A stretch of DNA of 62,620 bases, taken from positions 1-62,620 of the forward strand of contig JAAVZT010000013.1 of the NCBI GenBank assembly GCA_022791775.1. The letters are read 5' to 3'. The notes beneath the pieces were generated by a model. That model ran no database searches. It was given only the letters and a program-made list of their open reading frames with translations, and had not been told where the DNA came from. Positions 1 through 62,620 of this stretch are shown in pieces. The number at the start of each line of letters is the position of its first letter. The first letter of the stretch is position 1. Source of the DNA: Bacilli bacterium. Lineage in GTDB: Bacteria; Bacillota_I; Bacilli_A; RF39; UBA660. Both the position numbers and the translations under genes were made by a program.

Positions 1-180
1 CCAGTGGCACCAGTAGCACCCTGAGGACCAGTAGCACCAGTAGCGCCCTGAGGACCAGTGGCACCAGTAGCACCCTGAGGACCAGTAGCACCAGTAGCGC
101 CCTGAGGACCAGTGGCACCAGTAGCACCCTGAGGACCAGTGGCACCAGTAGCACCCTGAGGACCAGTGGCACCAGCAGGA
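1..180 (-). repeat. 27-bp tandem repeats encoding GPQGATGAT
   Basis: Six complete 27-bp units (1-162) and one partial unit (163-180) sit head to tail inside the collagen-like gene. Two slightly different versions alternate in the order A-B-A-B-A-A, reading from the left edge, so the array also has a 54-bp period. The array continues past the left edge. Confidence 0.95.
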
Positions 181-413
181 ATTACGAAATTTAACAAGGC
201 ATTTTCGTTTGTTCCCGCATTGATGACAGATGGAGTAGAGCCTGGTAATCCAGCAGTAGTTGTTCCAATTGCAATCGTTGCAGGACCTTGAGGCCCAGTA
301 GGTCCAGTAGGACCGATGATTTGCCGGCCTGAACAGCAACATCCTTGAGTTACATGATTTTCGGCGTATTCTTTTACTTTACGTTCTGCTCGACAATAAG
401 CATTATTGTTCAT
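1..413 (-). CDS. Collagen-like Gly-X-Y repeat protein (BclA-type exosporium/surface protein), 3' part cut off by window edge
   Basis: The reading frame runs leftward from an ATG at 413, preceded by a good AAAGGAG site, and stays open to the window edge, giving at least 137 residues. The N-terminus is short and hydrophilic with a Cys cluster (GCCCSG near residue 24). A first collagen block ([11 protein letters not shown]) follows, then a non-collagen segment of about 35 residues, then nine-residue units reading GPQGATGAT. This is the architecture of BclA-like glycoproteins of Bacillus and Clostridium exosporia: an anchoring head, a collagen stalk and a C-terminal domain that would lie outside the window. 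A sigma-K-like promoter motif just upstream agrees with expression in the mother cell. The spore location is inference; phage tail-fibre collagen proteins look similar. Confidence 0.85.
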
Positions 414-431
414 TTTATTCTCCTTTCATAA

Positions 432-459
432 TAGAATATGTTATTTTTTTTATTTGGTT
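432..459 (-). promoter_or_regulatory. Candidate sigma-K-type promoter of the collagen-like gene
   Basis: On the minus strand AACC (456-459), a 15-nt spacer and CATATTCTA (432-440) match the sigma-K pattern mACm ... CATAnnnTA. The -10-like box lies 5 nt before the Shine-Dalgarno. The same arrangement precedes cotE and spoVIF. Confidence 0.5.
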
Positions 460-518
460 TGTAGTAATGTCATTTTTCTCTGATGATATGATATAATATT
501 TTCAATGTGGTGATAAAA

Positions 519-1352
519 ATGAATCAGCAACTAGCTATTGAAAGAAGTATTATTAAAACGTACCGTAAAGATATTTGGCAAAAATTTGTAAAAGCTATTA
601 ATGATTATAAATTAATTGAAGAAGGGGACAAAATAGCTGTTTGTATTTCAGGAGGAAAGGATTCTTTTTTAATGGCTAAATGTTTTCAAGAGATTGAAAA
701 ACATGGACAATTTCATTTTGAAATAAAATTTATTGTAATGGATCCTGGTTATAGTGCTCAAAATCTGACTTTAATCCAGGAAAATGCTAAAACATTAGGA
801 GTTCCTATTCAAATTTTTCGTTCTGATATTTTTGAAGTAGTTCATCATTTAGATAAAGGTAATCCATGTTATTTATGTGCGAGAATGAGAAGAGGTTATT
901 TATATCAATTTGCTCAAGATTTGGGGTGTAATAAAATTGCCTTGGCACATCATTTTGATGATGTAATTGAAACCACTTTATTATCTATGTTGTATGGTGG
1001 AGAAATCAAAACGATGATGCCAAAATTGCATAGTGATCATTTTGATGGTTTAGAATTAATAAGACCAATGTACTTGATTCATGAAAAATCTATTATTAAT
1101 TGGGTGAAATCTAATCATTTAATTTTTTTGAATTGTGCATGTCGTTTTACTGAAGCAAATGAAAAATATGGAGAAGAAACAAGTAAACGAATGGAGATGA
1201 AACGACTTATTTCATCTTTTCGAGAACAAAATCCTTATATTGTTCAAAATATTTTTAAAAGTATAGAAAATATTAATTTAAATTGTGTAATTTCGTATCA
1301 TAAAAATGGAAAAAGAACTCATTTCTTGGATGACTATGACCTTAAGAATTAG
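519..1352 (+). CDS. TtcA-family tRNA thiolation protein (PP-loop ATPase)
   Basis: The 277-residue protein has the PP-loop SGGKDS near residue 44, the Cys pair in CYLCARMRRG and the later pair in NCACRF. It also has the AHHFDDVIET segment typical of TtcA, which adenylates and 2-thiolates a tRNA cytidine using an Fe-S cluster. Firmicute members of this family are close relatives whose exact tRNA target is less certain, so no symbol is given. Start: two GTG codons lie upstream in frame (507, 510), but GGTGAT at 509-514 is itself a Shine-Dalgarno placed correctly for ATG 519. The 3' end overlaps the convergent next gene by 11 bp. No rRNA-gene or Fe-S assembly neighbours are present. Confidence 0.85.
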   Translation: MNQQLAIERSIIKTYRKDIWQKFVKAINDYKLIEEGDKIAVCISGGKDSFLMAKCFQEIEKHGQFHFEIKFIVMDPGYSAQNLTLIQENAKTLGVPIQIFRSDIFEVVHHLDKGNPCYLCARMRRGYLYQFAQDLGCNKIALAHHFDDVIETTLLSMLYGGEIKTMMPKLHSDHFDGLELIRPMYLIHEKSIINWVKSNHLIFLNCACRFTEANEKYGEETSKRMEMKRLISSFREQNPYIVQNIFKSIENINLNCVISYHKNGKRTHFLDDYDLKN

Positions 1353-1719
1353 AGTTCTTTTTTAAATTTTTTAATTCATTTTCCATTTTTTGAATCTCTT
1401 GTAAAATAAAATCGATTTCGTCTCGGTGAGTTTGATTCGATTTGTTGGAAGCAGTCGTGAATGGTCCAAAACCTTGTTTACTTTTTTTACTATTAATATT
1501 AATATTGTTTTTTTCAATTCGACTTTCAATTAATTGTTGTTGACCAGCACAAGTAACCATATATTGTCCTACTAACATAAACCAATTACCAATGGCATTT
1601 TGTTCATTGACATTTAAATCTCCTGTTAGGGCTGCACCTATTAAAATGGCTGTAAAAGAAAAAGCGGTAGGATCCAAATTAGGTGGGAAATTTGTATTTG
1701 GAGGAGTATTATGGGGCAT
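1342..1719 (-). CDS. Conserved small protein of unknown function (125 aa)
   Basis: I do not recognise a named domain. The protein starts with a Pro/Asn-rich segment and continues with a hydrophobic stretch at residues 20-55 (ILIGAALTGDLNVNEQNAIG, then NWFMLVGQYM). It has a polar middle, and it ends in a charged helix with coiled-coil character (residues 98-122). The LTxxLNxNEQNAxGNxxMLxGQ pattern resembles small proteins seen in clostridia and related spore-formers, but this is from memory of the pattern only. The start ATG at 1719 has an AGGAGGT site. It is convergent with the TtcA-like gene and overlaps its end by 11 bp. Confidence 0.75.
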   Translation of the reverse strand: MPHNTPPNTNFPPNLDPTAFSFTAILIGAALTGDLNVNEQNAIGNWFMLVGQYMVTCAGQQQLIESRIEKNNININSKKSKQGFGPFTTASNKSNQTHRDEIDFILQEIQKMENELKNLKKNSNS

Positions 1720-1760
1720 AATGACCTCCTTTTATATCATTTTATGAATTCTTTTTCTTT

Positions 1761-2888
1761 TTAGAATATTTCATCTTTCGGATTTTCTATATATTTTAAT
1801 CTTTGATTTAATTTGATATATTCTTTATTTTGTGCTAATTCTTTAGAATAACGTTTTAAAATACTTTCTTTTGCAATTAGTAAAAGTGGATTTGAAGTAT
1901 TTTCTTTTATTTTTGAATTTAATTCTTTTAAATTCGGAATGATACTTTCTTCTATTATTTGAATTTGATTTAGTAATTCTTCTTTTGTTTGGGATTCTAT
2001 TATTAAATCAGGAGAATTTTGATTTTCTTTTGGGTTATCTAGATTTAATTCTTCTATTTCAAGTTCTTCCATTTTATCTATAGAATTTTTTGGCGGTTCC
2101 TCTTTCTTTTGCTTTTTTTCTTTTACTTGTTTGTTTAATTGTTCGATTATTTCATTAGGTGAAGAAAATAGTGTGGCAGTTGTTTGTTCATCAATTAACT
2201 TTTTTTGTTTTTTTTCTTCGGCTAATTCTTGGGCTTTTTTCTTTAATTTTAATTCCTTTATTTTTTCCTGCATTATTTCGATTGTGTTTGGGTTTTTTAA
2301 AATATCTAAATATCCATAACGCGTAGTCGGGTCATTTAAAATCTCAAAGTAGTGATTAATTTCATCAATTTTTTTATTTTTTTCATTAGGTGGTAAATTG
2401 TAAGCATTGTTTTCTAATTTTTCTCTTGCCAAGGTTAAATCTTCTAATGAAAAATTTGGTGTTAGATTAAAAAAATCTAAAATATTGATTATTTTTTCCT
2501 TTTGAATAAAACGCTCGATGTTTAATCGTTCTTGATAGGTTTCTAGATAAGTTAAAAAAATATCAGAATTTTGAAAAATGTCTACTATCTGTTTTATTAT
2601 TTCTTCCTTCTTTTTTTCCTCTTTCCATTTTTTTTCTAGTTGCTTTTTATTTTCATTATTATCCGTAGTTTTTGCTTCGAGTTCCAATTGAGCTAGTTTT
2701 TTTCTATGATTTTCTAATAATTCTTTGGTTTTATCGAGTAATTCTTCTGTTTTTAAAGTGTAAATTTCTTTTATGCTACATTCCAAAATGGTTGGAATGT
2801 CAATTAGTTTTCGATTTATGTCAAAAATTGTAGCATCTGTTTTAGTTGAAATTTGTATTTTTTCCCATATTTTGCTTAAAAATCCCAT
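1761..2888 (-). CDS. Charged coiled-coil protein with a degenerate J-domain-like segment (375 aa)
   Basis: Most of the protein is Lys/Glu-rich helix (about 45-130 and 205-275), then an acidic linker (about 275-310) and a final helical region. Residues about 135-197 look like a DnaJ J-domain: a first helix beginning ILDFFNL, a second helix with LTLAREKLE, and a third with FEILNDPTTRYGYLD, which matches the usual end of a J-domain. The essential HPD is absent; NLPP (164-167) stands in its place, so it should not stimulate DnaK. There is no signal peptide or membrane segment. It lies in the same orientation as the 125-aa gene downstream (41 bp gap) and may be cotranscribed. Function is unknown. 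Confidence 0.7.
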   Translation of the reverse strand: MGFLSKIWEKIQISTKTDATIFDINRKLIDIPTILECSIKEIYTLKTEELLDKTKELLENHRKKLAQLELEAKTTDNNENKKQLEKKWKEEKKKEEIIKQIVDIFQNSDIFLTYLETYQERLNIERFIQKEKIINILDFFNLTPNFSLEDLTLAREKLENNAYNLPPNEKNKKIDEINHYFEILNDPTTRYGYLDILKNPNTIEIMQEKIKELKLKKKAQELAEEKKQKKLIDEQTTATLFSSPNEIIEQLNKQVKEKKQKKEEPPKNSIDKMEELEIEELNLDNPKENQNSPDLIIESQTKEELLNQIQIIEESIIPNLKELNSKIKENTSNPLLLIAKESILKRYSKELAQNKEYIKLNQRLKYIENPKDEIF

Positions 2889-3045
2889 AAAGATCCCGTA
2901 CCTTCTATTCTTTGTTTTTATTATAACATATCTAAAAAGAGGATTGAATATAAAATTTTTGGTCTATTTTTATCTTATTTGGATGATTAACCAATTTTTA
3001 TACTGATACATATATTATTTTAGAGAAAGTAGGCAGGGGGAATTT

Positions 3046-3273
3046 ATGACATTAGCGGATTTGCAAGAAAGGGATCTTGTACAAATTAAAGAAGTAAAAA
3101 ATGATTTTCATTTAAAAAGACGGCTTTATGATTTAGGTTTTTTTCCTGGAGTAAGTGTTGAATGTGTAATTATAAGTCCGTTTTATAGTCCTATATTATA
3201 TAAGGTAAATGGGGCTTTTATTGCATTACGAAAAGAGGAGGCAAAGAAAATTGAGGTGACTTATGCAAACTAG
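3046..3273 (+). CDS. feoA: FeoA, ferrous iron transport accessory protein
   Basis: A 75-residue SH3-like FeoA protein, with the family pattern of a short N-terminal strand (LADLQERDLVQI), RLYDLGFFPG and a final FIALRKEEAKKI. FeoA is a small cytoplasmic partner that modulates the FeoB transporter. It overlaps feoB by 11 bp, so the two are translationally coupled. A GGGGG Shine-Dalgarno lies 8 nt before the ATG. Confidence 0.93.
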   Translation: MTLADLQERDLVQIKEVKNDFHLKRRLYDLGFFPGVSVECVIISPFYSPILYKVNGAFIALRKEEAKKIEVTYAN

Positions 3274-5266
3274 AAAAGTGGCTTTGATTGGAAATCCAAA
3301 TGTAGGAAAGTCAACTGTATTTAATGCATTAACTGGCTTGCATCAACACACAGGGAATTGGCCTGGAAAAACAGTGGAAAATGCTTATGGGGAGTGTCAT
3401 TATAAGGATACTTTGCTGACAATTTATGATTTGCCAGGAACTTATTCATTAATTAGTCATTCTTATGAGGAAAAGGTGGCTAGTGATTTTATTTGTTTCG
3501 AACAATATGATGTAGCAATTGTAGTTTGTGATGCGGTTTGTTTGGAACGAAGTTTGAATTTGGTATTACAAACAATGGAAATACTTCCTAATGTGGTAGT
3601 ATGCGTTAATTTGATGGATGAAGCAGAAAAAAAGAGAATTCATATTGATTTAGATAAATTAAGTAATCTTTTAAAGGTTCCTGTGATTGGTACTTCAGCA
3701 CGGAGTAATGAAGGTTTGGATCGATTATTAGAAGAAGTGATATCTTGTCAAAATCATTCTTATTATTCTATTTCGTATCCATTATATTTAGAAAATATTA
3801 TATCAGTTTTAACTACGAAGTTGCCAGATATGTCTTATAATTCTAGATGGGTTTCGTTGAAACTTTTAGAGGGGGATCAAATTTTTGATTCTTTACCAGT
3901 ACTAAATAAAGAGGAATTGCAACCATTTTTAAATTATCCTAGAAAAGTTTTTCAAATGGATGATGTAGTAGCTACTCTTTTGCAAGAATCTAAGAATATA
4001 TCCAAAGAAGTTATCAAATATGAATCTAAGGATTACGAGAGTAAAATGCGTAAATGGGATCGTATTTTAACTCGCAAAGCTACAGGTATTCCTATTATGT
4101 TATTGTTGTTATTTGGTATTTTATGGATTACAATTCGTTTTTCAAATATTCCAAGTTCGATGTTGTTTGATTTGTTTCATTTTTTAGAAATTAAATTAGT
4201 GAGTATATTTAAGATTCTTTCTATACCATCTTGGCTTACAAGTTTATTAGTTGAAGGAGTGTATCGAACTTTAACGTGGGTAGTTTCTGTTATGCTTCCT
4301 CCCATGGCTATATTTTTTCCATTATTTACATTATTAGAAGATTTAGGAGTATTACCTCGAATTGCTTTTAATTTAGATTACCCATTTGAAAAATGTAAAG
4401 CTTGTGGAAAACAATCTCTTACTATGTGTATGGGATTAGGTTGTAATGCTGTGGGAGTGATGGGGGCACGAATTATTGATTCAAAACGAGAGCGTTTGCT
4501 CGCTATTTTAACAAATGTTTTTATGCCTTGTAATGGTCGCTTTCCAGCTATTATTTCCATGATTTCCATGTTTATGATTTCTATTTCTAGTAGTGTTTTG
4601 TCCAGTTTAATTAGTGCTTTTGTTTTAACTTGTGTTATTTTACTCGGTATATTTATGACTTTTCTTATTTCTTTTCTTCTTTCTAAAACTATTTTAAAAG
4701 GATATCCATCAAGTTTTACTTTAGAACTTCCACCTTATCGAAAACCACAAATTGGAAAAGTCATTGTTCGTTCTATTTTTGATCGTACTTTATTTGTACT
4801 TGGAAGAGCTATTTTAGTAGCGGCTCCTGCTGGTTTTTTGATTTGGATTTTGGCCAATGTAATGATAGGTGAGAGTAGTTTAATTACTATTTTAGCTCGC
4901 TATTTAAATCCTTTTGGAATGATGATAGGATTAGATGGGATGATTTTACTTGCCTTTTTATTGGGATTTCCAGCAAATGAAATTGTATTGCCAATTTTAA
5001 TGTTAGGTTATTTATCGCTTGGAAGTATGACGGAAATGAATGATTTAGTTTTGATGAAAAATGTTTTAGTATCACATGGTTGGACTTTTTTAACAGCTCT
5101 TAATTTTATTTTATTATGTCTTTTTCATTTTCCATGTTCTACTACTATTTTAACAATAAAAAAAGAAACAAATAGTTGGAAATGGGCGATGTTTGCATTT
5201 ATTTTGCCTACATGTATTGGAATTATATTATGTTTTTGTACGCATTTTTTATCTTTTCTTTTTTAA
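3263..5266 (+). CDS. feoB: FeoB, ferrous iron permease with G-protein domain
   Basis: The 667-residue protein has an N-terminal GTPase domain: G1 GNPNVGKST at residues 10-18, G3 DLPGT, G4 NLMD and G5 TSA. A GDI-like helical spacer follows, then a polytopic membrane domain from about residue 270. That domain carries the gate signature with the Cys-rich stretch (CKACGKQ and CMGLGCNAVGVMGARI) and the second gate NVFMPCNGRFPA. It imports Fe2+ across the cytoplasmic membrane. It is slightly shorter than E. coli FeoB (773 aa), as usual for Firmicutes. There is no Fur box I can defend upstream of feoA. The 97-codon reading frame over its 3' end is not a gene but includes part of the ogt remnant. Confidence 0.95.
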   Translation: MQTRKVALIGNPNVGKSTVFNALTGLHQHTGNWPGKTVENAYGECHYKDTLLTIYDLPGTYSLISHSYEEKVASDFICFEQYDVAIVVCDAVCLERSLNLVLQTMEILPNVVVCVNLMDEAEKKRIHIDLDKLSNLLKVPVIGTSARSNEGLDRLLEEVISCQNHSYYSISYPLYLENIISVLTTKLPDMSYNSRWVSLKLLEGDQIFDSLPVLNKEELQPFLNYPRKVFQMDDVVATLLQESKNISKEVIKYESKDYESKMRKWDRILTRKATGIPIMLLLLFGILWITIRFSNIPSSMLFDLFHFLEIKLVSIFKILSIPSWLTSLLVEGVYRTLTWVVSVMLPPMAIFFPLFTLLEDLGVLPRIAFNLDYPFEKCKACGKQSLTMCMGLGCNAVGVMGARIIDSKRERLLAILTNVFMPCNGRFPAIISMISMFMISISSSVLSSLISAFVLTCVILLGIFMTFLISFLLSKTILKGYPSSFTLELPPYRKPQIGKVIVRSIFDRTLFVLGRAILVAAPAGFLIWILANVMIGESSLITILARYLNPFGMMIGLDGMILLAFLLGFPANEIVLPILMLGYLSLGSMTEMNDLVLMKNVLVSHGWTFLTALNFILLCLFHFPCSTTILTIKKETNSWKWAMFAFILPTCIGIILCFCTHFLSFLF

Positions 5267-5267
5267 G

Positions 5268-5668
5268 CAATTGGGGATTCTTATTGCTTTTTTCTTTATT
5301 TTAGATATTTATTTTTGGAGTTTTTTTTGGTTTGTAAAAAAATTATTATTTGATTTCTGTAACATTCGAAAATCAAAATGCTATTTTGGATATATTTCCT
5401 TGTCTGATCATTTTCAATTTTGTAAAATTTTAGCAAGGACGATAGTTTGGCTTGAAGAATATTTGAAAGATGAAAATTTCTCTTAATATTCTTTTAAATG
5501 GAACTATTTTTCGAAAAAAGTAGGTTCTCTAGTTAAGCTGTTGGAGTTGCAATTGAGATAACTTTAATATTTGTTATCGTGTAATGGGGAAAATGGTGTA
5601 CTATATAGAATATTGGGGGATAGAACGCAAATCTTTTTAATTAAAGTTAGAAAGAGGGGAGTAATTTA
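5268..5668 (+). pseudogene. Decayed methylated-DNA-protein-cysteine methyltransferase (ogt-like)
   Basis: No frame is open across this stretch, but pieces in different frames line up in order with Ogt/AdaB proteins. The first piece is a helix piece ending TIVWLEEYLKDENFS (5430-5483). In the +1 frame comes LNILLNGTIFRKK (the usual xGTxFxxxVW region), then KVGSLVKLL. Finally, across two frames around 5570-5668, comes CYRVMGKNGVL plus ERKSF and LKLERG, which correspond to PCHRVIGxNGxL and the RKxxLLxLE tail. The Cys is still visible, but His is Tyr, and the part between the IPYG region and the Cys is deleted. At least three frameshifts are needed. It begins right after feoB. Confidence 0.7.
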
Positions 5669-5669
5669 A

Positions 5670-5970
5670 AAAAGTATTAGACATAACTTTATTTTTCAAA
5701 TTTTGTCTATTGTAAAGAAAATTTCGTATGGAAATGTTGCAACTTATAAGATGCTTGCAGATTTATCAGAAAATTCCAAATTCGCTAGTTTAGTAGGCAA
5801 AGTGTTAAGTATGACCGATTATTATGATGTTTATCCTTGTTATCGAGTAGTAAACTTTTGTAGTAGAATTGCTCCATAATTTTTAGAAAGAAAATTATTA
5901 TTAAAGAAAAATGTAGTTTTTAGATGGAATACATGTTGATGTACAAAAAATTTATGGATGGATAAATTAG
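5670..5970 (+). pseudogene. Decayed MGMT/ATL-family gene (second alkyltransferase-like remnant)
   Basis: From 5688 one frame reads FQILSIVKKISYGNVATYKM, then SLVGKVLS, YPCYRVVN and RIAP. These match, in order, the conserved blocks of MGMT C-terminal-domain/alkyltransferase-like proteins (FxxxVxxxVxxIPxGxVATYG, RxVGxxLS, PCHRVVN, GRLAP). A stop follows AP; the frame then continues FLERKLLLKKNVVF, and after a frameshift HVDVQKIYGW closes as in the family tail. The PCHR motif is PCYR. No start codon or ribosome-binding site is visible. It is a different family member from the remnant just upstream, so two related DNA-repair genes decayed side by side. Confidence 0.75.
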
Positions 5971-6022
5971 AAAAATAATTACTTTAAATATTATAGAATT
6001 TATGATATATTATTATTAAGTT

Positions 6023-6096
6023 GCCGATTTAGTACAGTGGTAGTACAGATGCATGGTAAGCATCAGAGGGCAGTTCAATTCTGCCAATCGGCACCA
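6023..6096 (+). tRNA. tRNA-Thr (anticodon GGT), CCA encoded
   Basis: A full cloverleaf can be drawn. The acceptor is GCCGATT/AATCGGC (6023-6029 with 6086-6092), and the anticodon stem is GATGC/GCATC with loop ATGGTAA. The anticodon is GGT at 6055-6057. The T stem is GGCAG/CTGCC with loop TTCAATT, and the CCA lies at 6094-6096. The D arm has a GTAC/GTAC stem. Confidence 0.95.
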
Positions 6097-6106
6097 GATT
6101 GATACC

Positions 6107-6142
6107 AAACTCGAACTTTTAATTTTTTGAGAGTTCGAGTTT
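6107..6142 (+). terminator. Terminator-like hairpin after tRNA-Thr
   Basis: A perfect 10-bp stem AAACTCGAAC/GTTCGAGTTT has a 16-nt loop; the T-run is short and partly within the stem. Confidence 0.55.
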
Positions 6143-6177
6143 TAATATATATAAATTTATGATGAATATTTGCAGAG

Positions 6178-6240
6178 ATTAAATTGATAATGTCAATTTA
6201 ATAAACACACTTGCACATTGACATCATCAATGAACGTGTG
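6178..6240. promoter_or_regulatory. Two inverted repeats between tRNA-Thr and the NUDIX gene
   Basis: A perfect 10-bp inverted repeat (ATTAAATTGA, 5-nt loop TAATG, TCAATTTAAT; 6178-6202) is followed by a composite one with outer arms CACAC/GTGTG and inner arms CATTGA/TCAATG (6206-6240). They lie about 35-100 bp before the NUDIX promoter and have no T-run. They could be operators or ends of a lost element; no protein partner can be named. Confidence 0.4.
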
Positions 6241-6274
6241 AAAAAGATAAATCTTTTTGGAATGACACATTTTG

Positions 6275-6308
6275 TAAAATTTAAAAAGTATGATATACTA
6301 TTGTTGCT
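6275..6308 (+). promoter_or_regulatory. Promoter of the NUDIX gene
   Basis: TGATATACT supplies a -10 (TATACT, 6294-6299). The surrounding 34 bp is closely repeated at 6932-6966 after the gene. Because transcription should begin near 6306, the ATG at 6290 cannot be the start. Confidence 0.5.
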
Positions 6309-6328
6309 TATGGGGAGTGATGTGGTAT

Positions 6329-6934
6329 ATGAATAGTCAAGAGATTCTAAACAAAATTAAAAACTTATCTACTCAAGAACAAAGAAATTTATCATATGAA
6401 GAATTAATAAATATCATTAATGAACTTTCACCAAATGAAATAATTGAATTAAGTAATATAATTGGATATCCAGTATTTACTAGACTCTGTATGGGAGTTT
6501 TAAAACATAAATTTGTTCTTTTACAAGATGGTGCTGCTGCTATTATTGTAAATGAAAATGGACAAATATTATTACAAAGTAGAGCAGATAGAGATAGATG
6601 GGGATTACCTGGTGGTTGTCAAGAATTAGGAGAAAGGTTTCAAGATACAGTTATTAGAGAAATTAAAGAAGAAACAAATTTAGATGTAAAAGAAGAAGAT
6701 TTAGAATTAATTGATATAGTTTCTGGGTCTAGTAGAAGAAATGATTATCCAAATGGTGATGTTGTAATAAACAATACGGCACTTTATTATGTTAGGAAAT
6801 ATTCTGGAGAATTGAAATGGGATTCAGAATCTAAAGAAATGAAATTTTTTGATTTAGATAATCTACCTGAAAATCAAAATGATCCAGATTTAATAGAAAC
6901 GTATAAGAATTTTATCAGAAAAAAAACAAGATAA
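6329..6934 (+). CDS. NUDIX hydrolase with an extra N-terminal helical segment
   Basis: The 201-residue protein carries a NUDIX box in the order GG-CQELG-E-x7-REIKEETN; Asn replaces the usual final Gly. WGLPGG precedes it, as in the ADP-ribose/nucleotide pyrophosphatase group. The box coordinates Mg2+ and hydrolyses X-linked nucleoside diphosphates; the substrate cannot be told. The first 60 residues form an extra Glu/Asn-rich helical segment ahead of the NUDIX fold. Start: ATG 6329 is 11 nt after GGGGAG; earlier in-frame ATGs lie on or before the promoter. It stands alone between tRNA-Thr and decayed sequence, with near-identical promoters on both sides, and looks like an acquired gene. Confidence 0.88.
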   Translation: MNSQEILNKIKNLSTQEQRNLSYEELINIINELSPNEIIELSNIIGYPVFTRLCMGVLKHKFVLLQDGAAAIIVNENGQILLQSRADRDRWGLPGGCQELGERFQDTVIREIKEETNLDVKEEDLELIDIVSGSSRRNDYPNGDVVINNTALYYVRKYSGELKWDSESKEMKFFDLDNLPENQNDPDLIETYKNFIRKKTR

Positions 6935-6966
6935 AATTTTAAAATATGTGATATACTATAGTTAGT
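6932..6966 (+). promoter_or_regulatory. Second copy of the NUDIX promoter element
   Basis: About 80% of positions match 6275-6308, including GATATACTAT. The -10 TATACT is at 6952-6957. A 9-bp inverted repeat (ATAGTTAGT 6958-6966, ACTAACTAT 6977-6985) begins at the expected transcription start and could be an operator or the first RNA hairpin. Confidence 0.45.
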
Positions 6967-7095
6967 TAAATTTATTACTAACTATTTATTTTGCTCTAGG
7001 AGTTGTTGTACGTCCTCCTAAAGGGCACCATTGACGAATCTGTTCGAACTATTCGAACTTTTAAATATAGAATCAATCGAAAGATTGGTTTTTTT
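6964..7095 (+). ncRNA. Candidate structured small RNA, family unknown
   Basis: A promoter-like element leads into about 130 nt without coding capacity that contains successive hairpins. These are TAGGAG/CTCCTA (6997-7020), GTTCGAA/TTCGAAC with a 3-nt loop (7042-7058) followed by four T, and a closing terminator with a GAAA loop. I recognise no known family (not 6S, tmRNA, SRP or RNase P). The segment GGGCACCATTGACG at 7023 shares GGCACCA with the tRNA-Thr 3' end, so this could instead be a decayed tRNA or attachment-site copy. Confidence 0.3.
7071..7095 (+). terminator. Intrinsic terminator with GAAA tetraloop
   Basis: An 8-bp stem AATCAATC/GATTGGTT (one G-T pair) closed by GAAA, then TTTTT at 7091-7095. 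Confidence 0.75.
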
Positions 7096-7138
7096 CTGTT
7101 TTTGGAAAGAAATCATAGGAAAGGTTGGTGTCTATTAT

Positions 7139-7408
7139 TAATGTAATCAAAAAAGAAATTGATATGGAAGAATCTTTAAAAAGAGATTAGAGATAATATG
7201 TGATTTTTGTAATACGAAACCTACTATAATAAATGGTAGTATAAAAAATATAGAACACACAAATTTAAACTATATTGAACCCCATAGAATAATTATCAAT
7301 AACATATTGTTTTTTGCCTTTAATTATTCTAATGAAATCTATATCAATAATTTAAGTAAGAAAATTAAAATGGCAGAATTAGAAAACTATATAAAATCTT
7401 TGAATTAA
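7139..7408 (+). pseudogene. Frameshifted remnant of a small CxxC protein
   Basis: One frame gives NVIKKEIDMEESLKRD then a stop at 7188. The +1 frame continues without a stop through ICDFCNTKPTIING and on to KMAELENYIKSLN, ending at 7408. Joining them needs one frameshift near 7185. The second part has no start codon or ribosome-binding site. The CDFC pair suggests a metal or redox site, but the family is not recognised. Confidence 0.4.
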
Positions 7409-7473
7409 TGCTTATTCCCTGCAAAGAGGTAAGACAAAATGTATTATGTAATTGATTTACAAAGGCTTATTTT

Positions 7474-7519
7474 GAGAAGTAAAAGTATTAGTTTGTAGTA
7501 CTTTTACTTCTCTTTTTTT
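7474..7519 (+). terminator. Strong orphan intrinsic terminator
   Basis: A perfect 14-bp stem (7474-7487 with 7499-7512), an 11-nt loop and seven T. No intact gene precedes it; it probably belonged to the decayed gene upstream. Confidence 0.9.
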
Positions 7520-7722
7520 GAAAAACTAAAAAAGGGAATGATAATTTAATGTATGATGATGTAAAAAAGATTGCAGGCTTGTATTAGAATTGTTACAGAA
7601 AATCAAACAAGCAAAAAAAGATTTTAAGATATGTTTATAAATGAAAATGTTAATAAATGTTGCTTGTAGCAACGGATTGATTTTTATAAAATAAGTTGTA
7701 AAGAAAGGAGAGATTTTTTTAA
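7520..7722. other. Non-coding leader before the XRE gene; no gene seen
   Basis: AT-rich sequence with only a 12-codon frame behind AAGGGA (ATG 7550) and the AAAGGAGAG ribosome-binding site at about 7703-7711 that serves the next gene. Confidence 0.5.
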
Positions 7723-8232
7723 ATGTTAAAAGAAAATATAAAGTTAATTAGAAAGTCAAAAGGACTTTCACAAGAAGAATTAGCATTCAAATTAAATGTG
7801 GTAAGACAAACGGTATCAAAATGGGAACAAGGATTGTCTGTTCCAGATTCAGAAATGTTAATCACAATATCAGAAGTTTTAGATACCCCAGTAAATATTT
7901 TGCTTGGAGAAAATATTTTGGAATCAAAAGAAAATGATATAAAAGTGATTTCTGAGAAATTAGAAATAATAAATTTGCAATTGTTGCAAAAAAAGAATGC
8001 TAGAAGAAAATTTGTTTTTGGAATGCTCGTTTCTTTATGTGTCATTATTATAATTATTTTTTTCTTTTTCTTGCTATTAAATAGTTTTTATTTAAATTGG
8101 AATTATAATGATCCAGAACAAGCAGTTTTTGGAGTATTGTTTCATTCAATTGAGTGGATATTCGTACGCATAGCACCGGTTATTTTGGCAATATCTATAG
8201 TTGGAATTGTATTAATTAAAAAGCAGGATTAA
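7723..8232 (+). CDS. XRE-family regulator with C-terminal membrane segments
   Basis: The 169-residue protein has an N-terminal helix-turn-helix (residues 5-60; LSQEELAFKLNVVRQTVSKW is the helix-turn-helix core). A short coiled linker follows, then two hydrophobic segments (about 98-120 and 145-164), the second ending in KKQD. This membrane-tethered XRE layout is common in Bacilli; regulators of this type often sense envelope stress or pair with a neighbouring membrane gene, but no partner is adjacent. It is monocistronic, between an orphan terminator and its own terminator. Confidence 0.85.
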   Translation: MLKENIKLIRKSKGLSQEELAFKLNVVRQTVSKWEQGLSVPDSEMLITISEVLDTPVNILLGENILESKENDIKVISEKLEIINLQLLQKKNARRKFVFGMLVSLCVIIIIIFFFFLLLNSFYLNWNYNDPEQAVFGVLFHSIEWIFVRIAPVILAISIVGIVLIKKQD

Positions 8233-8307
8233 CATTCTTAGTTCTATTTGTGCGCTGTTTTTGAGTGTGATACATGTTTTTTTGTTTTTATTTGAATATT
8301 TGTAGTT

Positions 8308-8342
8308 AAAAAAGAAAATATCATTCTGATGTTTTCTTTTTT
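8308..8342 (+). terminator. Terminator after the membrane XRE gene
   Basis: A long A/G-rich stem (8308-8323) pairs with TGATGTTTTCTTTTTT (8327-8342) around a 3-nt loop, with the T-run forming the 3' arm. Confidence 0.7.
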
Positions 8343-8397
8343 GCTTAAAAATAATTTGATGAAAATATGTTATAATATTTAATAAGTTGGTGAAGTT

Positions 8398-9546
8398 ATG
8401 AAAAAGATGGGATTGTGGATTTTCGGAATTTGTTTAGGCTTTGGATTCGTTTGGGGATTTTTTATTCTACGTCATTCTCTTTTTCAAAATGAAATCGATA
8501 CAAATCCGTACATAATAGATGGAGAGGTGCCAAAAATAAAAGAAGAAACATATTCTTTAAATTTAGTTATGGTTGGGGATGCTCTGTATCATGATGGAGT
8601 ATATAAAGATGGAATGCAAAAAGATGGTAATTATGATTTTCATAAGCATTTAGCTTGGATAAAGCCCATTATTTCGCAATATGATTTAGCATATTATAAT
8701 CAAGAAAGTATTTTAGGAGGGACAGAAATAGGTTTATCAACTTATCCAAGATTTAATTCTCCTTATGAAGTCGGAGATGCTTTTGTGGATGCTGGATTTA
8801 ATTTAGTTAGTACGGCGAATAATCACACTTTAGATCGGGGAAAACAAGCAGTTTTAAATTCCTATTCTTATTGGCAAAAACAAAGTGGAGTTTTAATGAG
8901 CGGAAGTTGTAATTCTTTTGAATGTCAGGCCAAAATTCCGATTGGAGAAAAAAACGGTATAACTTATGCCTTTTTATCTTATACGACGAGTACAAATGGA
9001 ATTCCTGTTCCCAAAGGGGAAGAGTATTTGGTTAATGTATATTCTAAAGAACGAGTAGAAGCGGATGTTTTAAAAGTAAGAGATCAAGTGGATGTTATTT
9101 TGGTTGCGATGCATTGGGGGAGTGAATACCGTGATTATCCTGTAACTGAACAAACTGAAATTGCTAATTTTTTAGCTAGTCTAAATGTTGATATTGTAAT
9201 TGGAAATCATCCACATGTGATTCAACCGATTGAAAAAATAAATCAAACGCTTGTTTTTTATTCATTTGGAAATTTTATTTCGGCTCAAAATGGACTTGAT
9301 AAGTTAGTTGGACTAATTGGTAGTGTTCAAATTACCAAAACGGTAAAAGGAGAAGAAAAAAAGATTCAAATAGATACGATTCAAACAGGATTAACTTATA
9401 CATCTTATAATTCGAAATATCGTGATTTTAAAGTTTATCCGTTTGAGCAAATAGATACTAATATTTTAACTTCGAAAAATACAGTAGAGCAAAAGAAAAA
9501 ATCTTTAGTAAATAGTTATGGTGTTGAGACTATTTGGCAATCATAA
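8398..9546 (+). CDS. CapA-family (PGA_cap) membrane-anchored metallophosphoesterase
   Basis: The 382-residue protein has an N-terminal membrane anchor (residues 5-26) and an extracellular CapA domain. Metal-site motifs are seen in order: VMVGDALYHDG, NNHTLDRG, AMHWGSEY and GNHPHVIQPIE. CapA proteins are calcineurin-like enzymes of poly-gamma-glutamate capsule synthesis. Most stand-alone gut Firmicute members are annotated only as CapA family, and no capB/capC is present here, so the substrate is unknown. TATAAT at about 8371 and GGTGAAG before the ATG support expression from its own promoter. Confidence 0.88.
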   Translation: MKKMGLWIFGICLGFGFVWGFFILRHSLFQNEIDTNPYIIDGEVPKIKEETYSLNLVMVGDALYHDGVYKDGMQKDGNYDFHKHLAWIKPIISQYDLAYYNQESILGGTEIGLSTYPRFNSPYEVGDAFVDAGFNLVSTANNHTLDRGKQAVLNSYSYWQKQSGVLMSGSCNSFECQAKIPIGEKNGITYAFLSYTTSTNGIPVPKGEEYLVNVYSKERVEADVLKVRDQVDVILVAMHWGSEYRDYPVTEQTEIANFLASLNVDIVIGNHPHVIQPIEKINQTLVFYSFGNFISAQNGLDKLVGLIGSVQITKTVKGEEKKIQIDTIQTGLTYTSYNSKYRDFKVYPFEQIDTNILTSKNTVEQKKKSLVNSYGVETIWQS

Positions 9547-9582
9547 AATAAGTAGTTTTTCGTATAATGTATTGGTGAGGAT

Positions 9583-10080
9583 ATGAAATATCGTGTGGAA
9601 TTACCTTATCCAAGTGTTGCAGAAATACAAAGAAATCCTGAAATTGCTAAGTTAATTATGCATGCTTATGCTGGGGAGGTAAGTGAAGATACAGCAATTC
9701 ATCAATATTTATTTCAAAGTGTAATCTTACAAGAAAAGAATCCAGAAGTATCTAAAATATTAGAGCAAATTAGTGAAGTGGAAATGAGACATTTTCGTTT
9801 ATTAGCAGAAATGATTCGAAATTTGGGAGTTTATCCGATTTATTTAGATCCTAATTTTCATACTTATAATTATTTTACGAGTCGTTATGTTTCGTATGAA
9901 GTAGATTTTAAGTGTCTTTTAAAAGCAGATATCGAAGCAGAGCAGAATGCTATTTTAAATTATGAATCGCTTATTGCTGTTATTTCAGATGAAGCAGTAT
10001 GTAATGTTTTAAGGCGAATTATTTTAGATGAGACTTTACACTTAGAAATTTTTGAAAAGCTATATGCATCTTGTTCCTAG
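9583..10080 (+). CDS. Ferritin-like di-iron carboxylate protein
   Basis: The 165-residue all-helical protein has spaced acidic/His motifs of the rubrerythrin/ferritin-like fold. They are GEVSEDTAIHQY in helix 1, EVEMRHF in helix 2, DIEAEQNAILNY in helix 3 and DETLHLEIF in helix 4, that is E, ExxH, E, ExxH. It would bind two Fe or Mn and handle peroxide or store iron. There is no rubredoxin Cys domain. The unusual N-terminus (MKYRVELPYPSVAEIQRNPE) precedes the fold. A GGTGAGG site lies before the ATG. It precedes two flavin redox genes in the same direction but is separated from them by a terminator and a new promoter. Confidence 0.8.
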   Translation: MKYRVELPYPSVAEIQRNPEIAKLIMHAYAGEVSEDTAIHQYLFQSVILQEKNPEVSKILEQISEVEMRHFRLLAEMIRNLGVYPIYLDPNFHTYNYFTSRYVSYEVDFKCLLKADIEAEQNAILNYESLIAVISDEAVCNVLRRIILDETLHLEIFEKLYASCS

Positions 10081-10108
10081 AAAAAAGTTTTCCTTTTTTC
10101 TTTTTTTT
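10080..10108 (+). terminator. Terminator after the ferritin-like gene
   Basis: Stem GAAAAAAG/CTTTTTTC with a 5-nt loop, then eight T. A TATAAT at about 10110 starts the next unit. Confidence 0.75.
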
Positions 10109-10140
10109 GTTATAATGAGGGAAAATAAGGAGGGGTTCTT

Positions 10141-11661
10141 ATGTATGATGTAATTGTGATTGGAGCAGGTAATGGGGGACTTGTTAGTGCGCTTACTTTG
10201 CAAAGGCAAGGAAAAAAAGTGCTTTTGCTTGAAAAAAATGCTGAGGTAGGAGGGGTAGCTACTAGTTTTGTTCGTGGTCGTTTTGAATTTGAAGCTTCTT
10301 TGTATGGTTTTTTTGATTATGGAGTGAAGGAGCAGCATGGAGCTTTATATGATCTATTTGAAAAACTTCATTTAACGGATAAGATCGATTTTGAATCTAC
10401 GAAAGAGGTTCAAATTGTAACTTCTAACGAAAAATATCGTTTGCCTTTTGGTATTCCAAATTTTTTACGGCAGATGGAAGAATATGTCCCTGGTTCAAGT
10501 AGTAGCATAGAACGTTTTTTGGAATGGGGAAAAGAAGCTTCTTCTGTTCTTTCCTATCTTATGGATTCTCCTTTTGAAGAAGCAATAATATTGGAGAAAT
10601 TTCCCCATTTTGCCATATTTGCTTCTCTTTCCACGTTAGAAGGATTTGAAAAGTTAGAAATACCCAAGAAGGCACAAGAATTATTAAGTACTTTTTGGAT
10701 TTATTTTGGAAGTCCTATTAAAATGCTTTCGTTTGTTCATTTTGCTTCTTTTTTCTATTCTTATATTTGTAATGGTGGTTTTATTCCGAAAGAAAGAAGT
10801 CATGCGATTAGCTTGCTTTTAGCAGAAGAGTTTGAAGCTCTTGGTGGGACGATTCGGTGTTTGTCGAAAGTGCAGGAAATATTGTTGCAAGAACAAGAAA
10901 TTTCTGGAGTTTTATGTGAAGATGGAGAGTTATTTTATAGTAAGCATCTAATAGCTAATATGAGTCCAAATCAATTTTATGGGTCCTTATTGCCAATGGA
11001 ATCTCGAACAAAGCGTATGAATCAAATTTGTAATGCGAGAACGATTGGACCTCGCTCCTTGGTTGTCTATTTGGGACTTAATAAAAGTGCCACAGATCTT
11101 GGTCTTCATCATTATTGTTATTTTTTCCCTGATTGTTTTGACTTAAATTTAAATTATAAAGATTTGAGTTTTTGTAGAAAAGATGGAGTTGCATATGTAT
11201 TAAATCAGGTCAATTCCAATGGTTCAGTCTCAAATACGACCATTCTTTGTTTGGAGATGATTTTTTTCGATTCTTCTTCTAATGTTTTTTCTGAATCTAA
11301 TTATTTTGAAAAGAAAAATGAAATGGCACGAGAATTAATAGAAATTTTTGAAAATACACTTCATGTAGATATTCAAAGTTCTATTGAAGAAATTGAAATA
11401 GCTACTCCAGTTACGTTTGCGTATTATACTGGTCATCCAGATGGAACTCATTTTGGCTATATGGCAAGAGGGTATGATAATTTGATGGCGCGTTTTTTAC
11501 ATGAAACAGAGGAAAACTATCTTAAAAATATGCATTTTTGTGGAAGTTTTGGAAGTTTGCTTTCTTCTTATCATTCTAGTTATTTAAGTGGTTATAGGGC
11601 TGCTATTAATACTTTAAAGGATATTGGAACAGAAGGAGAAATATATGAAAGAGAATGCTAA
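10141..11661 (+). CDS. Phytoene desaturase-family (CrtI-like) FAD oxidoreductase
   Basis: The 506-residue protein begins with a Rossmann FAD site (VIVIGAGNGG at residues 4-13) and a GGVATSF segment typical of CrtI/carotenoid isomerase-like enzymes. The C-terminal FAD motif (GYDNLMARF ... NMHFCGSFGS) is recognisable. It would oxidise or isomerise a polyene or lipid-like substrate. No phytoene synthase (crtB/M) is nearby, so carotenoid synthesis is not supported; in anaerobic Firmicutes such proteins are of unknown role. The stop lies 17 bp inside the ferredoxin reductase gene that follows, suggesting that the two work together. Confidence 0.82.
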   Translation: MYDVIVIGAGNGGLVSALTLQRQGKKVLLLEKNAEVGGVATSFVRGRFEFEASLYGFFDYGVKEQHGALYDLFEKLHLTDKIDFESTKEVQIVTSNEKYRLPFGIPNFLRQMEEYVPGSSSSIERFLEWGKEASSVLSYLMDSPFEEAIILEKFPHFAIFASLSTLEGFEKLEIPKKAQELLSTFWIYFGSPIKMLSFVHFASFFYSYICNGGFIPKERSHAISLLLAEEFEALGGTIRCLSKVQEILLQEQEISGVLCEDGELFYSKHLIANMSPNQFYGSLLPMESRTKRMNQICNARTIGPRSLVVYLGLNKSATDLGLHHYCYFFPDCFDLNLNYKDLSFCRKDGVAYVLNQVNSNGSVSNTTILCLEMIFFDSSSNVFSESNYFEKKNEMARELIEIFENTLHVDIQSSIEEIEIATPVTFAYYTGHPDGTHFGYMARGYDNLMARFLHETEENYLKNMHFCGSFGSLLSSYHSSYLSGYRAAINTLKDIGTEGEIYEREC

Positions 11662-12784
11662 TTTCAATAAGTTAAAAAAATATGTGGAAGAACGAGAAAA
11701 ATGTATTAAAGAAGCAAGTTCTAAGCCTGTTTCTTTTGATTATTTTGCTAATCAATATGCACAAAATTTTTACTATGGACGTATGATTGTGCGGATTAAA
11801 AATATTATTTTAGAAACACAAGATACGAAAACGTTTGTATTGGAACCTGATGTAGATCGTGGTTATCATTCTTTTTTCGACTATCGTCCAGGACAATTTG
11901 TAACTGTAGAAATGGTAATTCATGGAAATCATTATCGACGTGCTTATTCTATTTCTAATTATTCTAAAAATTCTAAGGAAATTACGATTACAATCAAACG
12001 TCTTTTTAATGGATTAGTATCTAGTTATTTCTTTTATGAAGCTAGGATTGGTGATACTTTTTTCTTGGATGGACCTTATGGAGAATTTTATTATCAACCA
12101 CTTCGAGATGCTAAACATATTTTGGCTGTTGTCGGAGGAAGTGGAATTACTCCCATTTTTTCAATGGCCTGTGCGATTTATGAAGGAGTTATGGATTGTG
12201 ATTTAACGATATTATATGGTGCAAAAACTAGTTCGGATATTATTTTTTATGATCGATTAAAAGAAATGATGGAGAAAAATGAACGCATTAAAGTGGTATA
12301 TCTTTTAAGTCAGGAAGAAAAAGATGGATTTTTACAGGGATTGGTTACGAAAGAACTTCTTGAATCTTATCAAAAGGAAGAGAATAGCTATTATGTTTGT
12401 GGTCCAAAAGCTTTATATGAACATATGAATATTCTTTTAAAAGAACTTGGTGTATCGAATCAAGCCATTCGTCATGATTATTATGCTAATTTTTTACCAG
12501 CGGTTCAGGAACAGAACTATGAAGTAAGGGTAATAACAAATGGTCAAGAAAAGGTTTTGTTTTGTAAAGGAAACGAAACATTATCCGAAGCTTTTGAACG
12601 ATTTGGAATTTCCAATTTAAAAGTTTGTGGTGTAGGGGTTTGTGGATTTTGTCGTAGCAAATTATTAGAGGGAGAAGTTCTTACAAATACGCAATACGTA
12701 AGAGTAGCTGATCAAAAATATCATTTTATTCATCCTTGTGCGACTTATCCATTGTCAAATTTAAAGATAAAGTTACCAAAATAA
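11645..12784 (+). CDS. Ferredoxin-NADP reductase-type flavoprotein fused to a [2Fe-2S] ferredoxin
   Basis: The 379-residue protein has, in order: a 40-residue leader; an FAD-binding barrel with RRAYSISNYS; an NAD(P) domain with VVGGSGITPIFSMA and YYVCGPKALY; and a C-terminal ferredoxin domain with CGVGVCGFC and a last Cys in IHPCATYP. This is the CxxxxCxxC...C plant-type cluster. It moves electrons between NAD(P)H, flavin and an Fe-S acceptor. Start: ATG 11645 follows AGAAGGAG; the in-frame TTG at 11624 lacks a site. It is translationally coupled to the CrtI-like gene by a 17-bp overlap, so it is a likely electron partner of that enzyme. Confidence 0.88.
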   Translation: MKENANFNKLKKYVEEREKCIKEASSKPVSFDYFANQYAQNFYYGRMIVRIKNIILETQDTKTFVLEPDVDRGYHSFFDYRPGQFVTVEMVIHGNHYRRAYSISNYSKNSKEITITIKRLFNGLVSSYFFYEARIGDTFFLDGPYGEFYYQPLRDAKHILAVVGGSGITPIFSMACAIYEGVMDCDLTILYGAKTSSDIIFYDRLKEMMEKNERIKVVYLLSQEEKDGFLQGLVTKELLESYQKEENSYYVCGPKALYEHMNILLKELGVSNQAIRHDYYANFLPAVQEQNYEVRVITNGQEKVLFCKGNETLSEAFERFGISNLKVCGVGVCGFCRSKLLEGEVLTNTQYVRVADQKYHFIHPCATYPLSNLKIKLPK

Positions 12785-12832
12785 TGGTTTCTTTTTTTCA
12801 AAAATCATTGTTATAATGATTTGGGTGGTATC

Positions 12833-14002
12833 ATGAAACAACAAAATTTTGAAAAGATATGTGAAAATATGCGAAATAAAAATCATTGGTTAAGTGAATT
12901 TGCGACTCAAGATGTGGAAGCAATTCGTTTTTTTAAAGAAGAGGAAGACTTTCGTCCAGCTTTTTTTCGGGATGTCGATCAAATTTTGTCTTCTATGGCT
13001 TATACACGATATATGGATAAGACGCAGGTGTTTTCGTATCAAGAGAATGAACACATTTCCAAACGAATGATTCATGTCCAATTAGTTAGTAAAATTGGAA
13101 GAACAATTGGAAGAGCCTTGGGTCTTAATGAAGATTTAATTGAAGCTGCCGCTTTGGCACATGATCTTGGGCATGTCCCTTTTGGGCATGTTGGAGAAAC
13201 GATTTTAAATCAAATTAGTTTGGAACATCATGAAGGTTATTTTCATCATAATATTCAGAGTGTGCGGCTTTTAATGGAAATTGAAAAAGGGGGAAAAGGA
13301 CGCAATTTAACTTTGCAAGTTTTAGATGCTGTGATGTGTCATAATGGTGAGTTTGTGGCTCAAAATTATGTTCCAAGGTCAAAAACGAAAGAGGAATTTC
13401 TAAAAGAATATCAACTTTCTTATCAAGATTCTAAGTTTGTGTCCCATTTAATTCCCATGACTTTAGAGGGCTGTGTAGTTCGAATTAGCGATATCATTGC
13501 TTATTTAGGACGTGATATTAATGATGCTTGTGCTTTGCAAGTTTTTGATAAAAAAGATTTGCCTTCTTCTATTACCAGTGTTCTAGGTATTCATAATGCA
13601 GAAATGATTGACACCATTATTATGGATATCATTCAAAATAGTTTGTCAAAAAATGCGATTTGTATGAGTGAAGAAATTTATCAAGCGATAAAAGATTTAA
13701 AACAATATAATATGGAACATATTTATTTAAAGGCAAATCCAAAAGAAAATTGGAGACGTTATGAAACGATGTTTCGAACTGTGTTTGAAGCGTCTTTATC
13801 TTCTTTAGAACAGCAAGATGAAAAGAGTGCAATTTATCAAAATTTTTTGAAATTTAAAAGTTCTGATTATATTCAAAAAAATAGTAAGGCTAGAATTGCT
13901 ATCGATTATTTAGCAGGGATGACAGATAATTATTTGCTCCGTGAGTATTCTCATTATAAAGGAAAAAAAAGCGGTTATAATAAAAAAGAGGTGAAAGAAT
14001 GA
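12833..14002 (+). CDS. HD-domain deoxynucleoside triphosphate triphosphohydrolase (dGTPase-like)
   Basis: The 389-residue protein has the dGTPase signature near the N-terminus (ILSSMAYTRYMDKTQVF) and the HD metal site LAHDLGHVPFGHVGE. A later HN and CVVRISDIIAYLGRDIND correspond to the usual end of the catalytic core. The family cleaves dNTPs to nucleosides plus triphosphate. Start: ATG 12833 is preceded by GGGTGGT; the TTG at 12821 lies directly after the TATAAT at 12812. It overlaps the next gene by 4 bp (ATGA), so it forms an operon with two M16 peptidases. Confidence 0.88.
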   Translation: MKQQNFEKICENMRNKNHWLSEFATQDVEAIRFFKEEEDFRPAFFRDVDQILSSMAYTRYMDKTQVFSYQENEHISKRMIHVQLVSKIGRTIGRALGLNEDLIEAAALAHDLGHVPFGHVGETILNQISLEHHEGYFHHNIQSVRLLMEIEKGGKGRNLTLQVLDAVMCHNGEFVAQNYVPRSKTKEEFLKEYQLSYQDSKFVSHLIPMTLEGCVVRISDIIAYLGRDINDACALQVFDKKDLPSSITSVLGIHNAEMIDTIIMDIIQNSLSKNAICMSEEIYQAIKDLKQYNMEHIYLKANPKENWRRYETMFRTVFEASLSSLEQQDEKSAIYQNFLKFKSSDYIQKNSKARIAIDYLAGMTDNYLLREYSHYKGKKSGYNKKEVKE

Positions 14003-15291
14003 CTTATAAAAAATATGAATATGATTCGTTTCGAATTTTTGCTGTGGAAACAGATCAATTTAAAAATTGTCATATTGAAGTAGTTTTTCAAGGGGATGCT
14101 ACTAAACAGTCATTAACTGAAAGCACGTTTCTTTCCGAAATGATTAGTTTTACATCAAAACAATTTCCAACTCGTAAAGAATTTATGATTCGTTTAGAAG
14201 AACTTTATAATGCGTATTTATATAGTGTTACAACGAAAGTCGGTAAGACTTTGTTAACCAATTTTGTCTTTGATTTTTTAGATCCTCAATATGTCACGCA
14301 AAAAGAATATTTACAAGAATGTCTTTCTTTTTTGTTTGATGTTTTAATGCACCCGAATGTTAAGAATCAAGCTTTTGATTTAAAAGCTTATCAAATTATT
14401 CAAAGTCATTTAAAGAGTGATATTCAAAGTATGAAGGAAAATCCAACCAATTATGCGTTACGTAGATCTTTGCAAGAATTATTTCCTAATAGTATCAGTA
14501 GTAAAAATATTTTAGGAAATTTAGAAGAATTGAAAGAAATATCACCTGAGTCTTTAGGTGTCGCTTATGAAAAAATGTGGGAAGAAAATTATTGTGATAT
14601 TTATATTATTGGTAACTTAAATATGGATCAAATTTCTAAAATGATTTTAAAGTTATTTCAAAATCCGGTTATTAAAACTCATCCGAATGAAATATATGTG
14701 GGTAATCCTAAAGTACGAAAATGTAAAAAAGTAGTGGAAGAAGGTAAATTTGTTCAAAGTAATCTTGTAGTGGCTTATCAAATGCAGGATTTCATTCAAA
14801 AAGATTATGATGCGGTATTAAGTGTTTTTCAGGAAATATTTTGTGGTTCTAGTTTGAATTCGAAATTATATCAATATTTAAGAAACGATCATTCCTTATG
14901 CTATCGAATTCAGACCGTGTATCAAAAGTATGATGGGGCATTATTAATAGCAGTTGGACTTCAGAGTCAACATAAAGATTTAGCAGTTAAATTGATTCAA
15001 AAAGCTATGAAAGAAATGGCAAAAGGAGAATTTACAGACGAAGAGATTGAAATGGCTAAGAAACAGTTATCTTTTGCTATTAAGATGTCTTTTGATAATC
15101 AAAATAGTATCATTAATAATTATGTCTTTCATAATTTGGCCAAAGTTCCACTTTTAAAAGAACGACAAAAATTGATTCAAGAAGTAACCAAAGCCGATAT
15201 TATGAAACTTGCAAAAAAGTTAAAATTAGGATTAGTTTATGAATTAAAGGAGAATGGTCATGAAGAAGATTCCTCTAAAGGGCTTAAATGA
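13999..15291 (+). CDS. M16-family peptidase homologue without zinc site (YmfF-like)
   Basis: The 430-residue protein has the inverzincin fold but no HxxEH: the corresponding stretch reads STFLSEMISFTSKQFPTRKE. The conserved second-half motif with NDHSLCYRIQ and the KKQLSFAIKMSFDNQNSIIN helix are present. In Bacillus, ymfF-ymfH encode such a pair, one active and one inactive, acting as a heterodimer. It has ATGA overlap with the HD gene upstream, and its 3' end overlaps the active partner by 32 bp. Confidence 0.85.
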   Translation: MTYKKYEYDSFRIFAVETDQFKNCHIEVVFQGDATKQSLTESTFLSEMISFTSKQFPTRKEFMIRLEELYNAYLYSVTTKVGKTLLTNFVFDFLDPQYVTQKEYLQECLSFLFDVLMHPNVKNQAFDLKAYQIIQSHLKSDIQSMKENPTNYALRRSLQELFPNSISSKNILGNLEELKEISPESLGVAYEKMWEENYCDIYIIGNLNMDQISKMILKLFQNPVIKTHPNEIYVGNPKVRKCKKVVEEGKFVQSNLVVAYQMQDFIQKDYDAVLSVFQEIFCGSSLNSKLYQYLRNDHSLCYRIQTVYQKYDGALLIAVGLQSQHKDLAVKLIQKAMKEMAKGEFTDEEIEMAKKQLSFAIKMSFDNQNSIINNYVFHNLAKVPLLKERQKLIQEVTKADIMKLAKKLKLGLVYELKENGHEEDSSKGLK

Positions 15292-16531
15292 AATAGTTTA
15301 TTATGATGAGTGTGAGAATGGTTTACCAATTCTTTTATGGCCTCATGAGAAAGCTCAAGGTTATTATCTTACATTATCTGTCAAATATGGTTCTTTGCAT
15401 ACTGAATTTCGTAAAGGAAATAAGAATTATCAAGTTCCAAATGGAGTTGCTCATTTTTTAGAACATTTAAATTTTCAAGAAGAAGATGGAGATGCACAAA
15501 CTTTTTATCAAAAGAATGGAAGCGATGTGAATGCTTTTACTACTTTTTTATATACTTCTTATGAAGTGTATGGGTCGGATTTTTTAAAAGAAAATTTAGA
15601 GCATTTATTAGATTTTGTTATGACTCCATATTTTGATCAGAAAATGGTACAGAATGAAAAAAATATTATAGTGGAAGAAAATAAAATGGATTTAGATAAT
15701 CCAGCTAATATGCTTTATTATGGAATGTATCGTAATTTATTTAAGAAAGATAAGCATCAATATTACATTACTGGAGAAAAGAAAGATATTTTAAAAACAA
15801 CTTTAGAAGATATTCAACTTGTTTATGATACTTTTTATCATCCAGCCAATATGTTTTTAATTGTAACAGGCCAGTTCAATCCATATGAAGTAGTTCATAT
15901 TGTAAAAGAGAATCAAAAGATGAAAGATTTTCCTACTTGGACTAATCCAAAATTTAAGGAAATAAAAGAACCCGCTAAAATTGTGAAAGAATATGAAGAG
16001 ATTTTTACGAATGTTGAAATTCCGAAAATTCGATTGGGAATTAAAATTCCAAGAAAGCAATTTAAAGAATCCGATAATGTCAAGTTACGTTTTTTGTTAA
16101 CGCTTATTTTAAATAGTAATTTTGGTTCAACTTCTGATTTATATGAAGAGTTAATGGAACAGGATTTAATTGTTGGTTTAAGTACTGAAAAAACAATTGT
16201 TGGTGATTATGTTGTAATCTTTGTAAATGCAGAAACAAAATATCCAGATGAAGTAATTCCACTTTTAAAACAAGCATTTCAGCATTTAAAAATGGATGAA
16301 AAAACATTGAATCGAAAGTTACATTCTGCAATTGCTAACATGGTTTTAGGTTATGATGATATTGTAGAAGTAAATTCAGGTTTACAAGAGCAGATCATTT
16401 ATTATGGTAAAGTATTAGAAGATCAAAAAGAGCTTTTAAATTCGCTTACTTTAGAAGATGTTCATAATGTGATTTCCAGTATTCGTGTGAAAGAAATGTC
16501 TACAATGGTGTTAAAGCCAAATAAAAATTAA
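15260..16531 (+). CDS. M16-family zinc peptidase (YmfH-like)
   Basis: The 423-residue protein carries the inverted zinc motif HFLEH (residues about 62-66) with the downstream Glu in IIVEENKMDLDNP. It is the catalytic half of the pair with the preceding gene; such pairs are predicted to degrade or process small peptides in the cytoplasm, since no signal peptide is seen. Start: AAAGGAG at 15247-15253 abuts ATG 15254, so ATG 15260 with 6-nt spacing is preferred. It is the last gene of the operon and is followed by a terminator. Confidence 0.87.
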   Translation: MKKIPLKGLNEIVYYDECENGLPILLWPHEKAQGYYLTLSVKYGSLHTEFRKGNKNYQVPNGVAHFLEHLNFQEEDGDAQTFYQKNGSDVNAFTTFLYTSYEVYGSDFLKENLEHLLDFVMTPYFDQKMVQNEKNIIVEENKMDLDNPANMLYYGMYRNLFKKDKHQYYITGEKKDILKTTLEDIQLVYDTFYHPANMFLIVTGQFNPYEVVHIVKENQKMKDFPTWTNPKFKEIKEPAKIVKEYEEIFTNVEIPKIRLGIKIPRKQFKESDNVKLRFLLTLILNSNFGSTSDLYEELMEQDLIVGLSTEKTIVGDYVVIFVNAETKYPDEVIPLLKQAFQHLKMDEKTLNRKLHSAIANMVLGYDDIVEVNSGLQEQIIYYGKVLEDQKELLNSLTLEDVHNVISSIRVKEMSTMVLKPNKN

Positions 16532-16567
16532 AAATAACCCTCACAGTTTTTTAATAGGGGTTATTTT
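16531..16567. terminator. Terminator after the M16 pair
   Basis: Stem AAAATAACCC/GGGTTATTTT (16531-16540, 16558-16567) with a 17-nt loop, then a short T-run. It can act in both directions. Confidence 0.75.
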
Positions 16568-16579
16568 TAATTGAATTTT

Positions 16580-16858
16580 AGTTATTTATAATTATTTAAT
16601 CTAATTATTCTAAAAGTTTCTTTTTTGCAAAACGAATTTTTTCGTTCTATATTCATCATATTTATCATGTCTTGTTTTCATATTTATTAAATTCTTCTTG
16701 GCTTAAGTCCTTGACAAAATTGTCAAAATAATATATGGGATCTTTTCCCATTTCCAACTAATTGTCCCTCTTCTAATTGGGGAATGTCTGCATACTAAAA
16801 GTATTTTCTTCCAAGTTTCGTTTGGTTCTTTATCGGATTGTTTGTTAATGGTTGTCAT
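16580..16858 (-). pseudogene. Multiply frameshifted gene remnant, family unknown
   Basis: On the minus strand from ATG 16858 a 51-codon frame (MTTINKQSDKEPNETWKK...) runs without a ribosome-binding site. More protein-like pieces lie in the other frames: ADIPQLEEGQLVGNGK, then DPIYYFDNFVKDLSQEEFN, then YDEYRTKKF. Their order and composition suggest one gene broken by several frameshifts. I do not recognise the family. The rest of the 16.57-16.98 kb gap holds nothing I can support. Confidence 0.4.
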
Positions 16859-16978
16859 ACATGTAGATTTAATTTTTTTTCAATTAATATCTAAGTATGT
16901 TACTTAGTATAAGTATATATTTTTCCATTTTATTTCTCTTTTTGTAAATATAAAAGTGAATTTAATTTCTTGATGGAA

Positions 16979-17341
16979 CTATTTTAGTTGATTAAATATT
17001 TCTTCCAAAGGTTTTATTTTCGATTGGTTGTGATAATTTGGTAGAAGATGAAGGTGAACATGTTTTATTTCTTGAGATGTACCATAATTCATTTGAAGTG
17101 TCATGCCCGTTTTGTTTAATTTCGATAATACAGTGTTTGTCAGTTCTTCGGTAACCTTTTTCATGTGCAGTAGTGTTTCATTGTCTAAATCAAAATAAGT
17201 TTCCACATGTTTTTTGGGAATAAGTAAAGTGTGTCCATTACAATTTGGATGAATATCTAAAAAAGCAATTACTTTCTCATCTTCATAAATAATTTTACTT
17301 GGAATTTCTTTTTGAGCAATTTTACAAAATAAACAATTCAT
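16979..17341 (-). CDS. HIT-family nucleotide hydrolase/transferase
   Basis: The 120-residue protein begins CLFCKIAQKEIPSKIIYEDE and ends with the histidine triad HVHLHLLP (H-x-H-x-H). The Cys pair at residues 3 and 6 with the later triad is typical of the HinT branch, which hydrolyses AMP-lysine-type phosphoramidates. It is divergent from cotE. Confidence 0.93.
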   Translation of the reverse strand: MNCLFCKIAQKEIPSKIIYEDEKVIAFLDIHPNCNGHTLLIPKKHVETYFDLDNETLLHMKKVTEELTNTVLSKLNKTGMTLQMNYGTSQEIKHVHLHLLPNYHNQSKIKPLEEIFNQLK

Positions 17342-17402
17342 AATTTTCTCTCCTTTTCTTTATTTTAACACATAACGCTTAGATTTTGCTTCGAAATTTT
17401 GA

Positions 17403-17430
17403 AACATATCTAGGATATTTGCATAGATTA
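17403..17430 (+). promoter_or_regulatory. Candidate sigma-K-type promoter of cotE
   Basis: AACA (17403-17406), a 15-nt spacer and CATAGATTA (17422-17430) match mACm ... CATAnnnTA. AGGAGG begins 4 nt later, the same geometry as spoVIF. Confidence 0.5.
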
Positions 17431-17446
17431 AATTAGGAGGTATTCT

Positions 17447-17971
17447 ATGGCAAGTTATAAAGAGATCGTTACCAAAGCGGTGATTGGAAAGGCTAAGAAA
17501 ACCACAACTTCAAGTTTTTCTTTAACTCCTAATGAAAGACCTGATACGGTTCTTGGTTGTTGGGTGATTAATCATAGTTTTCAAGGTCGAAGTCGGGGTG
17601 GCGCTATTATCATTGATGGAGAGTTTGATGTAAATGTTTGGTATTCTTATGAAAATGATACGAAAACAACGGTAAGTTCTTCGAGGTATCAATATAGTGA
17701 TCGAATGAATATTCGTTTGAAAGATGATAGTCCATTGACTGATTCTTCGGAAATTTTAGTACGAAGTTTAAAACAACCAACGGTGACGAATGTAAATGTC
17801 GATAATGGGGTTGTTAAATTAGATATTGAAAAAGAATTAGGGGTAGAAGTAGTTGGAAATACAAAATTAAAAGTTCCAGTGGAAGATTTAGAAGATGAAT
17901 ATGATGAAATATATGATGAAGATGATATGAATGAGTCTTTAGAACAAGTAGATGAAAATTATTTAGATTAA
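17447..17971 (+). CDS. cotE: Spore coat morphogenetic protein CotE
   Basis: The 174-residue protein aligns by eye with Bacillus CotE over its length. It has YKEIVTKAVIGKAKK at the start, PDTVLGCWVINHSFQ, FDVNVWYSYENDTKT, the LKQPTVTNVNV block and EVVGNTKLKVPV, then a strongly acidic tail (EDEYDEIYDEDD). CotE assembles the outer coat around the forespore after SpoIVA has laid the base; spoIVA is also in this window. It is a single-gene unit with its own terminator. Length matches B. subtilis (181 aa). Confidence 0.93.
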   Translation: MASYKEIVTKAVIGKAKKTTTSSFSLTPNERPDTVLGCWVINHSFQGRSRGGAIIIDGEFDVNVWYSYENDTKTTVSSSRYQYSDRMNIRLKDDSPLTDSSEILVRSLKQPTVTNVNVDNGVVKLDIEKELGVEVVGNTKLKVPVEDLEDEYDEIYDEDDMNESLEQVDENYLD

Positions 17972-17977
17972 TGAAGC

Positions 17978-18006
17978 GTCAACCAAAAAAGGTTGACACG
18001 TTTTTT
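17978..18006 (+). terminator. Terminator of cotE
   Basis: Stem GTCAACC/GGTTGAC with an A6 loop, then six T at 18001-18006. Confidence 0.9.
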
Positions 18007-18050
18007 CTCTCATGATATGATGAATGAGATATCAGAAAGGAGCAATTATT

Positions 18051-18329
18051 ATGGCAGTTAAATTAAGATTAAAAAGAATGGGTTCTAAACAAAAACCATT
18101 TTACCGTATTGTTGCTGCAGATGCTAGAAGTCCAAGAGATGGTAAGTTTTTAGAAACAGTTGGAACTTATGATCCAATTAAGGGTGCTGATGTGGTTACT
18201 TTAAAAGAGGATCGTGTATTATATTGGATGCAAAATGGCGCATTACCAACAGATACCGTACGAAGTATTTTAAGTAAACAAGGTATTATGAAAAAATTTG
18301 CAGAGTCTAAAGTAAAAGCAGGGAAGTAA
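18051..18329 (+). CDS. rpsP: 30S ribosomal protein bS16
   Basis: A 92-residue S16 protein ([20 protein letters not shown], then [13 protein letters not shown]). Start: ATG 18051 follows AGAAAGGAG; in-frame upstream codons only extend into the leader. Its stop shares one base with the khpA start (TAATG). Confidence 0.97.
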
Positions 18330-18571
18330 TGGATTTAGTTCTTTATTCAGAATTTGTAATAAAAAATATTTGTAAAAATCCAAATGTTGTAAAAGTGAAA
18401 AGTACGCAAGAAGATTCTGTGACTATTTTAGAAGTTATGGTTTCGGAAGCAGATATGGGTTCGGTGATTGGAAAGGCTGGTCGAGTAGCTCAATCTCTTC
18501 GTGTTTTGATTCAAGCTTATGCATATTTACATGATCTTGGAAAGGTACGAATTAATATTGAATCATTTTAA
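18329..18571 (+). CDS. khpA: KH-domain RNA-binding protein KhpA
   Basis: The 80-residue single KH domain has the GxxG loop in SVIGKAGRVAQSLR. KhpA pairs with KhpB (Jag) to bind many RNAs and affects cell division and translation in Bacilli. It is coupled to rpsP by TAATG. The usual following genes rimM-trmD are absent here. Confidence 0.93.
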   Translation: MDLVLYSEFVIKNICKNPNVVKVKSTQEDSVTILEVMVSEADMGSVIGKAGRVAQSLRVLIQAYAYLHDLGKVRINIESF

Positions 18572-18630
18572 AATGATTCTTTTTATTTTAATTTTATATT
18601 TTTGTGATATGATTAAAATAGGTGACTAAT

Positions 18631-19023
18631 ATGAAAAAGAAAAAAAGTGGCTTTACTTTGATTGAGTTATTAGCAGTGATTGCCATATTAGGTATTTTAG
18701 CAACGATCGCTACGACGAGTGCGATAGGGGTATCTTTAAAGTTAAAGCAAAAGATGTATTGTGAGAAATTAGATTTTATTGAGAATGCTGCTAAGCAATA
18801 TGGAAGTGATATGTTAGATAGTTTAAATACGACAGGTATTACGTTATCGTTAGGAGAACTTGTTAATCGAGGAAAGTTAAAAGCTGATCAAAATGTAGCG
18901 GGAAGTTATATTATAGATCCGCGGGATAATTCTTCAATGGATCATATTACTGTGCGTATTTATTTAAAAAATAAGCGAGCTTATGCGCATGTGAATGTAG
19001 ATCGAACGATTTGTGAGCGTTGA
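18631..19023 (+). CDS. Prepilin-like protein with type IV N-terminal methylation motif
   Basis: A short basic leader MKKKKSG is followed by FTLIELLAVIAILGILATIA, the class-III (type IV prepilin/pseudopilin) signal with Glu at +5. PilD/ComC would cut between G and F. The remaining 100 residues have no strong hydrophobicity and two Cys (C38 and near the end). No other pilus or com genes are adjacent. The start ATG 18631 follows AGGTGAC. It could be a pseudopilin of a competence or secretion system elsewhere. Confidence 0.88.
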   Translation: MKKKKSGFTLIELLAVIAILGILATIATTSAIGVSLKLKQKMYCEKLDFIENAAKQYGSDMLDSLNTTGITLSLGELVNRGKLKADQNVAGSYIIDPRDNSSMDHITVRIYLKNKRAYAHVNVDRTICER

Positions 19024-19079
19024 TTTGCAACGGTTTTATAAGTGTGATAGAATAATTTATTTAGAAAGGGGAGTTTTTT

Positions 19080-20387
19080 ATGAAACAAACCGTGTGTTTA
19101 ATTGGGAGACCGAATGTTGGAAAAAGTTCGCTCTTTAATCGTTTGATTAAAGAAGATCGTGCTATTATTATGGATGTTCCTGGTATTACAAGAGACCGCA
19201 TTTATGGAACGGTACAATATCAAAATAAATCCTTTTTTTTGATTGATACTGGAGGATTGGATTTAGGACACCAAGATTTTAAAGAGGATATTTTTGTACA
19301 AGCTAGTTTTGCGATGGAAGAAGCCGATACTATTTTGTTTATTGTGGATGGGACACAAGAATTAAATGAAAATGATTATCGAATTCGAGATTTATTAATG
19401 AAAAGTCAAAAACGAGTGATTGTGGTTGTAAATAAAATTGATAATTTGAAGCGAGAAGATCAAATTTATGCCTTTTATGAATTGGGATTTGAGACAGTAC
19501 TTGGAGTGTCTGCAGCTCATAAAAGAGGTTTAACTGAATTATTAGAAGAGATTACTCAAAATTATCAGGAGCAGGCGGAGGAAGAGGAAGAGATCTGTAA
19601 GTTTTGTTTAATCGGTCGACCGAATGTGGGAAAGAGTAGTTTGATGAATGCTCTTTTAAACGAGGAAAGAGCGATTGTAAGTGAGGTAGCTGGTACTACA
19701 AGAGATGCTGTTGATACCCGTTTTACTTATCATAATGAGGATTATATTGTTATAGATACGGCTGGAATACGAAAAAAAGGACGTATTTATGAAGAAGTGG
19801 AAAGATATAGTTTACTTCGTAGTATGAAAGCTATGGAGCGCAGTGATGTCTGTGTCTTAGTAATTGATGCGGAAGATGGAATCAAAGAACATGAAAAACA
19901 TATTGTATCAATGGCTATTGAGCTGGGAAAAGGAATTGTAATTGTGGTAAATAAATGGGATCTTGTAAAAAATCCTGATCAAGAGATCAAAAATTGGAAA
20001 GAAAAATTATTTTATGAATTTCAATTTTTAAGATACGCTAAGATTGTGTTTTTATCTGCTTTTACCAAAAAAAGAATTCATACATTAATGCCAGAAATTA
20101 TTGCTGCTTATGAAAATAATCGAAAATATATTATGACAAGTCAATTAAATAATGTCATAGAAGAAGCCGTAAAATTGCATGAGGCACCTTCTTATAAAGG
20201 GAAACGTTTAAAGATTTATTATGTTGCACAAATGGATGCGAAACCTCCCAAATTTGTATTTCATGTAAATAATAAAGGCTTGGTTCATTTTAGTTATGAG
20301 CGTTATTTAGAAAATAAAATTCGAGAGAATTTTGATTTGACTGGAACACCGATTTTATTAAAATTTAAAAATAAAAGTGAAAAATAG
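19080..20387 (+). CDS. der: Ribosome-assembly GTPase Der (EngA)
   Basis: The 435-residue protein has two tandem GTPase domains, each with GRPNVGKSS (residues 8-16 and about 178-186). Each also has its own G3 (DTGG, DTAG) and G4 (NKID, NKWD), followed by the C-terminal KH-like domain. Der binds the 50S subunit during late assembly. Length is standard. An AAAGGGGAG site precedes the ATG. Confidence 0.97.
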   Translation: MKQTVCLIGRPNVGKSSLFNRLIKEDRAIIMDVPGITRDRIYGTVQYQNKSFFLIDTGGLDLGHQDFKEDIFVQASFAMEEADTILFIVDGTQELNENDYRIRDLLMKSQKRVIVVVNKIDNLKREDQIYAFYELGFETVLGVSAAHKRGLTELLEEITQNYQEQAEEEEEICKFCLIGRPNVGKSSLMNALLNEERAIVSEVAGTTRDAVDTRFTYHNEDYIVIDTAGIRKKGRIYEEVERYSLLRSMKAMERSDVCVLVIDAEDGIKEHEKHIVSMAIELGKGIVIVVNKWDLVKNPDQEIKNWKEKLFYEFQFLRYAKIVFLSAFTKKRIHTLMPEIIAAYENNRKYIMTSQLNNVIEEAVKLHEAPSYKGKRLKIYYVAQMDAKPPKFVFHVNNKGLVHFSYERYLENKIRENFDLTGTPILLKFKNKSEK

Positions 20388-20405
20388 ACCTTAACGTTCT
20401 ATTTT
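20381..20405. terminator. Shared terminator between der and the convergent gene
   Basis: AAAATAGA/TCTATTTT with a 9-nt loop, A-rich before and T-rich after; it can end transcription from both sides and overlaps the end of the minus gene. Confidence 0.75.
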
Positions 20406-20879
20406 TTTTATTGGGGTTTGTTCGATGATTTGTCGACCTTTTTCAACCATTTTTCGGGCTAGTTCTAGGTTTGCTTCGGAAGTGATATTGGAATATTTTG
20501 AAGCTAGATTTAATGAAAAATTTTCGTTTGTTTCTTGAAAATTATGATCTAGTATTGTTAATTTTCCACTGGCATCGTAAAATTCACCTTCATAGAAAAA
20601 AATAAAATGTTCTAAATTATCATATATTTTTCCACTTGGAAAAAGGAATTTTAGTATTTGGGCATATAGGGCACAATACCCATTTTGATAGTAATGAATG
20701 GCTAGATCTCCTTGTTTTTGACAAAAGTTAGCGATGTGTTTCCAATTTGTTTTTTTTGTTTGCTGATCTATAATTGGAATCCACCATATGTTTGATTCAT
20801 CAATTTCTGGGTAGTCTTCAAAATAGTATTCAAATATTATATTAATATTTTCAATTACATTTAGAATTTGACTGTTCAT
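20391..20879 (-). CDS. Protein of unknown function with a possible Cys-His-Asp site (162 aa)
   Basis: No family is recognised. The protein is soluble. In its middle it has GYCALYAQILKFLFPSG, then EHFIFFYEG, then FYDASGKL. This GxC-helix, H-strand, D order is what one sees in papain/transglutaminase-like folds, so a cysteine hydrolase or its inactive relative is possible; this is inference. The N-terminus is helical with acidic residues, and the C-terminus is a basic helix. GAGGTG lies before the ATG. It sits alone between der and murF on the opposite strand. Confidence 0.7.
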   Translation of the reverse strand: MNSQILNVIENINIIFEYYFEDYPEIDESNIWWIPIIDQQTKKTNWKHIANFCQKQGDLAIHYYQNGYCALYAQILKFLFPSGKIYDNLEHFIFFYEGEFYDASGKLTILDHNFQETNENFSLNLASKYSNITSEANLELARKMVEKGRQIIEQTPIKKIER

Positions 20880-20993
20880 CTAGGCACCTCGTTTCTAAAT
20901 TTAACATATTATATGATAGAAAACTAGAAATTAAAAGGCTTAAGTTGAAAAAATATATGATAAATGATACATTAAGAAGAGTGAGGCGATTGG

Positions 20994-22385
20994 ATGAAAG
21001 AGTTAACGGTTAAGGATGTCTTAAGGGAATGTCATGGAACATTATTAGTAGGAGAGAGAGATGTTTGCTTCAGAACCTTTTCGATTGATACGCGAACGAT
21101 TCAACAAGGTGATGTTTATGTAGGAATTTATGGAGAAAATGTAGATGGAAATCAATTTTTTGATCAAGCGTTTCAAAAAGGAGCCATTGCCTGTATTTTA
21201 GATCGTATTGATCTAAATTATATTGACATTACAAAATATACAAGACCAATTATTTTAGTGGAGGATTCTGTTTTGGCGTTACAACAACTTGCGACTTATA
21301 AAAGAAGTTTGGTTCAGATTCCAGTTGTTGCTGTAACAGGTAGTGTTGGTAAAACGAGTACGAAAGAAATGATCGCTTCTGTTTTAGAAACAAAATATCG
21401 GGTTTTGAAAACGCCGGGGAATTTAAATGGTCAGATTGGTTTACCTTTAAGTATTTTGCATTTAAAAGATGAAGAAATTATGGTTCTTGAAATGGGAATG
21501 AACGATTTTGGGCAAATTTCTATTTTAAGTAAAATTGCAAAGCCAACTATGGGAGTTATTACTAACATTGGGACTGCGCATTTAGGGTTATTAGGTTCTA
21601 GGGAAAATATTTTAAAGGCTAAGTTAGAAATTTTAGAAGGAATGCCACAACATAGTCCTCTTATTATTAATGCAGACAATGATTTGCTTTCTCCTTTAAT
21701 GTATCCCAATTATTCTATTTACCGTTGTGGAATTTTAGCCAAGGCTGATTATATGGCTGAACATTTAGAAATGGATTTTCAAACAACATCTTTTGTTTTA
21801 AAATGTCGAGATGAAAAGGAAAAGATTATTCTTCCCGTTATGGGAGAAGCTTTTGTCATGAATAGTTTATTAGCTGTTGCGGTAGGGGATTTCTTTCAGG
21901 TCCCTTTATCCGATATTAAAAAGGGATTGGAACATTTTCATATGGCCGATAATCGAATGGAATTTGTTTCTTTAAAGGATCATATGTTATTGATTAACGA
22001 TTCTTATAATTCGAATTATGAGGCTTTAAAAAGTGCTTTATCTGTCCTAGTAAATTGTGGATTTGGTCGTAAGATTGCTGTTTTAGGAGATGTATTAGAG
22101 TTAAATGAATTTGGTCGTGAAATTCATGAAAAAATTGGTCATTTGGAAGAAATTATGAAAATAGATGCTTTGTTTTTAAGAGGAGAAAATGCTTTTTATA
22201 TTAAAACAGGAGCTATGGATCAAGGATTCGATGAAAAGAAAATTTTCTATTTTTCCTCAAACGACGAATTAGAGAATGCTCTAAAAGCTTTTTTAGAACC
22301 AAATGATACGATTTTAGTAAAATCAAGTAAGGGAATGAAATTTAGTAAGATTGCTGAAAATTTAAAAGAAAGTTATTTGTTGTAA
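20994..22385 (+). CDS. murF: MurF, UDP-MurNAc-tripeptide--D-Ala-D-Ala ligase
   Basis: The 463-residue Mur ligase has an N-terminal MurF-type UDP domain (FRTFSIDTRTIQQGDVYVGI), the ATP loop GSVGKTSTKEMI (about residue 110) and EMGMNDFGQI. It also has NDSYNSNYEALKSAL in the C-terminal domain, and adds D-Ala-D-Ala to the peptidoglycan precursor in the cytoplasm. No ddl or mraY is next to it. The 3' end overlaps the convergent XRE gene by 13 bp. Confidence 0.95.
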   Translation: MKELTVKDVLRECHGTLLVGERDVCFRTFSIDTRTIQQGDVYVGIYGENVDGNQFFDQAFQKGAIACILDRIDLNYIDITKYTRPIILVEDSVLALQQLATYKRSLVQIPVVAVTGSVGKTSTKEMIASVLETKYRVLKTPGNLNGQIGLPLSILHLKDEEIMVLEMGMNDFGQISILSKIAKPTMGVITNIGTAHLGLLGSRENILKAKLEILEGMPQHSPLIINADNDLLSPLMYPNYSIYRCGILAKADYMAEHLEMDFQTTSFVLKCRDEKEKIILPVMGEAFVMNSLLAVAVGDFFQVPLSDIKKGLEHFHMADNRMEFVSLKDHMLLINDSYNSNYEALKSALSVLVNCGFGRKIAVLGDVLELNEFGREIHEKIGHLEEIMKIDALFLRGENAFYIKTGAMDQGFDEKKIFYFSSNDELENALKAFLEPNDTILVKSSKGMKFSKIAENLKESYLL

Positions 22386-22642
22386 CTTTCTTTTTTTGAA
22401 TCAATTCTTTTGTTTAAAATAATCCGACTTGGATCTGTATTGAAAAAATCTGTGATTTCTTTTTCTAGTAATTCGGCTAGATTACTTAAAAATTCTACGG
22501 ATACATTAATTTCTCCACGTTCTACACAAGCCATATATTTGGGATTTAATTTATATTCTCCGTAAAATTTTTCTTGACATAATCTAGATTCATAACGAAA
22601 ATATTTTAAATTACGACCAATAATTTTCTTTATGTCATCCAT
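22373..22642 (-). CDS. Small XRE-family regulator (89 aa)
   Basis: The protein has a helix-turn-helix at residues 4-60 with an atypical second helix (CQEKFYGEYKLNPKYMACVE) and ends in a charged tail. Start ATG 22642 has AAAGGG at a suitable distance; an upstream in-frame ATG at 22687 would add 15 residues without a good site. It is the first of five XRE genes between murF and spoIVA. It overlaps the murF end by 13 bp. Confidence 0.78.
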   Translation of the reverse strand: MDDIKKIIGRNLKYFRYESRLCQEKFYGEYKLNPKYMACVERGEINVSVEFLSNLAELLEKEITDFFNTDPSRIILNKRIDSKKESYNK

Positions 22643-22717
22643 TTTGTTTGCCCTTTCATTACTATTAATATACTTAGAAATTCTCATTCAAGTCTACCTA
22701 TCCAAAACTGCACAAAA

Positions 22718-22746
22718 TTGACTTTTTTCTTTGTATCCTTTATTAT
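22718..22746 (+). promoter_or_regulatory. Sigma-A-type promoter of the first small XRE gene
   Basis: TTGACT (22718-22723), 17-nt spacer, TATTAT (22741-22746); the gene starts 22 nt downstream behind AAGGAGG. Confidence 0.6.
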
Positions 22747-22767
22747 TAAAAGTCAAGGAGGATTGTA

Positions 22768-22977
22768 ATGAGGAGTAAAGTAAATGAACGCTTACAAAAT
22801 CTACGAATACAGCATGCGTATACGTATCAAAATATGGCTGATAAATTACATATTTGTAAAGCATTCTATTGGCAAATTGAACATAATAATCGGCGTGTAC
22901 AATATAAATTAGCGAAAGAAATCGCTGCTATTTTTCATTTAAAACCAGATGATATTTTCTATCATGCAACAAATTAA
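22768..22977 (+). CDS. Mini XRE regulator, copy 1 (69 aa)
   Basis: The whole protein is one helix-turn-helix domain: RLQNLRIQHAYTYQNMADKL, then FYWQIEHNNRRV and LAKEIAAIFHLKPDDIFYH. It is clearly paralogous to the 68-aa protein at 24348-24554 (same IAAIFHLKPDDIF end and YWQIEH turn). It lies 35 bp before spoVIF in the same direction, so cotranscription is possible, although spoVIF has its own candidate promoter. Confidence 0.85.
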   Translation: MRSKVNERLQNLRIQHAYTYQNMADKLHICKAFYWQIEHNNRRVQYKLAKEIAAIFHLKPDDIFYHATN

Positions 22978-22994
22978 TCTATTTTCATATATTA
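22968..22994 (+). promoter_or_regulatory. Candidate sigma-K-type promoter of spoVIF
   Basis: AACA (22968-22971), 14-nt spacer, CATATATTA (22986-22994); AGGAGG begins 4 nt later. B. subtilis spoVIF is known to be sigma-K dependent. The short distance to the Shine-Dalgarno leaves a very short leader. Confidence 0.5.
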
Positions 22995-23012
22995 TGATAG
23001 GAGGCTTTTTTT

Positions 23013-23255
23013 ATGGAGTTAGGAGATTCTTTTTTTAAAAAGGTGGAGAAAAAAACCAAGGTAAGTAAAGATACAATTTTATCATTAGCTAATAAATTAC
23101 AGCAGGGAAATATGAAGGACGAAGCCACTCTAAGAGAAATTATTCATAGTTTAAGTGGGATGACAGGCAAACCTGTATCGAAGGAACGAGAAGATAAAAT
23201 TGTGAAAACGATTATTAATGATCAAGTTCCAACTAATGTCGAAAAAATGTTTTAA
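23013..23255 (+). CDS. spoVIF: Stage VI sporulation protein F
   Basis: The 80-residue protein matches SpoVIF in its core: FFKKVEKKTKVSKDTILSLA, then LQQGNMKDEATLREIIHSL, KPVSKEREDKIV. In Bacillus it is a small mother-cell protein needed for full coat assembly and spore resistance, partly through GerR. Its placement inside a cluster of XRE regulators and just before spoIVA is notable. It is followed by a terminator. Confidence 0.9.
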   Translation: MELGDSFFKKVEKKTKVSKDTILSLANKLQQGNMKDEATLREIIHSLSGMTGKPVSKEREDKIVKTIINDQVPTNVEKMF

Positions 23256-23256
23256 A

Positions 23257-23283
23257 AAAGTAGCTTAGGGCTACTTTATTTTT
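23257..23283. terminator. Terminator between spoVIF and the convergent XRE gene
   Basis: Stem AAAGTAGC/GCTACTTT with loop TTAGG, A-run before and T-run after; it works in both directions and overlaps the last codons of the minus gene. Confidence 0.85.
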
Positions 23284-23705
23284 TGGATAAATTCCTCCAA
23301 AGGGATTTGATACTTTTTAGATAATTCGATGGCTGTCATGATTGTAATTAATGTTTTTCCACTCTCATAATTATGGATGCTGGATTGGCTTGTTTGAATG
23401 GTTTTGGCAAAATCTTTTTGACTTAGATTGTGACTTAATCGAATTAAACGAATATTTTTTGCTATAGTTTCATCTGAAATTTGAAGTTCTTTTTCTCTTT
23501 TAATGGGTACTTCGGATAAACCAGCTAAATAATCTAAAGATAATTTATACATATTGGCAACATCATTTAAGCGCTTTAAAGGAATAATATCTTTTCCACA
23601 TTCCCAACCACCATAAGTGGAACGATTTACTTTCAAAACTTCAGCAGTTTCTCGTTGCGTATTTGCTTCATAATCTCGTATATCTTTTATTTTTTTTCCT
23701 AACAT
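23271..23705 (-). CDS. Tandem-HTH XRE regulator, copy 1 (144 aa)
   Basis: Two helix-turn-helix domains are joined head to tail: residues 1-62 (TQRETAEVLKVNRSTYGGWE ... LDYLAGLS) and about 80-140 (LSQKDFAKTIQTSQSSIHNY ... IPLEEFI). The first half resembles HTH domains that precede sensing domains; here the sensor is replaced by a second HTH, so it may bind two half-sites. It is highly similar to the neighbouring copy at 23816-24241. ATG 23705 follows AAAGGAAAG; the TTG at 23738 is less likely. Confidence 0.85.
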   Translation of the reverse strand: MLGKKIKDIRDYEANTQRETAEVLKVNRSTYGGWECGKDIIPLKRLNDVANMYKLSLDYLAGLSEVPIKREKELQISDETIAKNIRLIRLSHNLSQKDFAKTIQTSQSSIHNYESGKTLITIMTAIELSKKYQIPLEEFIQKIK

Positions 23706-23733
23706 TTTTCTTCTTTCCTTTGTTATTAATTTT

Positions 23734-23779
23734 CGCAAAGAAAATAAAAAAATACGGATATGTGTGGGTTAAAGTAATT
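23734..23779 (-). promoter_or_regulatory. Shared 46-bp upstream element, copy 1
   Basis: It begins CGCAAAGAAA and contains GTGTGGGTTA; about 80% of positions match the element at 24266-24311, which sits at the same place before the paralogous gene. It is probably the promoter/operator of the tandem-HTH genes. Confidence 0.6.
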
Positions 23780-23815
23780 TTTGGTTTTTCTTAAAGTGCT
23801 AAGTTTTTATGTTCA

Positions 23816-24241
23816 TTACTTGATTAATTGTTCTAAAGAAATATGATAGGTTTTAGCTAATTCAATGGCATTCATGGTGGTGATCAAAGTTTTTCCGGTT
23901 TCATAGTTGTGGATACTTGATTGGCTCGACTGAATTGATTCAGCAAATTCTTTTTGACTCATCTTATAGCTAAGTCGAATTAAGCGGATATTTTTGGCAA
24001 TGATTGTCAAATCGATATCTATCTTTTTTAGGCGTTTTTCTTGTATTGTTGTTAATCCTGCTATGTAGTCAATGGTTACTTGGTAAAAATTGGCTAACTC
24101 GTTTAGTTTTTTTAGTGGTATAATATCTTTTCCACATTCCCAACCTGCATAAGTAGAACGTGCTACGTTTAAAAAGTAGGCTGTTTCTTTTTGCGTTTTT
24201 GCTTCGTATTCCCTTAAATCCTTTAGTTTTTCAAACATCAT
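23816..24241 (-). CDS. Tandem-HTH XRE regulator, copy 2 (141 aa)
   Basis: Same two-HTH layout as copy 1 and similar throughout: TQKETAYFLNVARSTYAGWE with GKDIIPLKKLNELA in the first domain, MSQKEFAESIQSSQSSIHNY with TGKTLITTMNAIELA in the second. The two copies are arranged in tandem, 74 bp plus a shared upstream element apart. ATG 24241 has AAGGA at 8-nt spacing; ATG 24250 overlaps that site. The duplication is old enough for clear divergence in the linker. Confidence 0.85.
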   Translation of the reverse strand: MMFEKLKDLREYEAKTQKETAYFLNVARSTYAGWECGKDIIPLKKLNELANFYQVTIDYIAGLTTIQEKRLKKIDIDLTIIAKNIRLIRLSYKMSQKEFAESIQSSQSSIHNYETGKTLITTMNAIELAKTYHISLEQLIK

Positions 24242-24265
24242 ATTTATCATCCTTGTTTTTATTCT

Positions 24266-24311
24266 CGCAAAGAAATTGAAAAAACTTGGAAAAGTGTGGG
24301 TTATAATAATT
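24266..24311 (-). promoter_or_regulatory. Shared 46-bp upstream element, copy 2
   Basis: See copy 1 at 23734-23779. This copy also lies about 40 bp upstream of the divergent mini XRE gene (ATG 24348), so one site could control both directions. Confidence 0.6.
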
Positions 24312-24347
24312 CAGTGTGCTATAATGTGTTTATATAAGGAGGAAGTT

Positions 24348-24554
24348 ATGAAAGAAACTTATCAGACGTTGCAAAAATTGCGATTAGAAGAGAATTATAC
24401 GTATCAGGATATGGCTGAAAAACTGAATATTAGTAAGTGCTATTATTGGCAGATTGAGCATAAAAAAAGAAGATTATATTATGATTTAGCCAAACGAATT
24501 GCTGCAATTTTTCATTTAAAACCAGATGATATTTTTTTTGATGAAATTGAATAA
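24348..24554 (+). CDS. Mini XRE regulator, copy 2 (68 aa)
   Basis: A single HTH domain, paralogue of the 22768-22977 gene: LRLEENYTYQDMAEKLNISK, YYWQIEHKKRRL and IAAIFHLKPDDIFF. Start ATG 24348 is preceded by AAGGAGG and by TATAAT at about 24321; the earlier in-frame ATGs lie upstream of that promoter. It is divergent from tandem-HTH copy 2 and 76 bp before spoIVA. Confidence 0.85.
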   Translation: MKETYQTLQKLRLEENYTYQDMAEKLNISKCYYWQIEHKKRRLYYDLAKRIAAIFHLKPDDIFFDEIE

Positions 24555-24630
24555 TGGTCGCGATAGTTTTAATTTGGTATAAAATAGTCTTTTCCATCAT
24601 AATCTTTGGTAGATTAGAAAGAGGTAAGTT

Positions 24631-26109
24631 ATGGAAAAAGTTGATTTGCTAGAGAGTATTGCCAAACGAGGAAATGGAGAAATCTATCTAGGAGTAGTAG
24701 GAGCAGTAAGAACCGGTAAAAGTACTTTTATTAAACGGTTTATTGAAAATTTAGTGGTACCAAATATCCATGATGAAATAGAGCGAAAGCGTTGTTTGGA
24801 TGAAATTCCTCAAAGTGCTCAAGGAAAAACTATTATGACTACAGAGCCAAAGTTTGTTCCATCGTCAGGAGCTAAAATTGAAGTAGAGAATTTTAGTGCT
24901 GAAATTAAATTGGTAGATTGTGTTGGATATGTTATTCCAAATAGTAATGGGTATGAAGATCAAGATGGAAATCCTAGAATGGTAAAGACACCTTGGTTTA
25001 ATGAATCTGTTCCTTTTGTAGAAGCTGCAGAAATTGGGACTGAAAAAGTGATTCGTGATCATTCTACGATCGGAATTGTCGTAACTACGGATGGATCTTT
25101 TGGAGAATTAAAACGTCCAGATTATTTAGAAGCTGAAGAAAAAGTTATAACTGAACTAAAAAGTATTGGGAAACCTTTTATAGTTGTTTTAAATACATCT
25201 AAACCGAATAGTATGGAAGCTAAAAATTTGGCAGATGAGTTAAGAGGAAATTATGAAGTTCCTGTTATGCCAATTAGTGTGGAAGAAATGACTGAAAATG
25301 ATATAATGGATATTTTGAAGCAAGCTTTATATGAATTTCCAATATTAAATATTGAAGTAAATATTCCAGAGTGGGTCCATGTTCTTCAAAATACAAATGA
25401 AATTAAAAAGCATTATTTAGAAAAAATAAGAGAAAGTGTTGTTGAAGTACAAAAAGTAAGAGATGTCGAAACCATAATGGAGCATTTTAAAGATAGTGAA
25501 TTTATTTCGAATGCTTATATTGGTAATTTAGATGCTGCAACTGGATGTGTTACAATTAATTTAGAAAGTAGTGATGAGTTATATCAAAGTGTGCTTACAA
25601 GCATGATGGGAGAAAGTGTTACGACAAAAGCAGGATTATTAAAAATATTTGCGACCTATAGTGAAGGAAGAGAAGAATTAGAAAGTATTAAACAGGCTAT
25701 TAAAATGAGTAAAAGTACAGGTTATGGTATAGTTTATCCTACTTTAAAGGATATGAAATTACAAACACCAGAAATTATTAAACAGGGAAATCGTTATGGA
25801 GTAAAATTGAAAGCGGTTGCAAGTAGTATTCATTTAATGCGTGTCGATGTAGAAAGTACATTTGAACCAATTATTGGAAGTGAAATTCAAAGTAAAGAGT
25901 TAATTAATTATTTAATGAAGGATTATGAAACAGATCCTGCTAGTATATGGAAAAGTGAAATATTTGGACGAAGTTTAGATGTCATTGTAAAAGAAGGGAT
26001 TCAGGCGAAGCTTTCTATCATGCCTGAAAATACACGATATAAATTAAGTCAAACTGTAACGAAGATTGTCAATAAAGGGTCAAGTAATTTAATTGCAATT
26101 GTACTTTAA
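24631..26109 (+). CDS. spoIVA: Stage IV sporulation protein A, coat-base ATPase
   Basis: The 492-residue protein is full length. The N-terminal P-loop ATPase domain has GAVRTGKST (residues 24-32) and VDCVGY; the middle and C-terminal regions match SpoIVA (STIGIVVTTDGSF, PTLKDMKLQTPEI). SpoIVA polymerises on the outer forespore membrane using ATP and is the platform for CotE, also in this window. GAGGTAAG precedes the ATG. The upstream region has CATAAT at 24598-24603, a weak sigma-E -10 candidate. Confidence 0.96.
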   Translation: MEKVDLLESIAKRGNGEIYLGVVGAVRTGKSTFIKRFIENLVVPNIHDEIERKRCLDEIPQSAQGKTIMTTEPKFVPSSGAKIEVENFSAEIKLVDCVGYVIPNSNGYEDQDGNPRMVKTPWFNESVPFVEAAEIGTEKVIRDHSTIGIVVTTDGSFGELKRPDYLEAEEKVITELKSIGKPFIVVLNTSKPNSMEAKNLADELRGNYEVPVMPISVEEMTENDIMDILKQALYEFPILNIEVNIPEWVHVLQNTNEIKKHYLEKIRESVVEVQKVRDVETIMEHFKDSEFISNAYIGNLDAATGCVTINLESSDELYQSVLTSMMGESVTTKAGLLKIFATYSEGREELESIKQAIKMSKSTGYGIVYPTLKDMKLQTPEIIKQGNRYGVKLKAVASSIHLMRVDVESTFEPIIGSEIQSKELINYLMKDYETDPASIWKSEIFGRSLDVIVKEGIQAKLSIMPENTRYKLSQTVTKIVNKGSSNLIAIVL

Positions 26110-26140
26110 GGTAAAAACTTTGTATTTTTATTGATTTTTC

Positions 26141-26215
26141 TTGACTTTCCAAGCTATTATTTGCTAACCTTAATACGTAAGGGTAAGCCCTTATAGGAAT
26201 GGGAGGTCGACGTAT
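26141..26215 (+). promoter_or_regulatory. HU promoter and structured leader
   Basis: TTGACT (26141-26146), 18-nt spacer, TGC-TAACCT (-10 at 26165-26170). The leader contains an inverted repeat ATACGT (26173-26178)/ACGTAT (26210-26215) that ends right at the ATG. It encloses a small hairpin TAAGGG/CCCTTA (26178-26193) and the GGGAGG ribosome-binding site. Confidence 0.5.
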
Positions 26216-26488
26216 ATGTCAAAAACAGAATTAATCGAATTTATTGCAGATAAAGCTGAAATGTCAAAAGCTGAAGCTGGTCGTGCGTTAGATGCAGTAT
26301 TAGAAGGAATTACAGAAGGATTAAAAAAAGAAGGAGAAGTTACTTTAGTTGGATTTGGTAAATTCAGTGCAAAGACTCGTGCTGCACGTGATGGAATCAA
26401 CCCTTCAACAAAAGAACCAATTAAAATTCCTGCTAAAACTGTAGCTACATTTAAAGCTGGAAGTAAATTAAAAGACGCTATTAAGTAA
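26216..26488 (+). CDS. hup: HU-family DNA-binding protein
   Basis: A 90-residue HU protein with the characteristic GFGKFSAKTRAARDGINPST arm and PAKTVATFKAGSKLK end. It bends DNA and compacts the nucleoid. Monocistronic, with a promoter and a terminator of its own. Codon use is that of a highly expressed gene. Confidence 0.96.
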   Translation: MSKTELIEFIADKAEMSKAEAGRALDAVLEGITEGLKKEGEVTLVGFGKFSAKTRAARDGINPSTKEPIKIPAKTVATFKAGSKLKDAIK

Positions 26489-26502
26489 TAAATGAAATGA
26501 AT

Positions 26503-26527
26503 AAAAGACTACCTTGGGGGTAGTTTT
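26503..26527 (+). terminator. Terminator of the HU gene
   Basis: AAAGACTACC pairs with GGTAGTTTTT (one G-T) around TTGGG, then more T. Confidence 0.85.
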
Positions 26528-26613
26528 TGTTTTTGAGAGTAAAGTTTTCTTGTTTTATTTGACTATATTTTTAAATTAATAGTATACTTAAGTAGAGAGT
26601 TAGGTGTATTAAA

Positions 26614-27405
26614 ATGAAGCAACGTCTTTTTAGTGCTTTGGGTATGATTCTACTTGCAATTCCTCTGATTATTTTGGGGAATGCTTATTTTACTCTAGGG
26701 ATATTGCTTGTAGGAATATTAGGTCTTCATGAGCTTTTTCAAATAAATCCAAAATTGGAAAAAGTTCCTTTCTTGATTCGCATCTTATATTATTTTGCTT
26801 TTTTCATGATTGTTCTTTTGAAAGGAGAATATTCAAGCTTTTTTGGGCTAGACTATAAATTATTAGGGTTTTTCTTTCTTTTATTTGGTATTTTTAGTTT
26901 GATTTATCCAAAAGAAGAGTTTAAGACTACTGATGTATTTTATTTTTTAGGATTCTGTTTATTTTTGGGACTTGCATGTCGTAGTGTTATTTTTATTCGT
27001 AGTAGAGGTTTGTTCTTTTTTCTTTATTTTGTAATGACTTCTATTTTGACCGATACTTTTGCTTTTGTATTTGGCACGTTAATTGGGGTTCATAAAATGG
27101 CACCTAATATTAGCCCTAAAAAAACTTGGGAAGGAACTATTATGGGAGTAATTAGTGCCACGATTTTAGATAGTGCTTTTTATTTTTCCTTTGTTTCTCG
27201 AATGAATGTTGGTTTACTTCTTTTACTCACTTTTTTACTTTCAAGTATCAGTGTATTAGGAGATTTATTTTTTAGTAAGATAAAACGCGAACATCATGTG
27301 AAAGATTTTTCCAATTTAATTCCAGGTCATGGAGGAATATTAGATCGTTTTGATAGTGTCATTTTTGCAGCTCTTGCGTTTTGGATTATGGTTTCATATT
27401 TTTAA
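26614..27405 (+). CDS. cdsA: Phosphatidate cytidylyltransferase CdsA
   Basis: The 263-residue polytopic membrane protein ends with the CDP-alcohol synthase signature: SPKKTWEGTIMGVISA, then SVLGDLFFSKIKREHHVKDF and PGHGGILDRFDS. It makes CDP-diacylglycerol from phosphatidic acid and CTP. It lies 12 bp before rseP, the conserved cdsA-rseP pair. Confidence 0.96.
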   Translation: MKQRLFSALGMILLAIPLIILGNAYFTLGILLVGILGLHELFQINPKLEKVPFLIRILYYFAFFMIVLLKGEYSSFFGLDYKLLGFFFLLFGIFSLIYPKEEFKTTDVFYFLGFCLFLGLACRSVIFIRSRGLFFFLYFVMTSILTDTFAFVFGTLIGVHKMAPNISPKKTWEGTIMGVISATILDSAFYFSFVSRMNVGLLLLLTFLLSSISVLGDLFFSKIKREHHVKDFSNLIPGHGGILDRFDSVIFAALAFWIMVSYF

Positions 27406-27417
27406 GGAGGAATAGTT

Positions 27418-28461
27418 ATGTGGTTTATTACTTTATTATTATTAATTTTTATTTTGGGAATTATTATATTAGTTCATGAATTTGGTCATTTTATTACGGC
27501 GAAAAAATCAGGAGTTCATATTTATGAATTTTCGATCGGTATGGGTCCAGTAATACGTACCCATAAAGGGAAAGATGGAATAGATTATAATATTCGAGCT
27601 TTTCCGATTGGGGGATTCGTTGCTATGGCTGGAGAAGTGTATGAAGATGATGGTAAGATATCACCAAATAAATTTTTATGCAATAAGCCTTGGTATCAGC
27701 GAATTATGATATTGGGAGCAGGAGTATTTAATAATTTTGTTATGGCGTTTGTCTTTTTGTTCTTTATTGCGATGATTTGGGGAACGACACCAATTTTGCC
27801 GAAAGTTGGCATGGTTCAAGAAAATTCAGCTGCCGAGGAAGCTGGGCTTTTGACAAACGATGAAATTATTCAAATTAACGGCCATAAAGTAACTTCTTGG
27901 GATGTAGCTCAGATTTATCTCTATTATAAAAATGATCTAGGAATATATGATTTTAAAGTATTACGTGATGGAAAAGAAGTGAATTTAGAGATAACGCCTA
28001 AAACGGTTGTAGAAGATGATACAGAACGGAAAGTATTTGGCTTTCAAATTGCTTCGGATTCTTCGAAAGGAATTTTGACCAGTCTAAAATATGCTTGGCA
28101 GAAATTTTGGACAATTGTTCATAGCATGGTTTTGACGTTATCTGGATTATTTACAGGAAATTTATCTATTAAGGCGTTGTCAGGTCCAGTAGGTATGTAT
28201 CAAGTGGTAGGCGAAAGCATTCAACATGGAATAAGTCAAATTATGTATTTAATAGCTTTGTTGAGTATTAATGTTGGCTTTTTAAATATTTTACCTTTTC
28301 CTGCATTTGATGGTGGAAGAATTTTCTTTATGATCATTGAGAAAATAAAAGGTAGTAAGATTAATTCAAAATTAGAAAATACTATGAATAATGTGGGATT
28401 TATTTTGCTTATGTTATTAATGATTTATATTACATTTCAAGATATTTTGAATTTATTTTGA
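27418..28461 (+). CDS. rseP: RseP/RasP site-2 zinc protease (M50)
   Basis: The 347-residue membrane protein has HEFGH in the first membrane segment (residues about 20-24), one PDZ domain (about 125-195, VQENSAAEEAGLLTNDEI) and the C-terminal PAFDGGRIFF zinc ligand motif. RasP-type proteases cut membrane proteins such as anti-sigma factors and leftover signal peptides. It has a single PDZ, as usual in Bacilli. proS, which often follows, is absent. Confidence 0.95.
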   Translation: MWFITLLLLIFILGIIILVHEFGHFITAKKSGVHIYEFSIGMGPVIRTHKGKDGIDYNIRAFPIGGFVAMAGEVYEDDGKISPNKFLCNKPWYQRIMILGAGVFNNFVMAFVFLFFIAMIWGTTPILPKVGMVQENSAAEEAGLLTNDEIIQINGHKVTSWDVAQIYLYYKNDLGIYDFKVLRDGKEVNLEITPKTVVEDDTERKVFGFQIASDSSKGILTSLKYAWQKFWTIVHSMVLTLSGLFTGNLSIKALSGPVGMYQVVGESIQHGISQIMYLIALLSINVGFLNILPFPAFDGGRIFFMIIEKIKGSKINSKLENTMNNVGFILLMLLMIYITFQDILNLF

Positions 28462-28465
28462 CTCG

Positions 28466-28491
28466 AGAAGAATTTTATTTCTTCTTTTTTT
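28466..28491 (+). terminator. Terminator after rseP
   Basis: AGAAGAA/TTCTTCT with a 6-nt loop, then T-run. Confidence 0.8.
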
Positions 28492-28557
28492 ATAATTATT
28501 TGACAATTTATTTTTTTGTGTTATAATATGCTCTAATTAAAAAGGGGGAGGAATTTT

Positions 28558-29376
28558 ATGGAGCATAATATAGAAAAAGAAAATGAATTAAAACCAAGTA
28601 CTCATATGTCTGTGGAACGATTTTATCAAAGAGGTTTACCTCGACAATATAAATCGATTTATCAATTTTGTGTTCATAATCGAATTATCTATGATTCATT
28701 TTTGAACTTTTTAGAAAAGTACAATACTTATTCTATTGCTGAGGTCTATAAAATTTATTTGAAATTGTTTGATTTTGAGCATTTAAGTGTTAGAAAAGCA
28801 GTGTATGGAATTTCATTAGATGCGATTTGTGTAAAGTATCAACTAAATAAAAAGGTAGTTTCTTCTAAAATAGGCGAGGGATTATCTTTATTAGAAGCTT
28901 TAGATTATGGTCTTCTAAAGACGCCGATCATTCCAAATGCAGTTGCTAAAAAAATAATGGAAATTGCTCCACAAATAAAAGCTGTAAGTACAGAATCTCA
29001 AATGGAGTCGTTAAGAAAGTTTTATTGTTTGGATTCTTTGACTTATCGTTATGTGCTTTTTTATGCAAAACGTTATCATGAAATTGAAAAAGCTATCAAA
29101 GTTTATGAAAATGTTTATTTGCTAGAATTTGGTTGGGAAGAGCAATATGGAGAAGAGATTCAACATTTGCATGCTAGTTCGAAAAATTTCGCGAAAGACT
29201 ATCAAAAGTTACATCGTAGAGCTCAAAAAGAATTATTAGAACAAATGAATTTAACAGAAAGAGAACTTTTAAATTATTATCAAAACTATTATGATTGTTA
29301 TCAAAAAAATGTTCAAAATGATGAAACTTATTGGACGTATTCTCCGATGAAAGCATATTTATCTAGAAAAAAATAG
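28558..29376 (+). CDS. Unknown soluble helical protein (272 aa)
   Basis: I recognise no domain. It is nearly all helical and rich in Tyr, Lys and Glu. Two short segments look like helix-turn-helix or helical repeats: AVYGISLDAICVKYQLNKKV (about 81-100) and SQMESLRKFYCLDSLTYRYV (about 147-166). The C-terminal 70 residues are a charged helix with many Tyr. The ribosome-binding site GGGGGAGG is strong and a TATAAT lies at about 28523. It forms its own unit with a terminator. Confidence 0.78.
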   Translation: MEHNIEKENELKPSTHMSVERFYQRGLPRQYKSIYQFCVHNRIIYDSFLNFLEKYNTYSIAEVYKIYLKLFDFEHLSVRKAVYGISLDAICVKYQLNKKVVSSKIGEGLSLLEALDYGLLKTPIIPNAVAKKIMEIAPQIKAVSTESQMESLRKFYCLDSLTYRYVLFYAKRYHEIEKAIKVYENVYLLEFGWEEQYGEEIQHLHASSKNFAKDYQKLHRRAQKELLEQMNLTERELLNYYQNYYDCYQKNVQNDETYWTYSPMKAYLSRKK

Positions 29377-29401
29377 GAATAATCAAATTATTCTTTTTTT
29401 A
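29377..29401 (+). terminator. Terminator of the 272-aa gene
   Basis: GAATAAT/ATTATTC with a 3-nt loop, then eight T. Confidence 0.85.
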
Positions 29402-29445
29402 TTATTTTTGGTGCTTTTCTATTATTTATGATATAATATAATTAT

Positions 29446-29522
29446 GTTCGAGTAGCTCAGTTGGATAGAGCGTTTGCCTCCGGAGCAAAAGGTCATGGGT
29501 TCAACTCCCTTCTCGAACACCA
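29446..29522 (+). tRNA. tRNA-Arg (anticodon CCG), CCA encoded
   Basis: Acceptor GTTCGAG/CTCGAAC, D stem GCTC/GAGC, anticodon stem TTTGC/GCAAA with loop CTCCGGA (anticodon CCG at 29480-29482), T loop TTCAACT, CCA at 29520-29522. The T stem (ATGGG/CCCTT) has one T-T mismatch. TATAAT lies at about 29432. Confidence 0.95.
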
Positions 29523-29558
29523 AATTAATAGGAAACTCAAATTTGCGAGTAACAATAG

Positions 29559-29587
29559 AAAATTCTAATATTATTTAGAATTTTTTT
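29559..29587 (+). terminator. Terminator after tRNA-Arg
   Basis: 10-bp stem AAAATTCTAA/TTAGAATTTT, loop TATTAT, T-run to 29587. Confidence 0.85.
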
Positions 29588-29596
29588 ATTAATCTT

Positions 29597-30120
29597 TAAG
29601 GATGTTATCTACGGCAGCAGATAATCAAAAAATCGCTCAAATATCGAGTGGTATTAAAATGTTTAGAGAAATATGACATCTCGCATGCTATAATATGTCG
29701 CTGTTCAAGCCCATATTAAGTAGGAAAAAAGCATATACAAAATATATGTGCAAGTATCATATTGTTTTCATTCCAAAATTTAGAAGAAAAGCAATTTATA
29801 ATAAATTAAGAGAAGATATTCAAAAATACATAAAATATTTATGTAAGTGGAAAGGTGTAGAAATAATAGAAGAACATATTATGTATATCTACCATTAGAA
29901 ATACTTCCTAAAATGAATGTGTTAAATTTGGAAGTAGAAATTTTGGGGCCACAAGATATATATAAGTGTTGTAGACTTAAAAGAAGTAATAAGTTAATGA
30001 TGAAAGAATATAAACCTAAACATAACTTAGGGATTGAACAAAGTAAAAGCCAGTCTTCATTTGGGAACTGGCTAATATTTCAGTCTTATAATCTGTATAA
30101 AAAACAGGCTTTCTAGACAT
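29597..30120 (+). mobile_element. Degenerate IS200/IS605-type insertion sequence
   Basis: A broken TnpA gene is bordered by subterminal hairpins as expected for single-strand transposing IS200 elements. Near the left end are TTATCT/AGATAA (29607-29626) and CGCTC/GAGTG (29632-29650). Near the right end is AGCCAGT/ACTGGCT (30048-30073). Exact ends are not certain because this family has no terminal inverted repeats. It inserted just after tRNA-Arg and its terminator. Confidence 0.65.
29695..30020 (+). pseudogene. IS200-family TnpA transposase, frameshifted
   Basis: The first 67 codons (KYHIVFIPKFRRKAIYNKLR, then CKWKGVEIIEEHIM) match the start of IS200 TnpA. The frame is lost just before the HUH (HxH) motif. 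Downstream fragments such as SRNFGATRYI and CCRLKRSN in other frames recall the tail (NRKFWARGYYV). The catalytic HUH and probably part of the middle are deleted, so it is inactive. Confidence 0.8.
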
Positions 30121-30227
30121 GATTAGTTATTTTATATTTGGAAATATTTTAAAATATGTTACATTAATGTTATAAAATAAAAAGTAGATGATATATGTAA
30201 TTTTGATAAATGAAATGAGATTTTAAA

Positions 30228-30668
30228 ATGAATGTAGAATTTAAGGTAGCGGAAGCGAAAGATATTGAAGGTATTATTCGGTTGTGTAACCAATGTTTTG
30301 ATGAAGATACTTCGTTATCTTATGCTAGGAAAGTTTTTGAAGAAAATCAACATGACCCTAATCAAATTTATTTAATTGGAATTATGAATGAGGAAATTGT
30401 TGCTCATGCAAAAGTAAATGTAATTCCCACTATTTATGAAGATATGAATACGTATGCTATTTTAAATCATGTTTGTGTGCGTTCTGATTTACGGCGTGGA
30501 CATATTGGGACAAAATTAATGGATGCATGTTTTAAAGTTGCAAAGGAACATCATTGTAAATGTGTGGAATTGTGGTCTAAAAATTTTCGAGTGGCCGCAC
30601 ATAGTCTTTATCATAAATATGGTTTTGAGGTAGTGGATGCTAAGTTTTTTTCTAAAGATGTGAAATAG
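30228..30668 (+). CDS. GNAT-family N-acetyltransferase
   Basis: The 146-residue protein shows the GNAT fold: LNHVCVRSDLRRGHIGTKLM (the acetyl-CoA R/Q-x-x-G-x-G/A loop appears as RRGHIG), then AAHSLYHKYGFEVV at the end. The substrate is unknown. The next gene begins 8 bp after its stop, so the two are probably one operon. Confidence 0.88.
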   Translation: MNVEFKVAEAKDIEGIIRLCNQCFDEDTSLSYARKVFEENQHDPNQIYLIGIMNEEIVAHAKVNVIPTIYEDMNTYAILNHVCVRSDLRRGHIGTKLMDACFKVAKEHHCKCVELWSKNFRVAAHSLYHKYGFEVVDAKFFSKDVK

Positions 30669-30676
30669 AGGATTTT

Positions 30677-31858
30677 ATGGAAATAAGTAATGTTTACATA
30701 GGTGGCTGGTTTCAACGAACCATGTTACAATTGTCGGAAATTTATGATTTTTTAAGAGAATGTAAAACTGAGTTAAAATTAGATCAGGAGAAGTTGCAAG
30801 AGCATCGTAAAAATTTAGAATTCGGAAATATTGAATACGGGGTTGCTGGGGAAGAATTTTTAACTTTTTCAACAGCATGTGGAATTCAAGTGAAAATTTT
30901 TGAAGATGGATTAATTGTGTTGAATAATCAAAATGTATCTGAAAATACTTTGTTTGCTGATATAGATAAAGTTCAAGATTATTATGAAAATAAATTGTCT
31001 CCGGCTTTGAATTATCTTTTTAGTTTGGGTGCTCCAGTTCCAAAAGAATTGGCGAGTATTGAAAGTGTTTATCCATATTTTATTGTTTGTGATAATTCTT
31101 CTCAAGAGCAAATTCATGAAATGTTGGTAAAAACAGAAAAGCAAAAATATTTTGAATTTAAAAATGATAAATACAGTGTGATACGAGGAGATAAGTATTA
31201 TTTTATAAATAATAAGTCTAAGTCGAATGATGAAATAGAACGATATATTGAAGAGCAGGTTTTTATTCGAGAATTTAAGGGGCAATTGCATCGTTATTTA
31301 AATATGCATCGAATTATTTGGGAAAAAATTGATGAAGTAAAAAGTCACATAAAAGTAAAAGGTTCTGAGATTGTGAAGTTTACTACAAAATTAGAGGGTT
31401 ATGCAAAAACCATTAATTTGATTGATGGAAGAATTAAACAGATGAGTACTTATATTTCAACTCGTGAAAAGATTGCGAAAAGTGATCAAGAATTAGCAGA
31501 GTTTTTAGAAATATCTGGTTATCGATATGAAACGTTACGAGACACGTTACAATATATTCAGTATTTATGGTCTATGACACAAAATTATGTATCTGCAGCT
31601 CAAAAGCAGTTCTCATCTTTAAAAGCAGATGTTACAAGTAAATCGGTAAATAGTTTAACCATTGTTACTTCTATGAGTGCTGGGGCAGCTATTCTAGGTT
31701 TATTTCAAAAATCCAAGCCAACTTTTTCGATGTTTGGAATCCTTTATTTCTTTTTATTGGCTTTTATTGGTTACGGGTCTCAAAAGTTATTAGGCTATAT
31801 TTCCAATCGTCAAAAATATGATGTGACCGATATAGATTATGAAAAAGATATCAAATAA
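30677..31858 (+). CDS. Unknown membrane protein with C-terminal hairpin of two TM helices (393 aa)
   Basis: No family is recognised with confidence. Residues 1-200 are a mixed alpha/beta cytoplasmic part; residues about 205-320 are long charged helices; two hydrophobic segments follow (about 322-342 and 349-369) with a short polar tail. That layout, long helices leading into two closely spaced C-terminal TM segments, is like CorA-type channels or Rmd1-type proteins, but the GMN motif of CorA is missing. It follows a GNAT gene by 8 bp and ends in a terminator that overlaps its stop. Confidence 0.72.
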   Translation: MEISNVYIGGWFQRTMLQLSEIYDFLRECKTELKLDQEKLQEHRKNLEFGNIEYGVAGEEFLTFSTACGIQVKIFEDGLIVLNNQNVSENTLFADIDKVQDYYENKLSPALNYLFSLGAPVPKELASIESVYPYFIVCDNSSQEQIHEMLVKTEKQKYFEFKNDKYSVIRGDKYYFINNKSKSNDEIERYIEEQVFIREFKGQLHRYLNMHRIIWEKIDEVKSHIKVKGSEIVKFTTKLEGYAKTINLIDGRIKQMSTYISTREKIAKSDQELAEFLEISGYRYETLRDTLQYIQYLWSMTQNYVSAAQKQFSSLKADVTSKSVNSLTIVTSMSAGAAILGLFQKSKPTFSMFGILYFFLLAFIGYGSQKLLGYISNRQKYDVTDIDYEKDIK

Positions 31859-31873
31859 TTTGATTCTTTTTTT
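31850..31873 (+). terminator. Terminator of the GNAT-membrane protein unit
   Basis: ATCAAA/TTTGAT with a 3-nt loop, then TC and a T-run. Confidence 0.75.
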
Positions 31874-31973
31874 GTTATCTTTTCTAGAAATATAACAAAA
31901 TAATATGTAAATTTAGGATAGGAAAAATATGGTAATTTTGTTATAATAAAAAATATAAGTGGGGGAAATTATT

Positions 31974-33872
31974 TTGTCTAATAAAAATATGATGATTCAG
32001 TTTAAAAAAGATGTTATTGTTTTAAAGGAGATTTTAGGTGCAGATGTTTTTGGAGCATTACTTTTTTTGCGTTATTTTTCTTCTCCATTAGATTTTGTCC
32101 AACTTTCTTTTGATAATATTGATTACGTTGATAAGGATACACCATGGAATTTTGTCGTTCGGTCTTCAAGAGAAGATTTGCCTTTACTTTTTTCAAATTT
32201 TCCTACTTTTTTTAAAGAGCATATAAATTTTGAACAGTATTTTCCTTGGCAACAAATCCAAGAGATAAAAGAAAAAGATTGGAAAGATGGAATCAGTTTT
32301 TTTTCTCATTTTTCGTTTTCTTTTAGTCATTTTTCTCAGTGGTTTTCTATTTTAGAACAAATTTTTTTTTCACGAGTAAGATTAAATGATTCATTTTTAA
32401 AAGGATTTCAAAATATTGATTTAAATGGAAAAGTTATTTCTGATCTCTGTGTTCAGAGTGGTCAAATTCTTTCTCAAATAATAAACAATAAGAAATCTAA
32501 TGTTTATTTGGCGAGCTCTCCAACTTTAATCGGATATGTTTTGAGTGAAATACGGTTTCGTACGATGCAGCAAAATGTAATTTGGAAAAATTTGGAACAA
32601 AATTATGATTCCCTAACTGATAAAGCAGACTTTATTGTATTGAATCCTCCTTTTAATCAAAAAACAGAACATCCGTTTGAAAGAAAAATACGATGGAAAT
32701 ATGGTATTTCGAGTAAAAATGTCAATTTTTTATGGATTCAACATGCTTTGGCTCATTTAAAAGAGAATGGTACCGCAGTCATGATATTACCAAATTCCAC
32801 TTTAACTACTATGATAGATAATGATTATCAAATTCGACGAAATATGATTTTAGATCATCAAGTAGAAGCCATTATTACATTTCCTGCTCATTTGTTTTTA
32901 GGAACTTCAATTCCTTTTTGTCTTTGGATTTTTCATGAGGATGTGAATCGTGAAGAAATTTTAATCATTGATGGAATGAAAGCAAGTACTAAAATTCATA
33001 ATTATTTGGATGCTATTGCGTCATGGATTTGGCAGTATCGTAATCATACCTTAGCTTCTCAGAATGAATTATTTACTGTGGCTAGTTTTATGGATATCGC
33101 TCGTCATGATTTTGTGTTAAGCCCTAATCTATATATGAATCATGCTAAAATAAAGTTAGATTTTTCTAGAAAACAACTTTTTAAAGAACTATTAAAAGAG
33201 GTAAATCGAAAGTATCCTTCTTTTGGAAAGTCGATCCACTGGGATGAGTTATTGGAACAGGTTTATCATTGTAAGTGGAATACTCATTTTTTAATGGATT
33301 ATTATGTTTCATCAGGTGGCATTCTAAAAGAAAAGTATTTTTTTGGAAGTGGTACGCCTTTATTAGATGTGAAAGATGTTGTACATTCTGATTTTCTTGG
33401 TAGCGATTTTTCGAAAAAAGTCCAAACTACAAGGGAAGAAGAGAGGAAATACAATATTTTAAAAGGAGACCTTTTTTTCAATCGAACTAGTGAGAATGTA
33501 AGAGAGCTAGCAATGTGTAGTATCGCACTTTATGATCAAGAAGGTGTTTATAGTAGTTATATTAAACGGTTTCGGCCGATTGAATCTAATTCTTTTGATT
33601 TATATTATTTAAGTGGATTTTTCCGAAGTGCTGTTTATCGAGATGAAATTGAAAAGATCGTTACAGTATATACTACTAGAGTGAGTATGGATCAAAAGAA
33701 ATTTTCTAAGGTTGTTTTGTATGTGCCAGAAAAAGAGATTGAATTAAAAATTGCGGAAGTTATTTGTACTTTGAATCATTATGATTTGAATGCTCATACT
33801 CTTTTAAAGCAGTTTCAAGATCTGTTTATTGAGCAATTTATTACGTATCCAATATGGAATGATAGGAGGTAA
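31974..33872 (+). CDS. N6-adenine DNA methyltransferase (HsdM-like) fused to an HsdS-type recognition domain
   Basis: The 632-residue protein has a helical N-terminal region, a methyltransferase core and a C-terminal TRD-like domain. Motif IV is intact (VLNPPFNQ, near residue 225), followed by NFLWIQHALAHLKENGTAVM and FLGTSIPFCLWIF as in type I HsdM. Motif I (usual DPxCGSGG) reads SDLCVQSGQ, lacking the key Gly, which may weaken SAM binding. From about residue 430 the pattern matches half of an HsdS subunit, with LKGDLFFNRTSENVRE and YLSGFFRSAVYRDEI. The start chosen is TTG 31974 behind GGGGGAA; GTG 31959 overlaps that site. The gene is 6 bp before an HNH nuclease gene, so the two look like one restriction-modification-like operon. 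Confidence 0.82.
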   Translation: MSNKNMMIQFKKDVIVLKEILGADVFGALLFLRYFSSPLDFVQLSFDNIDYVDKDTPWNFVVRSSREDLPLLFSNFPTFFKEHINFEQYFPWQQIQEIKEKDWKDGISFFSHFSFSFSHFSQWFSILEQIFFSRVRLNDSFLKGFQNIDLNGKVISDLCVQSGQILSQIINNKKSNVYLASSPTLIGYVLSEIRFRTMQQNVIWKNLEQNYDSLTDKADFIVLNPPFNQKTEHPFERKIRWKYGISSKNVNFLWIQHALAHLKENGTAVMILPNSTLTTMIDNDYQIRRNMILDHQVEAIITFPAHLFLGTSIPFCLWIFHEDVNREEILIIDGMKASTKIHNYLDAIASWIWQYRNHTLASQNELFTVASFMDIARHDFVLSPNLYMNHAKIKLDFSRKQLFKELLKEVNRKYPSFGKSIHWDELLEQVYHCKWNTHFLMDYYVSSGGILKEKYFFGSGTPLLDVKDVVHSDFLGSDFSKKVQTTREEERKYNILKGDLFFNRTSENVRELAMCSIALYDQEGVYSSYIKRFRPIESNSFDLYYLSGFFRSAVYRDEIEKIVTVYTTRVSMDQKKFSKVVLYVPEKEIELKIAEVICTLNHYDLNAHTLLKQFQDLFIEQFITYPIWNDRR

Positions 33873-33878
33873 TTTGGA

Positions 33879-34724
33879 ATGGAGTTTTCCTTGGAGAGTC
33901 AAAAACGTTTAGTTATTTTATTTGCTCTTTATGAGTTAGGTGGTTCGGCAAAGCGTATTAAAGTTTTAGAATATATTCAGAGTCAATCATATTGGCTTAA
34001 AAATGATCAAAATGATGAGACGTTGCAAACTAGAAACGAAAAAAAATGGCGGAATGATTTGTCTTTTGTACGTGAACATTTGGCAAGAGAAGGGTATATG
34101 ACAAGATTACTTCCAGGTATTTGGTCTATTACAAATAAAGGGATGAATTATTTAAATCATATCTTAATTCAGAATTTGCGAATGGTAAATTATGATCCTT
34201 CTTTTTTATTATCTAAAATTTGTTTTGACAAAATTCGACAGTATCGAATTCAAATGGAACAATCAGCCGATTCTATTTTTTTAAGTCAAGTATATTTTGA
34301 TAATTTTAATAGAGAAAATAGCAATAATTCTTCTGTACCAAAGCGACGAAATATTTCGAAGACGGGGAGTTATCCACGTAGTTCTACTTTATCTAGAAAA
34401 GCACTGCAATTAGCGGGACATCGTTGTACTATTCATTTAGAGCATCCTTCTTTTTTACGTCGCGATTTGGATGTCCTTTATATGGAACCTCATCATTTTA
34501 TTCCTATTGAAATGACAGCTTATTTTCAGGTTAATTTAGATGTATTAGATAATATTTTTTGTTTATGTAGTAATTGTCATAATCAAATTCATTATGGAAG
34601 AAAAGAAGATGCTCGTCAATTAGTAGAAACTTTATTTTCTCTTCGCAAAGACAAAATTTGTCAGATGTTAGGTCGCGAAATTACGTTACAAGAATTATAT
34701 CAAATTTATGATATAGCTGATTAG
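33879..34724 (+). CDS. Winged-helix plus HNH endonuclease, partner of the methyltransferase fusion
   Basis: The 281-residue protein has an N-terminal winged-helix part (residues about 8-95, with LGGSAKRIKVLEYI and GIWSITNKGMNYL) resembling the Mrr N-terminal domain. A variable middle follows, then an HNH nuclease at about 188-262: GHRCTIHLEHP, YMEPHHFIPI, NIFCLCSNCHNQIHYG. That gives the zinc Cys pattern C...C..C and the HH plus N plus H catalytic frame. A strong AGGAGG site and a 6-bp gap tie it to the methyltransferase-TRD gene. It would be the cutting subunit; cleavage specificity would come from the partner. No typical HsdR helicase is present. Confidence 0.85.
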   Translation: MEFSLESQKRLVILFALYELGGSAKRIKVLEYIQSQSYWLKNDQNDETLQTRNEKKWRNDLSFVREHLAREGYMTRLLPGIWSITNKGMNYLNHILIQNLRMVNYDPSFLLSKICFDKIRQYRIQMEQSADSIFLSQVYFDNFNRENSNNSSVPKRRNISKTGSYPRSSTLSRKALQLAGHRCTIHLEHPSFLRRDLDVLYMEPHHFIPIEMTAYFQVNLDVLDNIFCLCSNCHNQIHYGRKEDARQLVETLFSLRKDKICQMLGREITLQELYQIYDIAD

Positions 34725-34771
34725 TGGCATTTTTTGCGCTTTTTTTGTTATAATGGCTATGGTGATTTATG

Positions 34772-35404
34772 ATGAAGCGCTTTCTTTTTATTATAGGTGT
34801 TTTTTTCTTTTTTTCTTTGCTAGCAGTTCTTTGGTATTTTCATTTAATCCCTCAAAAATATTATTTTAATGAAGATTTTGGCATTATCGATTATCATAGT
34901 AATTCTGATGCCGATCAAGATGGGATAGATGATCAAATGGATCTTTTGTTAGGAGCTCGTCATTATGTGGAAACGAAACCTAAATATCAGAGTAAATATT
35001 ATAAAAATGGATATCCCGATGATGAATATGGAGTTTGTACAGATGTAGTAGGGTTTGCTTTTCTAGCAGCAGGATATGATTTACAGAAATTGGTTTCTGA
35101 AGATATACACAAATATCCTCATTTATATTCTATTTCTACGATTGACGATGCCATTGATTTTCGCCGGGTTCGTAATCTTTTCGTTTTTTTGAAACGACAT
35201 GCAACCATGCTTACTACTAATATTTTCGAAATTGAGGAATGGCAAGGAGGAGATATTGTGGTTTTTCCGAATCATATTGCAATCATTTCAGATCGAAGAA
35301 ATCGAAAGGGAATTTCTTATATTATCCATCATGGAGGTCAACCCGTTTATGAAGAAGATTCGTTAGCACGATATGAAATTCTTGGCCATTTTCGTTGGAA
35401 ATAA
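34772..35404 (+). CDS. DUF1287-family exported protein (NlpC/P60-like fold)
   Basis: The 210-residue protein has an N-terminal membrane anchor or signal (residues 5-22) and the DUF1287 pattern: GVCTDVVGFAFLAAGYDL, HKYPHLY, DFRRVRNLFVFL, WQGGDIVVFPNHIAIISDRR and YIIHHGG. The Cys and His positions fit a papain-like cell-wall hydrolase or amidase, but activity of the family is not established. GGTGAT favours ATG 34772 over 34769. It is convergent with a VanY-like carboxypeptidase, so two cell-wall-related genes face each other. Confidence 0.88.
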   Translation: MKRFLFIIGVFFFFSLLAVLWYFHLIPQKYYFNEDFGIIDYHSNSDADQDGIDDQMDLLLGARHYVETKPKYQSKYYKNGYPDDEYGVCTDVVGFAFLAAGYDLQKLVSEDIHKYPHLYSISTIDDAIDFRRVRNLFVFLKRHATMLTTNIFEIEEWQGGDIVVFPNHIAIISDRRNRKGISYIIHHGGQPVYEEDSLARYEILGHFRWK

Positions 35405-35428
35405 AAAGAGAATCAATTTTGATTCTCT
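35401..35428 (-). terminator. Terminator of the VanY-like gene
   Basis: AGAGAATCAA/TTGATTCTCT (35407-35416, 35419-35428) overlaps the stops of both convergent genes; on the minus strand it is followed by TTTTTAT. Confidence 0.65.
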
Positions 35429-36378
35429 AAGTAATAAGCGTAGTATTCATCAAAGGTAATCTGTTCTTGATATATTTTTTCAGCTATTTCTTTTCCAACA
35501 TAACGCCAATGCCAAGCTTCAAACATATAACCCGTTAAATATTCTTTTCCTTCTGGGTAACGTTCAATAAAGCCATAATGATGAGCATTTTCTTTTAGCC
35601 ATTGATATGTTTTGCTATCTTTAAAAGTGGCAGTAGATGTATCTTCTTTACTAAATATATCAAAAGCTAAACCACTTTCATGTTCTGAATGTCCTGGTCT
35701 AGCTGCTTGACTATCGGCCCGTTTTATTCCATAATTTTTTTTCAAATTATTATAAGTTTGTTCTTGCAAATCATAATCGCGATAACTTGAATTAATGATT
35801 AATTTTATTTCACTTTCTTGAGCTTTGGTGTGCATATCAATAAATGCTTCATAAGCTTCTTTTGTTCCTTTATGTTCTCCGTAACAGTACCAGTTACTTA
35901 TAGTTGTTATATTTTCGGGAGTATATTCTTTTTCTAATTGATAAAATTTATTTACTAGTACTAGATTATTTAAACTGGTATCAGCAGGAATGATTGTTTC
36001 ATACCATTCTTGATCAGCATGAACATTTACGATTGCGACAATATCATACATACTTTTATCTGTATTTTTTTCCTGAAATGCTAAATATTTTTCCATATTA
36101 GATTCGATATAGTATTTTTCTTTTATAAGTGGTAAAATGCGTTCATCTTTTTCTTGCGCTAACAATTCCATTATTTTTTCTTCTTTCAGTAATTCGATTA
36201 GCTCTGATGTTTCTTCTTTCGTATAACCTTTTTCTAATAATTTAAATTCATTTGTTTGTCGATATTTATAATCATTATAATAATTTAAACCTAAAATACT
36301 GATAACAAAAATAATGACGATACCTAAAAAGAGATAAATCACATTTTTCTTCATTTTTCTTTTTCGAATTGTTGTCAT
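35413..36378 (-). CDS. D-alanyl-D-alanine carboxypeptidase, M15B (VanY) family
   Basis: The 321-residue protein has an N-terminal membrane anchor (about 12-31), an unusual helical stretch with two KLLEKGYTKEETSELIELLK-like segments, and the peptidase domain. Zinc/active-site motifs are SSYRDYDLQEQTY, GHSEHESGLAFDI (H, E, D) and EAWHWRYVG. It trims D-Ala from peptidoglycan stem peptides outside the cell. No vancomycin-resistance genes are nearby, so it is a housekeeping carboxypeptidase. Confidence 0.92.
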   Translation of the reverse strand: MTTIRKRKMKKNVIYLFLGIVIIFVISILGLNYYNDYKYRQTNEFKLLEKGYTKEETSELIELLKEEKIMELLAQEKDERILPLIKEKYYIESNMEKYLAFQEKNTDKSMYDIVAIVNVHADQEWYETIIPADTSLNNLVLVNKFYQLEKEYTPENITTISNWYCYGEHKGTKEAYEAFIDMHTKAQESEIKLIINSSYRDYDLQEQTYNNLKKNYGIKRADSQAARPGHSEHESGLAFDIFSKEDTSTATFKDSKTYQWLKENAHHYGFIERYPEGKEYLTGYMFEAWHWRYVGKEIAEKIYQEQITFDEYYAYYLENQN

Positions 36379-36479
36379 AATATCCCAACCTTATCTTTAA
36401 TCGCATTATATCATAAATTTTCTTTGACAAATAGTCTTTTTCCATGTAAACTGTAATTATAGTAGGATAGGGTGCAGAT

Positions 36480-36839
36480 ATGGATACGAATAAAAGGGTG
36501 TTACATTATTGTCCAAATTTTGACCGCATTATGAATTTTGATTTTTATGAAGGCGACATCGTTACAGAACGATTGATTTGTATATATGAAAAATTTATTT
36601 TTTCATCGGATTTAAGTATGGAAGAAGATGTACAGTTAGTAAGAGAGATTGACCGTGTAATTGGAAAATATATTGACGATTATGCGTTTCGCAAGGAAAT
36701 GCAAACTGAAATTTTTCGCGTGAAAGTTAAGAGAACATGTTCTAATATTTTAAAAGCAGTAGTAGAAGGAATCATTCGAATTTTTGAAAAATATGAAGAA
36801 GATTCGACACGGAATATTTATATTTCGAGATGGATTTAA
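36480..36839 (+). CDS. Unknown small protein (119 aa)
   Basis: No family recognised. The protein is soluble and helical: an N-terminal CPNFDRIMNFDFYEGDIVTE segment, then acidic and basic helices, with Cys at residues 10, 34 and near 85. ATG 36480 lacks a strong Shine-Dalgarno (GGGTGCAGAT lies just upstream). Its stop overlaps a small convergent gene by 4 bp. Confidence 0.6.
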   Translation: MDTNKRVLHYCPNFDRIMNFDFYEGDIVTERLICIYEKFIFSSDLSMEEDVQLVREIDRVIGKYIDDYAFRKEMQTEIFRVKVKRTCSNILKAVVEGIIRIFEKYEEDSTRNIYISRWI

Positions 36840-36970
36840 AATATATTAATATAAACTAAAATAGCAACGATTACTAAGATGATAGATAATAGTACGATTA
36901 TTAAATTGTCATTCATTCGTTGTTTTTTTATTTCTTTTTTTATTTCTTTTTGGGGAGTTATTTTTTTCAT
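36836..36970 (-). CDS. Small single-pass membrane protein (44 aa)
   Basis: Starting at ATG 36970 behind AGAGG, the frame gives a Lys-rich N-terminus (KKITPQKEIKKEIKKQRMND) and one clean membrane helix (LIIVLLSIILVIVAILVYIN) before the TAA at 36836. An in-frame ATG 15 nt upstream is less well placed. It is too short for homology; the good ribosome site and the strong charge/hydrophobic contrast suggest it is real. The next 200 bp to the left of the following gene show nothing I can support. Confidence 0.55.
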   Translation of the reverse strand: MKKITPQKEIKKEIKKQRMNDNLIIVLLSIILVIVAILVYINIF

Positions 36971-37169
36971 ATTATCCTCTTTCATATCATTATTATAATC
37001 AAGTATAAGCTTATTTACTATTTTATCATTCTTTCGTTTACATTAATTTGACTTGTGCTTTTTTCTTTCTTGTATTCTTTTTTTGTTTATATTATAATTT
37101 GGACGGATTAAAAGGTTGCTTTCAATTAATTTTTTACTTCTAGTTTTTTTAGATAGAAATTTTTAATTT

Positions 37170-37352
37170 TTAAATTTTCTTTTGTTTTGTTATGAAGTTT
37201 TTTTTAGGAGAGACAATTAATTTACCGTTTTTAAATTCAATGATTAATTCACTATGAATATTTTGACTTGCTAAAATTGTAATTTTCTCTTTTTCTTTTA
37301 ATGTTAGATAATATTGATTGTCATTTTTCTGTGTGATTTTCATTTTTCTCAT
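37170..37352 (-). CDS. Possible small beta-rich protein (60 aa)
   Basis: The frame alternates strands and turns (NQYYLTLKEKEKITILAS, SELIIEFKNGKLIVSPKK) and looks like a small all-beta protein. The ribosome-binding sites for ATG 37352 and ATG 37343 are both weak, so the gene is uncertain. Confidence 0.4.
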   Translation of the reverse strand: MRKMKITQKNDNQYYLTLKEKEKITILASQNIHSELIIEFKNGKLIVSPKKNFITKQKKI

Positions 37353-37450
37353 TTCTTTCTAAATATTTCTTCTTAGTATAACAGATTTTTGGCAAAATAG
37401 GTTACTAAAAATCAAAAATGGTTATGAGAAAATTTGGTAGAAGTGATGCT

Positions 37451-37726
37451 ATGGGAATGAATTATAATTTTGATAAAGATGTAAAAGGAATAATTTGTAA
37501 AAATATGAAAATTGCTAGAAAACTTGCACAGATAAGATTGGAAGAAGCTGCTGAAATTTTTGATGTTTCAAATGAACATTTAAAACGGATTGAAGCAAAG
37601 AATGATCGTAATAGTATTTCTTTGATTTTGTTTTATAAAGCGACGAAAGTTTATCAACAACCAGCTGATTTTTTCTTTCAAGATCCTACTGAAAACGAAA
37701 AATTATTAAAGCATTTAAATAAATAA
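37451..37726 (+). CDS. XRE-like regulator (91 aa)
   Basis: A helix-turn-helix domain (MKIARKLAQIRLEEAAEIFD, then NEHLKRIEAKNDRNSISLIL) with a C-terminal tail ending LKHLNK. ATG 37451 follows GAAGTGAT, a site used by other genes in this window; an in-frame ATG at 37418 would add 11 residues. Target unknown. Confidence 0.7.
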   Translation: MGMNYNFDKDVKGIICKNMKIARKLAQIRLEEAAEIFDVSNEHLKRIEAKNDRNSISLILFYKATKVYQQPADFFFQDPTENEKLLKHLNK

Positions 37727-37727
37727 A

Positions 37728-37753
37728 AAAAGAACTTGTTTTGAAGTTCTTTT
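37728..37753. terminator. Bidirectional terminator between the XRE and arylsulfotransferase genes
   Basis: Perfect 10-bp stem AAAAGAACTT/AAGTTCTTTT with loop GTTTTG. Confidence 0.85.
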
Positions 37754-39716
37754 AAAATGTTACAAATTGTTTAGTATTATAAATAGTTCCATCGATTTCA
37801 ATATATATAGCGTAAGTTCCCTTTAAATTATCTTGATTAATATATTTCGTAATATCTAAGCCTTTTTCGGTTTCTTCTTCGGTAAAGATGTCTACACATA
37901 AAGCTGTGTAAGGTTTTTTGCTAATTATGACTTCGTAATAATTTGAAATTAAATTTTTATATAAGATAACATTTACCTTGTTTTCTCTTTTAAATTTTCC
38001 TTTGATCACAAGGCGATCAATTTCTTTATTTATCGAAATATTATGGTTATTATAATTTTCGTTGATTGAAACTGAATTTACGAGAGGAGTAAATTTTTGG
38101 GCGCTAATTTCTGTTTTTCCAAGATTTCCAACTTTTTTGGCATTTCCTAGTTGGAAGGTTTCATTTTTTTGGTATAAACTCATTTTCTCAACTCGATAAT
38201 TATTGGTTGGAAGTTTCATTTCAAAGATGATTTTATTATCCATTAATTCAACTGTATCAGAAACTAATTTGGTATTTTTACTAAATCCAGCAGGTTGATT
38301 TGAGTTTGTTCCGTTTACATATACGATTCCACCCGAATGGACGATATAGTGATTTTTTCCTAAGTAATCAACGTCCGAAATATAAGGAGAGTAAAATTCG
38401 CTGCCACGTTCTTTTCCGTATTGCCAAATTTGTTCAATGGTCATATTTTCTGTATTTATCTTATACATTACACCACGGGTATAACTTTTTTGGGCATCTA
38501 CATATTCTTCTTTAATTTTTGATTTATTGTTTCCATTATCTAAAAGAAAGACATAACCTTCAGGAGTAATCATGGCAGCATGTTGACTCCATTGCCATTC
38601 AAAATTATTATGAATGGGCTTAAAAAAGTATTTTTGATATTCTTCACTCCAATTGGTGCTATCTCCGATGATCCAGTTTAAAGATCCGTTTTCGTAATCT
38701 ATGTTGATTACGGCATCTTGATGTCGTCCCGATAAAGTAATAGAATTTGTCTTTTGGTCATACCAAACCGAGTTGTTGTGAAACCAATCGTAATTAGACC
38801 AATTTTCACTTTTTCCATCTTCCATCTTTAAAATGTTTTTTAAATCAAATGTCTTAATGATTTTTCCTGTTTCATGATCTATTTCGACGATATAGTCTTC
38901 AACTGTTCCATTTTCATTTCCAAAATCATCGCTCGCAATTAAGAGATTTCCATTATCCATTTCGTAGTAGTCATGGTGATATCCTCCTGGTAAACTATAT
39001 TCTTTATAAATCTTGCCTAATAAATCCATTTCATATAATCCTGTCATATAATAAGGACTATTCATTAATCTTTCGGTACTCACTAATAAGTGACCATTTT
39101 TTAAACGATCGATTTTCCATAATGCATAATTTGTAAGATACCAACGAACATCCCCATTTACATCATAAGCACAAGTGTAGCCAATACTAGATGGAGTGAA
39201 AAAATAAAGGTCATTGGTTAATTTGCTTTTTTCTTTTTTTATTTCGGTTGGTAGAATCATATTATCTGGTAATTTATCTGTTTGGATTTGGATCGTATTT
39301 TTCTTTTTTTGACCATTTTCTTCATATTCAATCAGAACTTGATTTTCTTGGTTGGCATAAAGACCATAAATGGGTAAGTAATGTTCTTTCTTTTTTTCAA
39401 AGGTATGTTTAAATGTACTTAATTCATCTTTTCCTTTAATCGTTACAGTTGGACTGACTTCATTATTTGTTTGAAAGAGAATAAGAGCTGTAAGGGGAGA
39501 GTTTCCATAGGGATTTAAAATGACGTTTGGATGTTCCAATGTAAATCCATTTATTTGAAATTCGTTCTCTTTTTTACTTTGAATTTCTGCCATACTGGTT
39601 GTGACATTTACTTCGGATTGATTTTGATTTTGATGATCTAGCAACCAGCTAATGATTATAATAAAAAATAAAGAGCTTATTAAGATCATATAAATTTTTT
39701 TGTGTTTTTCATTCAT
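37752..39716 (-). CDS. Arylsulfotransferase (ASST)-family exported enzyme
   Basis: The 654-residue protein has an N-terminal membrane anchor (residues 8-25), an Ig-like ASST N-domain (FTLEHPNVILNPYGNSPLTA), and a beta-propeller body. Landmarks are YHHDYYEMDNGNLLIASDD, WFHNNSVWYDQKTNSITLSG, WSQHAAMITPEGYVFLLDNG and a final HSGG segment. The conserved His residues match the positions used for the covalent sulfo-enzyme intermediate in E. coli ASST. The family moves sulfate between phenolic compounds and is known from gut bacteria. No DsbA/DsbL partner is adjacent. Confidence 0.85.
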   Translation of the reverse strand: MNEKHKKIYMILISSLFFIIIISWLLDHQNQNQSEVNVTTSMAEIQSKKENEFQINGFTLEHPNVILNPYGNSPLTALILFQTNNEVSPTVTIKGKDELSTFKHTFEKKKEHYLPIYGLYANQENQVLIEYEENGQKKKNTIQIQTDKLPDNMILPTEIKKEKSKLTNDLYFFTPSSIGYTCAYDVNGDVRWYLTNYALWKIDRLKNGHLLVSTERLMNSPYYMTGLYEMDLLGKIYKEYSLPGGYHHDYYEMDNGNLLIASDDFGNENGTVEDYIVEIDHETGKIIKTFDLKNILKMEDGKSENWSNYDWFHNNSVWYDQKTNSITLSGRHQDAVINIDYENGSLNWIIGDSTNWSEEYQKYFFKPIHNNFEWQWSQHAAMITPEGYVFLLDNGNNKSKIKEEYVDAQKSYTRGVMYKINTENMTIEQIWQYGKERGSEFYSPYISDVDYLGKNHYIVHSGGIVYVNGTNSNQPAGFSKNTKLVSDTVELMDNKIIFEMKLPTNNYRVEKMSLYQKNETFQLGNAKKVGNLGKTEISAQKFTPLVNSVSINENYNNHNISINKEIDRLVIKGKFKRENKVNVILYKNLISNYYEVIISKKPYTALCVDIFTEEETEKGLDITKYINQDNLKGTYAIYIEIDGTIYNTKQFVTF

Positions 39717-39813
39717 AATATTACCTCATTTCTTTTTTAATTTTATCTAAAAAAAATCATTTCGCCAATCAATTTTGAGTTGAAATAAATTCAACTTGAA
39801 ATTGAGTTTTATT

Positions 39814-40506
39814 TTAGGGGCAATTTTCGGTGAATTGAAGCGGGATTTTGTAAGTAGTTGTTTGTTTATTTTGATCTTCTGCCTTAATTTCTAAATAAAG
39901 ACTATTTTCTTTATATGTTTTACAAGTTTTTTCAAAATTGTCGATAACGAAATTAACTTCTTTTAAAAAGTTTTTTAAAGTTACGGCTTCTTGTTTTTCA
40001 TATCGATATTTATTAATTTCTGTTTGAATGTTTTCGTTAGCTTCAAATAAGGTACATTCAATTGATTGATATTTTTGTTGATCTTGTTCATTGCAATAAG
40101 TAATTTCTGAAATATAAATGGCGGATTTTTTTTGACTATAAGCTATGCTTCCTACAATATTAAAATTGGAACAATTGGTTGATAATGTTTTAAATTCAAA
40201 AGCTTCTTGTTGTGGTTTCCAAAAAAGCCAAATAATTCCTCCTAATAAAAGAAGCGTGAAAAGAAAAATTTTCAAATTTTTTTGCCATTTATTTTTATGC
40301 TCTACACCATCTAATAATTCATTTAAATTTATTTGATAATCTTGGCATATTTGTTTTAATATTGCGATATCAGGTATATTTTTACCATTTTCCCATTTGC
40401 TAACCGCTTGAAAGGTAACACCATATTTTTCGGCAAATTTTTGTTGACTGATTTTTTCTTTTAAGCGAAGCTCTTTGATTCTTTTTCCAATTTTTTCTTG
40501 ATTCAA
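39814..40506 (-). CDS. XRE regulator with a membrane segment and extracytoplasmic domain (230 aa)
   Basis: N-terminal HTH (ISQQKFAEKYGVTFQAVSKW, DIAILKQICQDYQINLNELL), one membrane helix (about 77-95) and a 130-residue outer domain with three Cys (TLSTNCSNF, ITYCNEQD, ECTLFE). This one-component membrane-regulator layout could sense an envelope signal. It is 97 bp downstream of, and in the same direction as, nothing obvious; the arylsulfotransferase gene follows it on the same strand, so regulation of that gene is possible. Confidence 0.82.
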   Translation of the reverse strand: MNQEKIGKRIKELRLKEKISQQKFAEKYGVTFQAVSKWENGKNIPDIAILKQICQDYQINLNELLDGVEHKNKWQKNLKIFLFTLLLLGGIIWLFWKPQQEAFEFKTLSTNCSNFNIVGSIAYSQKKSAIYISEITYCNEQDQQKYQSIECTLFEANENIQTEINKYRYEKQEAVTLKNFLKEVNFVIDNFEKTCKTYKENSLYLEIKAEDQNKQTTTYKIPLQFTENCP

Positions 40507-40652
40507 GAGGAGTCATCCTTTCTTTTTTTAATTATAACATTTTTATAAATTTATGGGGATGAAACTCTAAAATAGAACTGTGTTCCGAATAGATTTCTAT
40601 AAAAACTGCTTGCACTTTGATTTTTTCTTTGATATAATTTGTTTGGTTTTAT

Positions 40653-40729
40653 GGCGAGATAGCTCAGCTGGCTAGAGCGATCGGTTCATACCCGATAGGT
40701 CGGGGGTTCGATCCCCTCTCTCGCTACCA
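40653..40729 (+). tRNA. tRNA-Met (elongator, anticodon CAT), CCA encoded
   Basis: Acceptor GGCGAGA/TCTCGCT (G1-U72 wobble), anticodon stem ATCGG/CCGAT with loop TTCATAC (anticodon CAT at 40687-40689), T stem GGGGG/CCCCT. The overall sequence closely follows the Bacillus elongator tRNA-Met. TATAAT lies at about 40634. Confidence 0.95.
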
Positions 40730-40756
40730 TTAGAAAATTACTAGAATACTAGTTTT

Positions 40757-40790
40757 GATAGGAATATATTCATATATTCCTATCTTTTTT
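40757..40790 (+). terminator. Terminator after tRNA-Met
   Basis: Long palindrome GATAGGAATATAT/ATATATTCCTATC followed by six T. Confidence 0.88.
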
Positions 40791-40884
40791 GTAAGAAATT
40801 CTATATTCTTTTAAAATCATTTTGATAAAAATATGCTAAGATTTTAATTAGATGTTTATTTTTTGAAACAAGGAAGTTTAGTGT

Positions 40885-41631
40885 ATGAATAAAAAAAAGA
40901 ATTTTTGGAATCCTTGGCACGGATGTCACAAGTGTAGTCCAGGATGTTTACATTGTTATGTTTATTATTTGGATCAAATTCGAAATATAGATGCTGGTAT
41001 TATTTTAAAATCTAAAACGAATTTTAATTTGCCATTGAAAAAAAATCGACAAGGTGAATATAAAATTCCTTCTAATACTATTTTAGCAACTTGTTTTACA
41101 TCAGATTTCTTTTTAGAAGAGGCTGATTTATGGCGTCCCGAGATTTTTCGAATCATGAAAGAAAGAGTCGATGTAACATTTTTAATTCCAACGAAGCGTA
41201 TTGAACGTTTTTTGGAATGTATACCAGAAGATTGGGGAATGGGTTATGATAATGTTATAATTGCTGTAACGTGTGAAAATCAAAAGAAAGCGGATGAAAG
41301 GTTACCTATATTTTTGGCGTTGCCTATTAAACATCGTCAGGTCTTTGTTGCTCCTATATTAGAATATGTTGAATTAGCTCCTTATTTAAAGACGGGACTG
41401 ATTGAGCTTGTTTCAGTTGGGGGAGAATCTTATGAAAATGCTCGAGTGTGTGATTTTTCCTGGGTGAAAAAAATGAAAGAAACTTGTGATTTTTATCATG
41501 TTTTGTTTGATTTTCACCAAACGGGTTCTAATTTTGTGTTTGAAGGGAAACGCTATTTTATTTCGCACCATAAAGAGTATATCAAAGCGAAAAAAGCTAT
41601 GATTTATTTACAAAGTCAAAAAAAGGTATAA
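40885..41631 (+). CDS. DUF5131 (phage Gp37/Gp68-like) protein
   Basis: The 248-residue protein opens with WNPWHGCHKCSPGCLHCYVY, the signature of the Gp37/Gp68 family, whose Cys cluster resembles a radical-SAM Fe-S site (C, C, C, CxxCY). ILATCFTSDFFLEEADLW, TKRIERF and ELVSVGGES follow as in the family. The biochemical role is not established; the family is often carried by phages. It follows tRNA-Met. Confidence 0.87.
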   Translation: MNKKKNFWNPWHGCHKCSPGCLHCYVYYLDQIRNIDAGIILKSKTNFNLPLKKNRQGEYKIPSNTILATCFTSDFFLEEADLWRPEIFRIMKERVDVTFLIPTKRIERFLECIPEDWGMGYDNVIIAVTCENQKKADERLPIFLALPIKHRQVFVAPILEYVELAPYLKTGLIELVSVGGESYENARVCDFSWVKKMKETCDFYHVLFDFHQTGSNFVFEGKRYFISHHKEYIKAKKAMIYLQSQKKV

Positions 41632-41670
41632 GATTTTCTAAAATCCTTATATTAAAAATGGGTGAGTTAG

Positions 41671-43149
41671 ATGAGTCTTTGGGAATCATATCAAACAAAA
41701 CAACAGTTTCCTTCTTTGCAAAAGCATGTAAGTGTCAATACGTTAATTATTGGAGGAGGAATGACTGGACTAAACCTGTTATATTTTTTAAAAAATCAAT
41801 TGGATGTTTGTTTAGTAGAAGCGAATACAATTGGGGCAGGGGTTAGTAAAAATACAACTGGTAAAATTAATTATCTTCAAGAGAATACTTGGCTTCCATA
41901 TTTAAAAAAAGGAAAAGAGGATCTTGCCTCTTGTTATTTGGATTCTCAAATACATGGAATGAATTTACTATTAAATATTTGTCAAACAGAAAAAATTGAT
42001 TGTAATCTTGAGCAAGTTACTTCTTATTTGGTAACCCAAAAACTAGAATATCAAGCTGATTTAGATTTGCTGCAAACATTTTTGCAGAAGAAAAATATTT
42101 CTTTTGTTCGAGATGTATCTTTATTTCCTTCATTTTTAGATGGTATTGGTGTTACCGATACTTATGTGTTTCATCCATTAAAATATTTGTTAGGATTAGC
42201 TCAGAAATTAAAGCGGTCGCAAATTTATGAAAAAACTAAAATTGTGAAAATTATAAAAGGTGTAAATTGTTATTTTTGCCATACAGACGCGAATTATTGT
42301 ATTAAAGCTAAACAAGTTGTATTAGCTTGTCATTATCCATTTTTCTTATTTCCTTTTCTTTTGCCAATGAAAACACAGGTTCAAAAATCTTATCTTGTTG
42401 CCCAAAAGGTTTTTGATAATCCAAAATATACTTATATTACTTTAGAAAGTCCTAGTTTATCGACTCGCTTTTATCAAGAACAAGATGAAATTTATCAAAT
42501 TTATTTGGGAGAATCCCATGATATTTATCATAAACAAGACGATGTGACTCATTTTGAAAATGTATTAAAACAATTTGATATTGAACCTAATTCGGTGGAA
42601 TCTGTTTGGAGTAATGTGGATTTGATGACGTTGGATCATCGTGCGTTTGTTGGAGAAATTGCTCCAAGTTTATTTTTAGCTACTGGTTATCAAACTTGGG
42701 GCATGATCCAAAGTGTTTTGAGTGCAGAAATACTTGCTCATTTGTTGCAAGGTGAGGCGGATCAATATGCGTGGTTATTTTATCCAAAGCGTAAAAATGT
42801 AGAAACTTTGTTTCAATATCCTCTTTCTTTTTATCAAAATGTAACGTCATTTCTGAAAAGTAAATTTTATCCTAAATCATGGTATACTGATGCTCTTTCT
42901 TTTACTTTTCAAAATGGTAAAATTATAGCGATTTATCGAGATGAACAAGGAATTCATAAAGTACATCCCGTTTGTCCACATATGAAGTGTAGTTTAATAT
43001 TTAATGAAATCGAAAAAACATGGGATTGCCCATGTCATAGTTCTCGTTTTGATGTAGATGGAAATTGGTTAAAAGGTCCTGCTAAAAAAAATATTGGTTT
43101 ACAAGACACTCCAAAGAACACTTCCATAGTAAATAAGAAAAAGTATTAG
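41671..43149 (+). CDS. FAD-dependent oxidoreductase fused to a Rieske [2Fe-2S] domain
   Basis: The 492-residue protein starts with a DAO-type FAD site (LIIGGGMTGLNLLYFLKNQL at 26-45) and has the DAO body to about residue 390. It ends with a Rieske domain: CPHMKC and CPCHSSRFD give the Cys/His pairs CxH and CxxH. This is the layout of YhfW-type proteins of Bacillus. It would pass electrons between flavin and the Rieske cluster; the substrate is unknown. GGGTGAG precedes the ATG. Its last 51 bp overlap the convergent antiporter gene. Confidence 0.92.
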   Translation: MSLWESYQTKQQFPSLQKHVSVNTLIIGGGMTGLNLLYFLKNQLDVCLVEANTIGAGVSKNTTGKINYLQENTWLPYLKKGKEDLASCYLDSQIHGMNLLLNICQTEKIDCNLEQVTSYLVTQKLEYQADLDLLQTFLQKKNISFVRDVSLFPSFLDGIGVTDTYVFHPLKYLLGLAQKLKRSQIYEKTKIVKIIKGVNCYFCHTDANYCIKAKQVVLACHYPFFLFPFLLPMKTQVQKSYLVAQKVFDNPKYTYITLESPSLSTRFYQEQDEIYQIYLGESHDIYHKQDDVTHFENVLKQFDIEPNSVESVWSNVDLMTLDHRAFVGEIAPSLFLATGYQTWGMIQSVLSAEILAHLLQGEADQYAWLFYPKRKNVETLFQYPLSFYQNVTSFLKSKFYPKSWYTDALSFTFQNGKIIAIYRDEQGIHKVHPVCPHMKCSLIFNEIEKTWDCPCHSSRFDVDGNWLKGPAKKNIGLQDTPKNTSIVNKKKY

Positions 43150-44055
43150 AAATATAATTCCACTAATTCGAGTGATGGTCTGTTTTTTTAAACTAAAAAG
43201 AAAAAGTAAAATGGGTGATAATAAAAATATCGCTAAATCCATATTACGAAGTGATATTTGATTGATACTTCCAAACATTATAATAGGTAATCCAAGAACA
43301 ATTCCAATGTTAAAAATATTACTTCCTACCACATTTCCAATGGCGATATCATATTCGCCTTTTTTTGTGGCAATTACGCTGGTTACTAATTCTGGGAGAC
43401 TGGTTCCTAAAGCTACAATTGTTAAGGCAATAATTCGCTCTGATACTCCTAGAATACTTGCAACTTTGGAAGCGCTTTCAACCACTAAATTACTTCCGAT
43501 TATTAAACTTAAAATGCCTAGTAAGGTTAGTAAACAAGAAAGTAAAATATTGTATTTAGGAACTTCGCTTTGGGTCTCTTTTTTATTGCGCATGATAGTA
43601 AATAAATAATAGATAAAAATGCCAAAGAATAACAGAATGGTTAGGCCATCTCCTCTTGAGAGATTATTTTCATTTATGGTACTAAAGAGCGTGTCATTCA
43701 TTATTATAAATAAAAGAGTACTAATCATAATGGTAATTGGTAATTCTTTTTTTATGGTATTGTTTTTAACGTTTAATGGGTGGATACAACTGGATATTCC
43801 TAAAATTAATAAAATATTTAAAATATTGCTTCCGATGACATTTCCTAAAATCATATCGTTTTGGTTTGCTAGTAAAGATTTTATAGATACTGCAAATTCA
43901 GGAGCACTAGTTCCAAACGAAACAATGGTTAGAGCAATCATCATTTTGGATACATTAAAATTTTCAGCGAGGGAAGAAGCTGCTTCTACAAATAAATCAG
44001 CTCCTTTTACTAAAATAATGAATCCGATAATTAAAAGGATAATTTGAATAAACAT
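43099..44055 (-). CDS. CaCA-family calcium/sodium antiporter (YrbG-like)
   Basis: The 318-residue polytopic protein has two inverted repeats, each with the alpha motif: GTSAPEFAVS ... GNVIGSNILNILLILG and GTSLPELVTS ... GNVVGSNIFNIGIVLG. Acidic residues in the P-E pairs bind the cations. Start ATG 44055 follows AGAGG; longer frames reach into the divergent promoter region. Its 3' 51 bp lie inside the end of the Rieske fusion gene. Confidence 0.93.
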   Translation of the reverse strand: MFIQIILLIIGFIILVKGADLFVEAASSLAENFNVSKMMIALTIVSFGTSAPEFAVSIKSLLANQNDMILGNVIGSNILNILLILGISSCIHPLNVKNNTIKKELPITIMISTLLFIIMNDTLFSTINENNLSRGDGLTILLFFGIFIYYLFTIMRNKKETQSEVPKYNILLSCLLTLLGILSLIIGSNLVVESASKVASILGVSERIIALTIVALGTSLPELVTSVIATKKGEYDIAIGNVVGSNIFNIGIVLGLPIIMFGSINQISLRNMDLAIFLLSPILLFLFSLKKQTITRISGIIFLILFLIYYGSVLWSVL

Positions 44056-44180
44056 AACATAACCTCTTTTCAATTTTTTCATTATAGTCATCTTTTTTCT
44101 TTTTGGCAATCTTTTCTTCTTAATTCTTGTTGCAAATCAAATTTATTCTGTGTAAAATTAAGTTATTGGAAGTGACTATT

Positions 44181-44906
44181 ATGGATAAGGATAAAAAAAT
44201 TTTATTATGGATTATTGGAAGTTTGATTCTTTTTGCTCTTATTTTAGGAGGGTTAGCTTATTTTAGTCCTCAAGAGCGTTCTTTTTTACTTAACGATGCG
44301 CAAAAATTTAAACAAGAATATGAAGCTTTAAATCATCAAATCAATGAAAGTAATAAAATGAATTATCCGCTTGTAGCAATTAAAGAAGAAAATCCTATTG
44401 TATATAAAACGGATGATGAAGTAGCAGAATTTTTAGAAGATGGAACCGGGATTCTTTATTTTGGTTTTTCGTCCTGTCCTTGGTGTCGAACAATGGTTCC
44501 TTATTTGTTACAAGCAGCAGATAATACTAATTTAGGAGAAATTATATATGTTGATATTAAAAATATTCGAACCGAGTTTACGCTAGATGAAAATGATACT
44601 GTGATTGTTACAAAAGAGGGGACAAATGGATATCATGGAATATTGAAAAAATTGGATTCGGTTTTAGAACCTTATTATTTAACAAATAAGAAAAATAAAA
44701 AAATAGATACTTTTGAAAAAAGGTTATTTGCTCCTACTGTTATTGCATTAAAAAAAGGAAAAGTGGTTGATATTCATGTGGATACAGTGGATACACAAAA
44801 AAGTGGTTATACAGAATTAACGAAAGAAGAAAGCGAAAAGTTAGTTCAAATTTATCAAAAAATGATGTTAAAGTTAATTGATAGTACTTGTGATGAATCC
44901 TGCTAA
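44181..44906 (+). CDS. Membrane-anchored thioredoxin-like protein with CPWC
   Basis: The 241-residue protein has one N-terminal membrane helix (about 7-28), a coiled linker, and a thioredoxin-like domain with GFSSCPWCRTMVPYLLQAA and a cis-Pro region APTVIAL. A second CxxxxC pair (CDESC) closes the protein. It resembles bacteriocin transport accessory-type thioredoxins; it would act outside the membrane on disulfides. Start ATG 44181 follows GGAAGTGA. It is the first gene before dnaB, with a 25-bp gap. Confidence 0.83.
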   Translation: MDKDKKILLWIIGSLILFALILGGLAYFSPQERSFLLNDAQKFKQEYEALNHQINESNKMNYPLVAIKEENPIVYKTDDEVAEFLEDGTGILYFGFSSCPWCRTMVPYLLQAADNTNLGEIIYVDIKNIRTEFTLDENDTVIVTKEGTNGYHGILKKLDSVLEPYYLTNKKNKKIDTFEKRLFAPTVIALKKGKVVDIHVDTVDTQKSGYTELTKEESEKLVQIYQKMMLKLIDSTCDESC

Positions 44907-44931
44907 AATAAACATAAAGAGGTGAAACTCT

Positions 44932-46212
44932 ATGAAAATGATTACTTTATTGCCAGCTGATAAATATTTGGTTGTAAATAAAACAATTTTAACTGAAGTA
45001 GATCGAAAAAATATAGTGAGTCTTTATGAACCGATTATTGGAAGTACCGCAGTTAGTTTATATTTAACTCTTTGGAGAGATTTAGATCGTTTAGAGTTTG
45101 TTAGTATGGATTATACACATCATCATTTAATGACTTTATTAAAATCTAGTTTAGAAACAATTAAATTAGCTCGTGAAACTTTGGAAGCTGTTGGTCTTTT
45201 AAGAACTTATTGGAAGGAAGGTGAGATGAATAGTTATATTTATGAACTTTATTCACCATTGACTGCGAAAGAATTTTTTTCTCATCCAATTTTAAATGTT
45301 GTATTATTTAATAATATTGGTAAGTATGAGTATGATTTATTAAAAAAAGAATATGGAACGATTAAAATTGATACAAAGGAATATCAAGATATTTCCAAAA
45401 CATTGGATGCCGTTTTTAAAACGACTAGTGATATTGTGACATTTGATGTGGCGGGAAGAGAAGTTTTGCCTTTAAATATGCAAGATCAAATTGATTTTGA
45501 TTTGTTGTTGTCTAGTTTACCAAAAGGTCTTATTACGGAGCGAAATTTTGGAAAGCGCATGCGAGAGTTAATTAATAATTTAGCATTTTTGTATCAGTTA
45601 GATACTTTAAAAATGTGTGAAATTCTTCGAATGACAATTAATGAAAAAGGAAGTATTGATCGAGAAGAATTAAGAAAACAAACGCGAAAGTATTATCAAT
45701 TTCATCATCATGGAAAGTTACCGACTTTGGTATATCAAACGCAGCCTGATTATTTGAAACAACCACAAGGGGATCATAGTAAAAGAGGAAAAATTATTGA
45801 AGTGTTTGAAAATGTGAGCCCTTATGATTTTTTAAAAAATAAATATAAAGGAGTTACTCCGACGAATCGAGATTTAAAATTATTAGAAATGTTATTAATT
45901 GATTTAAATTTAAAACCAGCCGTTGTTAATGTGTTGATTGATTATACTTTGAAAAAGAATGCTAATAAATTATCGATGGCATTTGTGGAAACGGTTGCTG
46001 GTCATTGGAAACGTCAGGGCGTAGAAACTGCTGATGAAGCGATGCAATTAGCGGAAAAAGAAAATAAAAAATATCACAAAGAAAGTAAAAAGAGTGGAAA
46101 TAAAGGAGTTGTTTTGGAAGAACCAGTATGGTTTCATGATACGATTATGAAAGAAGAAATGTCCGTGGAAGAAAAGCAAGAAATGGATGATATTTTAAAA
46201 AAGTATCGTTAA
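44932..46212 (+). CDS. dnaB: Replication initiation/membrane attachment protein DnaB (Bacilli type)
   Basis: The 426-residue protein has two DnaD-like regions: the N-terminal winged-helix part (IVSLYEPIIGSTAVSLYLTL) and the C-terminal YDFLKNKYKGVTPTNRDLKL block with LIDLNLKPAVVNVLIDYTL. Together with DnaD and DnaI it loads the replicative helicase at oriC and at restart sites. It precedes dnaI, as in Bacillus. Confidence 0.9.
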   Translation: MKMITLLPADKYLVVNKTILTEVDRKNIVSLYEPIIGSTAVSLYLTLWRDLDRLEFVSMDYTHHHLMTLLKSSLETIKLARETLEAVGLLRTYWKEGEMNSYIYELYSPLTAKEFFSHPILNVVLFNNIGKYEYDLLKKEYGTIKIDTKEYQDISKTLDAVFKTTSDIVTFDVAGREVLPLNMQDQIDFDLLLSSLPKGLITERNFGKRMRELINNLAFLYQLDTLKMCEILRMTINEKGSIDREELRKQTRKYYQFHHHGKLPTLVYQTQPDYLKQPQGDHSKRGKIIEVFENVSPYDFLKNKYKGVTPTNRDLKLLEMLLIDLNLKPAVVNVLIDYTLKKNANKLSMAFVETVAGHWKRQGVETADEAMQLAEKENKKYHKESKKSGNKGVVLEEPVWFHDTIMKEEMSVEEKQEMDDILKKYR

Positions 46213-46260
46213 AAATTATTTGTTTTTATTTTCCAAAAATATAATGAAAGAAGGAGTTTT

Positions 46261-47148
46261 ATGGTGACAATGGAAGAACAAGCTAAAATAATGTTATCTA
46301 AAGAGATGATTATTCAACATTTTGAAGAAGCCATGAAAGATCGTGAGTTTGCTCGTTTTGTAGAAACATTTCAATTAAATTCTCAAAAGGCTATGAAAGT
46401 TACTTCTAAATTATTAGATAGTTTTCAGGAAATGAAACATTGTAAAAATTGTTTGGGATTACATCAATGTCAGAATTCTTTTAAGGGGCATTTATCATTA
46501 CCGAAGCAAGAAGAACATCAAATTTTATTTGCCTTTGCTCCTTGTCGATTTCAAAAATCTTTTGTAAAGATGAAGCAAGAAAAACTGGCGCGTGCAAGTG
46601 AACTTGATATGGCTCGGATGAAAGATATTGATTTAACAGGGGATAAAAAAAGAATAGAAGTTATTAAATGGATTGATCAATTTTTTACAGAATATGATTT
46701 TTCAAAAGATATGAAGGGCTTATATTTACACGGAAGTTTTGGAAGCGGTAAAACATTTTTGATTCAAGCTTTATTTCATGAATTAAAAGAAGAGAAACAT
46801 GCAAAAATAGAAGTAGCTTATTTTCCTGAACTATTGCGGACTTTAAAAGATGATTGGGAAGTATATGCTCATAAAATGGATGTACTTCAAACAGTAGATT
46901 TATTACTGTTGGATGATATTGGGGCTGAAAAAGTTACTGAATGGGGCAGAGATGAAGTCCTAGGGACTATTTTACAGTTTCGAATGGATCATCATTTACC
47001 AACTTTTTTTACTTCGAATATGAATTTAAAAGAGTTAGAAAAACATTTGGCTGGTAATGTTGATATGGTAAAATCAAGACGAATTATCGAACGAATTAAA
47101 GAACTGGCTTATCCAATGGAATTAATTAGTGAGAATCGTCGTAAATAA
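46261..47148 (+). CDS. dnaI: Primosomal helicase loader DnaI
   Basis: The 295-residue AAA+ protein has an N-terminal zinc-type region (HCKNCLGLHQC ... CRFQ), a Walker A GSFGSGKT and Walker B LLLLDDIGAEK. A TSNM sensor and a C-terminal SRRIIERIKEL box follow. It delivers the hexameric helicase DnaC. AAGGAG precedes ATG 46261; ATG 46270 is an alternative. Confidence 0.95.
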   Translation: MVTMEEQAKIMLSKEMIIQHFEEAMKDREFARFVETFQLNSQKAMKVTSKLLDSFQEMKHCKNCLGLHQCQNSFKGHLSLPKQEEHQILFAFAPCRFQKSFVKMKQEKLARASELDMARMKDIDLTGDKKRIEVIKWIDQFFTEYDFSKDMKGLYLHGSFGSGKTFLIQALFHELKEEKHAKIEVAYFPELLRTLKDDWEVYAHKMDVLQTVDLLLLDDIGAEKVTEWGRDEVLGTILQFRMDHHLPTFFTSNMNLKELEKHLAGNVDMVKSRRIIERIKELAYPMELISENRRK

Positions 47149-47167
47149 TGCGGGTATGGAGGGTTTT

Positions 47168-47815
47168 ATGGAAATTTCAGATGTAACAAATTTAGCTTTG
47201 TTGGAGCAATACATTAAAGAACGTTCGTATTTAAGTCGAGAAGAAGATTTTATTTTGCAAAGACTTTCTTTGATTTTACAAGAGCGTGAGTTATTCTTTT
47301 TGATAAAGAATATAGAATATAGCTTAAATTTAGATCAGCTTTTGAACCGCTATCAACAGGTGATTGATGGAAAGTATTCGAAGCATCAGATTCCTCGTGT
47401 TATTCATTATCAAGATGGGAAAGTTTGGGCACTTGTTCAGAAACGGGTTGGAAAATGGGTTTATTTACTAGGAGAATTAGGAGATTACCAGGTTCTGCGG
47501 ATGCCTTTTGATGATTTTTACAAAGAAGGTCAAGATTATTTGGTTTTATATGATGATTCTTTTGTTAAAATAATTGTTTTTTTGTTAAAAATTCAAAAAG
47601 TTAGGAGAGAGGGTCTCACTATTTTTATGGAGGAAAATGGTTATTATGTTGATTCTTTCAATCAATTGGTCCCTTATGATTCTCCTTATTTATACCAATA
47701 CCAATTATTGCCTATCCAAGAAGAAAAATGTTCTAGTTTTGAAAGGCAAGCGTATTATCATAATCAAGAACAAATCTTACAGCGTAAATTAAATGGGAAA
47801 TATTTTAAAAGATAA
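47168..47815 (+). CDS. Unknown protein downstream of dnaI (215 aa)
   Basis: No family is recognised. A helical N-terminal third (LEQYIKERSYLSREEDFILQ ...) precedes a strand-rich middle (VIHYQDGKVWALVQKRVGKW, VYLLGELGDYQVL) and a Tyr-rich C-terminus. ATG 47168 follows GGAGGG. In Bacillus the place between dnaI and thrS is held by ytxC, but I see no sequence resemblance. Cotranscription with dnaB-dnaI is likely from spacing (19 bp). Confidence 0.78.
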   Translation: MEISDVTNLALLEQYIKERSYLSREEDFILQRLSLILQERELFFLIKNIEYSLNLDQLLNRYQQVIDGKYSKHQIPRVIHYQDGKVWALVQKRVGKWVYLLGELGDYQVLRMPFDDFYKEGQDYLVLYDDSFVKIIVFLLKIQKVRREGLTIFMEENGYYVDSFNQLVPYDSPYLYQYQLLPIQEEKCSSFERQAYYHNQEQILQRKLNGKYFKR

Positions 47816-47869
47816 TTTCTCTTTTTTTATATTTTTTTCTTTTTGGGGAATTCTATTAATAGAAGAATG

Positions 47870-47911
47870 TTAGCACTCTTTGTTGACAAGTGCTAAATGT
47901 TGTAGTAGAAT
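47870..47911 (+). promoter_or_regulatory. CIRCE element and sigma-A promoter of the clpB-like gene
   Basis: TTAGCACTC-N9-AAGTGCTAA (47870-47896) is CIRCE with one mismatch, the HrcA operator. TTGACA (47883-47888), a 17-nt spacer and TAGAAT (47906-47911) form the promoter, with the -35 inside the operator, so HrcA would block polymerase binding and heat would relieve it. Confidence 0.92.
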
Positions 47912-47932
47912 TTTAGTGGAAAGGGTGATAGT

Positions 47933-50044
47933 ATGCATATGGAAGAAAATGATTCTTTGAAAAATGTATTAGAAAAATATGGGCGTGATATTACCAAAAA
48001 TGTGACAGATAATAAAATTGATCCAGTAATTGGACGAGATGAAGAAGTTCGAAATATTATTCGTATTTTATCTCGTAAAACTAAAAATAATCCTGTATTA
48101 ATCGGGGAACCTGGAGTTGGAAAAACGGCGATTGTCGAAGGTTTAGCACAGCGAATTATTAAAGGAGATGTTCCAGCTAGTTTAAAACAAAAGCGTTTAT
48201 GGGAGTTAGATTTAGGAGCATTAGTTGCAGGAGCAAAATACCGTGGAGAGTTTGAAGAACGGTTAAAAGCGGTGTTAAAAGAAGTAAAAGATAGTGATGG
48301 AGAAATCATTATGTTTATTGATGAAATTCATATGATTGTGGGTAGTGGTCAAGAAGGAACTATGGATGTAGGAAATATGCTAAAGCCAATGCTTGCTCGA
48401 GGAGAAATTCGTTTGATTGGTGCTACGACACTAAATGAATATCGGAAATACATTGAAAAAGATGGCGCTTTAGAACGTCGTTTTCAAAAAGTTTTAGTAA
48501 GTGAACCAAATGTAATGGATACTGTTACTATTTTAAGAGGGTTAAAAGAACGTTTTGAAATATTTCATGGAGTGACGATTAAAGATAATGCTTTAGTAGC
48601 TGCTGCTACTTTAAGTGATCGTTATATTACTGATCGATTTTTACCAGACAAAGCAATTGATTTAGTGGATGAAGCTTGCGCAACCATTAAAATGCAAATG
48701 GATTCTGTTCCAGTAGATTTAGATCAATTAACCCGTGAAATAATGCGTTTACAAATAGAACGACAAGCATTAACAAAAGAAAAGGATGAGTTAAGTAATG
48801 CTCGAAAAAAAGAAATAGATGATCGAATTGCCGAATTGCAAATAAAAGAAGAACAGATGCGTTCTAGTTGGGAAGAAGAAAAAAACATTAAAGAACAAAT
48901 AAATAAGAAAAAAGAAGAATTAGAACGCGCAAGGTTTGATTTAGAAGCAGCAGAAAATAATTATAATTTAGAAGTAGCTGCTCGACTTCGACATGGAGAT
49001 ATTCCAAAGTTGTCAAATGAATTAGAAAAATTAAAGGAAGATACGAAATCACAGATTTTGAGTGATGTAGTAGATGAAGAAGGAATTGCCACTATTATTT
49101 CGCGATGGACCAATATTCCTATTCAAAAATTGGTTAGTGGAGAACGAGAAAAATTACTTTCTTTACATGATAATTTAAAAAAACGAGTGATGGGGCAAGA
49201 TAATGCAATTAAATTAGTGAGTGAAGCGATCATACGTGCCCGAAGTGGAATTAAAGATCCAAATCGTCCAATCGGTTCTTTCATCTTTTTAGGACCTACT
49301 GGTGTTGGAAAAACCGAAGTTGCTAAAAGTTTAGCTTATGAGTTATTTGATGATGAAAGACATATGGTACGAATTGATTGTTCGGAGTATATGGAAAGTT
49401 TTAATGTATCACGTTTAATTGGAGCTCCTCCTGGATACGTCGGTTATGATGAGGGTGGCCAATTAACAGAAGCGGTTCGGAGAAATCCATATAGTATTGT
49501 TTTGTTTGATGAGATTGAAAAAGCACACTCTGATGTTTTTAATATATTATTACAAATTTTAGATGATGGGCGAATTACTGATAGTCAAGGACGAACTGTT
49601 GATTTTAAAAATACAATTATTATTATGACGAGTAATTTAGGAAGTGAGTATATTTTGGAAGAAAATGATGGTTCTGAAATTCATGTAATGGAATCTTTAC
49701 GTAGTACATTTCGCCCTGAGTTTATCAATCGAATTGATGAAATCATCATCTTTAAGCCTTTACAAAAAGAACATGTTTCTGCGATTTTAAATAAAATTAT
49801 TCGTGAGATTGAACAACGATTAGCACCAAGTAATATTCATATTCGTTTAACGAAAGAAGCGGAACAAAGGGTATTAGATGATGCTTATGATATTAATTAT
49901 GGTGCCCGTCCTATTAAGAGATATGTAACCAAACATATTGAGACGTTGCTTGCAAAGCAATTATTAAAAGAAGATACAGAATTTAACGATCAATTTATTA
50001 TAGATTATCAAAATGATGAATTTTTTATTCAAAAAGAAAAATAA
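47933..50044 (+). CDS. clpB: ClpB disaggregase lacking the N-terminal domain
   Basis: The 703-residue protein has both AAA+ modules: GEPGVGKT with FIDEIH, and GPTGVGKT with LFDEIEKAH. The long ClpB-type coiled-coil middle domain (about 240-370) is present, so this is ClpB rather than ClpC. Full-length ClpB is about 860 residues; the Clp-N domain (about 145 residues) is missing, and the protein opens directly with the linker ([16 protein letters not shown]). The CIRCE promoter lies only 22 bp upstream of the start, so the short form is the native product. It works with DnaK to rescue aggregates. Confidence 0.93.
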
Positions 50045-50073
50045 ACATGGTTAGAATATAACCTGTTTTTTTA
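50044..50073 (+). terminator. Terminator of clpB
   Basis: AACATGGTTA pairs with TAACCTGTT (one bulge) around a 5-nt loop, then a T-run. Confidence 0.8.
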
Positions 50074-50146
50074 AATTATAACACTATTTAAAAAAATAAC
50101 TCTTTTTGCTCTGCTATAGTTTGTTTAGGATAAGGAAGTTGGAGTT

Positions 50147-52078
50147 ATGACACAGAAGCGATGGATTGTTATTGGAATAAGTACTTTCATTATTTTAATG
50201 ATCGGAGTGAGTTATGCTTATTGGCATGTGACGAAATCCCAAGAAGAAACAAATCAAATTGCTAGTGGTTGTTTGGATATAGAATTGGTGAGTAATAGTA
50301 AAGAGATTAAGTTAGAGAATGCTTATCCGATATTAAATAGTGAGGGAGTGAAACTTTCTCCATATACCTTTACAATAACAAATACTTGTAGTATTTTTGC
50401 ACGGTATGAATTAACGTTAAATATATTACTAGAAAGTACTTTAAAAAGCCAATATATTGCGGCGGTATTAGATCAAAATGATGTTAAGAAACTAAGTGAG
50501 TATGAAGAAGCGGAGCCATTAACGGGATATCAAGAAAGTCGAATTTTACAAAGTGGATTTTTAGCTTCTAATGAGAGTGTTACATTTGATTTGCGTTTAT
50601 GGATTGATGAAAGTGTAACAATCAAAGATACGGAAGCAATGAATCGGATCTTTCAAGGAAAGATCGGAGTGACCGCGACGCCTAGTCAATATCGCACTTT
50701 GGCAGATACAATTCTTCAAAATGAATATCCATCTCTTAGTGTGGAACAAGCAAAGAATCAAATTAAAAGTAAGCCAATTCCGGATTTTAGTAAACCAGCC
50801 CCATTTATCGAATGGCAAGAGAATCCTGGTACAGATATTGTAACAACAGTGGCCATTATGCCTCATCCAAATAAAGTGGGAGAATATCAAGGGTTTACAA
50901 ACATAGAGCAAAGTTATGTAGGCTTATCAAATGCTTATACATTTGATCCCGAAACCGGAAAGTATACTTTAACAGAATTATTTTTAGTCGATCCTACTAC
51001 TATCACAGATTATGATACAAAGGATTATTACTTTTGTAGTGCCGGAACATGGATTAATGCTGATGATATGATGAATCCTTATCAAAATTATGAAAATTGT
51101 TCAGAAATTTATAAAGTAACAAGTGTGACGAAAGAAGATTATGAACAAACAGGATTATCAGGAACATCTTTTCAAATGATTCAATATATTCTTATCGGAA
51201 ATCGATATAATCAGATCGAATTTGAAAGTGATAGAGCGGATAAAGGTTTATTTATGGCTTTAGATGATGACGGAGAAAGTTATTATTATCGTGGAAGCGT
51301 TAGTAATAATTATGTAAAATTTGCAGAATTCTACTGGCGAATCATTCGTTTAAATGGAGATGGAAGTATCAGACTTCTCTATGCAGGAGATAGTCCCACT
51401 GCTAGTGGAAGGGAGCTATCATTGGATAAGAAAAGGAGTGCTTATAATATCCAAAGCAATTTACCAGGGTATGTGGGATATAAATATGGAAACAGTTTTG
51501 ATACCTATCAGAATGTAATTAAAAATGAGCAAGATAGTACGATAAAAACGGTATTAGATAATTGGTATCAAAAGAATATTATTGAAAAAGGGTATCATGA
51601 TAGAATAGCGGATAGTATTTTTTGTAATGACCGAGAATTACAAAGTGGAGATGGGGTAAGTACAACTCAAAATACTAATTTTCAAACCAATCAAAGATTA
51701 GTAGAAGAGAAGAGTCCAACGTTTGAATGTCATCAAGAGGGGGATCGATTTACAGTAAGTGAAAAAAAAGGAAATGGATCTTTAACATATCCAATAGGAC
51801 TGATTACTTCTGATGAACTTCAATTTGCAGGTATGACGAACAAATACATAAATAAATTAAGCTATGTTTATTCTAACGAAGGTTATTGGTCAATGTCTTC
51901 TGGTAGATTTAGTATTTCTAATGGTTCTGTTTCTATGTTGTATCTTACTTCGAATGGGTATGTGTCGAGTAATCGTTGTCATTATGAGAATGGTGTGCGA
52001 GCCGTAATTAATTTAAAACCAAGTGCTGTAATTATAAGTGGAAATGGAACGGTTAATAATCCTTTTGTTGTGGAATAA
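50147..52078 (+). CDS. Large exported surface protein of unknown function (643 aa)
   Basis: The N-terminus (WIVIGISTFIILMIGVSYAY) is a SipW-type signal, as in TasA/camelysin-like proteins, followed by a beta domain (about 45-190) with FTITNTCSIFARYELTLN. The middle has no recognised domain. The C-terminal 60 residues (GYWSMSSGRF ... RAVINLKPS ... SGNGTVNNPFVV) match a module that ends many surface proteins of uncultured gut Bacilli. There is no LPXTG sorting signal. Tandem Cys residues suggest disulfides or none. The gene is monocistronic, between clpB and the thrS T-box. Confidence 0.8.
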   Translation: MTQKRWIVIGISTFIILMIGVSYAYWHVTKSQEETNQIASGCLDIELVSNSKEIKLENAYPILNSEGVKLSPYTFTITNTCSIFARYELTLNILLESTLKSQYIAAVLDQNDVKKLSEYEEAEPLTGYQESRILQSGFLASNESVTFDLRLWIDESVTIKDTEAMNRIFQGKIGVTATPSQYRTLADTILQNEYPSLSVEQAKNQIKSKPIPDFSKPAPFIEWQENPGTDIVTTVAIMPHPNKVGEYQGFTNIEQSYVGLSNAYTFDPETGKYTLTELFLVDPTTITDYDTKDYYFCSAGTWINADDMMNPYQNYENCSEIYKVTSVTKEDYEQTGLSGTSFQMIQYILIGNRYNQIEFESDRADKGLFMALDDDGESYYYRGSVSNNYVKFAEFYWRIIRLNGDGSIRLLYAGDSPTASGRELSLDKKRSAYNIQSNLPGYVGYKYGNSFDTYQNVIKNEQDSTIKTVLDNWYQKNIIEKGYHDRIADSIFCNDRELQSGDGVSTTQNTNFQTNQRLVEEKSPTFECHQEGDRFTVSEKKGNGSLTYPIGLITSDELQFAGMTNKYINKLSYVYSNEGYWSMSSGRFSISNGSVSMLYLTSNGYVSSNRCHYENGVRAVINLKPSAVIISGNGTVNNPFVVE

Positions 52079-52179
52079 AGATTTCTGCGAGAAAATTATT
52101 TTGTGACAGTAGGATATTGTTGATATAAAGGAAAAGGCTTGCTTAAAACTGATTTGCATAGTATAATGATTTTATAAAT

Positions 52180-52366
52180 CGATGAAGAAAGATATGATGA
52201 AAACAAGTTTTAGTTTAGAGAATAAGTGGTCGGTGCAAACTTATCTAAAATGTTTTGATTACTCCTTTCGAAGAGGATTAATAAATCCCGGGGTTTCCTC
52301 GTTAAATGAAATGAAGTAGATTAGGATGGTACCGTCGATATGACTCCTTGGGTATCATCTTTTTTT
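52180..52366 (+). promoter_or_regulatory. T-box riboswitch controlling thrS
   Basis: TATAAT at 52162-52167 starts a leader with the T-box sequence AGGATGGTACCG (52323-52334). It has an antiterminator/terminator switch: GATGGTACC (52325-52333) pairs with GGTATCATC (52351-52359), followed by seven T. Uncharged tRNA-Thr would stabilise the antiterminator. The upstream stem I is present but I could not place the specifier codon with certainty. Confidence 0.88.
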
Positions 52367-52406
52367 CTTCGATTTGTGGCTTATGATATTATAGGAAGGT
52401 GAAAAT

Positions 52407-54158
52407 ATGATTAATATTAAAGAACATGAACATTTAAGTATTTTAAATCATAGTTGTGCACATTTATTAGCGCAAGCTGTGAAACATTTATATCCAAACG
52501 CAAAGTTTTGGGTGGGTCCTGTTATTGCAGAAGGATTTTATTATGACATAGACCTTGGTGAAGAGACATTAAAAGAAGAAGATTTAGAACGAATCCAAAA
52601 AGAGATGAAGAAAATCAGTAAGGATGGAAAACGTATTGTTCGAAGAGAGCTTAGTAAAGAAGAAGCTTTAAAAGAATTTGAAGATGATCCATATAAAATT
52701 GATTTAATTGAAAATATGAGCGATAGTGAAGTAATTTCTTGTTATTCGCAAGGAGATTTTACGGATCTTTGTCGAGGACCTCATGTGGAATCTGTAAAAG
52801 AACTGAAATATTTTCAATTGTTAAAATTTAGTGGAGCTTATTATAAAGGTGATTCTAATAATAAGGTGCTACAAAGAATTTATGGAATCTGTTTTGAAAC
52901 AGAAGCGGATTTGCAACAACATTTGCAAGAATTAGAAGAAGCAAAAGAAAGAGATCATCGAAAAATTGGAAAAGAGTTAGAATTATTTATGACTCATGAA
53001 CTGGTTGGTCCAGGTCTTCCATTATGGTTACCAAATGGAGCAAGTGTGCGAACTATTTTGGAAAATTATATTCGGGAAAAAGAATTCAAATTAGGTTATC
53101 ATCATGTCTATACACCTTGTATGGCTTCAACCGAATTGTATAAAATTAGTGGACATTGGGATCACTATAAAGATGATATGTTTCCCGTTATGGAAATGGA
53201 TAAGGAGGAAATGGTTTTACGTCCTATGAATTGTCCGCATCATATGTTAATTTATAAAAATAAAATTCATAGTTATCGTGATTTACCAATTCGAATCGGA
53301 GAATTAGCTCCTGATTTTCGTTATGAAGCGAGTGGGGCTGTTTGTGGGTTAGAACGTGTAAGAGCAATGTGTCAAAATGATGCGCATTTGTTTGTTCGAC
53401 CTGATCAAATTAAAGAAGAATTTGCAAAAGTAGTGGCTTTAATATTAGATGTTTATAAAGATTTTCATATTACAGAATATAGTTTTCGCTTATCATTGCG
53501 AGATAAGGATGATACCGAAAAGTATTTTCAAGATGATGAAATGTGGAATCGTGCAGAAATGGAATTACGAAATGTTTTAAATGAACTTAATTTACCATAT
53601 TATGAAGCCATTGGAGAAGCCGCATTTTATGGACCAAAATTAGATGTTCAAATTAAAACAGCAATTGGTCATGATATTACACTTTCGACTTGTCAATTGG
53701 ATTTTTTACTACCAGAACGATTTGATTTAACTTATGTAGATGAATTTGGGGAAAAAGTACGTCCAGTAGTGATTCACCGTGCTATTATCGGGACATTCGA
53801 TCGTTTTATGGCTTATTTGATTGAAGAAACGAAAGGGGCTTTTCCTCTATGGCTTGCGCCAACTCAAATAAATGTTATTCCAGTCAATTTAGAATATCAT
53901 GAAGAATATGCTAGAAAAATTCAAAGCGAGTTAGTAGGATGGAATTATCGGGTTGATTTGGATTTAAAAAATGAAAAGTTGAGTTATAAAATACGAGAAA
54001 GTGTGATGAGAAAGGTTCCAATTACGGTTATTTTAGGGCAAAAAGAAGTCGATGAAGGAACTATTAGTTATCGTAAATATGGCAGTGAAGAAACAGTAAC
54101 TGTTACAAAAGAAGCGTTTCAAGCTTATTTAGAAGATCAAATTCAGAAGAAATTATAA
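52407..54158 (+). CDS. thrS: Threonyl-tRNA synthetase without TGS domain
   Basis: The 583-residue protein has the N2 editing domain with its HxxxH (HSCAHLLAQAV) and the SxxxC-type DLCRGPH. The class II core follows with RPMNCPHHMLIY (motif 2), GAVCGLERVRAMCQNDAH and RPVVIHRAIIGTFDRFMAYL (motif 3), then the anticodon domain. Typical bacterial ThrRS is about 640 residues and opens with a 60-residue TGS domain; here the protein begins just before the editing domain. AAGGTGAAA precedes the ATG and there is a stop-containing T-box leader upstream, so the short form is genuine. Confidence 0.95.
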   Translation: MINIKEHEHLSILNHSCAHLLAQAVKHLYPNAKFWVGPVIAEGFYYDIDLGEETLKEEDLERIQKEMKKISKDGKRIVRRELSKEEALKEFEDDPYKIDLIENMSDSEVISCYSQGDFTDLCRGPHVESVKELKYFQLLKFSGAYYKGDSNNKVLQRIYGICFETEADLQQHLQELEEAKERDHRKIGKELELFMTHELVGPGLPLWLPNGASVRTILENYIREKEFKLGYHHVYTPCMASTELYKISGHWDHYKDDMFPVMEMDKEEMVLRPMNCPHHMLIYKNKIHSYRDLPIRIGELAPDFRYEASGAVCGLERVRAMCQNDAHLFVRPDQIKEEFAKVVALILDVYKDFHITEYSFRLSLRDKDDTEKYFQDDEMWNRAEMELRNVLNELNLPYYEAIGEAAFYGPKLDVQIKTAIGHDITLSTCQLDFLLPERFDLTYVDEFGEKVRPVVIHRAIIGTFDRFMAYLIEETKGAFPLWLAPTQINVIPVNLEYHEEYARKIQSELVGWNYRVDLDLKNEKLSYKIRESVMRKVPITVILGQKEVDEGTISYRKYGSEETVTVTKEAFQAYLEDQIQKKL

Positions 54159-54204
54159 AAATTATGCTAATTTAAAGTTTTTGTGATATAATATATTTGA
54201 AATC

Positions 54205-54403
54205 GCAAAGAAGACATGATAAAAGAATTTGCTTTGGGAAAGAGAGTTCACGGTTGGTGAGAGTGAATCCAAATTTCTTTTATTTCTACTTTTTAGAGGG
54301 ATTCATCATCCACGGGACAACCGTTATCAAAATTAAGTAAAATAAGGGATGGCACCGCAAGACTATTTGCTCCTTTTTGGGAAAGTAGTTTTGCGTTTTT
54401 TTT
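54205..54403 (+). promoter_or_regulatory. T-box riboswitch controlling serS
   Basis: Promoter -10 TATAAT at 54187-54192. The T-box AAGGGATGGCACCGC is at 54344-54358. The terminator CGCAAGACTA/TAGTTTTGCG (54356-54365, 54386-54395) has eight T. The stem I region with GAGTTCACGGTTGG and AATTTCTTTT lies upstream. The first codons of a longer upstream reading frame over this leader are not coding. Confidence 0.92.
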
Positions 54404-54429
54404 ATCAGGTCAATAGAAAGAGGAAAAAA

Positions 54430-55731
54430 ATGATAGATATTAAAATAATTCGAGAAAATCCAGAATTAGTGAAGGAAAATATTAAAAAGAAATTTCAGGA
54501 TGAAAAGATACCTTTTGTGGATGAAATCATAGAGAAAGATCGTCAAAGAAGAGATACTCAGGTAAAAATAGATCAATATCGAAAAGAAAGAAATGATTTA
54601 TCTTCTCAAATTGGTTTATTCATGCGAGAAGGAAAAAAAGAGGAAGCAGAAAATAATAAAAAGAGAGTTAATGAGATTAATCAAGAGTTAGTTCGTTTGG
54701 AAGAGTTGGAACGTGAATTGGCAGAAGCTATTCAAAATCGTATGATGGTTATTCCAAATATGATTGATAAAAGTGTTCCGATTGGAAAAGATGATAGTGA
54801 AAATGTAGAAATTGAAAAGTTTGGTGAACCATTTGTAAGAGATTATGAAATACCTTATCATGCTGATATATGTGAAAATTTAGGAGGACTTGATAAGGAA
54901 AGTGCAGGTCGGACAAGTGGAAATGGTTTTTATTATTTGATAGGAGATATTGCAAGACTTCATGAAGCGACGATTGCATATGCTAGAGATTTTATGATAA
55001 GTAAGGGGTTTACTTATGCTATTCCGCCATTTATGATTCGAAGTGATGTGGTAACTGGAGTAATGTCTTTTGCGGAAATGGATGCTATGATGTATAAAAT
55101 TGAAGGAGAAGATTTATATTTAATTGGAACCAGTGAACATAGTATGATAGGAAAATTTAAAGGACAAATTATTGATGAAGCAGAATTACCAATTGCCATG
55201 ACGAGTTATTCTCCATGTTTTCGGAAAGAAGTAGGAGCTCATGGACTAGAAGAAAGAGGCTTATATCGAGTTCATCAATTTGAAAAACAAGAAATGATTG
55301 TATTATGTAAACCAGAAGAGGCAATGGAATGGTACAATAAAATGTGGAGTTATACAGTAGAATTTTTTAGAAGTATGGGAATCTCTGTTCGAACATTGGA
55401 ATGTTGTAGTGGAGATTTAGCTGATTTGAAAGTAAAATCTTGTGATGTAGAAGCATGGAGTCCTAGACAACAAAAATATTTTGAAGTGGGCTCTTGTTCT
55501 ACTTTAGGAGATGCTCAAGCAAGAAGATTAGGGATTCGTATGAAAACTGAAAATGGAAATCAATATTTAGCCACTCTTAATAATACTGTGATTGCAAGTC
55601 CACGCTCTTTAATTGCCATACTTGAACAATGTTATCAAAAAGATGGTAGTGTAAAAATTCCAAAGGTATTACAACCTTATATGGGTGGATTAGAAGTTTT
55701 GCAACCTAAATTAAAAGAAAAAGGAGAATAG
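54430..55731 (+). CDS. serS: Seryl-tRNA synthetase
   Basis: The 433-residue protein has the N-terminal coiled-coil arm (residues about 25-110), then class II motifs: TSYSPCFRKEVGAHG, GLYRVHQFEKQEM and TLNNTVIASPRSLIAILEQC. It charges tRNA-Ser and tRNA-Sec. Start ATG 54430 follows AAGAGG and lies after the T-box terminator; an in-frame ATG at 54349 is inside the T-box. Confidence 0.97.
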   Translation: MIDIKIIRENPELVKENIKKKFQDEKIPFVDEIIEKDRQRRDTQVKIDQYRKERNDLSSQIGLFMREGKKEEAENNKKRVNEINQELVRLEELERELAEAIQNRMMVIPNMIDKSVPIGKDDSENVEIEKFGEPFVRDYEIPYHADICENLGGLDKESAGRTSGNGFYYLIGDIARLHEATIAYARDFMISKGFTYAIPPFMIRSDVVTGVMSFAEMDAMMYKIEGEDLYLIGTSEHSMIGKFKGQIIDEAELPIAMTSYSPCFRKEVGAHGLEERGLYRVHQFEKQEMIVLCKPEEAMEWYNKMWSYTVEFFRSMGISVRTLECCSGDLADLKVKSCDVEAWSPRQQKYFEVGSCSTLGDAQARRLGIRMKTENGNQYLATLNNTVIASPRSLIAILEQCYQKDGSVKIPKVLQPYMGGLEVLQPKLKEKGE

Positions 55732-55754
55732 GTACATATACTAAGTCGGAAATT

Positions 55755-55781
55755 AAATCATACTTATAGTATGATTTTTTT
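55755..55781 (+). terminator. Terminator of serS
   Basis: Perfect 10-bp stem AAATCATACT/AGTATGATTT, loop TAT, T-run to 55781. Confidence 0.9.
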
Positions 55782-56181
55782 GATGATTTAAAAATAAGAA
55801 TGATTCAGAAACTGATTGTAAATAAAAAAATGGGATATCAGTAGAAAATGTTAAAAAAATTATCTTTATTTAAAATGCAATATACCTAATGAGAGCGAGC
55901 AAGTTTTGATGTTGCAATTAATTTAAAGAGATACCTGGCAAAGTGTGAAAATAGAAAAAATTATTTGAAAAAGAGCAAGAAGATTATAAACGAATTGTAG
56001 AGATGTGCTGTATTATCAATAGAAATGATTTATTTTTAGAGTGTAATCTTAATAGTCCTGAAAATTGATAGGAGTAAGTGATATATTAAAATAAAAAAAA
56101 TCTTTCTATACAATTTTTGGTTTTATTTGATTAACCAAGCATGGAATGTTATAATATTGGCGATTGAAAGGGCTTGATTTT
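55782..56181. other. 400-bp gap with fragments of decayed coding sequence
   Basis: Short frames such as EKEQEDYKRIVEMC (to a stop at about 56067) and DVAINLKRYLAKCENRKNYL look protein-like but have no starts or ribosome sites and sit in different frames. The family is not recognisable. The miaB promoter (TATAAT at about 56152) closes the gap. Confidence 0.35.
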
Positions 56182-57585
56182 ATGAATTTACCAAATATGA
56201 AAGCTGCAAAAGTAAGAGGAGCTGAGGTTGTTCAATATCTTGAAAATATCAATAAAAAAGAATCTGCATTCGAAGGAAAAAACTATTTTTTACGGACATA
56301 TGGGTGTCAAATGAATGTACATGATTCAGAAGAAATATCTGCGATTGTAGAAAATCTTGGTTATCAAAAAGTTGATAAAATGGAAATGGCAGATTTAGTG
56401 ATTTTAAATACTTGTGCGATTCGAGAAAATGCTCATGATAAAGTATTTGGATATTTAGGGAGATTAAAACATTTAAAAAAAGAAAAACCTGATCTTGTGA
56501 TTGCAATTGGAGGATGTATGCCTCAACAAGAGAGTGTCACAAATGAGATTTTAAAAAAGCATCCATATGTGGATATTGTTTTTGGTACTCATAATATTCA
56601 TGATCTTAGCCGTCTTCTTTTAGAACATCAAAAAAAACAGGAAATTGAAGTGTATAGTATCGAGGGAAATGTATATGAAAATGTTTTATATAAACGAGAT
56701 TCTAAGATAACTGCGTGGGTAAATATTATGTATGGTTGTGATAAATTTTGTACTTATTGTATTGTCCCTTTTACAAGAGGTCGTCAAAGAAGTCGGGAAT
56801 TAACTCCCATTTTGGCAGAAGTTCGAGAATTAAAAGAACAGGGATATCAAGAAATTACTTTATTAGGACAAAATGTGAATGCTTATGGAAAAGATTTAGC
56901 TAATCCAGTTTCTTTTGCAACACTTTTAAGGGAAGTTGCAACAATTGGAGTTCCACGGATTCGATTTGTAACAAGTCATCCGTGGGATTTCACTGATGAA
57001 ATGATTGATATTATTGCCAAGTATGATAATATTATGCCTTATATTCATCTTCCTTTACAATCTGGCTCGAGTAGAATTTTGAAATTAATGGGGCGACGTT
57101 ATACCAAAGAAGATTATCTGAGTTTGTTTCAAAAAATGAAAGAAAAAATAAAACATGTTGCCATTACAACTGATATTATTGTCGGTTTTCCAAATGAAAC
57201 AAGAGAAGACTTTGAAAGTACAATAGATGTTGTCAGAACTTGTGAATTTGATGGAGCATATACTTTTATTTTCAGTCCACGAGAGGGAACTCCTGCAAGT
57301 CTTATGAAAGATAATATTTCGTTAGAAGAAAAAGAAAGTAGATTGCAACAATTAAATGAATTGGTGAACTCTAATTCCTTAAAGAAAAATCAGGAATATT
57401 TAGATAAGATTGTATCAGTGTTAATAGAAGGTATTAGTGAGAAAGATTCTAAAAAAGTATATGGATATACGGATACTATGAAATTAGTAAATGTGATCGC
57501 CTTACCTGATGTGATTGGAAAGATAATTCAAGTTAAAATTACGGATGCTAAAAGTTTTAGTTTAGATGGGGAACAGGTTTTATAA
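56182..57585 (+). CDS. miaB: MiaB, tRNA ms2i6A methylthiotransferase
   Basis: The 467-residue protein has the UPF0004 domain with three Cys (TYGCQMNVHDSE, NTCAIRENA, GGCMPQQ), the radical-SAM CDKFCTYC, and a C-terminal TRAM domain. It adds the methylthio group at A37 of i6A-modified tRNAs. Start ATG 56182 follows AAAGGG; a TTG at 56164 is upstream in frame. ymcA and mutS, its usual followers, are absent. Confidence 0.96.
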   Translation: MNLPNMKAAKVRGAEVVQYLENINKKESAFEGKNYFLRTYGCQMNVHDSEEISAIVENLGYQKVDKMEMADLVILNTCAIRENAHDKVFGYLGRLKHLKKEKPDLVIAIGGCMPQQESVTNEILKKHPYVDIVFGTHNIHDLSRLLLEHQKKQEIEVYSIEGNVYENVLYKRDSKITAWVNIMYGCDKFCTYCIVPFTRGRQRSRELTPILAEVRELKEQGYQEITLLGQNVNAYGKDLANPVSFATLLREVATIGVPRIRFVTSHPWDFTDEMIDIIAKYDNIMPYIHLPLQSGSSRILKLMGRRYTKEDYLSLFQKMKEKIKHVAITTDIIVGFPNETREDFESTIDVVRTCEFDGAYTFIFSPREGTPASLMKDNISLEEKESRLQQLNELVNSNSLKKNQEYLDKIVSVLIEGISEKDSKKVYGYTDTMKLVNVIALPDVIGKIIQVKITDAKSFSLDGEQVL

Positions 57586-57620
57586 AAAAACATTTTAATC
57601 TAATCTTTAAAATGTTTTTT
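57585..57620. terminator. Bidirectional terminator between miaB and the gerA operon
   Basis: 14-bp stem (57585-57598, 57607-57620) with an A-run on one side and T-run on the other. Confidence 0.9.
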
Positions 57621-58671
57621 AATTTTGATTTGTTATATTTTTTGTTTTATTCTTGGTGATAAAATGATAACAGTATAGTAAGAACATTATTGTTATTTCA
57701 AAAATTCCCAATATGATAGGTAAAATAAAGTATACTTGAAGCTCAATATAATAAATTTCTCCTAAATAAATGACTAAGAAATAAAGGAGTGTTAGAATTG
57801 TAAGAAATAGCAATTTATTTTTCTTTTTGGGAAGAGTATGACGGATATTATTACCGCTAATTGCTAAAGTCATAAAGACATCTAAAATCCAAGTAATACT
57901 TATAAAATTTTCGATTTTTTCTAAGAATTCGAAGATCTTTATCTTTTTTAGAATCATATATTCTGGGTAACGATATATTTGAATTAGATTGGGTCCTAAA
58001 ACAGAAATGATAAGTATACCAATTAATAAAATAGTAATGGTTGATAATAAATATTTTCGAACGAGTTTTGGTTCTTTCATTGGAGCATTCAATAGCAAAA
58101 GAAAAGGGGCACTACTATAAAAAGCATAGAATAAAGTGCAACGTATCATATCGCTTATTTCTTGCGTCATAATAGGAAAGAATTTGTCAATTGTTCCATA
58201 TGGAAATAACATACAAATGGATGCAATTACAATGATAAAAGAAATCGGCATAAAAATTTCTCCTATACGTCCAATTGTACTCCAGCTTTTGTTTGTAATA
58301 CGATAGATTAAGTAAATAATAGGGATTAAAATAAAAAAGGTTGGGGAGTGAATGAGGAAATAAGAGGCAGCGAATGTTTCTAAAATAAAGAGTAGTTGAC
58401 TCATAATAAATAGATTGAATAAAAAGAATAAAGTTAGAATTAAATATTTTAAAAATTTATTTTTCTTTAAATAATCTTTTAAATTTTCTTCTTGCATTTT
58501 TTCTTTTATTTTGGAAATTCCATAGACAAGTATGAGGCCTAGTAGGGTACCAATTGTAAAACAAATCCAAGAATCTTTGTTGGTAATGCTTAATATAACA
58601 GAGTAACCAAACCCTAAAAAGAATGCTCTACCTAAAAAATAGGATAAGGAATAAATTTTTCGTTTACTCAT
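57619..58671 (-). CDS. gerAB: GerAB-family spore germination permease
   Basis: The 350-residue protein has about ten membrane helices and the amino-acid-permease-like fold of GerAB/GerKB (PF03845). It is the transport-like B subunit that binds the germinant in the spore inner membrane. It is the third gene of the operon, overlapping gerAC by 8 bp. Confidence 0.9.
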   Translation of the reverse strand: MSKRKIYSLSYFLGRAFFLGFGYSVILSITNKDSWICFTIGTLLGLILVYGISKIKEKMQEENLKDYLKKNKFLKYLILTLFFLFNLFIMSQLLFILETFAASYFLIHSPTFFILIPIIYLIYRITNKSWSTIGRIGEIFMPISFIIVIASICMLFPYGTIDKFFPIMTQEISDMIRCTLFYAFYSSAPFLLLLNAPMKEPKLVRKYLLSTITILLIGILIISVLGPNLIQIYRYPEYMILKKIKIFEFLEKIENFISITWILDVFMTLAISGNNIRHTLPKKKNKLLFLTILTLLYFLVIYLGEIYYIELQVYFILPIILGIFEITIMFLLYCYHFITKNKTKNITNQN

Positions 58672-59746
58672 CTTTTTTCACCTCGTATGTTTTCCCGTTG
58701 CGATTAATGTTAATTTCAATTGTAGATTCGAAAGATAATTCTTGCCAATTTGGCAATTCATTTCGTGTTTTTTGATAATATTTTTTTCGTAATCCTAAAA
58801 TGTCTGCTTTTTCTTTCTTTATTAAATTCCATAATTCTTCATATTCTTTTTTTAAGACTTCTTCATATTTTTGACTTAGTTCATCATATATTTTGCTATC
58901 CCGAAAATCGTAACCACAGCTATCTTTTATAACGCTTGCATTTAGTTTACTAGAAACTTTTAATGTTTCTTCCGTAATATCTAAATTTGTTTTTTTATTG
59001 TCGTATAAATTGATTATTGTAAAACCGTCTTTGCCATCCTCACATGGAAGGTTTAAACGATGATATTTTGATTTATTGTTTAATACATTAAAGACTGCAG
59101 TTTGTTTTGGTTCTACAATTTTTTGAAGACTTCCATCTTTTAAAATAGCCATACCTGCTAATACTGGTTTTTCATCCACTAGTTTAATGGCAGTAATACT
59201 GGGATCTATTCGTTCATCTTCATATTGATCCATAAATTGATCAAAATCTATTTTAATGCTAACATTTTCATTATATTTATTGTTTCGAATCATGCTGTCA
59301 ATTTTCTCAGAAACGACCGGAGATTCTTTTGAGGTACTAGCTAAAAGTTCTTTGGCTAAACAATCTTTTGCTACTACGGGAGAAAAAATATTACGAATAT
59401 AGGGATCACGTAGCATGAAATCAGCAATATTTCGGAGGGGCTCTTTTGCTGCATTTTCACTTAAAATTAAAACTTTTAAATGAGCTAGATATGTTTCTTT
59501 ACTAATCGCATCGGAGGCTTCTTCAAATGCCTCTACAATGGTTTCTCCTTTTCCTTCTACCATATATGCTTTTAAGAAGGGGTCGTCACTTTTTTGATTA
59601 TTTAATATTTCAAAATTTACAATGTATTCTTCTTCTTCGTAGTCAATTGAAATACCAGATACAATGGCGCGATCATTTAATTCTTGATAATCATAACAAG
59701 CTGTGATAAAAGAGAGAATGATTGCGAGTAAAATTATTTTTTTCAA
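58664..59746 (-). CDS. gerAC: GerAC-family spore germination lipoprotein
   Basis: The 360-residue protein starts with a lipoprotein signal ending in the lipobox FITAC (Cys17). The GerAC N-domain YQELNDRAIVSGISIDYEEE follows, and the C-terminal half has the conserved strands and helix ending IEININRNGKTYEVKK. It is the second gene of the operon, with a 4-bp ATGA overlap with gerAA. Confidence 0.93.
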   Translation of the reverse strand: MKKIILLAIILSFITACYDYQELNDRAIVSGISIDYEEEEYIVNFEILNNQKSDDPFLKAYMVEGKGETIVEAFEEASDAISKETYLAHLKVLILSENAAKEPLRNIADFMLRDPYIRNIFSPVVAKDCLAKELLASTSKESPVVSEKIDSMIRNNKYNENVSIKIDFDQFMDQYEDERIDPSITAIKLVDEKPVLAGMAILKDGSLQKIVEPKQTAVFNVLNNKSKYHRLNLPCEDGKDGFTIINLYDNKKTNLDITEETLKVSSKLNASVIKDSCGYDFRDSKIYDELSQKYEEVLKKEYEELWNLIKKEKADILGLRKKYYQKTRNELPNWQELSFESTIEININRNGKTYEVKKDE

Positions 59747-61176
59747 TTTGTATTCCTCCTTTGGCGAATGCGATTTTTCTGAGTTATCATTTTGCTACGC
59801 CGAATGTCTTTATCAATTTGTGGCTTTAATACTCCTTTTTTAATATATACTTTGTCATATGGTGCAAATGGATAAAAATAAGGTTTTTTTAGTGTTGTTA
59901 GTTCACTTACGTGAATAAAAAAGTAAATAAAAGCTAAAAAGACTCCAAATAATCCATAAAGTGTTGCAGTAAATAAAAAAATAAATCGAAAATGACGGAT
60001 GGCACCTACTATTTCTTGGTTGGTAAAAAGCAAACTAGTGATGAAGGTAAAAGCAATGACAATGATCATGATTGGACTTACAATACCAGCACTTACAGCA
60101 GCTTCTCCAAGAACTAAAGCTCCTAATATTGAAATTGCACTTCCATAGGAATTTGGAAATCTTACGTCACTTTCTTTTAGTATTTCACAAATGATTAACA
60201 TAATTATTGCTTCTACGATAGCAGGAAAGGGGACATCGGCTCGTTGGGTTCCAAAATTAATTAGTAAAGAAGTTGGAATAGTTTCAGGATTATAATTTAC
60301 CATAGCAATATAAAAACCAGGAACTGCCATAGTTAAAAAGAAACAACTTAAACGAAGAATTTTTAAGAAATTTACATTTTTACTTTTTAAGTAGTTATCT
60401 GCTACTGGATTAATAAAATCGCTAAAAAATGCGGGTAGAATTAAAGCAAAAGGGGAAGTATCTACTAATATGGCAATTTTACCTTCTAGTAATGCGTTTG
60501 CAACTGTATCTGGACGTTCGGTGCGAATCACACTAGGAAAATGTGTGTTATTTTCTAGTTCTAAATATTCTGCAAGTGTTCCAGAGTCACATAAACCATC
60601 AATATCTATTTTTTCAATTTCTGCTTTTAATTTTTCTAAATTTTCTTTTTCCGCAATATCATCAAAATAAAGAAGATTAATCATTGTAGTTGTTTTTCGA
60701 CCTAATACTAAACTTTCGGCTTTTAAGGTACTCGATTTAATTCTACGCTTGACTAAGCCTAAATTAATTTGAATATTTTCTGTGAATCCGTCTTTTGGTC
60801 CCACTATGGTTGGTTCGCTTGTTGGTTCTGGAATACCACGATTAATATCAGCTTTTGTTTCAAAAGCAAATACTTCTAATCCACATATAACAATCGTAAA
60901 TCCATTGGTAATATAAAATTCTATTTGATCATATTCTTTAATAATTACAGTATTTGGTGCGGGAATAATGCTTTGAATATCTTTTAAATCTTTTTTTGTT
61001 TCACTACTTAATTTACTTAAATTTTTTAAAATATAATCATTTACTTTATCGCTTCCAGTTACACTTTCTAAATAAGCAATAAAAAAGGTGTCTTGTTTGC
61101 CAATTCTTATTTCTTTAATGATTAAATCAGGACATTTTTGGAATTCTTTTTTGATACGAGTTAGTATTTTGTTCAT
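59743..61176 (-). CDS. gerAA: GerAA-family spore germination receptor subunit
   Basis: The 477-residue protein has a hydrophilic N-terminal half with RGIPEPTSEPTIVGPKDGFT and VKRRIKSSTL, then 5-6 membrane helices (from about 280) with PVADNYLKSKNVN and FGTQRADVPFPAIVEA. It is the A subunit of a nutrient-sensing receptor. Start ATG 61176 follows GGTGA. It is the first gene of the gerA operon, divergent from rlmD. Confidence 0.93.
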   Translation of the reverse strand: MNKILTRIKKEFQKCPDLIIKEIRIGKQDTFFIAYLESVTGSDKVNDYILKNLSKLSSETKKDLKDIQSIIPAPNTVIIKEYDQIEFYITNGFTIVICGLEVFAFETKADINRGIPEPTSEPTIVGPKDGFTENIQINLGLVKRRIKSSTLKAESLVLGRKTTTMINLLYFDDIAEKENLEKLKAEIEKIDIDGLCDSGTLAEYLELENNTHFPSVIRTERPDTVANALLEGKIAILVDTSPFALILPAFFSDFINPVADNYLKSKNVNFLKILRLSCFFLTMAVPGFYIAMVNYNPETIPTSLLINFGTQRADVPFPAIVEAIIMLIICEILKESDVRFPNSYGSAISILGALVLGEAAVSAGIVSPIMIIVIAFTFITSLLFTNQEIVGAIRHFRFIFLFTATLYGLFGVFLAFIYFFIHVSELTTLKKPYFYPFAPYDKVYIKKGVLKPQIDKDIRRSKMITQKNRIRQRRNTN

Positions 61177-61256
61177 ATATTTCACCATTTTTAACTTACC
61201 CAAAACTATTCATGCTATGCAAAATAATGTATAATAAATTTTAGGAAGTGATTGAG

Positions 61257-62456
61257 ATGCCTCGGGTGAAGATCGAAAAAATAGATTTAGAAGGAAAAGG
61301 GATTGGCTATGTGAATGGTAAGATTGTTTTTGTTCCTAATGCTTTATTGGGAGAAATATATGATGTTTTGATTGTAAAGGAGAAAAAAAATTATCAAATT
61401 GGTAAAATCCAAAAGATTGTTTCTTCTCATTCTAATCGTTTAAAGCCTTTTTGTCCGTATTTTTTCAGTTGCGGAGGCTGTGATTTTGCTCATCTTGCTT
61501 ATGAAGATACCATATCTCTTAAGAAAAATATGTTAGAAGAACTGATGCGCCTAAATCATCTTTATGTGAAAGAAATACCAATTATAAGCTCAAAAGAACC
61601 TTTTTTTTATCGAAATAAAGTATCTTTAAAAGTCTTGGATGGAAAATTAGGATTTTATGAGGGAAGGTCTCATTCTTTTGTAGAAATTCAAGAATGCAAG
61701 ATTGCAAAACAAGCAATTAATGAAATTTTAAGAGATTTTGAGTTTTTTTCTTTTTGGAATGGTGAATTAATATTGCGTGTAAATCAAAACAATGAGATTT
61801 TAATGCAATTGATTACCAAAGAAAAAGTAAATATTTCAGATATCTTGTTTGAAAAACATAAAATAGTAGGTATTTTCTTGAATGATAAATGTATCTATGG
61901 TGTTCCATATTTTTTTGAACGAAAAAATGGGGTATTATATCAAGTATCTATGAATTCTTTTTTTCAAGTAAATGATTTTATTAGTGAATCCTTATTTTGG
62001 ACTATTCGAGAATTGTCTAAAAATGCAAAACATGTATTAGATTTATACTGTGGAGTTGGTAGTTTAGGCTTACAGCTTGCAAAACAAGGGAGTATTGTGA
62101 CTGGAATTGAACTTGTTCCTGCTGCTGTTTTGAATGCTGTAAAAAATGCTAAATTGAATCATTTTCGCAATTGTTTTTTTCATTGTGGAAAAGTAGAGCA
62201 ACTTATTTTAAAAATTCCATTAGAATTTGATACGATTCTTGTCGATCCCCCACGATCTGGTTTAGATGCGGTTACTAGAAAAACTATTTTAGATATCTTG
62301 CCGAATTCTTTAATATATGTTTCTTGTAATCCTTATACATTAATTCGAGATTTGAAAGAATTCTATGATTTCTATGATATAAAAACAGTGAAAGGATTTG
62401 ATATGTTTCCGTTTACGCGTCATATTGAAACTTTATGTTTATTAATAAAAAAATAA
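61257..62456 (+). CDS. rlmD: RlmD-type 23S rRNA (uracil-C5)-methyltransferase
   Basis: The 399-residue protein has an N-terminal TRAM domain, the Fe-S Cys cluster (CPYFFSCGGC), and the SAM core VLDLYCGVGSLGLQLA. The family motifs DPPRSGLD and VSCNPYTLIRDL (catalytic Cys) are present. The exact uracil (U747 or U1939) and hence RlmD versus RlmCD cannot be decided. Start ATG 61257 follows GGAAGTGA; GTG 61248 is an alternative. TATAAT lies at 61230-61235. Confidence 0.9.
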   Translation: MPRVKIEKIDLEGKGIGYVNGKIVFVPNALLGEIYDVLIVKEKKNYQIGKIQKIVSSHSNRLKPFCPYFFSCGGCDFAHLAYEDTISLKKNMLEELMRLNHLYVKEIPIISSKEPFFYRNKVSLKVLDGKLGFYEGRSHSFVEIQECKIAKQAINEILRDFEFFSFWNGELILRVNQNNEILMQLITKEKVNISDILFEKHKIVGIFLNDKCIYGVPYFFERKNGVLYQVSMNSFFQVNDFISESLFWTIRELSKNAKHVLDLYCGVGSLGLQLAKQGSIVTGIELVPAAVLNAVKNAKLNHFRNCFFHCGKVEQLILKIPLEFDTILVDPPRSGLDAVTRKTILDILPNSLIYVSCNPYTLIRDLKEFYDFYDIKTVKGFDMFPFTRHIETLCLLIKK

Positions 62457-62484
62457 TTTTTTTCATTAAATTATAGCAAATTTT

Positions 62485-62523
62485 ACACGACTTAACAGAA
62501 AATGAGAGGAAGTCGTGTTTTTT
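62485..62523 (+). terminator. Terminator of rlmD
   Basis: 9-bp stem ACACGACTT/AAGTCGTGT with a 16-nt loop, then six T. Confidence 0.85.
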
Positions 62524-62588
62524 ATGATGAAAAAATAGGAGGTATGTGATATAATTGCCAATAGTAAACAGATAGAAGGGTGAGTAAG

Positions 62589-62620
62589 TTGACGATTTTT
62601 GTTGTGGTAGAGGATGACAA
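62589..62620 (+). CDS. Start of a probable response regulator (runs off the window)
   Basis: TATAAT at 62550-62555 and AAGGGTGAG at 62577-62584 lead into TTG 62589, which reads MTIFVVVEDD before the window ends. The hydrophobic strand followed by the acidic pair is the first beta strand of a CheY-like receiver domain. Only ten codons are visible, so the call is tentative. Confidence 0.5.
   Translation, partial: MTIFVVVEDD

Follow-up and report, generated by a model that had tools for sequence, protein, structure and literature searches.

A rare two-gene module joining a methyltransferase-specificity fusion to an Mrr_N-HNH nuclease, with one copy that has lost its SAM pocket

Two adjacent genes in a 62,620-nucleotide stretch of DNA from a Bacilli bacterium (here termed the window) encode a methyltransferase-specificity fusion (M~S) and a winged-helix (wH)-HNH nuclease (R). 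They form a genuine, rare and conserved module of two genes, known in its general kind, with one surprise, a very probably methylation-dead copy with a preserved nuclease. The analysis established the conserved pairing, the domain make-up, a SAM-pocket loss specific to the window copy, and conservation of its target recognition domain (TRD) and nuclease. We lean, with confidence a little better than even, towards a restriction-modification module whose nuclease, in the window, either requires M~S bound to DNA or lies silent in this strain.

Domain make-up and known counterparts

The M~S ORF starts at a TTG preceded by a GGGGGA Shine-Dalgarno sequence (an in-frame GTG is also present at 31959), the nuclease ORF starts at an ATG preceded by AGGAGG, 6 bp after the M~S stop, and neither is interrupted by a stop or frameshift (Table 1). 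The Pfam N6_Mtase match to M~S is confined to residues 206-394, i.e. motif IV onward; the 1.11-Mb assembly has no other PF02384 match. The PADLOC type I MTase profile extends over residues 216-625 (7e-42) and many PADLOC type I specificity profiles match residues 434-618; Pfam Methylase_S matches residues 484-602 under its cut-off in the window protein (1.3e-3) and above it in three relatives (L054, L056 and L058). In the 281-aa protein, the Mrr_N match is above cut-off, and the best matches in the fold search with its low-confidence model are to winged helices only. The initial annotation had proposed an M-S fusion with its own HsdS-type TRD, followed 6 bp later by an Mrr_N-like/HNH endonuclease, and the profiles agree with both assignments.

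Table 1 Features of the gene pair (window coordinates)
Feature	Position	Strand	Evidence
M~S fusion, 632 aa: gamma-class N6-adenine methyltransferase-like, one C-terminal type-I-like TRD, C-terminal helix	31974..33872	+	Pfam N6_Mtase 5e-31; PADLOC MTase_I and Specificity_I; nearest solved folds to the model 7EEW and PacII M subunits
Degenerate SAM-binding segment, residues 129-204: GDFYTP absent, DPCCGSG to DLCVQSG, YGQT to YLAS	32358..32585	+	Alignment with 8 full-length relatives
Motif IV NPPFN, intact	32643..32657	+	N224-N228 invariant in the alignment
TRD, residues about 435-585	33276..33728	+	Type I specificity profiles; 32/38 family-invariant columns retained
C-terminal helical region, candidate dimerisation helix	33729..33869	+	Model helices 587-601 and 609-631; role by analogy with type I S subunits
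wH-HNH nuclease, 281 aa	33879..34724	+	Mrr_N 2e-9; HNH 1.2e-3; McrA HNH (sequence match) 2.8e-5
Mrr_N winged-helix domain, residues 5-95	33891..34163	+	Pfam; wH folds are the top structural matches to the low-confidence model
HNH core, EPHHFIP ... LCSNCHNQIHYG	34485..34598	+	McrA-type HNH match; conserved in all complete relatives

As had also been noted at the outset, no HsdR, helicase or separate S gene lies beside the pair in the window, and no HsdR is conserved beside the relatives. The S part is one TRD fused to M, as opposed to an HsdS that is a separate subunit with two TRDs; Pfam finds no nuclease domain on M~S, and nuclease, methylase and TRD are split over two genes, unlike in type IIG enzymes. 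To this extent the initial annotation was right that the layout departs from type I and type IIG, but it does not fall outside known kinds, since single-TRD M~S gamma-class MTases with separate type II nucleases have been described (M.XmnI, M.DrdI and M.XcmI; PMC3874165; see also 7EEW). These homodimeric enzymes share one catalytic domain, one type-I-like TRD, a C-terminal helix and a separate nuclease gene with the pair studied here; they differ in that the partner here is an Mrr_N-HNH protein and in that the SAM motifs of the window copy are lost; the likeness drawn here is one of domain layout. Held against type II systems with an M~S gamma-class MTase, the pair has the fused single TRD and the separate nuclease; motifs X, I and II are lost in the window copy, and motif I is present in 11 relatives.

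An engineered fusion of HsdM to half of HsdS is a working enzyme that still restricts with HsdR (PMC6158711), and HNH is a recognised catalytic class among type II nucleases (PMC4081073). The top fold and profile matches, the intact MTase of Vibrio vulnificus YJ016 (PDB 7EEW) and the PADLOC type I MTase profile PDLC03019, are of similar length and carry M and S in one chain; they are labelled type I, and identity by fold alignment is 13%. AhdI (type IIH, or type 1.5) also has a type-I-like MTase, a stand-alone nuclease and no translocase, but its M and S are separate subunits. To our knowledge, the AhdI nuclease is not of the wH-HNH kind. A winged helix plus HNH in 224-283 aa and a McrA-type HNH core are shared with the wH-HNH type IV nucleases (SruGXI and others) and McrA; those wH-HNH enzymes are known to be 6mA-dependent and mostly stand alone with no MTase nearby (PMC11037411), whereas the window-type nuclease always adjoins M~S. 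The pair does not belong to MADS defence (NCBIfam MAD2 equivalog score of 17 bits against a cut-off of 720). No named family pairing M~S with Mrr_N-HNH was found in Pfam, NCBIfam, PADLOC or the literature searched, REBASE lying outside this scope, and the pair is therefore only provisionally new.

The window also encodes, at 30677-31858 and thus just before the module, a 393-aa coiled-coil protein with hydrophobic C-terminal segments; it has no confident family match and resembles the antiphage protein Ppl weakly (E 0.026).

Distribution and conserved pairing

The nuclease was used as query against 84,980 species genomes and returned 24 loci, 12 of which hold full-length relatives (L051-L062) with 38-56% identity in the best segment. 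Their hosts are mostly Lachnospiraceae and other Clostridia or gut-type bacteria; L062 belongs to the same family as the window. An M~S relative lies directly upstream of the nuclease in 11/11 full-length relatives with upstream sequence (L052, whose locus begins near a contig end, was left out of the count), with gaps or overlaps of a few bp, which rules out chance adjacency. The initial annotation had named homologues whose two genes are never adjacent as a finding that would count against it; the reverse is the case. The M and HNH trees are broadly concordant: the same two main groups recur, and the window and L058 sit on long branches whichever protein is used. Of 397 genomes sampled in one Clostridia family, the query genome itself was the sole carrier; in the window's family (145 genomes) only the window had the module, and in the order (288 genomes) only the window and the genome of L062 did. 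Phage, plasmid and viral collections gave no full-length match, and an origin there was rejected. Judged from these comparisons of relatives, which are few and mostly from MAGs, the module is rare, conserved in its pairing and probably horizontally distributed.

Two sets of HNH proteins were considered as family members and set aside. Plasmid HNH proteins beside sil operons have only the HNH domain in common with the module and come without M~S. On the Enterobacteriaceae plasmids inspected (L046, L047 and L048), the HNH protein adjoins a silver/copper resistance operon, has about 39% identity in the HNH domain and has no methylase alongside. The HNH protein of G1150 (L138), in the same family, has a different N-terminus and also lacks M~S. 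No empty site was demonstrable by comparison with the genus relative G633, which has only a DUF1287 gene in common. As regards neighbourhoods, the intact module of L054 has paired type I hsdM and hsdS genes beside it on the other strand (L054:1076-4422), which suggests a defence island there. In L051, a PLDc_2-ResIII helicase-type protein is encoded about 2.5 kb downstream of the module (L051:10359-12869) and a fragmentary N6_Mtase lies upstream (L051:3173-3616).

SAM pocket, specificity and gene breakage

Motif X, GDFYTP in the relatives (GDVYTP in L058), is deleted in the window; motif II, YGQ(T/A/C) or FGQ(T/A) in the relatives, is YLAS; and motif I, DPCCGSG in 11/11 relatives readable for M, even in the frameshifted L053, L057 and L061, is DLCVQSG in the window alone. 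Compensating frameshifts were considered as an explanation of the odd motif I and rejected: the other two frames, read by eye, contain neither FYTP nor DPCCGSG. The initial annotation had recognised a degenerate motif I beside an intact NPPF (224-227) but not that it is confined to this copy; by the alignment, it is a derived loss in the window copy and not a module feature. Its suggestion that methylation is weak or lost understated the case, as motifs X, I and II are all gone and the window M~S very probably cannot methylate.

Family-invariant columns were counted in the window against the relatives, and in each relative by leave-one-out. In the SAM segment the window retains 9/19, against 19 of 19 to 22 for each relative; elsewhere it retains 32/38 TRD, 24/25 wH and 39/44 HNH columns, and in motifs IV-VIII 12/38 are also altered. 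Codon-position GC is coding-like even in the degenerate SAM segment. Because the few retained SAM columns stand against high TRD, wH and HNH retention and coding-like GC, the SAM-pocket loss is specific and the remainder of the window pair looks constrained. L058, the most divergent relative, whose overall divergence equals that of the window, has the reverse pattern (SAM pocket 19/20, TRD 37/53, wH 25/36, HNH 44/52). AlphaFold confidence is poor around the SAM pocket, consistent with its loss, but this is weak support because the alignment is shallow.

The window TRD is 42-50% identical to those of seven relatives and 32% to that of L058, against 30-36% for the catalytic domain. In 36/36 pairs the TRD shows greater similarity than the catalytic domain (mean ratio 1.2), whereas S was less alike than M in a small control of three type I pairs. 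Such conservation, unlike in type I, implies that specificity is fixed and recognition unable to drift, as it is in type II systems, whose nuclease has to match the site, or would be in a complex whose two proteins read one composite site.

Both genes are open in five relatives (L051, L054, L055, L056 and L058). R is broken and M intact in L059, L060 and L062, both are broken in L061, and M is broken and R intact in L053 and L057, the window being the third M-dead/R-intact case. In type II systems, loss of M first should kill the host if the nuclease acts alone. Because M-dead/R-intact copies are as frequent as R-broken/M-intact ones, the split suggests that R is not autonomous, although the numbers are small, the genomes are mostly MAGs and some breaks may be assembly errors.

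Working model and alternatives

In intact members, M~S, probably as a dimer, would recognise a fixed bipartite, presumably palindromic, site through its TRD and would methylate it, with adenine the predicted target; the downstream-encoded wH-HNH protein would then cleave DNA that lacks the mark. In the window copy, the SAM pocket is erased and the TRD, motif IV and whole nuclease are retained, which would leave the host's own sites unmarked. Because the host carries the nuclease without methyl protection, this enzyme most likely lacks autonomy and is either active only with DNA-bound M~S or silent here. As the initial annotation suggested, the fused protein may guide the HNH cutter.

Avoidance of bipartite palindromes, including 640 of the 3+3 form, was examined in 727 kb of host (the window plus stretches L092-L132), and none was convincing after codon-phase correction. 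TGAA-N12-TTCA had seemed an avoided target (5 observed against 36 expected), a depletion that disappeared with that correction, and the 15/640 palindromes occurring fewer than 5 times were all GC-only and gave no candidate target. Lack of site avoidance cannot tell a silent from a dependent nuclease. The same 727 kb shows strong depletion of CTTAAG (67, with 311 expected) and of TCTTAAGA (4, with 56 expected); restriction pressure of another kind or the usual avoidance of palindromes may be the cause.

The 12/38 altered columns in motifs IV-VIII and the lack of clear avoidance of any bipartite palindrome weigh against the model. The fixed TRDs argue against dependence on M~S, as they are expected if the nuclease reads the same site alone. 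The family also decays often (three R-broken/M-intact relatives and one with both broken), and the window copy may simply be dying. Both points fit an orthodox type II system in decay, whose nuclease, reading its site alone, was already silenced by unseen promoter or missense changes before M lost its SAM pocket, leaving a remnant. Breakage is indeed frequent (L053, L057, L059, L060, L061 and L062), and every change would be neutral once R is off; but the window ORFs lack stops and frameshifts, coding-like GC persists even in the SAM segment, and invariant TRD, wH and HNH residues are retained where a decaying pair should relax throughout. We consider this account possible, though on the doubtful side.

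A type IV-like nuclease, whose Mrr_N winged helix and McrA-type HNH read methylated DNA so that loss of the neighbouring MTase ends a self-conflict, seems very improbable. Both domains do resemble type IV modules, 6mA dependence occurs among wH-HNH enzymes, and wH nucleases in some cases adjoin frameshifted MTases (PMC11037411). However, five relatives (L051, L054, L055, L056 and L058) carry both open genes side by side, which would be suicidal if the mark were cut; the winged helix of this protein is Mrr_N, stand-alone wH nucleases mostly lack a nearby MTase, and this nuclease does not stand alone, M~S adjoining it in 11/11. A functional pseudo-methyltransferase, with the window M~S recruited to bind DNA independently of SAM and to guide or restrain the HNH nuclease, would account for a localised SAM-pocket loss with constraint elsewhere and for intact ORFs and ribosome binding sites. 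This reading concerns a single lineage, however: neither the 288 genomes of the order nor the 145 of the family yielded a second SAM-dead full-length copy, and we rate it unlikely. It is equally a long shot that the SAM-dead M~S now serves purely for DNA recognition, placing or licensing the separate wH-HNH nuclease, with self-protection achieved without methylation.

If the nuclease needs M~S, the module would be a minimal translocase-free system in which a type-I-like recognition core is coupled to an HNH cutter, and would mark one stage of the type I/type II transition that PMC6158711 discusses. Because the SAM-dead copy is a natural one, whether a host survives the uncoupling of recognition from methylation can be put directly to the test.
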